Assembly: GCA_005116955.1 (NCBI GenBank)
Contig: SWDI01000001.1
Location: forward strand, 842,999-879,579
Direction of reading: 5' to 3'
From: Nitrospira sp.
GTDB taxonomy: Bacteria; Nitrospirota; Nitrospiria; Nitrospirales; Nitrospiraceae
DNA: 36,581 bases
A program made the translations under genes and the position numbers. Shown here piece after piece: positions 1 to 36,581 of the stretch. The notes beneath the pieces are model-generated. The model searched no databases and was not told where the DNA came from. It worked only from the letters and a program-made list of their open reading frames with translations. Numbering within the stretch: the stretch's first letter is position 1; the number at the start of each line of letters is the position of its first letter.

Positions 1-231
1 CGACACGGCAAAGAACACGGCGTTGGCCAGAATGTTAAACCGCCACAGCCCCATCCACACCGAGTCGAACTCCGGCGTCATGGAGTCCAGGCCGTGCGAG
101 TACCCAAACGTCCGCTGGTACAGCACCCAAAACACTCCGATTCCCAGCATCCCCAACCACCCGAGCTTCACCGGCTTCGAATCGTACCACTGCGAGATGT
201 CATATCCTCGCCCTGAACTGTCTGCAGCCAT
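1..231 (-). CDS. amoC: Ammonia monooxygenase subunit C, N-terminal part (runs off left edge)
   Basis: The 77 visible codons encode the N-terminus of an AmoC/PmoC-family membrane subunit of copper-dependent ammonia monooxygenase, which oxidises ammonia to hydroxylamine. Visible family marks are YDISQWYDSKPVKLGW, then a first membrane helix, then QRTFGYSHGLDSM and EFDSVWMGLWR. The start is set by GGAGG about eight bases upstream of the ATG. amoA and amoB would be expected beyond the window edge, but that is inference. The residue pattern fits comammox Nitrospira better than betaproteobacterial ammonia oxidisers, judged from memory and not by alignment. A separate promoter candidate lies in the 375-base gap before copD. 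Confidence 0.9.
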   Translation of the reverse strand, partial: MAADSSGRGYDISQWYDSKPVKLGWLGMLGIGVFWVLYQRTFGYSHGLDSMTPEFDSVWMGLWRFNILANAVFFAVS

Positions 232-319
232 ACTCCCTACCTCCTTCTGTTTGGATGAAATAGTGAAACTACGGAGCACCACGTTTCAGTGAAAGATCCT
301 TCTCACAACTACGTCTTAT

Positions 320-355
320 TTGCTCACGTGGAAGGACCGGTTAAAATGTGAGCAA
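320..355. promoter_or_regulatory. Inverted repeat at the predicted amoC transcription start
   Basis: TTGCTCAC at 320-327 is perfectly complementary to GTGAGCAA at 348-355, with 20 bases between the arms. The right arm touches the -10 box of the amoC promoter candidate, so the repeat could be an operator or a hairpin at the start of the leader. No regulator can be named. Confidence 0.45.
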
Positions 356-384
356 GTATCCGACAAAAATCTGAGATGAGTCAA
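355..384 (-). promoter_or_regulatory. Candidate sigma70-type promoter for amoC
   Basis: On the minus strand TTGACT (379-384) and GATACT (355-360) are separated by 18 bases. Transcription would start near 348 and leave a leader of about 115 bases before amoC. The -35 box matches five of six consensus bases and the -10 box four of six. Confidence 0.45.
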
Positions 385-606
385 GGGAAATATTATGGGT
401 TAGGCTCGCAAAACACTCGTATAAAGCCTACATGGCAAGCGTGGTTCGTGCGACCCCACGTATACTCTTGCGGATGGTTGAAGTCAAGCTCAGGAGGGCT
501 GTGCCATGACGTCTGTCTCTCTCGGCGGGCCATGCGATGTGCGTTTTTGTCCGAATGAAACTCTCTCGATCAATTACCGTGGGTTGGGCCTGATTTAGAG
601 CCTGAT

Positions 607-2622
607 TCAATGGACGTGATCACCGGGGGGAGGCAAGATCTCTCGCTCCTGATTGAGCTGTGTGATCTGTTGTGTCAAAAGGCTCATGTCTGTCCAGCTT
701 GGTCCATCTCCATGAGGAATCCATCGAGCTCGTAGGTATCCGAATCGATCGAAGAGAAACTCCATGTGACTCTGGCGAGTGCCCTCGCCGAACAAGTCAG
801 GAATCGAGAGTGTTCGGCGGAACAGCGCATAACTGCGGGAGATCTCTCGTCCGCCTTGAGTGATGACAGGGAACGGCATCCCCTGTGCGATTGAGGTCAG
901 CTCATCCGGAGGAAGGTCGGTCATTGGGACTGCCATGATAGCCGTGCCAGTTGTGGTAATCACGGTCGAAGCCGTACGAAGTTGATCAAGCCGAACACGC
1001 GACTCCGGCCAGGAGAACAACACGAGCAGTAGGTTTTGTTTTCCGCGGAAGTCTTTCAAGGTGCCGCTTGAACCATCGTGCGCCGTATACGAAAAGTTCG
1101 GGGTGGCCATAAACGGCTGCTCAGGCAGAATACGGGGCGTGATGATTCGGGATTGATACCCTCGGGAATTGGCATGGAGAAAGTTAAGGAGATCCCAGCG
1201 CTCTTCTTCTGAAAATTTCTCACCGAAGGCCGGCATGACACCGTTGAATCGTCCGTAGGTCAGCCAATGGAAGAAGTCGCCCGCCGTGTGCATGGCGGTA
1301 TGAGGCTCCGTCAGCAGGTCGACGGGTTGTTTCGGCAGCGTCTTAGCCAATACCCCATTCCCTTTAGCCTGTGGGCCATGGCAGGGAATGCAATTCTCCG
1401 TGAATAGCTCGACGCCATTGGCAATCGAGATGGCATCGAACGGAACCGGGGTCTTTCGATACGTCTCCGGGTAGGATTGTATCGCGATGGGATAGAATGT
1501 CGCACCAAGTCCGAGGATCCCCAGCAGGGTTGGAACAGCGATGCGCCACGAGGTTGCCCACTGTTTTTTACGGCTGAGTACAATGGTCGTTCCAGCTATG
1601 ATCAAGAGTACAAGGCCAGTTAGCACAATGGCCCTTACAAGCCAGTCGTCCCATGTTGCGTCGATAGAGAAGCGGAATGGGTAGGGCCAGTTATCGATGA
1701 CCTCATGTTTAGCCGGGACCGCATTGGCCAGTAAGGTCGCGACGATGACCAGGAGAATGGCGAGGCCAAACTCGACTGTTACCCATGTCCGAAGTTTTTG
1801 CCCACTTGCTGCGGCTTGCTCGGAGCGTTGCCGAATCGATGGTATCCAAAGAGACTTTGCTCGTGAGGCGATGGAAAGAATGACGGCAAGTAACGTGAGC
1901 TTTGTGATGAGCAGCCAGCCATACGCTGTCGCGACCAGTCCGGCGTAATTGGTCTCAAACATGCGATTGGCCACGACGAGGCCTGATACGACAACAACGA
2001 TCATTGTGATGAAGGCCAATCTCGAGAAGCGAGCCAGCACGTCACCGATATGGGATCTTTCGTCAGCTGATCCGGTCGCGATGGTGGAGGCAATAAGAAT
2101 TACGCCCGGGAGACCGCCGAACCAAACGCTAGCTACGATAAGATGTAGGGCATAGATCACGGTGGCCAAGACCGCTTGCTCTTCGGCCGCCGAATGGCTA
2201 GCGAGAGAACCGAGGGCCAGGGGCAGCGCCGCCGCTGATGCACCTGTGACGTAGCGCCATTGCGCAGCAGGAGCAACCTGTATGTACAGAACGATCACAA
2301 GGACAGCAAGGGCACTCGCAGCGCGTAGGGTCCAGATAAACCCGATACGAGTCTTCTGGATAAAGTCCACCCAGGCTTGCGGGTTCCAGGCATTCTCAGA
2401 GGATCCGGTAGCCTGCGCGGTCGTCGTAGCTAAGAGACCGACTAGGCCGATCAGTAGGAGGGTGGCCAACCAAGGAAAAGTCTTTTTCAGACGAGCCAGC
2501 CACGAATGCCCTGATTCGAGGCTCTTCGGCTCGGCGATTGCTAAAAAAACGCAACCCCCGATCAGCATCATGTTGGACGCGAGTTGCAGACAGCGAAGCA
2601 GCGTACCGACGGCCTCGATCAT
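607..2622 (-). CDS. copD: CopD-type copper membrane protein fused to cytochrome c and a redoxin-like domain
   Basis: A 671-residue fusion. Residues 1 to about 385 are a multi-helix CopD domain, the inner-membrane partner of CopC in copper handling. Residues about 395-490 form a class I cytochrome c with heme motif CIPCH at 411-415 and a likely axial Met at MPAF (463). Residues about 505-660 resemble a thioredoxin-fold SCO/AhpC-like domain, but the expected cysteine site reads SWPES, with no Cys. CopD proteins usually contain only the membrane part. The start overlaps the copC stop by four bases (ATGA), so the two are translationally coupled. It is the last gene of the amoE-amoD-amoD-copC-copD run and was probably recruited to supply copper for ammonia monooxygenase. 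Confidence 0.85.
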   Translation of the reverse strand: MIEAVGTLLRCLQLASNMMLIGGCVFLAIAEPKSLESGHSWLARLKKTFPWLATLLLIGLVGLLATTTAQATGSSENAWNPQAWVDFIQKTRIGFIWTLRAASALAVLVIVLYIQVAPAAQWRYVTGASAAALPLALGSLASHSAAEEQAVLATVIYALHLIVASVWFGGLPGVILIASTIATGSADERSHIGDVLARFSRLAFITMIVVVVSGLVVANRMFETNYAGLVATAYGWLLITKLTLLAVILSIASRAKSLWIPSIRQRSEQAAASGQKLRTWVTVEFGLAILLVIVATLLANAVPAKHEVIDNWPYPFRFSIDATWDDWLVRAIVLTGLVLLIIAGTTIVLSRKKQWATSWRIAVPTLLGILGLGATFYPIAIQSYPETYRKTPVPFDAISIANGVELFTENCIPCHGPQAKGNGVLAKTLPKQPVDLLTEPHTAMHTAGDFFHWLTYGRFNGVMPAFGEKFSEEERWDLLNFLHANSRGYQSRIITPRILPEQPFMATPNFSYTAHDGSSGTLKDFRGKQNLLLVLFSWPESRVRLDQLRTASTVITTTGTAIMAVPMTDLPPDELTSIAQGMPFPVITQGGREISRSYALFRRTLSIPDLFGEGTRQSHMEFLFDRFGYLRARWIPHGDGPSWTDMSLLTQQITQLNQEREILPPPGDHVH

Positions 2623-3020
2623 TTCCTTTGAGTGTCGCCCTTTACGGTGAAGTCGAAGGTAGACTCAACCACATGGCCGTCGACCGAGAGGACACGGAAC
2701 TTGACGGAGTACTTACCGGGAACCAGCTCGGGAAGGGGCAGCACGATCGATTTCTGGTCATCCGGTGCAAGCGTGGGCTTGGCATCAGTGATTGGCTGTT
2801 TTTGGGCATCGAGGACCACGAGCGAGGCGTAGTCTCCTTCAATTTTCTCGTTGAACCACAGTCGCACTTGTGTTGGTGACTTGGTAAGCACGGATCGGCG
2901 TGGAGGCTCGGCCTTGACTAACATGGAATGCGCCAAAACCGAGGTTACGGGTGCTGCCAAGATGAGCATGATAACCAAGATGAAGCGCTTGAACATATTC
3001 ATGCCTGCTGGGCCGACCAT
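2619..3020 (-). CDS. copC: Periplasmic copper-binding protein CopC
   Basis: 133 residues with a signal peptide ending at VLA; the mature protein begins with His (AHSMLVKAEP), the usual N-terminal Cu(II) ligand of CopC. A second typical ligand region is VDGHVVEST near the C-terminus. The fold is the small CopC beta-barrel. The first ATG is preferred because TAAGGAG lies six bases upstream; an internal ATG six codons later is possible. It hands copper to CopD, whose gene it overlaps by four bases. The context beside amoC and amoED suggests a role in loading ammonia monooxygenase with copper, which is inferred from position. Confidence 0.9.
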   Translation of the reverse strand: MVGPAGMNMFKRFILVIMLILAAPVTSVLAHSMLVKAEPPRRSVLTKSPTQVRLWFNEKIEGDYASLVVLDAQKQPITDAKPTLAPDDQKSIVLPLPELVPGKYSVKFRVLSVDGHVVESTFDFTVKGDTQRK

Positions 3021-3101
3021 AAGTTCTCCTTACGCCCGATTGCTACACCTACGGTGATGCATCGGGCGGTCTAGTCTGGCGTTCCCTTGAGAAGTCGCTT
3101 C

Positions 3102-3686
3102 CTACGATACCCGGACCCGTGATGGTTTGCGAGGATCTCGGAAGGCGAAGAACACGGCAACGACAATGCCTACGAAGACCGGCACAATAACCATCATGTA
3201 GTGCGAGAGATGAGAGATGATGCCTTGTTCACCGACCGAAAAAGAAAATCGTGCGACATGTTCGCGACTTTGACCTATTGAAACCAACCCGACGAACTTT
3301 CCAGGTGTATCGAAGTTGTATTTCACGTCGATTGATCCAGTGGAGTAGACCTTGGAGGGGAGGTGTGCGATTGTTACTGCTTCGAGATTATCCTCCGAGC
3401 CGGTGTCTTTTATAATCCTCACTTCTACCGGGATAGAGCGGAGCTCCTGTTCGACATAATCGAGCACTAAAACGGTGTTCCCCACCGCCGGAAGCTCCTG
3501 GCAGAATTTCCGATCGTAGTACATGTCAGGCAGGTAGCTTGCAAAAAGCATCTTATAGGGTCCAGCGTGGAGGACGCATGTATCTGCTGCCAATTCATGC
3601 CCATGTTGGGCCATCGCCGAATAAGGCGCGACGACCAAAAGGAACACACAACACACCCAAGCACGGATGAGAAGATGACCGAACAT
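3102..3686 (-). CDS. amoD: AmoD-like membrane-anchored copper protein (second amoD copy)
   Basis: 194 residues from an ATG preceded by GAGGG; an upstream in-frame ATG at 3719 lacks a ribosome-binding site. The layout is signal peptide, extracytoplasmic domain, one C-terminal helix (about residues 160-180) and a short basic tail. The family pattern is Cys37, then PYKM with Met46, a Y-x-P motif and Cys62 in KFCQELP. PmoD, the methanotroph relative, binds copper through Cys and Met residues, so a copper chaperone or assembly role for ammonia monooxygenase is likely. It is closely similar to the neighbouring copy at 3749-4333 (shared EVRIIKDTG and PGKFVG segments), pointing to tandem duplication. 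Confidence 0.75.
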   Translation of the reverse strand: MFGHLLIRAWVCCVFLLVVAPYSAMAQHGHELAADTCVLHAGPYKMLFASYLPDMYYDRKFCQELPAVGNTVLVLDYVEQELRSIPVEVRIIKDTGSEDNLEAVTIAHLPSKVYSTGSIDVKYNFDTPGKFVGLVSIGQSREHVARFSFSVGEQGIISHLSHYMMVIVPVFVGIVVAVFFAFRDPRKPSRVRVS

Positions 3687-3748
3687 GTTCAACCCTCGTT
3701 TCTCTCTAATTCTCAGCATTCAAAACAGTTTCGCTATGGTCTAAATCA

Positions 3749-4333
3749 TTAGGACGCTACGGGTTGCGACGGCTTGCGGTCTCTCATGAAAAACACAATT
3801 CCTAGGACAATGAGAAGCGCAGCCACAGGAAACATATAGATATTTAAGAATTTGGTATAGAACTTCGGCTCTCCCACTGAAAATGGAAACTTGGAGACAT
3901 GCTCTTTCTTGTCGCCCACGGTGACGATGCCGACAAATTTCCCGGGCTTGTCAAAGGTATAGGCAAAGTCGATAGAACCATTGGGATACACTTTGGCCGG
4001 AAGGTTAAACACGGTGTTGGCCTCAAGATTCTCTTCTGTGCCGGTGTCTTTGATGATCCGAACTTCGGCAGGGAGGGTGCGAAGCTCTTGCTCGATGTAA
4101 TCCAGCACGACAATTGTTTGGCCGACCGCTGGGATATCCTCACAGAATTGTTTTTGTTGAGTGTTTTCAGGCTGATATCCACTGAAGTGCATCGTGTAGG
4201 GGCCGATTGTGAGCTTGCACATGTCCTCGGCCATAGAGAGCCCACCGTGAGCATGGACCTGCGAGGCTAAGAGAGCGCTCAGAATAACTACCGCACATCC
4301 AACTGTCAGTTTCAACAATACGAAAGACTTCAT
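3749..4333 (-). CDS. amoD: AmoD-like membrane-anchored copper protein (first amoD copy)
   Basis: 194 residues starting at the ATG preceded by AGAGGA; the longer reading from 4384 has no ribosome-binding site. It has a signal peptide ending in VHA, an N-terminal His (AHGGLS), Cys39, the PYTMHF motif with Met48 and His49, Cys64 in QFCEDIP, and a C-terminal helix followed by RDRKPS. Topology and motifs match its two neighbours, so the three form a paralogous set. By analogy with PmoD it probably binds copper on the outer face of the inner membrane and helps assemble or protect ammonia monooxygenase. Direct copper binding is inferred. Confidence 0.75.
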   Translation of the reverse strand: MKSFVLLKLTVGCAVVILSALLASQVHAHGGLSMAEDMCKLTIGPYTMHFSGYQPENTQQKQFCEDIPAVGQTIVVLDYIEQELRTLPAEVRIIKDTGTEENLEANTVFNLPAKVYPNGSIDFAYTFDKPGKFVGIVTVGDKKEHVSKFPFSVGEPKFYTKFLNIYMFPVAALLIVLGIVFFMRDRKPSQPVAS

Positions 4334-4399
4334 GAACGTGTCCTCTTTTTTGCAATGGTGAAGAGAATGCTCAGATACTGACATGCGTCGTCCGGTTGC

Positions 4400-4987
4400 T
4401 CATGAGCGACGGCGTGATGCAAACCATCCCCGCACTCGACCCGATTTCGAGAGCTCATATCCGACAACCCCGAGTACCAGCAGCAATGCCAATGGTCCAA
4501 GAGCTGCGCGTCCAAGCTTTGAATAGTCCGCCTGCTGCACTCGCAGCAGGTAGGTGGAAGGGCTGAGCCCTTCCGCTGTGATGATCAATTTGTAGAGCCC
4601 CTTTTCCAGCGTGGCTTCACCTCTCACGATCCCGTCAGGGTGAGAAGCCGGCTTCCAATAAGCCACCGTCTTGGCCTCGTCCTGCTCGTTTTCATTGACT
4701 CCTTGAATGATCTTGACCCCTACCGGCATATTGCGCAGGCTCGGGTCGACAAGGTCCAGGACAAGGAATGTATCCCCCACATCTGGGATCTCTGTGCAGT
4801 ACTGAGCCTTCGGCTCAATTTGGGGCTGGTAGGCACTGAAATGCACCATATTCCCACCGATTGTGCGCACACAAATGTCCTCTTCCATCGACACATTCCC
4901 ATGTGCTACGGCGGCAGTAGGGCCGATTACGGTTACGAGGACCAAGGTCAGGAGGGGAAGGCTTATTCGAATCGCACACTTAATCAT
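4400..4987 (-). CDS. amoE: AmoE-like membrane-anchored protein of the ammonia monooxygenase cluster
   Basis: 195 residues. The signal peptide ends at VAH and is followed by NVSMEEDICV (Cys39), NMVHF (Met47, His49), Y-x-P and Cys64 in QYCTEIPDVG, then a C-terminal helix and a basic tail (GWFASRRRS). It shares the Cys/Met-His/Cys frame of the two AmoD-like proteins but diverges from both, which is why I call it AmoE. It is the first gene of the run leading to copD, with 66 bases to the next start. The ribosome-binding site is weak. Upstream lie a promoter candidate and two inverted repeats. The amoE/amoD naming is from family context and could be swapped. Confidence 0.7.
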   Translation of the reverse strand: MIKCAIRISLPLLTLVLVTVIGPTAAVAHGNVSMEEDICVRTIGGNMVHFSAYQPQIEPKAQYCTEIPDVGDTFLVLDLVDPSLRNMPVGVKIIQGVNENEQDEAKTVAYWKPASHPDGIVRGEATLEKGLYKLIITAEGLSPSTYLLRVQQADYSKLGRAALGPLALLLVLGVVGYELSKSGRVRGWFASRRRS

Positions 4988-5010
4988 GACGTCATCCGCT
5001 GAATGAATTG

Positions 5011-5025
5011 TCTAGGCAGCCTAGA
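5011..5025. promoter_or_regulatory. Perfect 7-1-7 palindrome in the amoE leader
   Basis: TCTAGGCAGCCTAGA is a perfect inverted repeat with a central A. It lies just after the predicted transcription start of the amoE operon and 24 bases before the start codon, a typical operator position. The regulator is unknown. Confidence 0.5.
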
Positions 5026-5033
5026 TTCCGAGG

Positions 5034-5063
5034 AATTTACCATCCCGCAGACTGTTGTTTCAA
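5034..5063 (-). promoter_or_regulatory. Candidate promoter of the amoE-amoD-amoD-copC-copD run
   Basis: On the minus strand TTGAAA (5058-5063) and TAAATT (5034-5039) are 18 bases apart. Transcription would begin near 5026 and give a leader of roughly 40 bases before amoE. Confidence 0.4.
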
Positions 5064-5064
5064 G

Positions 5065-5131
5065 TGCTCGAACCATGCGCCTTGATCGGTCTCGATGATC
5101 TATCACCTCGTGCATGGATGTGGTTCGAGCA
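5065..5131. repeat. 11-base inverted repeat upstream of amoE and bfr
   Basis: TGCTCGAACCA at 5065-5075 is perfectly complementary to TGGTTCGAGCA at 5121-5131, with 45 bases between. The left arm abuts the -35 box of the amoE promoter candidate. It could be paired operator half-sites or part of a longer structure in the divergent amoE/bfr control region. Confidence 0.45.
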
Positions 5132-5192
5132 ATATTGAGAATTCATTTCACCGAATTTGAGAGACGAATTCAGAATGCATCTATTTTCCGAG

Positions 5193-5222
5193 TTGACGAC
5201 GAGTGCGATACGTGATGATAAT
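5193..5222 (+). promoter_or_regulatory. Candidate promoter of the bacterioferritin gene
   Basis: TTGACG (5193-5198) and GATAAT (5217-5222) are separated by 18 bases, both close to the sigma70 consensus. TGATAAT, one perfect half of a Fur site, overlaps the -10 box, but the other half is poor, so iron control is only a possibility. Confidence 0.5.
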
Positions 5223-5271
5223 GAGATAGACGGCGATGACGTATGATGACTTACTCGGAAGGAGGCCAGAG

Positions 5272-5748
5272 ATGAAAGCGAAAGAAGGGGTAATCAACAT
5301 TCTTAACAAGATCCTGACGGCTGATTTGACTGCCATCAATCAGTATTTTGTCCATGCCAAGATGTGTGAGAACTGGGGATATGACCGGCTCTATCATAAG
5401 GTGCGGGAGCGGAGCATCGATGAGATGAAGGATGCCGACGAACTGATCGGCCATATTCTCTATTTGGAAGGTGTGCCCAATGTGCAGCGAATGAACGCCG
5501 TTCAGGTAGGGGAGACCGTACCTGAACAGTTCACATTGGATCTGAAAGCGGAGCACGAGATGCTGACCTTGCTGAATGAGGGCATTGTCCATTGCACGAA
5601 GGTCACGGATTTTACGACTCGGCATATGCTGGAAGATATGGCGAAGGATGTCGACGAGCATATTGATTGGATCGAAACTCAATTGGAAACCATCAAGCAA
5701 GTTGGCCTGGAGAATTACCTGGCCGAACAGATCAAAAAAGAATCCTGA
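5272..5748 (+). CDS. bfr: Bacterioferritin-family protein with altered ferroxidase site
   Basis: 158 residues from the ATG preceded by GGAGG; this equals the usual length of the family. It belongs to the 24-subunit iron-storage bacterioferritins and aligns with E. coli Bfr without gaps through AINQYF, the SIDEMK helix and EHIDWIETQL. Met52, the heme ligand, is kept, as are Tyr25, Glu51, Glu94 and His130. Three of the six diiron ligands differ: Asp18 for Glu, Asp54 for His and Val127 for Glu. Such heme-keeping, ferroxidase-poor subunits are known from mixed bacterioferritins, where a second subunit supplies activity. No second copy is visible here. It stands apart from the copper genes, divergent from amoE. 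Confidence 0.85.
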   Translation: MKAKEGVINILNKILTADLTAINQYFVHAKMCENWGYDRLYHKVRERSIDEMKDADELIGHILYLEGVPNVQRMNAVQVGETVPEQFTLDLKAEHEMLTLLNEGIVHCTKVTDFTTRHMLEDMAKDVDEHIDWIETQLETIKQVGLENYLAEQIKKES

Positions 5749-5805
5749 GGGACATTGTGAAACCCAAAGGAACATCCTGTACGAAAACTTCGTGAAAAGG
5801 GCACG

Positions 5806-6162
5806 ATGTGTGACGGGTTGCAGCGGGTCACACGGCTTTTATGGGCTACTGCGCTTTGTGCCTTGCTCCACGGCGCCGCTGTCGTTCCTGGGCAAGCTGA
5901 GGGGGCTTCGGCTATGGGCACAACACTCTGCCATATTCTGAAGACGTTAGAGTCGACCGTGCGCCCTGGCAACCCACTTGATGCGCAAACCAAATGGCAG
6001 GAGGCCTTGGTGAATGCGTTTACTGACAATGAATTTAATCGTAAGAAAATGGCTCAGGTGAAAGCGGAGGTCGACAAGCTGACCAGCGCCAGCTGCCCCA
6101 AGGAACGGAAGGCTATGCTCAAACACTTAGACGCTGACACACTCGGGGAAACCGTGTTTTAG
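5806..6162 (+). CDS. Small secreted protein of unknown function
   Basis: 118 residues. A hydrophobic signal peptide (about residues 8-31, ending GQA) is followed by a mostly helical, charged mature part with two cysteines, Cys42 and Cys97, which could form a disulfide. I do not recognise the family. It begins 57 bases after bfr on the same strand and may be co-transcribed with it. The start has a modest ribosome-binding site (AAGGG). The mature region is rich in Lys, Glu and Ala and ends HLDADTLGETVF. No catalytic motif is seen. Confidence 0.6.
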   Translation: MCDGLQRVTRLLWATALCALLHGAAVVPGQAEGASAMGTTLCHILKTLESTVRPGNPLDAQTKWQEALVNAFTDNEFNRKKMAQVKAEVDKLTSASCPKERKAMLKHLDADTLGETVF

Positions 6163-6768
6163 ATGTTGTGCTCTCGAGAGAGCCAGATGATAGATGGTGA
6201 TAGAGGGCCTGATTCCAGGCAGCAAGCGCTGGTGTATTGGCAAAGGAGTAAGTCCTGACAACACGCGATGACCGAAAGAGGTCTTGGGCTTCTCCCTCAG
6301 GGTACTTTCTGTGGCAGGGACACCGTTCCATCCTACCCCCACTGCTTTTGTCAGGTCTGGACTCAGGGCGAGTCCGAAGAGCCCATCAGTTGCCCATCCG
6401 AAATCAAGAAGGGCCACACCGTTAAAGAAAGGGCCCATGGTTGGTGAACAACCATGGGCTCTGGACTTCAAGCCCTTTGGCCGAATCTATGCGGTGTGGG
6501 CTCGACCGATTACCCTGACTTATATTAGCAAGCGAGGTCCTCCCGAGGTTGCGATTGCTCGGCTCGTCATGCGGGAGTCTGCAGGTTCTCTTCGTGAAAC
6601 CTGACCATGAGTTCCATGCGTTTGATGGAAGATTTCTGACATCGCGTCCGTCGTATCGGTTTCCATTCCGTTTGACACGGCCGGAATCTCCCATTTCCAA
6701 TCATGAACAGCTGGGTTGAGTCATCACATTCTTTCCCTGCACGGTGCACACTATGAAGCACGACTTAC
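6163..6768. other. Long stretch without a supported gene
   Basis: Several open frames cross this region on both strands, including a 114-codon minus frame at 6127-6471, but none has a recognisable family together with a ribosome-binding site. The only clear structure is the hairpin at 6431-6461. The region separates the bfr pair from the leftward peroxidase operon. Confidence 0.5.
6431..6461 (-). terminator. Terminator-like hairpin ending the leftward peroxidase operon
   Basis: GCCCATGGTTG (6433-6443) pairs perfectly with CAACCATGGGC (6449-6459) around a GTGAA loop. On the minus strand the stem is followed by a T-rich run (TTTCTTTAAC), whereas the plus strand has none. It fits termination of leftward transcription from the peroxidase gene and the small Cys-rich gene. 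Confidence 0.6.
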
Positions 6769-6966
6769 TCACGAGCAGGAAAATGTCTTGAGCCATGCTT
6801 GCAGCCGTCGCGTCTTGAGCGATCGTGCTAGCCCTCTGGCCTGTCCCTGTTGACGTTGGGAACATCGGCACTTGATGCACCATAGCTGCGGATTGCGATG
6901 GCAGATCGGTTTATGACAGCGCAGGCAGGTCGTGATGAGTGCACATGTATGTGGGGCTGATCGCAT
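6769..6966 (-). CDS. Small Cys-rich, zinc-ribbon-like protein
   Basis: 65 residues from an ATG with GAGGT eight bases upstream. Seven cysteines include two close pairs (CLRC at 14-17 and CIKC at 30-33) plus Cys22 and Cys35, a spacing that suggests a metal-binding knuckle. The C-terminal half is basic (RSLKTRRLQAWLKTF), which could touch nucleic acid. It starts 60 bases after the stop of the peroxidase gene on the same strand and precedes a terminator-like hairpin. I do not recognise the family; it could be a spurious frame, though the ribosome-binding site and cysteine pattern argue for a gene. Confidence 0.45.
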   Translation of the reverse strand: MRSAPHTCALITTCLRCHKPICHRNPQLWCIKCRCSQRQQGQARGLARSLKTRRLQAWLKTFSCS

Positions 6967-7025
6967 GGGTTCTACCTCTTTTTTCAAGTGATGGTATCTG
7001 GGCCGTGGCCGGTAGCCAAGGCTGT

Positions 7026-8762
7026 TTAGTGATAGTCCTCGTTCAGTGCCTTCAAGAAAGCCGTGAGTGGAACGATGTCTTGGACTGTGAGGGCAATCCC
7101 TCCCAGCTCACGATCGCCGTTCCGCAAACCACCTGTACGTTGGAGATCCGATACCTCACGGTAGAAATCCACAATCTGGTCAAGTGTGTCGAATTGACCG
7201 TTGTGCATGAAGGGCTCGGAATGTCCAAGGTCTCGAAGGCCGGGTGTCTTGAATCGCGCAATGGCACGATCGAGCAGAGTTGCATCCGGTAGTGGACAGG
7301 GCTGTTGATCGTCGCAGAGAATCGCACGGATCTTTGGCTGAGGTGCCGGCATGTCCGGATTGGCGAAGACGTTCCACAGGCCCAGGTCGGTCAATGTTGT
7401 GCCGGCAGCCGGAACGGCTCGGAATCGCTCGCTGGCCTGCGGGTGTTGTTCAGTAGCCGGCAGATCAGCGGCAGCTCGTGCCGTGAGTGTGGGAATAGTC
7501 AAATTCCTGAAGGCCCCATCACCATGACCAGGAATCTCATCATATTCCTTCTGTGTCGTCCCCGTATTGTGGGCCTTGAAATCGGTGAAGCTCGGCGCGG
7601 CATGACAGGCGATACAGTTCCCGATTTTCCCGATCGTCAGTTCAGTCTGTGCAGCAGGCCGCGCCGCCGGTTCCGTCAAGAACATCTTCAATCCAGCTAA
7701 TTCTTGCGCCCCAAACAAGAATGGCTGGGTATGAAATTGGAACTGACCGTCTGTTCTGTTGGGGTTCGAGGTGACAAACTGAAGTGTCTCGGCCGACTCA
7801 TGTGACTTTACGAGTTGCAGAAGACGTCTACTGTAATCGATCGGAGATTCGTTGGCATTGGGCGATTGCGGGAGTCCGTTGATCTCCAGAAAGACATTGA
7901 AGGGAGAGCGGATCGGTGCGCCGCTGTCTTCGGTCTGTGAAAATAGGAGGCCGTTGACGTAGGCGGTAACGACTTTGACGACGGCATCGAACACCTCTTG
8001 GTCGGTCGCGGAGCCGATCGTCTTGCGGAATTCCGAGGTAAGCTGGAATTCCTCTGCTATGGACGCATCAGTTCCCCCGAAAAGCACTCGGAATGGGGTT
8101 CCGTCGAACTCCTTCGCCAGATCTCCGGTGCCGTTGTCGGATCGGACCACGCGAGCGATATGAGCGATGGCCTGGGCGCGTTCTCCTGGCAGCCAGCCGA
8201 AGTTTCTGCCTGTGAAGGTGGCCGCGATCAGTTCTTCCATGGAATTAAATTCGGCATCAAAATGGAACAAGACGCCGCCTGGTCGATCGAGCGCAGCATT
8301 GACGAGAGGGGGTGAATTGCGGACGGCAACAGTTTTGCCGTCCGCTCGGGCCGGGAGGGGACTACGGCGCGCAAAATCAGCATAGGTCCGCATGCCGCCT
8401 CTCGGCGCATCCAGAACATCGTCAACCAAATGACAAGCCCGGCAATTCATGGCGAGCCCCTTGAATGGTCCCGGGGTGATCAGCGCACCCAAGGTTTCGA
8501 CCGTATCGACGACGTTGTCATCGATCTTTGGATCATTCACGTCACCGCCGGTATCCAGGAACACCTTGAAGGCCTGGGCAAATCGCGTTTCCAGAAACAG
8601 CCGTTCGCCGACGGCTTCTTCAGCCCCTGGCGTACCGGTGGCGGTGAGAGGCGGTGGAGTACTCTCACTTCCTGAACAGGCGACGAGTCCAGTGAGAAAT
8701 AGAAGCACAGAAGCGAAGATACGAGCGATTTTCGAATGATGTGGAATCAGGGTCAGATTCAT
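7026..8762 (-). CDS. Di-heme cytochrome c peroxidase/MauG-family lipoprotein
   Basis: 578 residues. The N-terminus has a lipoprotein signal with lipobox LVAC (Cys29). Two covalent heme sites are visible: CRACH at 107-111 and CIACH at 383-387. FKTPGLRDLGHSEPFMHNG near the C-terminus is typical of the CcpA/MauG superfamily, which reduces peroxide or carries out oxidative protein chemistry in the periplasm. It is longer than classical CcpA (about 340 residues), with inserted segments before each heme, so the substrate is uncertain. It is transcribed leftward; its leader contains three strong hairpins and its downstream side a small Cys-rich gene. It could protect against peroxide or pass electrons. 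Confidence 0.8.
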   Translation of the reverse strand: MNLTLIPHHSKIARIFASVLLFLTGLVACSGSESTPPPLTATGTPGAEEAVGERLFLETRFAQAFKVFLDTGGDVNDPKIDDNVVDTVETLGALITPGPFKGLAMNCRACHLVDDVLDAPRGGMRTYADFARRSPLPARADGKTVAVRNSPPLVNAALDRPGGVLFHFDAEFNSMEELIAATFTGRNFGWLPGERAQAIAHIARVVRSDNGTGDLAKEFDGTPFRVLFGGTDASIAEEFQLTSEFRKTIGSATDQEVFDAVVKVVTAYVNGLLFSQTEDSGAPIRSPFNVFLEINGLPQSPNANESPIDYSRRLLQLVKSHESAETLQFVTSNPNRTDGQFQFHTQPFLFGAQELAGLKMFLTEPAARPAAQTELTIGKIGNCIACHAAPSFTDFKAHNTGTTQKEYDEIPGHGDGAFRNLTIPTLTARAAADLPATEQHPQASERFRAVPAAGTTLTDLGLWNVFANPDMPAPQPKIRAILCDDQQPCPLPDATLLDRAIARFKTPGLRDLGHSEPFMHNGQFDTLDQIVDFYREVSDLQRTGGLRNGDRELGGIALTVQDIVPLTAFLKALNEDYH

Positions 8763-8855
8763 GACGTCGTGGTTCCTTTCAATGCAATCAGTTTGACCTG
8801 TCTCAGCAGTACTTCCTCATCAAAGATCAACGGTTGTCCCTCGTTCCGTAGGGGC

Positions 8856-8943
8856 GGCACGGGCTCTCGGGAGGCGAAAGCCCGTGCCTGCCAAGTGGGA
8901 GAGGTGGGGCTCCCACTTCGATGCCGGCGTAGGTCGTACGCCG
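8856..8943. repeat. Three consecutive stem-loops between HD-GYP and peroxidase genes
   Basis: Three perfect inverted repeats lie in a row: GGCACGGGCT/AGCCCGTGCC (8856-8865 and 8879-8888), AAGTGGGAG/CTCCCACTT (8893-8901 and 8910-8918) and CGGCGTA/TACGCCG (8925-8931 and 8937-8943). None has a T-run on either side. They sit after the HD-GYP stop codon and before the peroxidase start, so they may be a structured leader or transcript-end structures. Confidence 0.6.
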
Positions 8944-8949
8944 ACTACG

Positions 8950-9642
8950 CTACCGGTGAGGTCTGTCCCTTACAGCAATGGTTTCCGGCTCGCTCATGAT
9001 TTCGGCCAGGAGACCAACGACAGAGGGGTCAAATTGAGTTCCTGACGCCACCTGGATAATTCGAAGCGCAATGCGATCTCGAACGGGTCGATCATAAACT
9101 GCGGGGACCTGAATGGCCTCGAATGCGTCGGCGACTGCAAGAATTCTTGCTCCCAACGGGATGGACGTTCCCCTGAGTCCATAGGGATATCCCGATCCGT
9201 CCCATCGCTCGTGGTGATGGGCGATCATGACTGTGGCCTCACGAAGGAATGAAAAAGGTTCTAGTAACGTGGCTCCCAGCCGGGGGTGGTTTTGAATCGC
9301 CACATAGGAGTCTGGCTCAACCCATTCTCGTTTGGTTTGCAAACAGGGTGGAAGCATGAGAACGCCGATATCGTGAAGCAGAGAGGCCAGCTTGAGCTGA
9401 TGCAACTCCTCGTCCGTGAGAGATGCAGCCCGTCCGATCTGGAGTGCAATCGCCGCTGTTCCCTGTCCATGACCGGCTTGCCACGGTAGAAGCCGGTCCA
9501 GTTCTTTCGCCACTTGCCGAACGAGAATACTCTCCAGATCACGCCGCGAGGCGGATGGCAGATGGAGACGATCGATCTTTGTGAGCAGGCCCTGAATGGT
9601 CAAGACGGCCGGCTCGATCCGATCTGTACTGTCGACATGCAT
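8950..9642 (-). CDS. Stand-alone HD-GYP domain protein, probable cyclic-di-GMP phosphodiesterase
   Basis: 230 residues, almost all one HD-GYP domain. The motifs run in order: HGQGT (58-62), LLHDIG with the HD pair at 90-91, NHPRLG (119-123), HHERWDGSGYPYG with GYP at 151-153, and ADAFEAI near 171. All metal-binding and GYP residues of active enzymes are present, so hydrolysis of cyclic di-GMP is likely. No receiver or sensor domain is attached; the 40-residue N-terminus is too short for one. The start is set by GGAGG seven bases upstream. That site overlaps the T-run of the upstream operon's terminator, so the gene probably has separate transcription. The target process is unknown. Confidence 0.85.
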   Translation of the reverse strand: MHVDSTDRIEPAVLTIQGLLTKIDRLHLPSASRRDLESILVRQVAKELDRLLPWQAGHGQGTAAIALQIGRAASLTDEELHQLKLASLLHDIGVLMLPPCLQTKREWVEPDSYVAIQNHPRLGATLLEPFSFLREATVMIAHHHERWDGSGYPYGLRGTSIPLGARILAVADAFEAIQVPAVYDRPVRDRIALRIIQVASGTQFDPSVVGLLAEIMSEPETIAVRDRPHR

Positions 9643-9655
9643 GAGGCTGCCTCCT

Positions 9656-9698
9656 TAAAAACGAAGAGCCCAGAATCACTCGCGTGATCCTGGGCTCT
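9656..9698 (-). terminator. Rho-independent terminator of the Fur-box operon
   Basis: AGAGCCCAG (9665-9673) pairs with CTGGGCTCT (9690-9698), continued inward by ATCAC/GTGAT after one mismatch, with a four-base loop. On the minus strand the stem is followed three bases later by TTTTT. It lies about 50 bases after the stop of the four-helix membrane protein and closes that leftward operon. Confidence 0.8.
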
Positions 9699-9746
9699 GG
9701 GCGAATAGCCGCTGGCCTCTAGATGGTATACCGCCAACTGAGATGG

Positions 9747-10265
9747 TTAGGACCCTGGTGGGTGCTTCCCTCCCATTAAAGGCTGTCCCAGTATCCACAT
9801 TTCATACAGTGGGACCACCATCATGACTAAGAAACTGATCGTCATAAGGGTATCACCGGTCAACATTGAGATCACAAACATAGGAGACACGTAGCTAATC
9901 AGCCAGGGCGATACCAGATCGAGCATCACGCCCCCGAAGCCAGCCCATGTAGTGACGGCCTTGAGGGTATGGCTTGCGCTGGTCAAATACATCACGTGGA
10001 TCAAAATCATGAACACGACCGGCATCGTGAAGAGATGAAAATGAGTAATTTCCGCCAGCTCACGAAACGACATCGGTTCCCCGAACGTCGCATCCGATCC
10101 TCGATAGTGCTCAGCGATGCCTTGCGGTGACAATCCCGTCATGCTATGTGCCCAAAAAAACGAAAATGTAAATCCAGCCAGCATCAAGAGTAAAAATAGT
10201 GTGTAGAGCAACCGAATATGGCGATCTGAATCACGGAGCCTGAATTTTTGATTAAAGTTTCGCAT
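9747..10265 (-). CDS. Four-helix membrane protein with histidines, unknown function
   Basis: 172 residues with four predicted helices at about 18-39, 74-95, 106-131 and 136-158. Histidines cluster around helices 1 and 2: His40 at the end of helix 1, His53, His75, His77, His90 and His99. A bis-His heme b or metal site is conceivable, but no family motif is recognised. It is the last gene of the leftward operon with the porin, a lipoprotein and the FMN-binding protein, 25 bases after the latter, and is followed by a strong terminator. The context suggests an electron donor or anchor for the periplasmic FMN protein; this is inference. Confidence 0.7.
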   Translation of the reverse strand: MRNFNQKFRLRDSDRHIRLLYTLFLLLMLAGFTFSFFWAHSMTGLSPQGIAEHYRGSDATFGEPMSFRELAEITHFHLFTMPVVFMILIHVMYLTSASHTLKAVTTWAGFGGVMLDLVSPWLISYVSPMFVISMLTGDTLMTISFLVMMVVPLYEMWILGQPLMGGKHPPGS

Positions 10266-10290
10266 GCTTGGGACGTGGGGTCCGCTGTGA

Positions 10291-10980
10291 CTAATTGCCG
10301 AATATCGACGGAAGAAACCCTTTGTCTTTCTTGGCGGCTAGCGTGTCGCTCCCGATCCCCGCAGGTTTCAAATAGAACTCATCAACCAAGACGAGCACTC
10401 GCTTCACGCCGGCGCTGATGGAACGGACGGACATCGTGGCGCCGGTGATGTTGATAATATCCTTATTGATACGGATTGGATCCAGGACCGACTTGCCTTC
10501 ATATTGCACATTGAATCGCTTCCGTCCTACTTCGCTTCCTCTGGCTTCGCGAAACACCAACAGTTCGACATCGGAGCAGACCCCTTTTGCATCGACACCG
10601 ACCATGTAGGTCATATGCTTATGCTTGCCGATGGTATTGTGGACCATGGCGTAGCCGTCGATCGTATCACCCGTTTCACCGATGTAGACTTCGAAAGCGT
10701 GTTCCGGGAATTTCCATCCGATGCGTTGTTCGATCAGATCTTTCTTATCTTGGGTGAGCTGGATCACTTCCTTACGAACGCGTTGCGATTTCGGGAGGAC
10801 GATCTTCACGGCCTCATCTTCTGACATGAAGACTTCAGCGTGATTCAACTCAGCCTCGGTGAGATAGCGCTTCAGATCGTTATCCCACACCTTTTCGGCA
10901 CGAGCCGACAGGGGAATGGTGAGACAGAGCGCCGTCCCAATCGCGAAGCATGTGAAAATTGCTCTTAGGTGGCTGAACAT
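10291..10980 (-). CDS. Exported FMN-binding-domain protein
   Basis: 229 residues with a signal peptide (cleavage after ARA, residue 28). The C-terminal half matches FMN-binding domains such as those of NqrC and RnfG, ending in the flavinylation-type motif TGATMS (179-184). ApbE normally links FMN to the last Thr of this motif; here that position is Ser184. Earlier segments (VYIGETGDTIDGYAMVHNTIGKH) look like the rest of the flavin fold. It overlaps the upstream lipoprotein gene by 16 bases, so translation is coupled. ApbE is encoded divergently nearby, supporting covalent flavin attachment. The likely role is one-electron transfer outside the cytoplasm, perhaps to iron; the partner is not known. 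Confidence 0.8.
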   Translation of the reverse strand: MFSHLRAIFTCFAIGTALCLTIPLSARAEKVWDNDLKRYLTEAELNHAEVFMSEDEAVKIVLPKSQRVRKEVIQLTQDKKDLIEQRIGWKFPEHAFEVYIGETGDTIDGYAMVHNTIGKHKHMTYMVGVDAKGVCSDVELLVFREARGSEVGRKRFNVQYEGKSVLDPIRINKDIINITGATMSVRSISAGVKRVLVLVDEFYLKPAGIGSDTLAAKKDKGFLPSIFGN

Positions 10981-11441
10981 CCGTGTTCCTGCAACTTGGC
11001 ATCGAGACGATCTTGTATGTCTCGCATGACTTCTACGGATGGATCAGTCGGAGCCCAGCCAAAGAGACGTGAGCCTCCTCGAAAGACCCAGCTGTGTCGT
11101 TCTTCGATGAAAAAGACTTTTGTCCTGTCGTCCGTCTTCTTCACTCGGAGCGTGAGGCGAGATCGGTCTTTGCTGTCTGGGATTTCCCGTCGAAACGCAC
11201 CATACTTTCGGCCTGGCATCGGAATTTCGAGCCAGTGCGTAACGATCAATCCAGCCTCTTTATCGTTCGTATCGGCCGGCCGATCCTTTACGGCATCGAT
11301 GGCCGCATCCCAGGCTTGGTCATAGTTACAGGTGGTAGTCCGTTGGTGCATACCGCTGGTCATCAAGGCGCAACCTCCCACACTTCCAATCAGAAGGAGC
11401 GGGAGGATGTGCAAGTTCATTCGCTGCAGAAACTTTGTCAT
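10965..11441 (-). CDS. Putative outer-membrane lipoprotein
   Basis: 158 residues with a lipoprotein signal and lipobox VGGC (Cys24). The mature protein is an alpha/beta domain (YDQAWDAAIDAVKD, then THWLEIPMPGRKYGAFRRE, then LTLRVKKTDDRTKVFF) that recalls small BamC-type or other envelope lipoproteins, but I cannot assign a family with confidence. It lies between the porin and the FMN-binding protein and overlaps the latter by 16 bases. A hairpin at 11449-11473 separates it from the porin. It may help place the porin or link outer-membrane and periplasmic parts of the system. Confidence 0.7.
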   Translation of the reverse strand: MTKFLQRMNLHILPLLLIGSVGGCALMTSGMHQRTTTCNYDQAWDAAIDAVKDRPADTNDKEAGLIVTHWLEIPMPGRKYGAFRREIPDSKDRSRLTLRVKKTDDRTKVFFIEERHSWVFRGGSRLFGWAPTDPSVEVMRDIQDRLDAKLQEHGCSAT

Positions 11442-11448
11442 GTCATGA

Positions 11449-11473
11449 GCTCCCCGCCGATCCGGCGGGGAGC
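11449..11473. repeat. Intercistronic hairpin after the porin gene
   Basis: GCTCCCCGCC (11449-11458) pairs perfectly with GGCGGGGAGC (11464-11473) around a GATCC loop. It sits between the porin stop codon and the lipoprotein start codon and lacks a T-run. It could attenuate read-through or stabilise the porin message, allowing more porin than downstream products. Confidence 0.6.
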
Positions 11474-11489
11474 CTCCCTAGCTGTACAG

Positions 11490-12920
11490 TTAAAAGTAGG
11501 TCGCTGCCTGGAACAGAAATCCGTCCCCGTCCATTGGACTACTGGCGGTTCCCAAATCTCCTGCAGGGGTTAATCCCACTGCACCGTTCTGCGCGTTATG
11601 CTGCCAGTTGATTTTAAAAACCATGTCTTCGACGGGTCTGAAATTCAGACCGACTGTCAACCGGTCGAGTTCTCGCCGATTGCCAAGGGTATTGGCCCCA
11701 CCCACGGTGCGATTGTCTGTGTCGGTATCGATTTGCTCCCAGCGCACCGTTGCCGTGAAGGTGGATGCATCAGAGAAGTGGCTGGGTGCCAGTCTCTTCA
11801 GGATTTCCGGCATGAAGTGATAGTTCCCTTGAACATAGTAGCCGAACATGCCTGCAGGGCCTATTGCGTTGCCGGCCACGCCGGTGGCGTTGTTGTTGCT
11901 GATTCTGGTCCAGGCCGCTTCGCCGATCAACTCGAATGGACCTCGTTGCAAGGTCCAATCCACCGCGAAGATGTCGATATTTCCTGAACCAACTGTAGCA
12001 GCTGAGGGCTTATATTGCCCATGGTATCCAGAGCCGGCGATCTCAATACCCAACATAGGACTAAAGGCCAGGCGACCAACGATGGCTTTACTGTCATCGC
12101 GATCTCGGGACACGCTGCCACGTGCACTGCGGATGCCCAAATCCGTGATTGCACCAGCGGTTTGAGTCATGCCGTTGACCGCATAGAGTTCATAGTCGAT
12201 TTTGGAGAGAGCCGATGGATAGAACGTGCCATAGATACCAGCGCCGGCTTCGAACCAGGTGCTCGGAACGATGAGTCTGGATACCATCGGCCGATCGACA
12301 AGGTCGTTCAAGGGTGAGTCGTGAAGCAAGTTAAATTTGCCGACCGGCATCAGGAGAATGCCGCCTCGGAGGTTGATTCTCTCATCGATCAGATAGTCTA
12401 GTTGAGCGAATTCGACCTGTATCGAACCATCCCCCTGTGGTGAGTTAGTCCCCCCACGTTCGATTTCAATTTCCGTCGCGAATTTTACGCGATCGGTGAT
12501 ATCGGCAAAAATGAAGGGCACCAATCGCTGCTGACCAAAACTATTGCGGCTGGGATTGTCCAAATTTTGGCGAGAGAGGATGTTGTACATCACGTCTGCA
12601 TAACCGCCGAGCGTGGCTTTGGGCATGCTTAAAAACGGTTTCGCGTAGATCAGCTTCCCCGATCCTGTAGATCCGAAACCGAGAGAGGTTTTTTCCTCGC
12701 CAGGGCGTCCCACCCGAATATCGGTCATAGGCCCGGTCGGCACTGGGTATTGCTTAGGCTGCGAACTTTCCCCAGGAATCCCTCGAGATTCACGTTCCTG
12801 TGCTTTTTGTAACGCTTCTTCGAGTCTTTTCACTCGTTCCTCAAGGCTCTCTTCTGCGAAGACCGGAGTGACCGACAGCGCAAGAATTGAAAGAGCCCCG
12901 AGGAGTAACCGCATCTTCAT
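11490..12920 (-). CDS. Outer-membrane porin-like beta-barrel protein
   Basis: 476 residues. The signal peptide ends at VFA and is followed by a coiled coil (SLEERVKRLEEALQKAQE, about residues 24-42), a linker and a long beta-barrel region ending in the aromatic TYF expected for outer-membrane insertion. The barrel part (GGYADVMYN, FADITDRVKFATEIE, GGILLMPVGKFN, VGLNFRPVEDMVFKINW) resembles OprO/OprP-like or DcaP-like porins. The start has GGGAGG six bases upstream. It is the second gene after a Fur-box promoter and the main structural gene of the operon. Substrate cannot be read from sequence; iron or anion passage are both possible. No TonB plug domain is present. Confidence 0.8.
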   Translation of the reverse strand: MKMRLLLGALSILALSVTPVFAEESLEERVKRLEEALQKAQERESRGIPGESSQPKQYPVPTGPMTDIRVGRPGEEKTSLGFGSTGSGKLIYAKPFLSMPKATLGGYADVMYNILSRQNLDNPSRNSFGQQRLVPFIFADITDRVKFATEIEIERGGTNSPQGDGSIQVEFAQLDYLIDERINLRGGILLMPVGKFNLLHDSPLNDLVDRPMVSRLIVPSTWFEAGAGIYGTFYPSALSKIDYELYAVNGMTQTAGAITDLGIRSARGSVSRDRDDSKAIVGRLAFSPMLGIEIAGSGYHGQYKPSAATVGSGNIDIFAVDWTLQRGPFELIGEAAWTRISNNNATGVAGNAIGPAGMFGYYVQGNYHFMPEILKRLAPSHFSDASTFTATVRWEQIDTDTDNRTVGGANTLGNRRELDRLTVGLNFRPVEDMVFKINWQHNAQNGAVGLTPAGDLGTASSPMDGDGFLFQAATYF

Positions 12921-13043
12921 CGGTATCCTCCCTGATTAAGTAATGGTTGTGGACTGACTCGGGACTCAATGGTCTCTGGCCTTCGGGTACATGGGAAACA
13001 GGACGACTGCATGACGGTCGTTTCTCCTCTTGGAACCGGATTA

Positions 13044-13220
13044 TCAGATTGCCGTTCCCCAGCCTTCGATTGAAGAAAAGGGGATCACGACCATACGTTT
13101 GCACCGCTTGCACTTCAGTTCCAAGCCTTTCCCGCACACCTTGGCGATCAGCTGGCCGCACTCACAGCGGGTCTCATGAGTCTGGTCACGTTCCAATAAA
13201 GGAGCTTTCTCGATAGCCAT
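13044..13220 (-). CDS. Com-like small zinc-ribbon protein
   Basis: 58 residues starting MAIEKAPLLERD. Cysteines are arranged as RCECGQLIAKVC followed by ELKCKRCKR (Cys19, Cys21, Cys29, Cys37, Cys40), resembling the Mu Com-like zinc ribbons found as small proteins in many bacteria. A zinc-bound nucleic-acid- or protein-binding role is possible. It is the first open frame after the Fur-box promoter at 13248-13289, with the start 28 bases from the Fur site, and precedes the porin by 123 bases. The ribosome-binding site is weak, but family resemblance and position make it a real gene. Confidence 0.7.
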   Translation of the reverse strand: MAIEKAPLLERDQTHETRCECGQLIAKVCGKGLELKCKRCKRMVVIPFSSIEGWGTAI

Positions 13221-13247
13221 GATGCCAGATATCCCGCGTAATGAAAT

Positions 13248-13289
13248 TGAGAACGATTATTAATATCCTGATCAGTGTCCCACTGTCAA
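13248..13289 (-). promoter_or_regulatory. Leftward promoter with overlapping Fur box
   Basis: On the minus strand a perfect TTGACA (13284-13289) is followed after 18 bases by TATTAA (13260-13265). TGAGAACGATTATTA at 13248-13262 matches the 7-1-7 Fur consensus at 11 of 14 positions and covers the -10 box, the classic arrangement for iron-dependent repression. A Fur-family regulator is encoded at 20282-20713. Confidence 0.7.
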
Positions 13290-13295
13290 GTGGGA
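13278..13295. promoter_or_regulatory. Inverted repeat spanning the -35 box
   Basis: TCCCACT (13278-13284) and AGTGGGA (13289-13295) are perfectly complementary around GTCA and cover the TTGACA box. It could bind a second regulator besides Fur; the match may also be accidental. Confidence 0.4.
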
Positions 13296-13408
13296 AGTTA
13301 TCACTGGCAAGGTGGATGTCGTGTGCGTTTCCGGGGGCGCTTGTCTTATAATTTCCACATGAGAATATGCTCTGTTGCCAAGAGCTTTTGTTAGTAAACA
13401 TCCGACCC

Positions 13409-13436
13409 TTGGTGGGTGCTCTTTGGTGGGTGCTCT
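13409..13436. repeat. Perfect 14-base tandem direct repeat
   Basis: TTGGTGGGTGCTCT occurs twice back to back (13409-13422 and 13423-13436), 115 bases before the apbE start. It may be a recent slippage duplication or paired regulator sites. Confidence 0.7.
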
Positions 13437-13550
13437 ATGGTTGAGATCCTTCCTTATCCGGTGCAGAGCGGAGAATGGTTTACGAAGTGATGCGTATTCT
13501 GCGATGTCCCGGAATAGTTCATCGGCATTGGGGAGGAGAATAATCTAGCG

Positions 13551-14576
13551 ATGAAGTCTCTCCTTCTAAACGCTAGGTCCATAGCGATAGCCGGTCTTGC
13601 GCTGGCATCTTTCGCGAGTTGCGCCGAGGTGTCACCCTCCCCCCTGCCCATCGTCGTAAAGCGTACGCAAATGCATATGGGGACCCTGGTGACGATCACG
13701 GCCGTGTCACCCGACCAAGATGTGGGCAAACGGGCGATGCAGGTCGCATTCGATGAGATTAAGCGACTCGAACAGTTACTGAGTACCTGGCGTTCTGACA
13801 GCGAACTGTCACGGGTGAATCAAGAGGCCGGCCGTCGGCCTGTCCAGGTGAGTTCTGAGACGCTTGAGCTGGTCACTCGATCTCTGGAGCTAGGGCGTCT
13901 GACTATGGGTGGGTTCAATATTACAATCGGTCCTGCCATCGATGCATGGAGCGTGACCGACCGACAGCGCATTCCGGATGACAAGGAGCTGCAGCGGCTA
14001 AAGCCGCTCGTCGATTGGACACGCATTCAAGTCAATCAAGAAGCGCGGACTATTTATCTGCCTCATACGGGAATGCGTATTGATGTTGGTGGGATTGGGA
14101 AGGGATACGCAGCCGATCGGGCGGTGGAGGAGATGAAGCGGGCGGGAGCGAGAGGGGGCGTCGTCGCCTTATCGGGAGATATCAAAACATTCGGCGTCCT
14201 TCCAGATCGAAACAGGTTTCCCGTCGGTATCAGGCACCCACGTGAGGAAGGGGCATTGATTGCCATGATCGACCTGAACGATGAAGCCGTTTCGACCGCG
14301 GGTGATTACGAACGGTTTTTCGAACGAGATGGCGTCCGGTATCATCACATCTTGGATCCCCAAACATTGCAGCCGGCACGAGCTTGTCAGAGTGTCACGG
14401 TGATTGCCAAAGAAGGCATGATGGCTGACGGATTGGATACTGGGATTTTCGTGTTAGGACCAGAACAGGGGATGGCGTTGGTCGAGCGCTTGCCGGGGGT
14501 TGAAGCGATCATCATCGACCAGGAGGGCAAGATCACTGTCTCGTCCGGACTCCGTGGTCGGCTGCACGCGCCATGA
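13551..14576 (+). CDS. apbE: FAD:protein FMN transferase (ApbE), lipoprotein
   Basis: 341 residues with a lipoprotein signal (lipobox FASC, Cys24). ApbE takes FMN from FAD and attaches it to Thr or Ser of exported flavoproteins. Family marks are MGTLVTIT (about 43-50), GGFNITIGPAIDAW, the GGIGKGYAAD segment, STAGDYERFF, HHILDPQT and DGLDTGIFVLG, the last contributing to the metal site. The likely substrate is the FMN-binding protein at 10291-10980, encoded on the opposite strand beyond the Fur-box region. It is convergent with tonB, whose stop lies 14 bases away. No own Fur box is clear, but it shares the divergent control region. Confidence 0.9.
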   Translation: MKSLLLNARSIAIAGLALASFASCAEVSPSPLPIVVKRTQMHMGTLVTITAVSPDQDVGKRAMQVAFDEIKRLEQLLSTWRSDSELSRVNQEAGRRPVQVSSETLELVTRSLELGRLTMGGFNITIGPAIDAWSVTDRQRIPDDKELQRLKPLVDWTRIQVNQEARTIYLPHTGMRIDVGGIGKGYAADRAVEEMKRAGARGGVVALSGDIKTFGVLPDRNRFPVGIRHPREEGALIAMIDLNDEAVSTAGDYERFFERDGVRYHHILDPQTLQPARACQSVTVIAKEGMMADGLDTGIFVLGPEQGMALVERLPGVEAIIIDQEGKITVSSGLRGRLHAP

Positions 14577-14590
14577 GGTGCCGAGGAGGA

Positions 14591-15445
14591 CTACCGGGCC
14601 ATCTTGAGATCGTAACTAATCGAAAACTTTACTGGCATTTGCTGCCGTTCCAGTGGGCGAGAGAGCGTGATCGGAGGGCCGCTTCTCACATCCTCCAAGG
14701 CGACTTGATCAAGCGCAGGATTGCCTGAGCTCTTCGCGATACGCACATCGCTCAAGAGTCCGTCTTCATGCAGCATCGCAGTCAGCGTCACTTTCCCCTG
14801 AATACCCTCCGTTCGTAGCGTTGCCGGGTATCGTTTGTTGAGATCTTCGATCCACCGTGCCATGAGCTCCGCCAGCCATCCGTAGTCGGCTTTGGTGGGC
14901 GTGAGTTGGTTGGGAGGTGCCGAAGACACAATCATCGTAGACGAAGAGTCGACAGGAGAATCCTCGGCCACCCGGGATTCAGGTAGAACGGTCGAACGCT
15001 CCTGTGCAGACATGACGAGGTCAGCGGATGGACCCGCTAGGTCCTGCCGAGCAACTTGAGGTGATGGGACAGAAGCTACCGAATCAGGGGGAGCATGCTC
15101 CTGATGGAGTTCCGGACTTGTTTCGGCGATAGGTACTGGCGTCGGTGGTGTTACCGGTCTCGTCCTTTCTTGAACCTGCTTCTCCGCTGGGGGAGCAGGT
15201 TGCTGAAGTGCCGGACTTGGCGGCGTCATTGTCCCAGACCTCAACGTGGTTCCCGGTAAGGATGAGAGCGGAGCAACCATAGCCACATCCCACTGGAACG
15301 GGTCAGCCTGCGGCGCCAATTGCATGCGCTGGACAAAAGAGATCGCTGCCACGGCTAGGCCTCCGTGTAGTAGGCAGGATACCAGCCAACTAGCTGCCAG
15401 AGGGCCAGTCTGACCGCGTAAACGCGTCATGGATTTCCCCATCAC
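14591..15445 (-). CDS. tonB: TonB-family energy transducer
   Basis: 284 residues. One N-terminal helix (about 17-40), a long Pro-rich periplasmic linker (about 60-190) and a C-terminal TonB domain (YPATLRTEGIQGKVTLTAML, SSGNPALDQVALEDVRSGPP). It carries proton-motive energy from ExbB/ExbD to outer-membrane receptors. It overlaps exbD by four bases (GTGA; the first codon is GTG, with an ATG directly after). No TonB-dependent receptor is encoded in the window, so its client lies elsewhere. Confidence 0.88.
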   Translation of the reverse strand: MMGKSMTRLRGQTGPLAASWLVSCLLHGGLAVAAISFVQRMQLAPQADPFQWDVAMVAPLSSLPGTTLRSGTMTPPSPALQQPAPPAEKQVQERTRPVTPPTPVPIAETSPELHQEHAPPDSVASVPSPQVARQDLAGPSADLVMSAQERSTVLPESRVAEDSPVDSSSTMIVSSAPPNQLTPTKADYGWLAELMARWIEDLNKRYPATLRTEGIQGKVTLTAMLHEDGLLSDVRIAKSSGNPALDQVALEDVRSGPPITLSRPLERQQMPVKFSISYDLKMAR

Positions 15446-15816
15446 AGGCGGATGACCTCCAGGCTCACTTGATGAAATCCTAAGCCGCGAATCTCGTCGA
15501 CGAGGGCCACGAATTTCTCGAGCAGCGTGACTTTGTCGGCTCGCACGACCACCGCCGATTCACGCGGCTGCGCGCTGAGAACAGAGGGAAGACCTCCATC
15601 GGGGACCGGAGAGTCATTGAAGAATAGACTTCCATCAGCCGTCAAGGAAATCACGATAGGAACATCCTTCCGATCGCTCACCTCCTTGGCCTTGGCCAGG
15701 TTGACGGGAATTTGTCCCGTGCTGATGAAGGTGGCGGTCGTCAAGACAATGACGAGCAAGACCAACATCACGTCCACGAGCGGGATCACGTTGATCTGAT
15801 CAATGTTCCGTTCCAT
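15442..15816 (-). CDS. exbD: ExbD/TolR-family biopolymer transport protein
   Basis: 124 residues: a short cytoplasmic start, one helix (about 10-32) containing the conserved Asp15 in VIPLVDVMLVLL that carries protons, and a small periplasmic domain. Its length is normal for the family. It overlaps exbB by 17 bases and tonB by four, forming a tightly coupled exbB-exbD-tonB operon. With ExbB it makes the inner-membrane motor for TonB. Confidence 0.9.
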   Translation of the reverse strand: MERNIDQINVIPLVDVMLVLLVIVLTTATFISTGQIPVNLAKAKEVSDRKDVPIVISLTADGSLFFNDSPVPDGGLPSVLSAQPRESAVVVRADKVTLLEKFVALVDEIRGLGFHQVSLEVIRL

Positions 15817-16231
15817 GTTGTGTCCTATACTCGGTCATGATCTCACTCACACGACGACGCAGCACGTTATTCATCACGACACAGGGTATCGCGACCAGAA
15901 GACCGATGGCGGTCGCTTTCAATGCCAAGCTCAGGCCGATCATGATGGTGCTCACGGCCATCGTCCCTGACGTTCCCATCGTATGGAATGTCAACATTAT
16001 ACCAAGGACGGTTCCCAGGAGGCCGATATAGGGGGCGTTAGCAGCCACCGTACCAATAATCACGAGGCGTTTAGTCAGAGTGATTTCCAGTAGTTGCATG
16101 TTTGAAAACTGAGAGAGATTGATGCGTCGGTAAAAGAGCCAGCGCTCGATGGCGATAGCCACGGACCACACGCTCAGGGCCAGTAACAGGCCGATGACTC
16201 CGAAATCAATGATGTCTTTCAACGCGTCCAT
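15800..16231 (-). CDS. exbB: ExbB-family motor protein (short type)
   Basis: 143 residues, shorter than E. coli ExbB (about 240) but similar to the compact ExbB of some other phyla. There are three hydrophobic segments; the ANAPYIGLLGTVLGIMLTF and ALKATAIGLLVAIP stretches are the conserved MotA/TolQ/ExbB core. AAGGAG precedes the ATG. A perfect TTGACA lies upstream on the minus strand at 16318-16323, but its -10 partner is weak, so a separate promoter is uncertain. It is the first gene of exbB-exbD-tonB and follows the iron ABC transporter by 123 bases. Confidence 0.85.
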   Translation of the reverse strand: MDALKDIIDFGVIGLLLALSVWSVAIAIERWLFYRRINLSQFSNMQLLEITLTKRLVIIGTVAANAPYIGLLGTVLGIMLTFHTMGTSGTMAVSTIMIGLSLALKATAIGLLVAIPCVVMNNVLRRRVSEIMTEYRTQHGTEH

Positions 16232-16354
16232 CGAGGCTCCTTATTGGGAGACATGGGTAGAGTCCGGTGGGTTGGAAGCCGGAGTATCGATCCATCCATG
16301 CCAGATCACTGAGCAGCTGTCAATTTGCACATACATGAGGCGGTCTCTATTTCT

Positions 16355-17482
16355 CTAGGAGTGAGAAGATGGATCGGCAGGAAAGAGAACCGTGTGTGTG
16401 GCAGAGACACGGAGTTCGACGGCGGTACCTTCCTGGTAGACGCAGGTTGAGCTTTCACTGCTGTGGATGATCTGCCCGGATGGGAGCTGGATCGTGTAGA
16501 GATTTTCAGATCCTCTGAATTGGCGGGCCACAACCCGAGGTTCGGCTGATTTATTGGGCATGAGCTGGATGTCGTCCGGGCGGATCATGACAACGACCGT
16601 GCTTCCCTCAGGACTGTTGAGCGTATCAGGGAACTCTCCCAGTTCGGTATGCACTCTGCCTTGTCGAATCTGTCCGGTGACAAAGTCAGCTTGGCCCACA
16701 AAATCGGCCACGAACCGCGTGGCGGGGAGATGATAAATCACCTCTGGCGAATCCATCTGTTCGAGCACTCCCTGATTCAAGACGGCGATGCGGTCGGCCA
16801 TGGCGAAGGCTTCGTCATGATCATGCGTCACGAGAATGGTCGTGGTTTTCATTCGGCGTAACAAGGCATGGACTTCCTGCCGCATACGGCCCGCCATATC
16901 GGGGTCAAGGTTGCTGAATGGCTCATCGAGGAGGAGCAAGACAGGATTCTGCACCAGTGCTCGGGAGAGCGCTACTCGCTGCTGCTGCCCTCCCGACAAC
17001 TCATGCGGGTAGCGTCGGTCGAGCCCTTCGAGGCCGGTCAGCCGCAGCATTTCTTGAACTCGACATGTCCGTTCCGCCCGTGACAGATGATGAAGCCCGA
17101 AGGCGATGTTATCGGCGACGCGCAGGTGTGGAAAGAGGGCGTACTCCTGAAAGACCATGCCGACACGGCGGTCCTCCGTCGGAATCGTTTCCAAGGACGA
17201 GGAGACCAACTGGCCCGATAAAAAGATTTGTCCGGACCGAACTGGTTCAAAGCCGGCGATGGCTCGTAGGACGGTTGTCTTGCCACAGCCGGACGGTCCG
17301 AGCAAACAGAGGATTTCGCCTTCTCGTGCAGAAAATGACATATCGCGGATCGCCGGTCTGCTGGGATCATAGGCACAGGACACAGAACGGAGTTCCAAGA
17401 TGGAAGAGGCCGGCGTGGAGAGGTGGAGGTGACCTTCATGCCTGTCGGCATCCACTTGTGTTATGTGCAACGGTGTGTTCAT
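16355..17482 (-). CDS. fbpC: Ferric iron ABC transporter ATP-binding protein (FbpC type)
   Basis: 375 residues from the ATG at 17482; a longer reading from a TTG at 17542 overlaps fbpB and is less likely. Walker A is GPSGCGKTT, the signature LSGGQQQRVALSRAL, Walker B LLLLDEPFSNLD and the switch His is in VTHDHDEA. A C-terminal TOBE-like regulatory domain follows (VMIRPDDIQL onwards). It powers the FbpB permease for Fe3+ uptake, and the gap to the fbpB stop is seven bases. Related ATPases serve sulfate, putrescine or thiamine transport, but the FbpA and FbpB partners favour iron. Confidence 0.85.
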   Translation of the reverse strand: MNTPLHITQVDADRHEGHLHLSTPASSILELRSVSCAYDPSRPAIRDMSFSAREGEILCLLGPSGCGKTTVLRAIAGFEPVRSGQIFLSGQLVSSSLETIPTEDRRVGMVFQEYALFPHLRVADNIAFGLHHLSRAERTCRVQEMLRLTGLEGLDRRYPHELSGGQQQRVALSRALVQNPVLLLLDEPFSNLDPDMAGRMRQEVHALLRRMKTTTILVTHDHDEAFAMADRIAVLNQGVLEQMDSPEVIYHLPATRFVADFVGQADFVTGQIRQGRVHTELGEFPDTLNSPEGSTVVVMIRPDDIQLMPNKSAEPRVVARQFRGSENLYTIQLPSGQIIHSSESSTCVYQEGTAVELRVSATHTVLFPADPSSHS

Positions 17483-17489
17483 AGCGATG

Positions 17490-19073
17490 TTATGCGGCCC
17501 GCCAATCACGGGACAGCAACAAGGCGAGCGCCGGTAGGCCAACGAGTACGATCAATAAGGCGGATGGGGCCGCGAGTTGGTAATACTCTTCACTTGCTTC
17601 CAGCCAGACACGGATTGCCAAGGTGTCAAACCCCACCGGTCGCAACAACAACGTCGCTGGGAGCTCCTTCATCGTCTGCAAAAAGATCAAGACCCACGCC
17701 ACGATAACCCCGTTGCGAATGAGGGGCAGCGTCACGCGACGCCAGGTCTCCCGAACGGTCAGACCCAGGGTGCGGGCGACTTCTTCAAGATTCGGGGTAA
17801 TTTGTTGAATGGACGGTTCGAGCGACTGGAGCCCGGCTGGGAGATAATGCAGGACATAGGCGACGATCAACACGAAGACCGTTCCATAAAAGAACGGCAG
17901 GACGTTGAGAAAGAGGACCAATACCGCGAGTGCGGCGACCGGTCCTGGCAGGACATAGCCGGCGTACGCGGCTTGCAGACAACCAGTATTGAGCCAGGTT
18001 GGCTTTCGGCTGGCGAGGTAGGCGAGAGGCAGCCCAACCACTACGCCGGCCGTGGCGGCTAGGGTCGACAGCAGGGCGCTGTTCCAGACGAAGCCGAAGA
18101 AGCGGGCATCGAGAATCGCTTGGGCTTCAGGGGATAGGCTCCATGTTACCAGGAGAGAAACCGGGATTCCAAAGGCCAAGCCGATCACGATGCTCAGGCA
18201 TGTCGTTAGCGCTGCCGTGTGCCACCATCCGCACTGGATGCGTTGAGGCACTCGAAAGCGCCCGCTGGTCTGATAAAACCGGCTCTTTCGGCGAGACCAT
18301 CGTTCGGTCAACAAGAATAGAAGCGCCAGGATGACTAATAGGATGCTCAGGATACTTGCGGCCTGGTTGTCAGACCGTCCGGTCATTTGCTGAAAGACGG
18401 CGTAGGTCAAGGTTTGATAACGCAGCAGAGAGACGGCACCGAAGTCGGACACGACGTACAGGATGACAAGGGCGACGCCGGCGACGATGGACGGGCGTAG
18501 TAACGGAAGGGTAACGAACAGCATTCTCCGAAGTGGTGACGCGCCACATGTGCGGGCGACTTCTTCAAACGACACGTTAAAGCTGAGGAGTGCACCGCGT
18601 GTGAGCAAGTAGACGAAGGGGAATGTATCGAGCGCCATCACAAAGGTCACGCCCCAGAAGCTTTGGGGTGAGATGATCCTGGCGTGAGGTCCGGCGATCA
18701 TCTGCCAGAGATGTTCTGCCGGACCGCCGAATCCCAAGAGATAGTTGTACACATAGGCCAGGACGTAGGTCGGCATGGCGAGCGGTAGCACAAGCCCGAC
18801 TTCCCACAGCCGGCGGCCGGGGAACTCAAATCGTGTGACCATCCAGGCGGTCGAGACGCCGAGCCCGAGCGTCAGCAAGGCTACGGCGCCCGCCAAGGAA
18901 ATCGTATTCCACAACAGTTCCGGGACTCGAGTGGTCCAGAGCCGATGCCACACCGAGAGATCGGCCGACAAGGCGAGGGTGGTGACATAGCCGAGAGGCA
19001 ATAGGATCAACGCCGCGCTGGCCAGGGCGGCGAGTTGGAGTGGTGAAACAGCTGATCGGCGTACGACAGTCAC
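17490..19073 (-). CDS. fbpB: Ferric iron ABC transporter permease (FbpB type, two fused halves)
   Basis: 527 residues with about twelve membrane helices arranged as two homologous permease halves. Each half has an EAA loop that docks the ATPase: FEEVARTCGASPLRRMLF in the first and LEEVARTLGLTVRETWRRV in the second. The fused form is typical of the FbpB/SfuB/HitB iron permeases. It lies 15 bases after fbpA and seven before fbpC, forming a single operon. It moves Fe3+ delivered by FbpA into the cytoplasm. Confidence 0.9.
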   Translation of the reverse strand: MTVVRRSAVSPLQLAALASAALILLPLGYVTTLALSADLSVWHRLWTTRVPELLWNTISLAGAVALLTLGLGVSTAWMVTRFEFPGRRLWEVGLVLPLAMPTYVLAYVYNYLLGFGGPAEHLWQMIAGPHARIISPQSFWGVTFVMALDTFPFVYLLTRGALLSFNVSFEEVARTCGASPLRRMLFVTLPLLRPSIVAGVALVILYVVSDFGAVSLLRYQTLTYAVFQQMTGRSDNQAASILSILLVILALLFLLTERWSRRKSRFYQTSGRFRVPQRIQCGWWHTAALTTCLSIVIGLAFGIPVSLLVTWSLSPEAQAILDARFFGFVWNSALLSTLAATAGVVVGLPLAYLASRKPTWLNTGCLQAAYAGYVLPGPVAALAVLVLFLNVLPFFYGTVFVLIVAYVLHYLPAGLQSLEPSIQQITPNLEEVARTLGLTVRETWRRVTLPLIRNGVIVAWVLIFLQTMKELPATLLLRPVGFDTLAIRVWLEASEEYYQLAAPSALLIVLVGLPALALLLSRDWRAA

Positions 19074-19088
19074 AAGGCGCTCGCGCGG

Positions 19089-20156
19089 TTACCGCATCCC
19101 GACTTGTTCGATGAGCAGTAACGTCGGCTCTCGGAGTTCGGCGAGCTTGGTCAATGGGACTAAGGCTGCCCGGAAGCTCTTCCGTTCGAGCAGCGCCGAG
19201 TCTGCTTTCACCTCTGGATGGAGCGGGTACTCCTTATCGAGGTCGGCGAACATCTTCTGGCCTGCCTGCGCCACGAGAAATTCCACGAGCAATTTGGCGT
19301 TCTCCACGCGGGGCGTGTGTTTCAGGATGCCGATGCCCGCCACGTTCATGATGGCGCCCATGCCCCCCTCCTGTTGATCGGGCATCACAACCGCCAGCGG
19401 TGCAGCCGGTTGTGTGGCGAGATGCCGGTAGACGTAATAGTGATTCACGATGCCCATGGCGACCTGACCCTTGGCGACGGCATCAACGATCTGCGAGCTT
19501 TTTTGGTAGACTTGTGTGCCGGCGTTATCCCGAAGCCCTTCGAGGAATTTCTTGGTGTGGTCGTCACCGAGACTCGCACGAATGACCGATACCCCTGCCT
19601 GCAAATATTCGCTGCCGGCGTTAGGAATGGCGATTTTGTCCTTCCACATAGGATCCGCCAGATCCACCAAGGACTTGATCTGATCGGGCTTCACCAGTGT
19701 CGTATTGTACACAACAATCCAAAACCGGCCTGACAAGCCGATCCAGCTGTTATCTGCTGCGCGAAATTGAGGAGGAATGGCCCGTTCGACTTCGCGCATG
19801 TTCAAGGGGCGGAAGAGTCCCGCAGTGCGTGCCAGTTCCAAGCTGCCGGCATCATTGGTGATGAAGAGATCGGCGGGGCTGCGGTCTCCTTCGGCCTTCA
19901 TCCGGTTCACCAACTCAGTGGTACCGGATGAGAGTAACTCGATGTGAATCCCAGTCTTTGCCGTGAAGGCATCCAAGACCGGCTTGATCAATCGTTCGGC
20001 CCGTCCAGAATAGATGGTCAACGTGTCGGCAGCAGAAGCGATGGTCGGCATGACCAGCCAGAAGAGTATCAGGCAACAGGTGGCTAAAATGCCTAAGGCT
20101 CTCTGTTGACGGGCAAGGGCTATGATACGAGAGGAACGGTGAAGGACCATGCGCAT
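19089..20156 (-). CDS. fbpA: Ferric iron-binding periplasmic protein (FbpA/FutA type)
   Basis: 355 residues; a long signal peptide ends at ASA (about residue 42). The mature protein starts ADTLTIYSGRAERLIKPVLDAF, typical of iron-binding FbpA proteins. The paired tyrosines Tyr240-Tyr241 in NHYYVYRH are the family's Fe3+ ligands. It is the first gene of fbpA-fbpB-fbpC. A TATACT (minus strand of 20182-20187) may be its -10 box, and a weak Fur-like stretch lies just upstream, but neither is strong. Confidence 0.88.
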   Translation of the reverse strand: MRMVLHRSSRIIALARQQRALGILATCCLILFWLVMPTIASAADTLTIYSGRAERLIKPVLDAFTAKTGIHIELLSSGTTELVNRMKAEGDRSPADLFITNDAGSLELARTAGLFRPLNMREVERAIPPQFRAADNSWIGLSGRFWIVVYNTTLVKPDQIKSLVDLADPMWKDKIAIPNAGSEYLQAGVSVIRASLGDDHTKKFLEGLRDNAGTQVYQKSSQIVDAVAKGQVAMGIVNHYYVYRHLATQPAAPLAVVMPDQQEGGMGAIMNVAGIGILKHTPRVENAKLLVEFLVAQAGQKMFADLDKEYPLHPEVKADSALLERKSFRAALVPLTKLAELREPTLLLIEQVGMR

Positions 20157-20257
20157 GATTGAACCTGCTATTTCAATGTGAAGTATAGGCTGAGTTGAAA
20201 TTGATAAACCGTCTCAAGAAGGATAACAGAAAGATCCCCAGAGGTCAACGTGTGATA

Positions 20258-20277
20258 CCCCGCAACAAGCTGCGGGG
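20258..20277. repeat. GC-rich hairpin after the fur gene
   Basis: CCCCGCA (20258-20264) pairs perfectly with TGCGGGG (20271-20277) around a six-base loop. It lies four bases beyond the fur stop codon, without a T-run. It shares the GCGGGGAGC right flank with the hairpin at 11449-11473, which may mean a dispersed repeat family. It may act as a fur transcript end. Confidence 0.5.
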
Positions 20278-20281
20278 AGCG

Positions 20282-20713
20282 TCATTGGCGGCAGCGGGAG
20301 CAGAGACCGTAGAGCTCAAGGCGGTGGGTTTGGATCGTAAAACCGTTCCGTGAGGCTACCTCTTCCTGGAGGCGCTCGATGTCGCAGTTCTCGAACTCCA
20401 CAATCTTTCCGCAGCCGGTACAAATGAGGTGATCGTGGTGGCCCTTGTGCGAGATGTTGTCGTACTGCGTTTGAGTGCCGAAGTGGCGGGCTTGAGCCAG
20501 ACCGGCTTCGCAGAAGAGGTTCAGCGTGCGGTAAATGGTTGCCAAGCCCAAGTGTGGATCTTTTCTGGCCAATTGGTGGTACATCTCTTCGGCTGTAATA
20601 TGTTCTTGCTTGAGAAATGCGTCGAGGATCAGTTCACGTTGGCGCGTGAATTTCAGCTGGTGCTTCCCGAGGTGCTCCTTCAGGACACCCATTTCTTTGA
20701 CATGTTTGGACAT
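20282..20713 (-). CDS. fur: Fur-family metal-responsive regulator
   Basis: 143 residues. An N-terminal winged helix (FTRQRELILDAFL, then the recognition segment GLATIYRTLNLFCEAGL) is followed by the metal-binding domain with HHDHLICTGCGK (His92-His95, Cys98, Cys101) and a second Cys pair, CSRC (138-141). The His/Cys set fits Fur itself, the iron-loaded repressor, better than Zur, although PerR cannot be excluded. It stands directly upstream of the iron transporter genes on the same strand, 125 bases from fbpA. The Fur box at 13248-13262 is a likely target. Confidence 0.85.
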   Translation of the reverse strand: MSKHVKEMGVLKEHLGKHQLKFTRQRELILDAFLKQEHITAEEMYHQLARKDPHLGLATIYRTLNLFCEAGLAQARHFGTQTQYDNISHKGHHDHLICTGCGKIVEFENCDIERLQEEVASRNGFTIQTHRLELYGLCSRCRQ

Positions 20714-20810
20714 GGTGATGAGCCCGATCCTCCTGGAGCCGGGATTAAAGACGAAATCACGCGGCGGGTCAAGCGTGATTCTGCAAACCGATCTGAAAAT
20801 CTCTCCGCCT

Positions 20811-20840
20811 TTGACGGTTGCGTTTCCGGCTGGTTATAGT
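20811..20840 (+). promoter_or_regulatory. Promoter of the Panacea-like gene
   Basis: TTGACG (20811-20816) and TATAGT (20835-20840) are 18 bases apart, each one mismatch from consensus. Transcription would begin near 20847, about 23 bases before the GTG start at 20870. Confidence 0.6.
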
Positions 20841-20869
20841 GAACCCTTCACGCATAGAGCGAGGAGACT

Positions 20870-21466
20870 GTGAGAACGCCCAATCAGATTGCCGTCGACC
20901 GTGCCCTGCTCTTGTACGTCCTGCAACTCGCTGAGCCACTTGGTCAGCTGAGCGATGTCAAACTGCAGCAGCTGTGTTTTCTGTGTGAGCTCCAAACCTT
21001 TGCCAAAGGCCTGAAAGCGTTCCATTTTGAATTCTTTCGCTTTGCGTATGGAGCCTTCAGCAAGGATCTCGATAATGACCTGACCTCCCTCCGCCGAAAA
21101 GGCCGGATCGAAAACTTCACGGTATCGGATCAGGCAAAGGAGGAAGCGATCCCCCTACTCCTGCGTGCCATCGAAGGGGGAGAGGCCAACGAAAAGGTCA
21201 AGGACATCATTGATGCCGTCGTTGCGGCCTATGGACCACAAGACAGCGGTACCATCACGAACTCCGTCGAATCGGTTCAGCTGAGCACACCTCAGGACCC
21301 TGAGCTGAAGATTCCCATTCGCGATATTGTGTTCCACACCACGCTGCTCGTGCCGCATCGGATCGAGGTGCAGGCTGAATTTACGTTGCCTCCGGTCATC
21401 GTCACACAGCTCAACACCGTGCTGGGGTATGACAGCCGACCGGTCATCGATGCTCAGAGCTGGTAG
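20870..21466 (+). CDS. Panacea/SocA-like domain protein
   Basis: 198 residues from a GTG with GAGGAG just upstream. The N-terminal 90 residues (LSDVKLQQLCFLCELQTFAKGL, FRFAYGAFSKDLDNDL) resemble the Panacea/SocA domain, which acts as antitoxin or as adaptor for proteolysis and in phage defence. The C-terminal part (DPELKIPIRDIVFHTTLLVPHR onwards) is not recognised. Panacea antitoxins usually sit beside a toxin; here neighbours are fur, divergent, and a convergent M32 peptidase overlapping its end by 13 bases. A good promoter drives it alone. Assignment is by sequence style and moderate in certainty. Confidence 0.6.
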   Translation: MRTPNQIAVDRALLLYVLQLAEPLGQLSDVKLQQLCFLCELQTFAKGLKAFHFEFFRFAYGAFSKDLDNDLTSLRRKGRIENFTVSDQAKEEAIPLLLRAIEGGEANEKVKDIIDAVVAAYGPQDSGTITNSVESVQLSTPQDPELKIPIRDIVFHTTLLVPHRIEVQAEFTLPPVIVTQLNTVLGYDSRPVIDAQSW

Positions 21467-22986
21467 ATCTCGCCGTACTTCTTTTCCACGTAATTGAGAA
21501 AAGGTTCAGGGCTTACCGTTGCCCCCGTCACGCGCTGGGCGAGGTGGGTCGGCGTGAACATGCGACCCCAGCGGTGAATCTTCTGTTCGAGCCACCGGCG
21601 TAAGCTTAACAATTGGCCTGCCGCAATCTCATGCTCTAGATTCGGAATCTCCAACTTGGCTTGTTCGAAAAATTGGACGGAGTAGAGGTTGCCTAAGGTA
21701 TACGTGGGGAAATAGCCGAACGCCCCGAAGGACCAGTGGACATCCTGTAAGACTCCGTCCGCGTCAGAGGGTGGAACGATACCCAAGTATTCCTCCATCT
21801 TCTGATTCCAGATGGCGGGTAGGTCTTCAGGCTGAATCTTGTCTTCCACCAGATCCTGCTCGATTTCGAATCGCAGCATGATATGGAGATTGTAGGTCAG
21901 CTCATCGGCTTCCACGCGGATCAACGATGGTTTCACGCAATTGATTGCGGCATAGAACTGGTCGATCTCCACGCCGCGCAACTGGTCATGAAAGGTCTGT
22001 TGTAAAACCGGATAAAAGAAGCGCCAAAAAGGCCGCGAACGGCCCACGCAGTTTTCCCATAGGCGAGACTGACTCTCATGAATACCGAGAGAAACTGAAT
22101 CACCCAACGGCGTCCCGAAATATCGTTGATCCAATCCTTGATCGTACAGCCCGTGCCCGCCTTCATGGATACAGCTGAAGAGGCAGGATTGCAGTTCATG
22201 TTCATGAACACGGGTGGTGACGCGCACATCGGTTGGATGAAACGACGTGGTGAAGGGATGGGCTGACAGATCCAGACGGCCACGCTCAAAATCATAGCCC
22301 ATCGCCGTCAAGACCAGCCGCCCGAACCCCAGTTGTCGAGCCTGGTCATACGAGTGGTGCAACACGCTATCGTCGATTTTTACCCGGCTCTGTGCGATCT
22401 TTTTCAGCAACGGCACCAGCCGGGCCTTGAGCGCAGCAAACACGGGTTGGAGATTCGCAATGGTCGCGCCTGGTTCATAGACATCCAACAGGGCGTTATA
22501 GGGTGAGTCCTGATAGCCGAGATACTGCGCTTCTTCACGCTTGAGTCGGAGCACCGTTCGAAGGTTCGGGAGGAACATGGAAAATTTGTTTTTCGTTCTG
22601 GCCTCAGCCCACACTTGCTGGGCAAGCGAGCATTCTCGGCTCAGCGTGACCACAAAATCCGACGGCAGTTTCTTCGCGCGGCTGAAATCCCGCCATGTCT
22701 CGCGCAAGAGCGAGCGCGACGGTTCGTCCCAGGTCTCTCCCGTCTGTTCAGCCACCTGGCCAGTGGCCGGATCAACCCATTGAGACAAGAGTGCGTGGAT
22801 CTCGGGTGAGACCAGCTTCTGATGGGCGATGCCTTGGAGCACGGCGATCTGTTCAGCCCTCGCGTCCCCTCCGCCAACCGGCATATAGGTTTCCTGATCC
22901 CACGAGAGGACTGAGGCGGCGCTGTTGATCCGCTGAATTTCCAGCAGCTTCGTCGTGAGGGGTTCTAACGTGGCGAAGGTTTTCAC
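21454..22986 (-). CDS. M32-family metallocarboxypeptidase (Taq type)
   Basis: 510 residues, the usual size. The zinc motif HEGGH is at 274-278, the third ligand region is GIHESQSRLWEN (302-312), and LIRVEADELTYNLHI follows; all are hallmarks of peptidase family M32, which removes C-terminal residues from peptides in the cytoplasm. The N-terminal SWDQETYMPVGG segment is also typical. Its 3' end overlaps the convergent Panacea-like gene by 13 bases, and a methyltransferase gene begins divergently. It is likely a housekeeping peptide-turnover enzyme. Confidence 0.92.
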   Translation of the reverse strand: MKTFATLEPLTTKLLEIQRINSAASVLSWDQETYMPVGGGDARAEQIAVLQGIAHQKLVSPEIHALLSQWVDPATGQVAEQTGETWDEPSRSLLRETWRDFSRAKKLPSDFVVTLSRECSLAQQVWAEARTKNKFSMFLPNLRTVLRLKREEAQYLGYQDSPYNALLDVYEPGATIANLQPVFAALKARLVPLLKKIAQSRVKIDDSVLHHSYDQARQLGFGRLVLTAMGYDFERGRLDLSAHPFTTSFHPTDVRVTTRVHEHELQSCLFSCIHEGGHGLYDQGLDQRYFGTPLGDSVSLGIHESQSRLWENCVGRSRPFWRFFYPVLQQTFHDQLRGVEIDQFYAAINCVKPSLIRVEADELTYNLHIMLRFEIEQDLVEDKIQPEDLPAIWNQKMEEYLGIVPPSDADGVLQDVHWSFGAFGYFPTYTLGNLYSVQFFEQAKLEIPNLEHEIAAGQLLSLRRWLEQKIHRWGRMFTPTHLAQRVTGATVSPEPFLNYVEKKYGEIYQL

Positions 22987-23091
22987 ATGGGCCTCCTGTT
23001 CACTGTGCTAGGATTCGCGATGCCGACGGGATTATTGGGCGCAGTGTACGCAAGGGCGAAGGGTGTTTTCAAACTGCCGAAAGGAATTCAT

Positions 23092-23736
23092 ATGGAGAGG
23101 CTGGTTTCCTCTGATATCGAAGCCTATGCCGAGACGCATTCCATACCGGAGTCGCCAGTCTGTCGTGCACTTCGCGAAGAGACCCATCGGACGATGGAAT
23201 ATCCACAGATGCTGGTTGGGCCTTTGGAAGGGGCGTTTCTCAAAATGATGACGCAGGTGGTGGGCGCAAAGCGCGTACTCGAAATCGGAATGTTTACGGG
23301 CTATAGCGCGCTCTGTTTTGCCGAAGCCCTGCCGGTAGACGGAACAGTGATTACCTGTGAGATCAACGAACAGTCAGCGGCAATGGCTCGGCGGTATTTC
23401 GCGCAGGCACAATGCGGGAGCAAGATCAGCATCCGAATGGGCCCGGCCCTCGACACGATGCGGACGCTCGCTGGCCCATTCGATCTGATTTTTATCGATG
23501 CCGACAAAGGCAACTATCTCAATTATTATCGGCGTGCGCTCGATCTGCTTGCCCTGAATGGGGTGATCTTGATCGACAATGTCCTGTGGAGCGGCGAGGT
23601 GTTGAAACAACCACCGCCGGACGAATCCACTGCGGCTATTCAAGAGCTCAATCGTACTGTGGCTGCAGACCCACGCGTATCTGCTGTATTGGTCACGATT
23701 CGGGATGGAGTGTTGGTGGTGCGACGAGCAGGGTAG
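23092..23736 (+). CDS. Class I SAM-dependent O-methyltransferase (caffeoyl-CoA type)
   Basis: 214 residues from the ATG preceded by AAAGGA; an in-frame ATG at 22987 would add a segment unlike the family. SAM-binding motif I is VLEIGMFTGYSAL, followed by VITCEINEQ, then FDLIFIDADKGNYLNYY with metal-binding Asp residues and LIDNVLWSGEV. These are the marks of the catechol/caffeoyl-CoA O-methyltransferase family (Methyltransf_3). The substrate in this organism is unknown. It diverges from the M32 peptidase gene and seems monocistronic. Confidence 0.88.
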   Translation: MERLVSSDIEAYAETHSIPESPVCRALREETHRTMEYPQMLVGPLEGAFLKMMTQVVGAKRVLEIGMFTGYSALCFAEALPVDGTVITCEINEQSAAMARRYFAQAQCGSKISIRMGPALDTMRTLAGPFDLIFIDADKGNYLNYYRRALDLLALNGVILIDNVLWSGEVLKQPPPDESTAAIQELNRTVAADPRVSAVLVTIRDGVLVVRRAG

Positions 23737-24245
23737 AACACGATAATTCCAGGTTCCGTAACCCCTTCTACTTGTGATATCTGCATCGATACACATGATC
23801 TAGTTGAATCCCTCGTTATGGCGACCACCGATCATCGCCACGTCCTCTCCTTCCTCCAGCCTAGCTCCAGTTCTCTGTCGATTCATGGGCTTGTGCAAAT
23901 GGCAAGCATGAAGAACGGCGTTGTGTTAGGTGGGCAAGGGTATTGCTGTGAGCATTCGCAATAGTGTGAGCGCTTAAAGACGAAGACTGTGAGAACCAGG
24001 TGACCGTTCTCTTGTCGTGAACGATTCTGTGGAGGTGCGTATGAATAAGACGACTGATCAATGGGCTCAAGCGAGCTGAGATGGATCAACTGATCACTGC
24101 GATTAAACTACCAGAGCTGAACAAGCAGTTTCTCCGGGCATGATGGTTGGAACAAATCATGTGGATGGAGGAGAAGGCACTGGATGCGCGGTGGTTAACT
24201 GTTCGTCCCGTGCAGGGCGGTTCCCCGCCCCGCACGAAGACATGA
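23737..24245. other. Long intergenic stretch
   Basis: About 500 bases with no supported gene. A 12-codon frame (MNKTTDQWAQAS) has a good ribosome-binding site (GGAGG) near 24035 but no other support. Two hairpins are visible: GAGAAC/GTTCTC (23991-23996 and 24006-24011) and the GC-rich one at 24209-24236. Confidence 0.5.
24209..24236. repeat. GC-rich hairpin downstream of the FKBP gene
   Basis: CGTGC-A-GGGCGG (24209-24220) pairs with CCGCCC-C-GCACG (24225-24236) around TTCC, with one mismatch. It lies ten bases past the FKBP stop codon on the leftward side. There is no T-run, so it would be an atypical terminator. Confidence 0.5.
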
Positions 24246-24788
24246 TCACTTCGAAGAAGCTTGGGCCACCTCCAGCACTTTGACCTCGACATAGAGTGTC
24301 TTACCGGCCAGAGGATGGTTGAAGTCGAGCACGACGGTCTCGTTCTTGACTTCAGCGATGCGGGGAAAAACCTTTTGTCCATCGGTGGTTGTTCCTTCCA
24401 ATTGTATCCCCACCTTCTGTGCCTCCGCCGGCACCATCTTCCTGTCCACCTCCTGAAACGCCTTGGGGTCAACCGTGCCGTAGGCCTCCGGCGGAGCGAC
24501 GGTGACGTTCTTTTTCTCTCCCGCCGCCATGCCCTCCAGCGCCCTCTCCAGACCAGGAACCAGCTCATGTTTTCCCTGAGTCACCTTCAACGGTTCCCTC
24601 CCCACGTTTGAGTCGACGACCGACTGATCTTCCAGCTTGAGGGTGTATTCTAGTGTGACCTGTTTGCCGTTTGAGACAGTCATGGCCGATGCTCCTTTCT
24701 TGGTATCTCCTGCTGTGGCACAGGCAACAGAAAGGAAGAGAATGGTACTCCAACCGCAGAGTGCAGAAAATATAGACGTGCGTCTCAT
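24246..24788 (-). CDS. Exported FKBP-type (SlyD-like) peptidyl-prolyl isomerase
   Basis: 180 residues from the ATG with AGGAGGT upstream; a longer frame from 24902 is not supported. The signal peptide ends near ATA, so the protein is exported, unlike cytoplasmic SlyD. The domain begins VSNGKQVTLEYTLKLEDQSVVDSN, and shows QGKHELVPGLERALEGMAAGEKK, the AYG loop and LDFNHPLAGKTL, the order of SlyD-type FKBPs with an inserted chaperone flap. It probably helps fold periplasmic proteins. No His-rich metal tail is present. No co-transcribed neighbour is seen. Confidence 0.85.
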   Translation of the reverse strand: MRRTSIFSALCGWSTILFLSVACATAGDTKKGASAMTVSNGKQVTLEYTLKLEDQSVVDSNVGREPLKVTQGKHELVPGLERALEGMAAGEKKNVTVAPPEAYGTVDPKAFQEVDRKMVPAEAQKVGIQLEGTTTDGQKVFPRIAEVKNETVVLDFNHPLAGKTLYVEVKVLEVAQASSK

Positions 24789-25148
24789 AGGGACCTCCTG
24801 TGAGAAGTGGTGTGTGAATAGACTGGAAAGGGTCGCGGGTCGATGCCTGCGGTGAGCGATCAGTTCCAGACTGTGTTGTGGGGTTACTTTTGACGCTACC
24901 ACATCAACTCAGGTGATGCTACCCACAATGTTGCAACCGTTCTAACTTAGAACAGCATCGGGAAACGGCACGTCCAAGAGGGTCGTTGATTGGAGCAGTG
25001 CATGCGGTGCGATGGGCCAGATTCTGAAATCTCCGAAGAATGTTGTATCGCTGACTGATCTCGGTACAATGCGAACGATGAGGTGTCGAGGGGGCAGTCC
25101 CCTTGGCGAGGGCAGGATGTGAGAGGACGTTACACGTGGAGGAGGAGT
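24789..25148. other. Divergent intergenic region between FKBP and DUF2934 genes
   Basis: About 360 bases without a supported gene. It contains the perfect palindrome at 24939-24953 and a weaker CATCA/TGATG repeat at 24902-24918. No strong promoter pair was found. Confidence 0.5.
24939..24953. promoter_or_regulatory. Perfect 7-1-7 palindrome
   Basis: GTTCTAACTTAGAAC is a perfect inverted repeat with central C, about 150 bases upstream of the FKBP start and 195 upstream of the DUF2934 start. Its 7-1-7 layout is operator-like; the regulator is unknown. Confidence 0.45.
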
Positions 25149-25421
25149 ATGGCGCGTCGCATGAGAGGTGAAAACAGGGGACTGAGAGTCATTAGGCCTA
25201 GTGTACCGGGATCCAAGGCTGGTCAACGGGAATCGTCTTCCGACGGATCAACCAACGGCAGGTCGGAGGATTGGGCGGAAGGATGTGAGCTTCTGGATCA
25301 ACGAATCGCTGAGCTCGCCTATATTCTGTATGAACGAAGCGGGTTCCAGGATGGAAAAGATGTAGAGCACTGGCTGGAGGCAGAACGGCAAATCAAGGCG
25401 GTGCGTGACCAGGCTGCGTAA
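25149..25421 (+). CDS. DUF2934-domain protein
   Basis: 90 residues from the ATG preceded by GGAGGAGG. The N-terminal half is basic and low in structure. The C-terminal part, RIAELAYILYERSGFQDGKD followed by VEHWLEAERQI, is the DUF2934 domain (about residues 52-83), a short helical motif of unknown function common in Proteobacteria and Nitrospirae. The basic tail suggests nucleic-acid contact, but this is speculation. It is monocistronic and is followed by a large nested palindrome. Confidence 0.8.
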   Translation: MARRMRGENRGLRVIRPSVPGSKAGQRESSSDGSTNGRSEDWAEGCELLDQRIAELAYILYERSGFQDGKDVEHWLEAERQIKAVRDQAA

Positions 25422-25469
25422 TACGAATAGAGGCAATCCGGGTCTCCTCTCTCAATTGCGTCTGGGCTG

Positions 25470-25561
25470 TCGATGATCCGATGTCAGATCGAGATGCCTC
25501 CTGATCCATGGACAGCATGTCCATGGATCAAGGGGCGTCCTCGCTGATATCGGATCATCGA
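25470..25561. repeat. Large nested palindrome between convergent genes
   Basis: The outer arms CGATGATCCGATGTCAG (25471-25487) and CTGATATCGGATCATCG (25544-25560) pair with one mismatch, extended by one more pair. The inner arms TGATCCATGGACA (25502-25514) and TGTCCATGGATCA (25518-25530) pair perfectly around GCA. The segments between are partly complementary. The whole 92 bases can fold as one long hairpin, much larger than a normal terminator. Confidence 0.8.
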
Positions 25562-25577
25562 TTCCTCGCGAGAATGG

Positions 25578-26168
25578 CTATTCTTTCCGCGTATACACGA
25601 TCTCCATCATCTTCATTTCCTTCTGGCCGTGATGCGCGCCATACATATCGAACTGCTGGGTATTGTTGTCAATCAACTTCCAGATCGCACGATGCGACAT
25701 CTTTCCGCCTCCTGGCTCAGGGTGTGAGCCTCGCAACGTGATGGTTTTGCCGTCTGAGCTAGCCGTGCCTTCCATGAAGAAAATGCCCGTGCCCATGGTA
25801 TCGAACCAGGCGGTGACATACTTCTTGGTGATGTTGTCGTATCCATCCATGCCGATCCCATTATACGGCTGACCCATCATCTGGCCGTTGAATTCCTGGT
25901 AGAGAAACCGCCCGCCCAGCATCATCTTCAGTTCCGCGGTACCGGAGGATTCCGTCGGTGGCTTGCCTGGCTCCATCCACTCCTTGGTCTGAGTCATCCA
26001 GCTTCCAGCTAGAGCAGCGAATTGCTTGTGCGGTTCACCAGGGGTGGCGGCCTGCTTCCACAGTTCCATCATGGCTTGGGGGTCCATGTGTTTGTCATGT
26101 TTCTTCTCTTTCGCCAGCACTGGCGAGACGGTCAACAACGAGATGATGGCAAAAGTTATGATATGCAT
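25578..26168 (-). CDS. DUF1579-domain secreted protein
   Basis: 196 residues from the ATG preceded by GGAGG; eight extra codons upstream are not needed. The signal peptide ends at VLA and is followed by a His/Lys-rich stretch and the DUF1579 domain (FAALAGSWMTQTKEWMEPG, LGGRFLYQEFNGQMMGQPYNGIG, DNITKKYVTAWFDTMGTGI). Domain members are lipocalin-like barrels of unknown function. It converges on the DUF2934 gene across the nested palindrome. Confidence 0.8.
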   Translation of the reverse strand: MHIITFAIISLLTVSPVLAKEKKHDKHMDPQAMMELWKQAATPGEPHKQFAALAGSWMTQTKEWMEPGKPPTESSGTAELKMMLGGRFLYQEFNGQMMGQPYNGIGMDGYDNITKKYVTAWFDTMGTGIFFMEGTASSDGKTITLRGSHPEPGGGKMSHRAIWKLIDNNTQQFDMYGAHHGQKEMKMMEIVYTRKE

Positions 26169-26336
26169 AGTGGCCTCCTTGTGGTTGCTCATTTGTCCTG
26201 CTGTCTATTTTTACGAAGCTCTCATTCACCCTAAACTTCACGACTCGCTTGATCAAGGGCTAAGGATGCGTGTATCCAGTTGATACGTTGCCGTCGCTTC
26301 CCACTGAGATGCGCTGCTCATCCCGTTTCCCGATGA

Positions 26337-27077
26337 CTACGTCTTCTCCGATCCACAACAGGATGGCGCTGTCTTCGGGACATCCTCATACCGATCATGG
26401 TGCCGGACCCAGTCCATCGTGTTCTCGGGGTTCTCATCTCGGCCCTTCGGCACCAGGTCGAGCCAGTTGTAGGCGCAGTTGAGCAGATCGAGCCCGCGGC
26501 CGTAGGTGGAGTAGGTGTGGAAGATCTCCTGTTCTTGACGATAGAAGAAGCTGGCTCCGGGTGATTCATCAACGAGATAGGGACTGGTGGTGTAGTTGTA
26601 GAACGCGCGTCCAGCACGTTCGTCTTTTTCCGTGAACGACACGCCGAAGTCGAAGTTAAAATCGGAACCAAAGGACGACACCCATGGGATATTCCACCCC
26701 ATGCGCTTCCGAAACTGCTCAATGTGGACAAGGGGTGCATGCGACACCACAATAAACGACACATCGCGGTGGGCCAGATGAATCGGGATGCCTTGAAAGC
26801 CATCCGCCCAGAACGAACAGCTCTTACAACCTTGATCCCACTCGGGTCCGAGCATGAAGTGGTAGACGGCGAGCTGGCTCTTTCCACCGAAGAGCCCCGC
26901 GAGCGTTTGTTTCCCGGTCGCGGTGTCGAATGCATAAGCCTTTTCGACCGTTCGCCAGGGCAGGGCTCGGATCTGTGCGGTTATGGCATCTCTCAATTTG
27001 GTAAACTCTTTTTCCTTCACCAGTAACTCCGTTCGGGCCTTCAACCATTCATCGTCAGAGACAATTGTGTGTTGCAT
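26337..27077 (-). CDS. DUF899 thioredoxin-like protein
   Basis: 246 residues with AGGAGG upstream of the start. The family's marks are LPWRTVEKAYAFD, LGPEWDQGCKSCSFWADGF with the Cys pair of the thioredoxin-like site, and SPGASFFYRQEQEIFHTYSTYGRGL. DUF899 proteins are thioredoxin-fold enzymes of unknown substrate. It is the last gene of a tight leftward run (YCII, VOC, YCII, DUF899), with nine bases to the gene before it. That neighbourhood is common around ECF42 sigma factors. Confidence 0.88.
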   Translation of the reverse strand: MQHTIVSDDEWLKARTELLVKEKEFTKLRDAITAQIRALPWRTVEKAYAFDTATGKQTLAGLFGGKSQLAVYHFMLGPEWDQGCKSCSFWADGFQGIPIHLAHRDVSFIVVSHAPLVHIEQFRKRMGWNIPWVSSFGSDFNFDFGVSFTEKDERAGRAFYNYTTSPYLVDESPGASFFYRQEQEIFHTYSTYGRGLDLLNCAYNWLDLVPKGRDENPENTMDWVRHHDRYEDVPKTAPSCCGSEKT

Positions 27078-27086
27078 GAGGGCCTC

Positions 27087-27518
27087 CTACTGGTTTTTGT
27101 TGGCTTGCGCGCGCACCCTTTCTTCTTGCTCTCTCAATTCCGGTGTAAACTCAGCCCCGAAGTCATCCGCCTCGAAGACTTGGCGAATTTCAAGTTGTCC
27201 TTCTTTGCTTTCGCCGGCTGGATTGGGGCATCGCTTCGCCCATTCGATGGCTTCTTCTTTTGACGTACACTGCCAGAGCCAGTAGCCCGCGATGAGTTCC
27301 TTGGTTTCGGCGAACGGGCCATCACTGACCGTGCGCGTATTTCCTGAGAATGTGATACGGGTGCCTTTTGAACTGGGATGAAGCCCATCACCCGCCAAAA
27401 GAATTCCGGCGTTCACGAGTTCCTCGTTATACGTTCCCATCGCTCTCAACAATTGTTCACTCGGCATCATGCCCGCTTCCAAATCCCTGGTGGCTTTGAC
27501 CATGACCATGAATCGCAT
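27087..27518 (-). CDS. YCII-related (DGPF) protein
   Basis: 143 residues. It contains the DGPFAETKELIAGYWLWQC motif that names the DGPF family, within a YCII ferredoxin-like fold; the N-terminus MRFMVMVKATRDLE is typical. The start has AGGAGAGGA upstream. Function is unknown; related genes often accompany ECF42 sigma factors. The operon continues into DUF899 nine bases later. It is the second of three DGPF paralogues in the window. Confidence 0.88.
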   Translation of the reverse strand: MRFMVMVKATRDLEAGMMPSEQLLRAMGTYNEELVNAGILLAGDGLHPSSKGTRITFSGNTRTVSDGPFAETKELIAGYWLWQCTSKEEAIEWAKRCPNPAGESKEGQLEIRQVFEADDFGAEFTPELREQEERVRAQANKNQ

Positions 27519-27557
27519 CGTGTCCTCTCCTCTTCCAGCTGGTTGCGGGAAGATCGA

Positions 27558-27995
27558 CTATCGACCCTCATACGCCTTGGTGAGCGTGTGAATGTCCAAT
27601 TTGGCCATCTGCAGCATCGCATTCATGACTCGTTGGGATTTTTCTTCGTCCTCGTCCTGCAGCATGCTTCCTAACACGGAAGGAACGATCTGCCACGACA
27701 CACCAAATTTGTCTTTCGACCACCCGCACATCTGTTTCGTTCCACCGGCGGAGAGCTTCTCCCACAATTCATCCACCTCGGCCTGCGTCTCACAGTTGAC
27801 GAAGAACGAGATGGCTTCGGTGAATGTGAACTGGGGGCCGCCGTTGAGTGCCATGAACTTCTGCCCAGCAAGGTAAAATGTGGAAGACATGGGCGAAACG
27901 GATTCGATCCGGGAATTGTTGAAGATGGATGTGTAGAAACGTGCGGCCGCTTCAGCCTGTCCGTTAAACCATAAGAAAGGTGTGATCTTGGACAT
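27558..27995 (-). CDS. VOC-superfamily protein (PhnB type)
   Basis: 145 residues from the ATG preceded by AAGGAG. The sequence begins MSKITPFLWFNGQAEAAARFY and contains SVSPMSSTFYLAGQKFMALN and CGWSKDKFGVSWQIVP, marks of the PhnB/3-demethylubiquinone methyltransferase-like VOC subgroup. Enzymes in this superfamily include glyoxalases and dioxygenases, but this subgroup is usually uncharacterised. It lies between two DGPF genes in one operon. Confidence 0.88.
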   Translation of the reverse strand: MSKITPFLWFNGQAEAAARFYTSIFNNSRIESVSPMSSTFYLAGQKFMALNGGPQFTFTEAISFFVNCETQAEVDELWEKLSAGGTKQMCGWSKDKFGVSWQIVPSVLGSMLQDEDEEKSQRVMNAMLQMAKLDIHTLTKAYEGR

Positions 27996-28075
27996 ACGAA
28001 ACTCCTTGAGAAAGGTTGGCGTCTGCCTCTTAGTCGAATCGATGGGTCCCAAATCGACAGCCGTCGTGTTTCAAG

Positions 28076-28441
28076 TTATTCGCCCGGTAACCCACTAATT
28101 TCTCCTGCGGGTCTGACCTCGACCGTTCCGATCCGTGCCCCCGGCGCTCGTTCGGCAATCCTGATAGCTTCCTCTCGATCCTTGGCATCGACCAGAAAGT
28201 ACCCGGCGAGCTGTTCCTTTGTTTCCATGAATGGGCCATCGGTGACGGTGGCGTTACCCTCTCGTACTTGAACAACGGTCCCTGTCGCCTCAGGCTGGAG
28301 TGGTGAGGCATGGATATATTGTCCTTTGCCATCAAGTTGGTGACAGAGCTGAATGGATTCCGCGAGCATGTCTTTCCTGGTGCCTTCGGGCATCTCATTG
28401 AACCTGTTCTCGTTGTGGTAGACCAGCAGCAGATATTTCAT
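28076..28441 (-). CDS. YCII-related (DGPF) protein
   Basis: 121 residues from the ATG preceded by GGGAGGT. It starts MKYLLLVYHNENRF and carries VTDGPFMETKEQLAGYFLVD, the DGPF motif, and ends with VEVRPAGEISG. It is a close match in layout to the copy at 34478-34837 next to the intact sigma factor. Directly upstream lies a fragment resembling the C-terminus of an ECF42 sigma factor, which suggests this was once another ECF42-DGPF pair. Confidence 0.9.
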   Translation of the reverse strand: MKYLLLVYHNENRFNEMPEGTRKDMLAESIQLCHQLDGKGQYIHASPLQPEATGTVVQVREGNATVTDGPFMETKEQLAGYFLVDAKDREEAIRIAERAPGARIGTVEVRPAGEISGLPGE

Positions 28442-28604
28442 GCGATACCTCCCGGCACATAAGATAGTCGAGGGGAGAGGCCGAAATCGACACGGGTGAA
28501 AAGCTGAGAGGAATCGTAAGGTTCGGGATAGATCGGGTTCCGGTCGATACACGCAGAGTTGCAAAGAGACTGTTGGCTTTACGGAGGCGACCCAGAGGCT
28601 CGGT

Positions 28605-28652
28605 CAATTTTACCAGCCGCTTATCCAAAAATTGCCGCTCCGGTTCTTGCTG
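28605..28652 (-). pseudogene. Relic of an ECF42-type sigma factor C-terminus
   Basis: On the minus strand this 48-base stretch reads QQEPERQFLDKRLVKL. That matches KQEPERRFLEKRLAEL at the C-terminus of the intact sigma factor at 33217-34470, with about 11 of 16 residues identical. No start codon, sigma domains or longer similarity remain upstream. It lies between a VOC gene and a DGPF gene, where a full sigma factor would fit an ECF42-DGPF pair. Chance similarity is possible given the short length. Confidence 0.6.
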
Positions 28653-28706
28653 TCTACTACAAAGGCGATCCCGTCGCGCAGGAGAGTGTACGTGCTTCTT
28701 GTTTCG

Positions 28707-29102
28707 CTACGGAACATAAGGCCCATGTACGGTCCGTTGTGAGATCCACCAAATGTTCCCGTGCTGATCTTTCACGCCGCCCTGTCGATCACCGTACGGC
28801 ATGTCGCCGACTTCCCTCTCAAGGACCGCCCCATGTTTGAGCGCCCGTTGCATCGACGCATCGGCGTCTTCGACATACAGATAATAGGCGGCAGCCATGG
28901 GTTTGTACCGCTCCGTGGCTTCACTGACCATTACAGTTGATGTGCCAAGTTTGACTTGTACGTTCTGAATCAGACCGTTCGGTCGCATAGTCTGGCAGGT
29001 TTCCGCCCCACCAAACCCCTGCACCAGGAAGCGTACAAACGATTTTGCATTGGCTATGAAGAAGTAGGGTGTCAGGGTGTTGAAGCCGGGCGGGAGATAC
29101 AT
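28707..29102 (-). CDS. VOC-superfamily protein (glyoxalase/PhnB-like)
   Basis: 131 residues with AGAGG upstream of the ATG. It begins MYLPPGFNTLTPYFFIANAK and includes VSEATERYKPMAAAYYLYVEDADA and DRQGGVKDQHGNIWWISQ, typical of the PhnB-like VOC fold. Substrate is unknown. It follows DUF1272 by 73 bases on the same strand and precedes the sigma-factor relic. Confidence 0.88.
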   Translation of the reverse strand: MYLPPGFNTLTPYFFIANAKSFVRFLVQGFGGAETCQTMRPNGLIQNVQVKLGTSTVMVSEATERYKPMAAAYYLYVEDADASMQRALKHGAVLEREVGDMPYGDRQGGVKDQHGNIWWISQRTVHGPYVP

Positions 29103-29175
29103 GGCAGACCTCTGGATTGTTCAGATTCGCTTTCGCTCGTTCCCCCAGATGTCAACAGAGATACACGTGCTCGTG

Positions 29176-29484
29176 TCAGCGTTTCTCAGGTGGGATCGTT
29201 CTGATGGCGGCAGAGAACACCGCATGAGCTGCGACATCGACCGGCCTGTGTTTGACGGTTGTGCTCGCCGGGTCCTTGCCGAGAAAGTTGTCACCTTTCC
29301 AGTTTTTTGACGGCCTGATAGGCCTGGGTACGAAGCCGCCTCCGCAATTTGGACAGACATTACCCAACACATTCTCAACACAGTCGGCACAGAACGTACA
29401 TTCATAGGAGCAGATTCGCGCGTCCAGTGAGTCAGGTGGTAGGACGGTGTTGCAATGTTCGCAGGTCTGTCTGAGTTCCAACAC
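29176..29484 (-). CDS. DUF1272 zinc-binding protein
   Basis: 102 residues. It starts LELRQTCEHCNTVLPPDSLDA and goes on through ICSYECTFCADCVENV and CPNCGGGFVPRPIRP, the complete DUF1272 pattern with paired cysteines that likely bind zinc in a RING-like fold. The tail KHRPVDVAAHAVF is also typical. It is 11 bases after the AraC-type regulator gene, so it is in the same operon. Function is unknown. Confidence 0.9.
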   Translation of the reverse strand: MLELRQTCEHCNTVLPPDSLDARICSYECTFCADCVENVLGNVCPNCGGGFVPRPIRPSKNWKGDNFLGKDPASTTVKHRPVDVAAHAVFSAAIRTIPPEKR

Positions 29485-29495
29485 GGCGGGTCCTT

Positions 29496-30515
29496 TTATC
29501 GTGGTGCTCTGTTGCGACTGTTCGTCGGTATCTGGTGCGTGGCGCTGCTGCGGGTCGATCTCGATTGGCTTCGGAATCGTGCCGGGGGGATTCCGAACTC
29601 CCGCTTGAACGCGCGGTTGAAAGACGGTTCGGACTCATATCCCACCTCGCCCGCTACTTCGGCCACGCTTTTGGATGTAGACGTCACCGCTTGCGCGGCG
29701 AGCTGCAACCGCCAGCGTGTCAGGTATCCCATCGGCGTGTCTGAGAGATAATGCCGAAATCGCTCAGCCAACACTGAACGAGAAAGACCAACTTCATTGG
29801 CCAGCGAGGCAATCGTCCAGGGGTGAGACGGCTGCTTATGCAAGAGCGCCAACGCTTTTCCAACGTCAGGATCTCGCACTCCAGCAAGCCACCCTGTTTG
29901 CGAAGCCGGCAACTTCTCGATGTACCGACGTAGCGTATCCGCAAACAACGCTTCGGATAATTTAGCGACGACGGCGGTGCCGCCCGGGCCAGAGGCATCC
30001 GCGTGTTCGACCGAATAGCGAAGTGTGTCTTCCAGCCACTTCCCAGACGGGCTGTCCCGAATATTGATCTTGAGCACGGACGGCAACCCTGCAAGGAATA
30101 TCTGGCTGAGTCGCAAGTCACAGGCCATGTAGCCGCAGATCAGTTTCGTCAATTCCCCACCGCCTCCGAACTGAGACAACATTCGGCGTTCCGCGAGCAC
30201 CCGCTGTAATTGCTCGGCACTGTCGACCGGCGTGACTGGAGGACCGTTCCCCAAGAGGTGCGCATCGCCGTGCGGGAACATGACGATGTCGCCGGGCGAG
30301 AGCGAGACTGGCCGACCATTCTTTTCGATGCGAGCGTAGCCACGCCCCTCGGTGAGGAGATGAAAAATAATCACATGGGTGGAAGAGGAGGAAAGATACG
30401 CTGCTATGGAGCAACCGTCCGGCTGGCGCGCACACCACGGCGAAGAAAACTCGCCATGGAAAAACACCGCGCCGTCGAGCTTCACGGCCTTCAGCATTTC
30501 GGACAATACATCCAT
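29496..30515 (-). CDS. AraC-family transcriptional regulator with cupin sensor domain
   Basis: 339 residues. An N-terminal cupin domain (about 1-180; FHGEFSSPWCARQPDG, VSLSPGDIVMFPHGDAH) likely binds a small ligand. Two C-terminal helix-turn-helix motifs follow: WTIASLANEVGLSRSVLAERF and SVAEVAGEVGYESEPSFNRAF, ending in the usual AraC tail. It is the first gene of a leftward run through DUF1272 and VOC, and diverges from a methyltransferase gene. It probably controls one or both units; the ligand is unknown. Confidence 0.9.
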   Translation of the reverse strand: MDVLSEMLKAVKLDGAVFFHGEFSSPWCARQPDGCSIAAYLSSSSTHVIIFHLLTEGRGYARIEKNGRPVSLSPGDIVMFPHGDAHLLGNGPPVTPVDSAEQLQRVLAERRMLSQFGGGGELTKLICGYMACDLRLSQIFLAGLPSVLKINIRDSPSGKWLEDTLRYSVEHADASGPGGTAVVAKLSEALFADTLRRYIEKLPASQTGWLAGVRDPDVGKALALLHKQPSHPWTIASLANEVGLSRSVLAERFRHYLSDTPMGYLTRWRLQLAAQAVTSTSKSVAEVAGEVGYESEPSFNRAFKREFGIPPARFRSQSRSTRSSATHQIPTNSRNRAPR

Positions 30516-30717
30516 ACCATTCCATCCGGTAGCAGGATGTTTCGGCTAAACCAGCCGGACGCTCGGATAAACGACGTGCAGTTTAGCACTCTCCTGATAA
30601 GAGAGCTAGACGCGCGGCTAAGACGCCATCGCACCTGTCTTGTACAGTGCAAACAGAGACAGCGTGGCGCAGGAAGCAGCGTCGGTGATTCAGAACAAGG
30701 CATGGAAGGAGGACAGC

Positions 30718-31536
30718 ATGACGAACGCAACGGTTGGGGAAGTGGATGGTGTAAAGACTCGGCTCAAAGCGATCTGGACGGCCGGGGACTACGATCGGTT
30801 TTCGCGATACATGGAAAGTAGCGCACGAGAGTTTTACGAGCGACTCGACATTGCGCCGGGTAGCCAATTGCTCGACGTCGCCTGTGGCTCGGGTCAGTTG
30901 GCGCTGATGGCGGCGAAAGATGGGATGGAGGTTACCGGGGTGGATATCGCCGGGAATTTGGTGGAGCGGGCACGGGCTCGCGCGCAAGCGGAAGGACTGA
31001 AGGTCCGGTTTCAGGAGGCCGATGCCGAAGCGCTTCCGTTCGACGATGCGAGCTTCGACGTTGTCGTCAGTCTCATCGGCGCGATGTTCGCCCCACGACC
31101 CGAACTGGTTGCTCGCGAGCTGCTCCGTGTATGCGTCCCGGGCGGCACCATCGCCATGGCCAATTGGACGCCGCAGGGGTTCATTGGCCAAATGTTCAAG
31201 ACGGTTTCGAAGTTCATCGCCCCGTCCGGCATGCCGTCACCGGTCCTATGGGGTGATGAAGCCACGGTCCGTGAACGGCTTGGCCTAGGACTTTCGCAGC
31301 TCAGTCTGACGAGGCGGCAGTACCTGTTCAGCTATCCCTTTCCTCCGTCGGAGGTCGTGGAGTTCTTTCGGCAGTATTACGGGCCGGTCAACCGAGCCTT
31401 TGCGTCGCTTGACGACGAGGGACAAACGCGGTTGAGACAGGAGCTTGAAATGCTTTGGGCCTCGCACAATCGCGCTGGGGCGGACTGCACTACTGTTTTT
31501 GCCGAGTATTTGGAAGTCATCGGGATTCGGGTGTAA
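30718..31536 (+). CDS. Class I SAM-dependent methyltransferase
   Basis: 272 residues from the ATG with GGAGG upstream; a longer frame from 30640 is not supported. SAM motif I is LLDVACGSGQLALMAA, followed by VTGVDIAGNLVERARAR, DAEALPFDDASFDVVVS and LLRVCVPGGTIAMANW. This is the UbiE/Methyltransf_11 type acting on small molecules. It diverges from the AraC regulator with about 200 bases between, so it may be a regulated target. Substrate is unknown. Confidence 0.88.
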   Translation: MTNATVGEVDGVKTRLKAIWTAGDYDRFSRYMESSAREFYERLDIAPGSQLLDVACGSGQLALMAAKDGMEVTGVDIAGNLVERARARAQAEGLKVRFQEADAEALPFDDASFDVVVSLIGAMFAPRPELVARELLRVCVPGGTIAMANWTPQGFIGQMFKTVSKFIAPSGMPSPVLWGDEATVRERLGLGLSQLSLTRRQYLFSYPFPPSEVVEFFRQYYGPVNRAFASLDDEGQTRLRQELEMLWASHNRAGADCTTVFAEYLEVIGIRV

Positions 31537-31618
31537 TCGGAAGTGTCTGAAACGGATGAGAGTCGAATCCAAACGACAGCGATGTATAAATCATTTTGAG
31601 AAGAAAGGATATGCCATC

Positions 31619-31705
31619 ATGCACGTGTTCGCAATTGTTGTGGTCTGGTTCTACTTGATTGTTGCGGGAATCATTCTGACGATACTGATGCCTCGAATTG
31701 CTTAG
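31619..31705 (+). CDS. Possible 28-residue single-helix membrane peptide
   Basis: The short frame reads MHVFAIVVVWFYLIVAGIIL and continues TILMPRIA, almost entirely one membrane helix. AAAGGA lies 12 bases upstream of the ATG. It follows the methyltransferase gene by 82 bases on the same strand. Small membrane peptides of this kind exist, but so short a frame could be chance. Confidence 0.35.
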   Translation: MHVFAIVVVWFYLIVAGIILTILMPRIA

Positions 31706-31853
31706 GAATCGCGCAGCCGTGAGGTTGTCCAGGACACGTGTGAGCGTACGTCCTCACATCAGATGGGGCGGAAGTCAGCGGGTTTGATAGTTCAAATTGT
31801 AAGCGAAGCATGAACCACATCACGTGGGTCAGATTATGAATATGGGGGATGTC

Positions 31854-33029
31854 ATGAAACCGATACGATTGTTCTCGTTGACTCTCGGATTGCTGCTTGT
31901 CGGCCCAACGCTGGCATCAGCAGAACTGCTTGCCTTGATCAACTATGAAAGTAAGGCCAATCAGCCGGTCAGGCGGGAAGGCATTGCGATTATGGAGATC
32001 GATCCGGAATCTGCCGACTTCGGTAAGATTCTGATGGAAATCCCGCTTCCATCCGATCTCGTGGCCCACCATATATTCTTTAACCGGGATCGTACCAAGG
32101 CCTACGTCACCGCCTTGGGCAAGAGCCTGCTGTATGTTATGGACCTCACGAAGTTTCCCTATCGGCTCCGCACGATTGAGGTTCCGGATTGTCAGGTGGG
32201 CGAGGATCTGGTCGTCTCGGAAGATAACCGGACCTGGTTTCTCACTTGCATGGGATCGAGCACGGTCATCATGGGAGATGCGCGCACGGATACGCCGATG
32301 AAGACAGTGAAGACAACGGATCCGGCCGTAGCGACGATCTTGTATCCCCATGGGATCGCGATTCATAACGGTATCGATCGGGTGCTCGTCACCAGTACAG
32401 TCAAACCCGATATGTCCGACCAGGGCGATTCCGTCACCGTGTTGGAAGCCAGTACGGGGAAGGTGCTGTCGACTCATCGGATCGGATCGAAGCTGGCGTC
32501 AGCGAAATCGGCTCCCGTCGAGATCATGTTCAGCCCGAACGCCGATCCCCCTCTCGTGCATATCACCAATATGCTGGAAGGCACCCTGTGGGCTGGAGTG
32601 TGGAATCCGACGCGGAAAACCTTTTCCTTTCATGAGATCGATGATTTCGGGCCACGGCAACAGGGGATGCCGCTGGAAATGCTTTACAACGCCAAGGGGG
32701 ACCGACTCTTTGTCACGACGGCCAAGCCGGGATTCGTGAATGTCTATGATAACAGCGATCCTTGGCGGCCGAAGTTTCTCAAGACCATTCCAGCAGCAGC
32801 TGGGGCGCATCATACCGTGCTCTCGCCAGATGAGCGGTACCTGTTCGTTCAGAATAGTTTGCTGAATTTGGACGGGTTGAGCGACGGCTCGATCACGGTG
32901 ATCGACCTCAAGCAGGACAAAGTCTTGGGTAGTATCGATACCTTGAAAGCGCAGGGGTACAACCCTAACTGCATCATGCTGCTGCCAAATCACTTTCAGA
33001 AGGGCGGGTTGCATGTTGGGACTCGCTAG
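31854..33029 (+). CDS. Exported YVTN-type beta-propeller protein
   Basis: 391 residues from the ATG with GGGGAT upstream; further in-frame starts ten codons earlier are possible. The signal peptide ends at ASA and is followed by repeated blades such as RDRTKAYVTALGKSLLYVMDL, EDNRTWFLTCMGSSTVIM, KGDRLFVTTAKPGFVNVYD and PDERYLFVQNSLLNLDG. These repeats fit a periplasmic YncE/YVTN-type seven-bladed propeller. The tail (MLLPNHFQKGGLHVG) is not diagnostic. Function is unknown; such propellers often bind partner proteins or metals. It is convergent with the sigma factor gene. Confidence 0.75.
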   Translation: MKPIRLFSLTLGLLLVGPTLASAELLALINYESKANQPVRREGIAIMEIDPESADFGKILMEIPLPSDLVAHHIFFNRDRTKAYVTALGKSLLYVMDLTKFPYRLRTIEVPDCQVGEDLVVSEDNRTWFLTCMGSSTVIMGDARTDTPMKTVKTTDPAVATILYPHGIAIHNGIDRVLVTSTVKPDMSDQGDSVTVLEASTGKVLSTHRIGSKLASAKSAPVEIMFSPNADPPLVHITNMLEGTLWAGVWNPTRKTFSFHEIDDFGPRQQGMPLEMLYNAKGDRLFVTTAKPGFVNVYDNSDPWRPKFLKTIPAAAGAHHTVLSPDERYLFVQNSLLNLDGLSDGSITVIDLKQDKVLGSIDTLKAQGYNPNCIMLLPNHFQKGGLHVGTR

Positions 33030-33216
33030 TCATGCGAGTTGGACAGCTTGCAGTTGCAGGGGCAAGGTCATACTACTGGTTGATCTAAGAAGAGTGTTTG
33101 CATTGGAGAACGAGCACGGTCATTGGGTAAGAGTAAAGTAGCCTTTGACCTAAGATGCTTTGTGAAGCTGGGCGGTCAGACTTGGGAAGACGCGATTGCG
33201 AGGCCAAGTTGCCACC

Positions 33217-34470
33217 TTAGCCAAGCAACTCCGCCAGCCTTTTCTCCAGAAACCTTCTCTCCGGTTCTTGCTTCGCGAGGGCCAGTGCCCGTTGGTAGGA
33301 GGCGCGGGCATCGGTCTTCCTATCGAGACGACGGCAGAAGTCGGCTCGTGTGGCATGGGCCAGATGATATTGGGCTAACTCACCGCGCTCCAGAAGCGCA
33401 TCGACCAACTCCAAGCCCTTGGCTGGACCACTCCGCATGGCTACTGCCACCGCTCGGTTCAACTCGACGATCGGCGACGGCTCTGCTCGCAAAAGGAGAT
33501 CGTACAGCGCGACGATTTGCGCCCAGTCCGTTTTCTCGGCGGAGGGAGCTTCTGCATGGACCGCGGCGATGGCGGCTTGCAAAGTATAGGGGCCGATTCG
33601 CTTCGAGGAGAGTGCCTGTTCGACGAGGGCGATACCTTCCCTCATGAGAGCTTGGTTCCACAATGATCGGTCCTGCTGCTCTAAGAGCACAAGATCGCCG
33701 CTGGCCGAGGTTCGTGCCGCTCTTCGCGATTCGTGCAAGAGCATCAACGCGAGCAGTCCCATGATTTCGGGGTCAGGCAATAATTGCAGGAGGAGCCTTC
33801 CCAGTCTTATGGCCTCAGAGGAGAGATCCGCCCTGGTGAGCGATGGGCCGAATGATGCGGAGTAGCCTTCGTTGAACACCAAATACACGACACGAAGAAC
33901 GGCATCGATACGCTCTGGCAACTCGGATGGTGGAGGAACCTCGTAGGGGATGCGTGCATCACGTATCTTTGCTTTGGCACGGACAATTCGTTGGGCAATG
34001 GTCGCCGGTTTGGTGAGGAAGGCACGGGCGATCTCTTCGGTCGTCAGATTGCAGACCTCCCGCAACGTCATCGGGATTTGAGTGTCCGGCGACAGGGCTG
34101 GGTGGCAACAGGTGAAGATCAGACGCAGGCGGTCATCCTCGATGGGTTCGTCTGCCTGTTCCAAGGGATCGCTGGTGGTGGCCTCGATGTGTTTCGCGAG
34201 TTCGTTCAACGACGCATCATACCGGGCGCGCCGTCTCATGCCGTCGATAGCCTTGAACCGCCCGGTCGAGACGAGCCAGGCACGTGGATGAGCTGGCACT
34301 CCGTCACGTGGCCATTGCTCCAGCGCGACGGCGAAGGCTTCCTGTAACGCCTCCTCAGCTGCGTCGAAATCACCAAGCAGGCGGATCAAGGTGGCGAGGA
34401 CCTGCCGTGATTCATTGCGGTAGACCTCGTCTGCCTTGATGCGGGCTTCTCTTGCTGTGTTGTCATTCAT
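33217..34470 (-). CDS. ECF42-type RNA polymerase sigma factor with TPR-like C-terminus
   Basis: 417 residues, twice the length of ordinary ECF sigma factors. Region 2 is LIRLLGDFDAAEEALQEAFA and the WPRDGVPAHPRAWL segment; region 4 is LREVCNLTTEEIARAFLTKPATIAQRIVRAKAKI. The long C-terminal domain (about 190-417) ends in TPR-like helices (ARASYQRALALAKQEPERRFLE). This architecture is that of the ECF42 group, which lacks an anti-sigma factor and is encoded beside DGPF proteins, as here: a DGPF gene ends seven bases before its start. It probably directs transcription of DGPF-type genes, possibly including those at 26-29 kb. Confidence 0.92.
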   Translation of the reverse strand: MNDNTAREARIKADEVYRNESRQVLATLIRLLGDFDAAEEALQEAFAVALEQWPRDGVPAHPRAWLVSTGRFKAIDGMRRRARYDASLNELAKHIEATTSDPLEQADEPIEDDRLRLIFTCCHPALSPDTQIPMTLREVCNLTTEEIARAFLTKPATIAQRIVRAKAKIRDARIPYEVPPPSELPERIDAVLRVVYLVFNEGYSASFGPSLTRADLSSEAIRLGRLLLQLLPDPEIMGLLALMLLHESRRAARTSASGDLVLLEQQDRSLWNQALMREGIALVEQALSSKRIGPYTLQAAIAAVHAEAPSAEKTDWAQIVALYDLLLRAEPSPIVELNRAVAVAMRSGPAKGLELVDALLERGELAQYHLAHATRADFCRRLDRKTDARASYQRALALAKQEPERRFLEKRLAELLG

Positions 34471-34477
34471 GTGCCCG

Positions 34478-34837
34478 TCAGTCTGCGCACCCCAATTCCT
34501 TCATCGGTCGGACTTCCACGCTGCCGAAGCGGGCGGCGGGAAACTGTGAAGCGATGCGGATCGCATCGTTCAGGTCAGGGACATCGATTATGAGAAACCC
34601 GCCCAACTGTTCTTTCGTTTCAGCGAACGGCCCATCCGTGGTCGAGGTTTTGCCTTCTCGGACTCGCACGGTTGTTGCCGTTTCGACCGGATGGAGCGGG
34701 GAGGCGGCAAGCAACTGGCCGGCTTTCTGCAGCTTCTCGCAGTACGACATCGCTTCATCTGAGATCGCGCGCCGCTCGTGGGCAGGGAAGGCATTCAAGA
34801 CTTTTTCTTCGACATAGACCAGACAGAGATATTTCAT
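34478..34837 (-). CDS. YCII-related (DGPF) protein paired with ECF42 sigma factor
   Basis: 119 residues from the second ATG of an ATGATG pair; GGAGG lies five bases upstream. It starts MKYLCLVYVEEKVLN and carries STTDGPFAETKEQLGGFLIID and VEVRPMKELG. DGPF proteins are the usual genomic partners of ECF42 sigma factors; their biochemical role is unknown. The seven-base gap to the sigma factor marks one operon. Confidence 0.92.
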   Translation of the reverse strand: MKYLCLVYVEEKVLNAFPAHERRAISDEAMSYCEKLQKAGQLLAASPLHPVETATTVRVREGKTSTTDGPFAETKEQLGGFLIIDVPDLNDAIRIASQFPAARFGSVEVRPMKELGCAD

Positions 34838-34887
34838 CATGACCTCCAGCGTGAGGGGGGAGCTATGTGATCGATATCGAGCGTCTG

Positions 34888-35300
34888 CTACTTGGCCCAC
34901 TTGTTTATTTCCCACAAGGCAAAGGTGTTTCCTTCCGTATCCAGGCAAATGGCGAAGTAGCCCCTGCCCGGTACCGCGGTTTTAGGTTTACTGATAATCC
35001 CTCCAAGTTTCTGCACTTTGCTAGGGCGTTGTCCACACTCGGAACAGTCACATAAATGGTAATCGTATGACCGGAATGCATACGTGGCAGTAGGCCGCCG
35101 TCGGGCGATGCGTCCGCTCCACCGGTATTGATATGCCAATACTGGTCCACCGCTGCCGGAAATTGTTCGAACTTCCAACCAAACAACGATCTATAGAATT
35201 TCTTTGCCCGATCCAGATCGTCATCGGGAATGTCAAACCAGCAGAGACTCGCCGACGGCCTCGATGACTTGACCTTCCCCCTCCGCACTTTGTTTGCCAT
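34888..35300 (-). pseudogene. Frameshifted VOC-superfamily gene
   Basis: The start at 35300 has GGAGG upstream and the first part reads SASLCWFDIPDDDLDRAKKF and on to VTVPSVDNALAK, a glyoxalase-like VOC protein. The expected C-terminus (KVQKLGGIISKPKTAVPG, then YFAICLDTEGNTFALWE) continues only in another frame, ending at 34888. The switch lies near 35017-35019, where AAA would need to be AAAA. One base is missing, through either true mutation or an assembly or sequencing error. Without the correction the frame runs on to 34905 with an unrelated tail. Confidence 0.85.
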
Positions 35301-35349
35301 GGCATCCTCCAATTTGTCAGGTCGTGCTGTTGATATACGATAGTCGTTG

Positions 35350-35541
35350 GACCGGTCAGAAATCGACATTATCGGCCGGATTGGCATGGCAGAGGATGTG
35401 GCAAAGGCCATCGACTTTCTGTTGAGCGATGATGCAGCATGGATCACCGGCGCCATTTGGGATATCGCCGACGGTATCCTGGCAGGCCGGAACGAAGACA
35501 ACACGATCATTCAGCACACCAAGGAGATTGCACATGTATGA
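35350..35541 (+). pseudogene. C-terminal remnant of a short-chain dehydrogenase
   Basis: [20 protein letters not shown] followed by [20 protein letters not shown] is the C-terminus of a classical SDR enzyme. The N-terminal 200 residues with the NAD site are absent; instead a VOC gene start lies upstream on the other strand. The usual stop after AGRN is lost and the frame runs 15 codons into the AhpD-like gene. The usual VDGG reads IADG. It is therefore a decayed fragment. Confidence 0.75.
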
Positions 35542-35839
35542 GATGGCGAACATCAAGAAGCTACCGAAGCTCGGGTCTCAAGCCAGCGAAGCGTGGCAAA
35601 CCTTTGTCGCGTTCGACAAAGCGGCGCTAGCTGATGGTGCCATTCCCAAGAAGTACAAGGAGCTCATGGCCATCGCTGTCGCCTTGACTACGCAGTGCCC
35701 CTATTGCATCGAGATCCATGCCGATGCGGCCCGCAAGGCTGGAGCGAGTGAGGAGGAGCTGGCTGAAACCGGTTTTGTCGCGGCAGCCCTGAGAGCCGGC
35801 GCCGCCGTGACGCACGCGACTCATCTGATCAAGGATTAA
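35534..35839 (+). CDS. AhpD-like carboxymuconolactone decarboxylase-family protein
   Basis: 101 residues from the ATG preceded by AAGGAG. The core motif is [21 protein letters not shown] with Cys55, Cys58 and His62, the redox triad of AhpD-type alkylhydroperoxidases. The rest ([31 protein letters not shown]) is typical. It probably acts as a small cytoplasmic peroxide-reducing or disulfide-exchange protein. Its start overlaps the end of the SDR remnant's open frame by eight bases. Confidence 0.9.
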
Positions 35840-36220
35840 GGGGTGATCGTGACGGAAGCGGGGAAGCCTCCTCAGTGGTCCGCCTTCGAAAAAAAACTGG
35901 AAGTGCTGGCGGTCGACGACATCGTAATCGTTCAGAAGCCAATAGGTGGCGGTCTCCATTTCATGCAGGACCTCTCGCAACGCGTCGGGAAATACACGTT
36001 GACCAGAACATCAGTTGACCGCAGTTTCGGGTGGGCGTAACATCTAAACGTGACCTTCCCGATCACGTTGCGCTGGAGAGTTCAGGGTGGACAATCAAGC
36101 CGAAGATGAGCAGTGGGTATAGAGATGGGGTGAGCCCGAACCGAGCAAGCTCGACCGACATGCGCTACGAAATGGGTTTCGGCGCTGCTTTATTTCCAGA
36201 AATTCAGAAAGAGCATATTC
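35840..36220. other. Intergenic region with possible decayed coding sequence
   Basis: About 380 bases. A plus frame (35843-36040) and a minus frame across 35865-36020 both have protein-like composition; the minus one reads FPDALREVLHEMETATYWLL, without start signals. Neither is recognised. Nothing further is supported before the glutamine synthetase start. Confidence 0.4.
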
Positions 36221-36229
36221 ATGAGGACC

Positions 36230-36581
36230 ATGGCTAAACGCACATCCGATGACCTAAAGAGTTTTCTTGAGATGCCGTATGACGAGCTCGAAGCCATGAA
36301 TCTCAAGGCGATGCAGCGTGCTGAGAAGGCTGGAGCCAAAGAGCTGGAACAGGAATATACCTCGTGGCTTAAGAAGGAAACGCACATCAAGGCCGTGACC
36401 TTATGCTTCTCCGATATCGAAGGCCGACTGCATATGCTCGATTACGACAAGAAGTACCTGCTGGAGTCGTTGGGCAATCTGACCTTTGATGGGTCGTCCA
36501 TCCGTGGGTTCACACCACAACATGAGTCGGACCTGCGTCTTGCCGTCGACTGGTCCTCCATCCGATATCTTCCGGCCGATG
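36230..36581 (+). CDS. Glutamine synthetase, N-terminal part (runs off right edge)
   Basis: 117 visible codons. After an N-terminal helical extension of about 50 residues (MAKRTSDDLKSFLEMPYDEL onwards) comes the beta-grasp domain of glutamine synthetase: VTLCFSDIEGRLHMLDYDKK, NLTFDGSSIRGF and HESDLRLAVDW. FDGSSI and ESD are the typical motifs. The enzyme joins ammonia to glutamate. AGGA lies just upstream of this ATG; another in-frame ATG at 36221 is possible. The catalytic domain lies beyond the window, so the subtype is not determined. Confidence 0.88.
   Translation, partial: MAKRTSDDLKSFLEMPYDELEAMNLKAMQRAEKAGAKELEQEYTSWLKKETHIKAVTLCFSDIEGRLHMLDYDKKYLLESLGNLTFDGSSIRGFTPQHESDLRLAVDWSSIRYLPAD

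Follow-up and report, generated by a model that had tools for sequence, protein, structure and literature searches.

The window, the whole 36,581-nucleotide stretch of Nitrospira DNA that was analysed, contains a gene already known as the copD of the amo cluster. We asked what this gene encodes and what its product might do. The original prediction had read the product as a single protein that joins a CopD membrane module, a heme domain with a CIPCH motif and a redoxin domain. Pfam searches, AlphaFold2 models compared by Foldseek and an alignment of relatives confirmed this architecture, with a redoxin-type fold devoid of cysteine (Table 1). The label copD conceals about 280 residues of other function. 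In the plus-strand direction the frame over the same positions is interrupted by stops. Relatives were found at 56 distinct loci in genome contigs of Nitrospira, Nitrosomonas, Nitrosospira and a Baikal gammaproteobacterium (L060), the nearest being Nitrospira MAGs judged to be comammox by their amo genes. Since 51 of the 56 loci match residues 1-671 in full and one frame runs through 57 aligned sequences (with L044 interrupted by a run of N), a frameshift joining separate genes, which the original prediction had named as a way in which it could fail, is ruled out, as is a misassembly.

Table 1. Features of the fusion gene and its neighbours, with positions in the window.
Feature	Position	Strand	Basis
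CopD-cytochrome c-pseudoredoxin fusion, 671 aa	607..2622	-	ORF call, Pfam, relatives in other genomes
CopD membrane domain (residues 1-306) of eight long helices, with conserved His143, His160 and His306	1705..2622	-	Pfam, AlphaFold2, alignment
Residues 307-388, two more membrane helices and a linker	1459..1704	-	AlphaFold2; membrane placement inferred
Cytochrome c domain, residues 389-490	1153..1458	-	Pfam, similarity to solved cytochrome
Heme motif CIPCH, residues 411-415	1378..1392	-	Cys411, Cys414, His415 in 82/82 aligned proteins
His441, at the position of His83 in cytochrome c552	1300..1302	-	Alignment
Met463, at the position of axial Met103 in cytochrome c552	1234..1236	-	Alignment
Cys-less redoxin-fold domain, residues 500-660	643..1125	-	Family profile, AlphaFold2, fold comparison
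SWPES (residues 537-541), close to where redoxins have their active cysteines	1000..1014	-	Alignment, profile
His619, first residue of a modelled strand	766..768	-	AlphaFold2, alignment
C-terminal tail PPPGDHVH with His669 and His671, low model confidence	610..633	-	AlphaFold2, alignment
copC	2619..3020	-	Pfam, motif/similarity; shares four bases with fusion start
AmoD-like protein, Cx8ML motif	3102..3719	-	Named by similarity and motif
AmoD, Cx8MHxnC motif	3749..4384	-	Motif classes of PMC6189053
AmoE, Cx7MxHxnC motif	4400..4987	-	Motif classes of PMC6189053
amoC start, cut by window edge	1..231	-	Family search

For the comparison of residues we aligned 82 proteins. Of these, 67 are close (the window protein, 55 of the 56 loci found elsewhere and 11 further loci), eight are divergent with the full architecture (L060, L127-L131, L161 and L162) and seven are short paralogs (L091-L097). 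In the window protein, residues 195-297 match Pfam CopD (PF05425) at 1.4e-19, with 70.8 bits against a curated cut-off of 32.1, and the CopD equivalog model NF033808 reaches 104.2 bits over residues 6-303 against a cut-off of 195. The protein therefore lies in the CopD domain family, outside that equivalog. AlphaFold2 predicts ten long helices within residues 1-379, which we read as membrane helices. Every one of the 75 full-architecture proteins has the three CopD histidines, but Met221 is not kept in 8/8 of the divergent ones. In fold, the modelled membrane domain comes close to cytochrome bd subunit I (Z about 22 over 292 residues, rmsd 3.5); despite this fold match, kinship with that subunit was rejected at a profile comparison probability of 1%. 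A search for a HemJ-type relationship gave nothing above cut-off among 24 relatives.

The heme domain scores above cut-off for Pfam cytochrome c (residues 400-483, 5e-10) and for the CBB3 type (2e-10). Both the CxxCH motif and the distal Met463 are in place as predicted, and the domain is a mono-heme class I cytochrome c. Met463 is kept in 67/67 close proteins, 7/8 divergent ones (it is missing in L161) and 7/7 short paralogs; the corresponding counts for His441 are 65/67, 8/8 and 7/7. His452 is replaced by Trp in 7/8 divergent proteins. The closest solved sequence (1e-16) is cytochrome c552 of Thioalkalivibrio paradoxus (PDB 7o9u, 9vr0), whose Cys55, Cys58 and His59 align with Cys411, Cys414 and His415 of the fusion. 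This c552 accepts electrons in vitro from the copper enzyme thiocyanate dehydrogenase, and modelling routes them to the heme by way of His83 (PMC9456337); copCD genes lie near the thiocyanate dehydrogenase gene cluster (PMC5328954). However, c552 is a soluble single-domain acceptor without a CopD fusion, whereas the cytochrome described here is tethered to CopD.

Sequence matches of the single protein to redoxins are weak: Pfam AhpC-TSA covers residues 507-611 at E 0.0045 (17.4 bits, below the cut-off of 26), and Mycobacterium tuberculosis AhpE matches at 4e-4. A family profile gave a better redoxin match of 3.3e-5. In the AlphaFold2 model of the whole protein (33 sequences; mean pLDDT 75.8, pTM 0.56) the redoxin-like domain is visible, with the cytochrome and the linkers at lower confidence. 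Modelled alone from 32 sequences, the C-terminal domain reached a pLDDT of 82.7 and a pTM of 0.82, which speaks against the other doubt raised at the outset, that this part folds as something other than a redoxin. Foldseek matched the isolated domain to redoxins at E about 3e-8, and the fold comparison gave Z scores of 13.2 to 15.1 among the 50 matches listed, including ResA (14.5), AhpE (13.4) and yeast Sco1 (13.5). For the whole model, the first solved Foldseek matches were ResA, a DsbE-like protein and others, followed later by AhpE, with cytochrome c552 at rank 49. As a prediction, the redoxin fold is secure. Its branch within the redoxins is not, as the fold matches do not separate Sco proteins from peroxiredoxins.

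The active Cys pair, which the original prediction had read as missing (SWPES), is indeed absent, since residues 500-671 of the window protein hold no cysteine. The redoxin domain likewise lacks cysteine in 66/67 close proteins (the window included) and in 6/8 divergent ones, together 72/75; the exceptions are L008 and L127 with one each and L162 with two. None of the 75 full-architecture proteins has a CxxC in this domain. With the cysteines absent, an active thiol redoxin and a Sco chaperone with a CxxxC...H copper site are both ruled out. Thus, although the predicted fold is like that of ResA, AhpE and Sco1, the domain differs from them in having no thiol or Cys-Cys copper chemistry. His619 is kept in 66/67 close proteins (with a gap in L044, cut by N), 7/8 divergent ones (Ile in L131) and 7/7 short paralogs; motif comparison and its location at the start of a strand suggest that it occupies the cis-proline place of redoxins. 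His669 and His671 are each found in 64/67 close and 8/8 divergent proteins, the exceptions being L008, L044 and L171, of which L171 lacks both. In L008 (8001-10055, MAG RSF1) the last residues of the fusion depart from the family sequence and the DHVH tail is missing, possibly through an assembly error.

To compare the domains, we used identity to the window protein in 73 full-length relatives (excluding the window itself, L044 and the short paralogs). The redoxin domain is above CopD in 69/73, and the cytochrome is at or above the redoxin domain in 72/73; in L127, for example, identity is 28% for CopD, 51% for the cytochrome and 41% for the redoxin domain. The better conservation of the redoxin domain over CopD indicates that the Cys-less domain is under constraint and that decay does not account for its lack of cysteines. 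The short paralogs begin inside CopD, half of which is lost, and retain both the cytochrome and the redoxin domain. Six of them have an intact end (L091-L096): here His669 is Tyr or Phe, His671 is kept in two, and a Met/His-rich tail is added, while N letters interrupt L097, whose end carries no meaning. Near the short paralogs, L092 has amoC, and the other six fetched stretches hold none of the searched context genes. Across 20 loci, distances between the fusions correlate with those of AmoA and AmoB (rho 0.90 and 0.92; 0/999 permutations). Because CopC and AmoD give like correlations (0.94 and 0.92), this says no more than shared descent.

In the window, the fusion is preceded by the overlapping copC, three AmoD/AmoE-like genes (3102-4987) and a bacterioferritin gene on the opposite strand, and followed by amoC. 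The amoA and amoB genes lie beyond the window, past a stretch with runs of N. Between amoC and amoA/amoB (L004 4167-11281, same genome) we found other genes, the N runs and a peptidase-like stretch that occurs twice; the N runs and this duplication make the assembly of the amo cluster doubtful there. The third AmoD-like protein (3102-3719) has Cx8ML where AmoD has Cx8MH. Its best matches in loci L005-L060 (n = 45) have MH in 3 cases, another residue in 35 and no motif in 7, which marks it as a paralog that has lost a copper ligand. A gene for a MauG/MbnH-like protein (7026-8762, minus strand; 578 aa), with two CxxCH motifs and scores below the cut-offs of its models, lies close to the amoD/copC cluster both in the window and in several relatives. 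Elsewhere in the same genome there is one other match to the pseudo-redoxin profile, a weak one (2.2e-4).

The same architecture next to amo in other genomes, which had been suggested as a check, was searched for and found. The flanking DNA of the 56 loci carries copC in 56/56 and an amoD/amoE gene in 51/56, with amoA, amoB or amoC in 23/56, where many contigs end nearby. We then counted the fusion against PF04744, a marker for the monooxygenase B gene, with kinship among genomes ignored. Among 175 Nitrospiraceae genomes the fusion and PF04744 each occur in 69: 59 have both, 10 the fusion alone and 10 PF04744 alone (partial fusion matches included; G064, G086 and G110, with a short paralog only, and G109, with a fragment, excluded). 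The full architecture occurs in 14 of 300 Burkholderiales genomes and PF04744 in 9, all 9 within the 14. Of the five without PF04744, one has copC beside the fusion (L149, G266) and two have amoD and copC (L152 in G314, L119 in G426); the short stretches around the fusion in G456 and G396 have neither. In the class of L060 (369 genomes) the full architecture occurs in G180, G693, G823 and G197, all with PF04744; the fetched stretch of G823 has copC and no CuMMO gene. At four distant loci (L148, L150, L151 and L199) CuMMO genes, amoD, copC and the fusion are clustered. The link to the monooxygenase is therefore strongly supported, and by genomic linkage across lineages the fusion is an accessory of CuMMO operons. 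Among viral contigs, 18 stretches matched a pattern and none encodes a relative; among plasmids, 7 records had a match and none covered 80%.

The gene order of copC and copD in comammox was described in 2015 (PMC4863621). In beta-AOB, alpha-MOB and comammox Nitrospira, the amo/pmo operons contain a copD (PMC6189053, PMC4863621, PMC5960693) that is the same gene; it shares its place with the fusion, after amoD/E and copC and before amoC in comammox. In the accessible parts of these papers copD is treated as a copper uptake or resistance gene, without mention of a cytochrome or redoxin domain, and in the literature at hand, which included few subscription papers, we found no mention of either domain on an amo-linked CopD. 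None of it describes the three domains together, the redoxin without cysteine or the tail with its histidines. New as well are the conservation of cytochrome and pseudo-redoxin above CopD, the retention of His619 and DHVH and the alignment of His441 with His83 of c552. A comparable design is Bacillus subtilis YcnJ (CopC-CopD-YtkA; PMC13344008, PMC12362106), which also combines CopD with an extra-membrane domain and supports copper enzymes, namely copper oxidases, with one CopD histidine required (PMC13344008). However, the CopD of YcnJ is fused to YtkA and CopC, whereas here the cytochrome c and redoxin are fused and CopC is separate. A Burkholderia cytochrome c-redoxin-like protein (L116, L117 and L153, three plasmid records) matches residues 312-660 or so at 22-23% identity; it has membrane helices, the cytochrome motif, a GWLRAR stretch and a similar C-terminal domain, without CopD in frame, and its neighbours were read as ABC-transporter genes.

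Since other bacteria with this copper enzyme family have the design too, the fusion probably helps to supply copper monooxygenases with copper or electrons. That copper redox state and electron transfer are coupled while the enzyme is assembled, as originally proposed, is plausible given a CopD beside CopC, a c552-like cytochrome and a Cys-less redoxin with conserved histidines. More specifically, the reading that we prefer, and to which we give an even chance, is an accessory membrane protein of AMO and its relatives that acts as a redox-coupled copper-delivery factor. Periplasmic CopC would pass Cu(II) to CopD at a periplasm-side site formed by His143, His160 and His306. The tethered cytochrome would then exchange an electron, in one direction or the other, with the copper of CopD or of a partner via His441, setting its oxidation state. 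The Cys-less redoxin, its thiol chemistry lost, may use His619 and the DHVH tail to hold or present copper. It may instead dock on the client, for which AmoD/AmoE or AMO itself are the likeliest candidates.

This delivery reading is favoured by several precedents taken together, namely c552 with thiocyanate dehydrogenase, the copCD genes near it, YcnJ, and PmoD, which forms a CuA site (PMC6189053). It is further supported by the constant presence of copC, the frequent amoD/amoE, the 9/9 Burkholderiales genomes with PF04744 and the four complete clusters, and by the conservation of His619, His669 and His671 together with the Met/His-rich tail of the six short paralogs. Against it stand the Ile in place of His619 in L131, the loss of the tail histidines in L171 and of Met463 in L161, and the fold matches that leave Sco and peroxiredoxin undistinguished. 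Co-occurrence is also imperfect, with the fusion lacking PF04744 in 5/14 Burkholderiales and 10/69 Nitrospiraceae genomes and the reverse in 10/69. Moreover, the short paralogs, 6/7 of them without an amo gene nearby, keep the cytochrome and redoxin, so that a wider role is possible.

The heme motif common to all 82 aligned proteins, the cytochrome as the best conserved of the three domains and the electron exchange of the related c552 with a copper enzyme (PMC9456337) would also suit an electron carrier. During turnover, the cytochrome would then draw electrons from the quinol pool or from periplasmic cytochromes and hand them to AMO or AmoD/E, with CopD as anchor and the redoxin for docking. 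We consider this unlikely. It leaves the histidine tail and the pairing with copC unexplained, and CopD made up 0.02-0.03% of protein in Nitrosomonas europaea and Nitrosospira multiformis and went undetected in Nitrosomonas ureae (PMC5960693), a low amount for a protein that would serve the main catabolic enzyme as electron carrier, although those CopD proteins may not be fusions. To plain copper uptake by CopCD, in which the extra domains would be passengers or would regulate import, we give a similarly small chance. The CopD score above the Pfam cut-off and the reading of comammox copCD as copper uptake (PMC13374858) agree with it, but the supposed passengers outconserve CopD, and the short paralogs retain them with half of CopD lost. 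The redoxin could finally be purely structural, docking AmoD/E, AMO or heme maturation without copper of its own, as its conservation despite the loss of the catalytic cysteines would allow. This seems improbable, since the near-invariant histidines at the extreme C-terminus, swapped for a Met/His-rich tail in the paralogs, resemble metal ligands.

The copper-delivery reading can be carried one step further. CopC, the fusion and a CuA-like AmoD/E might together form an unrecognised, dedicated metallation machine of the CuMMOs of ammonia oxidisers and some relatives, in which a redoxin fold has exchanged its thiol chemistry for a histidine copper site and the tethered heme adjusts the oxidation state of the copper that is to be delivered. 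We put this forward tentatively, as a proposal with perhaps one chance in three. Isolated pMMO falls short of the activity of whole cells, a gap that points to missing components (PMC6189053). Residues C411/C414, H441, H619, H669 and H671 are named positions at which metallation and electron supply can be tested. A conserved copper-handling and heme protein lies beside the genes of the enzyme, in Nitrospira and Proteobacteria alike.
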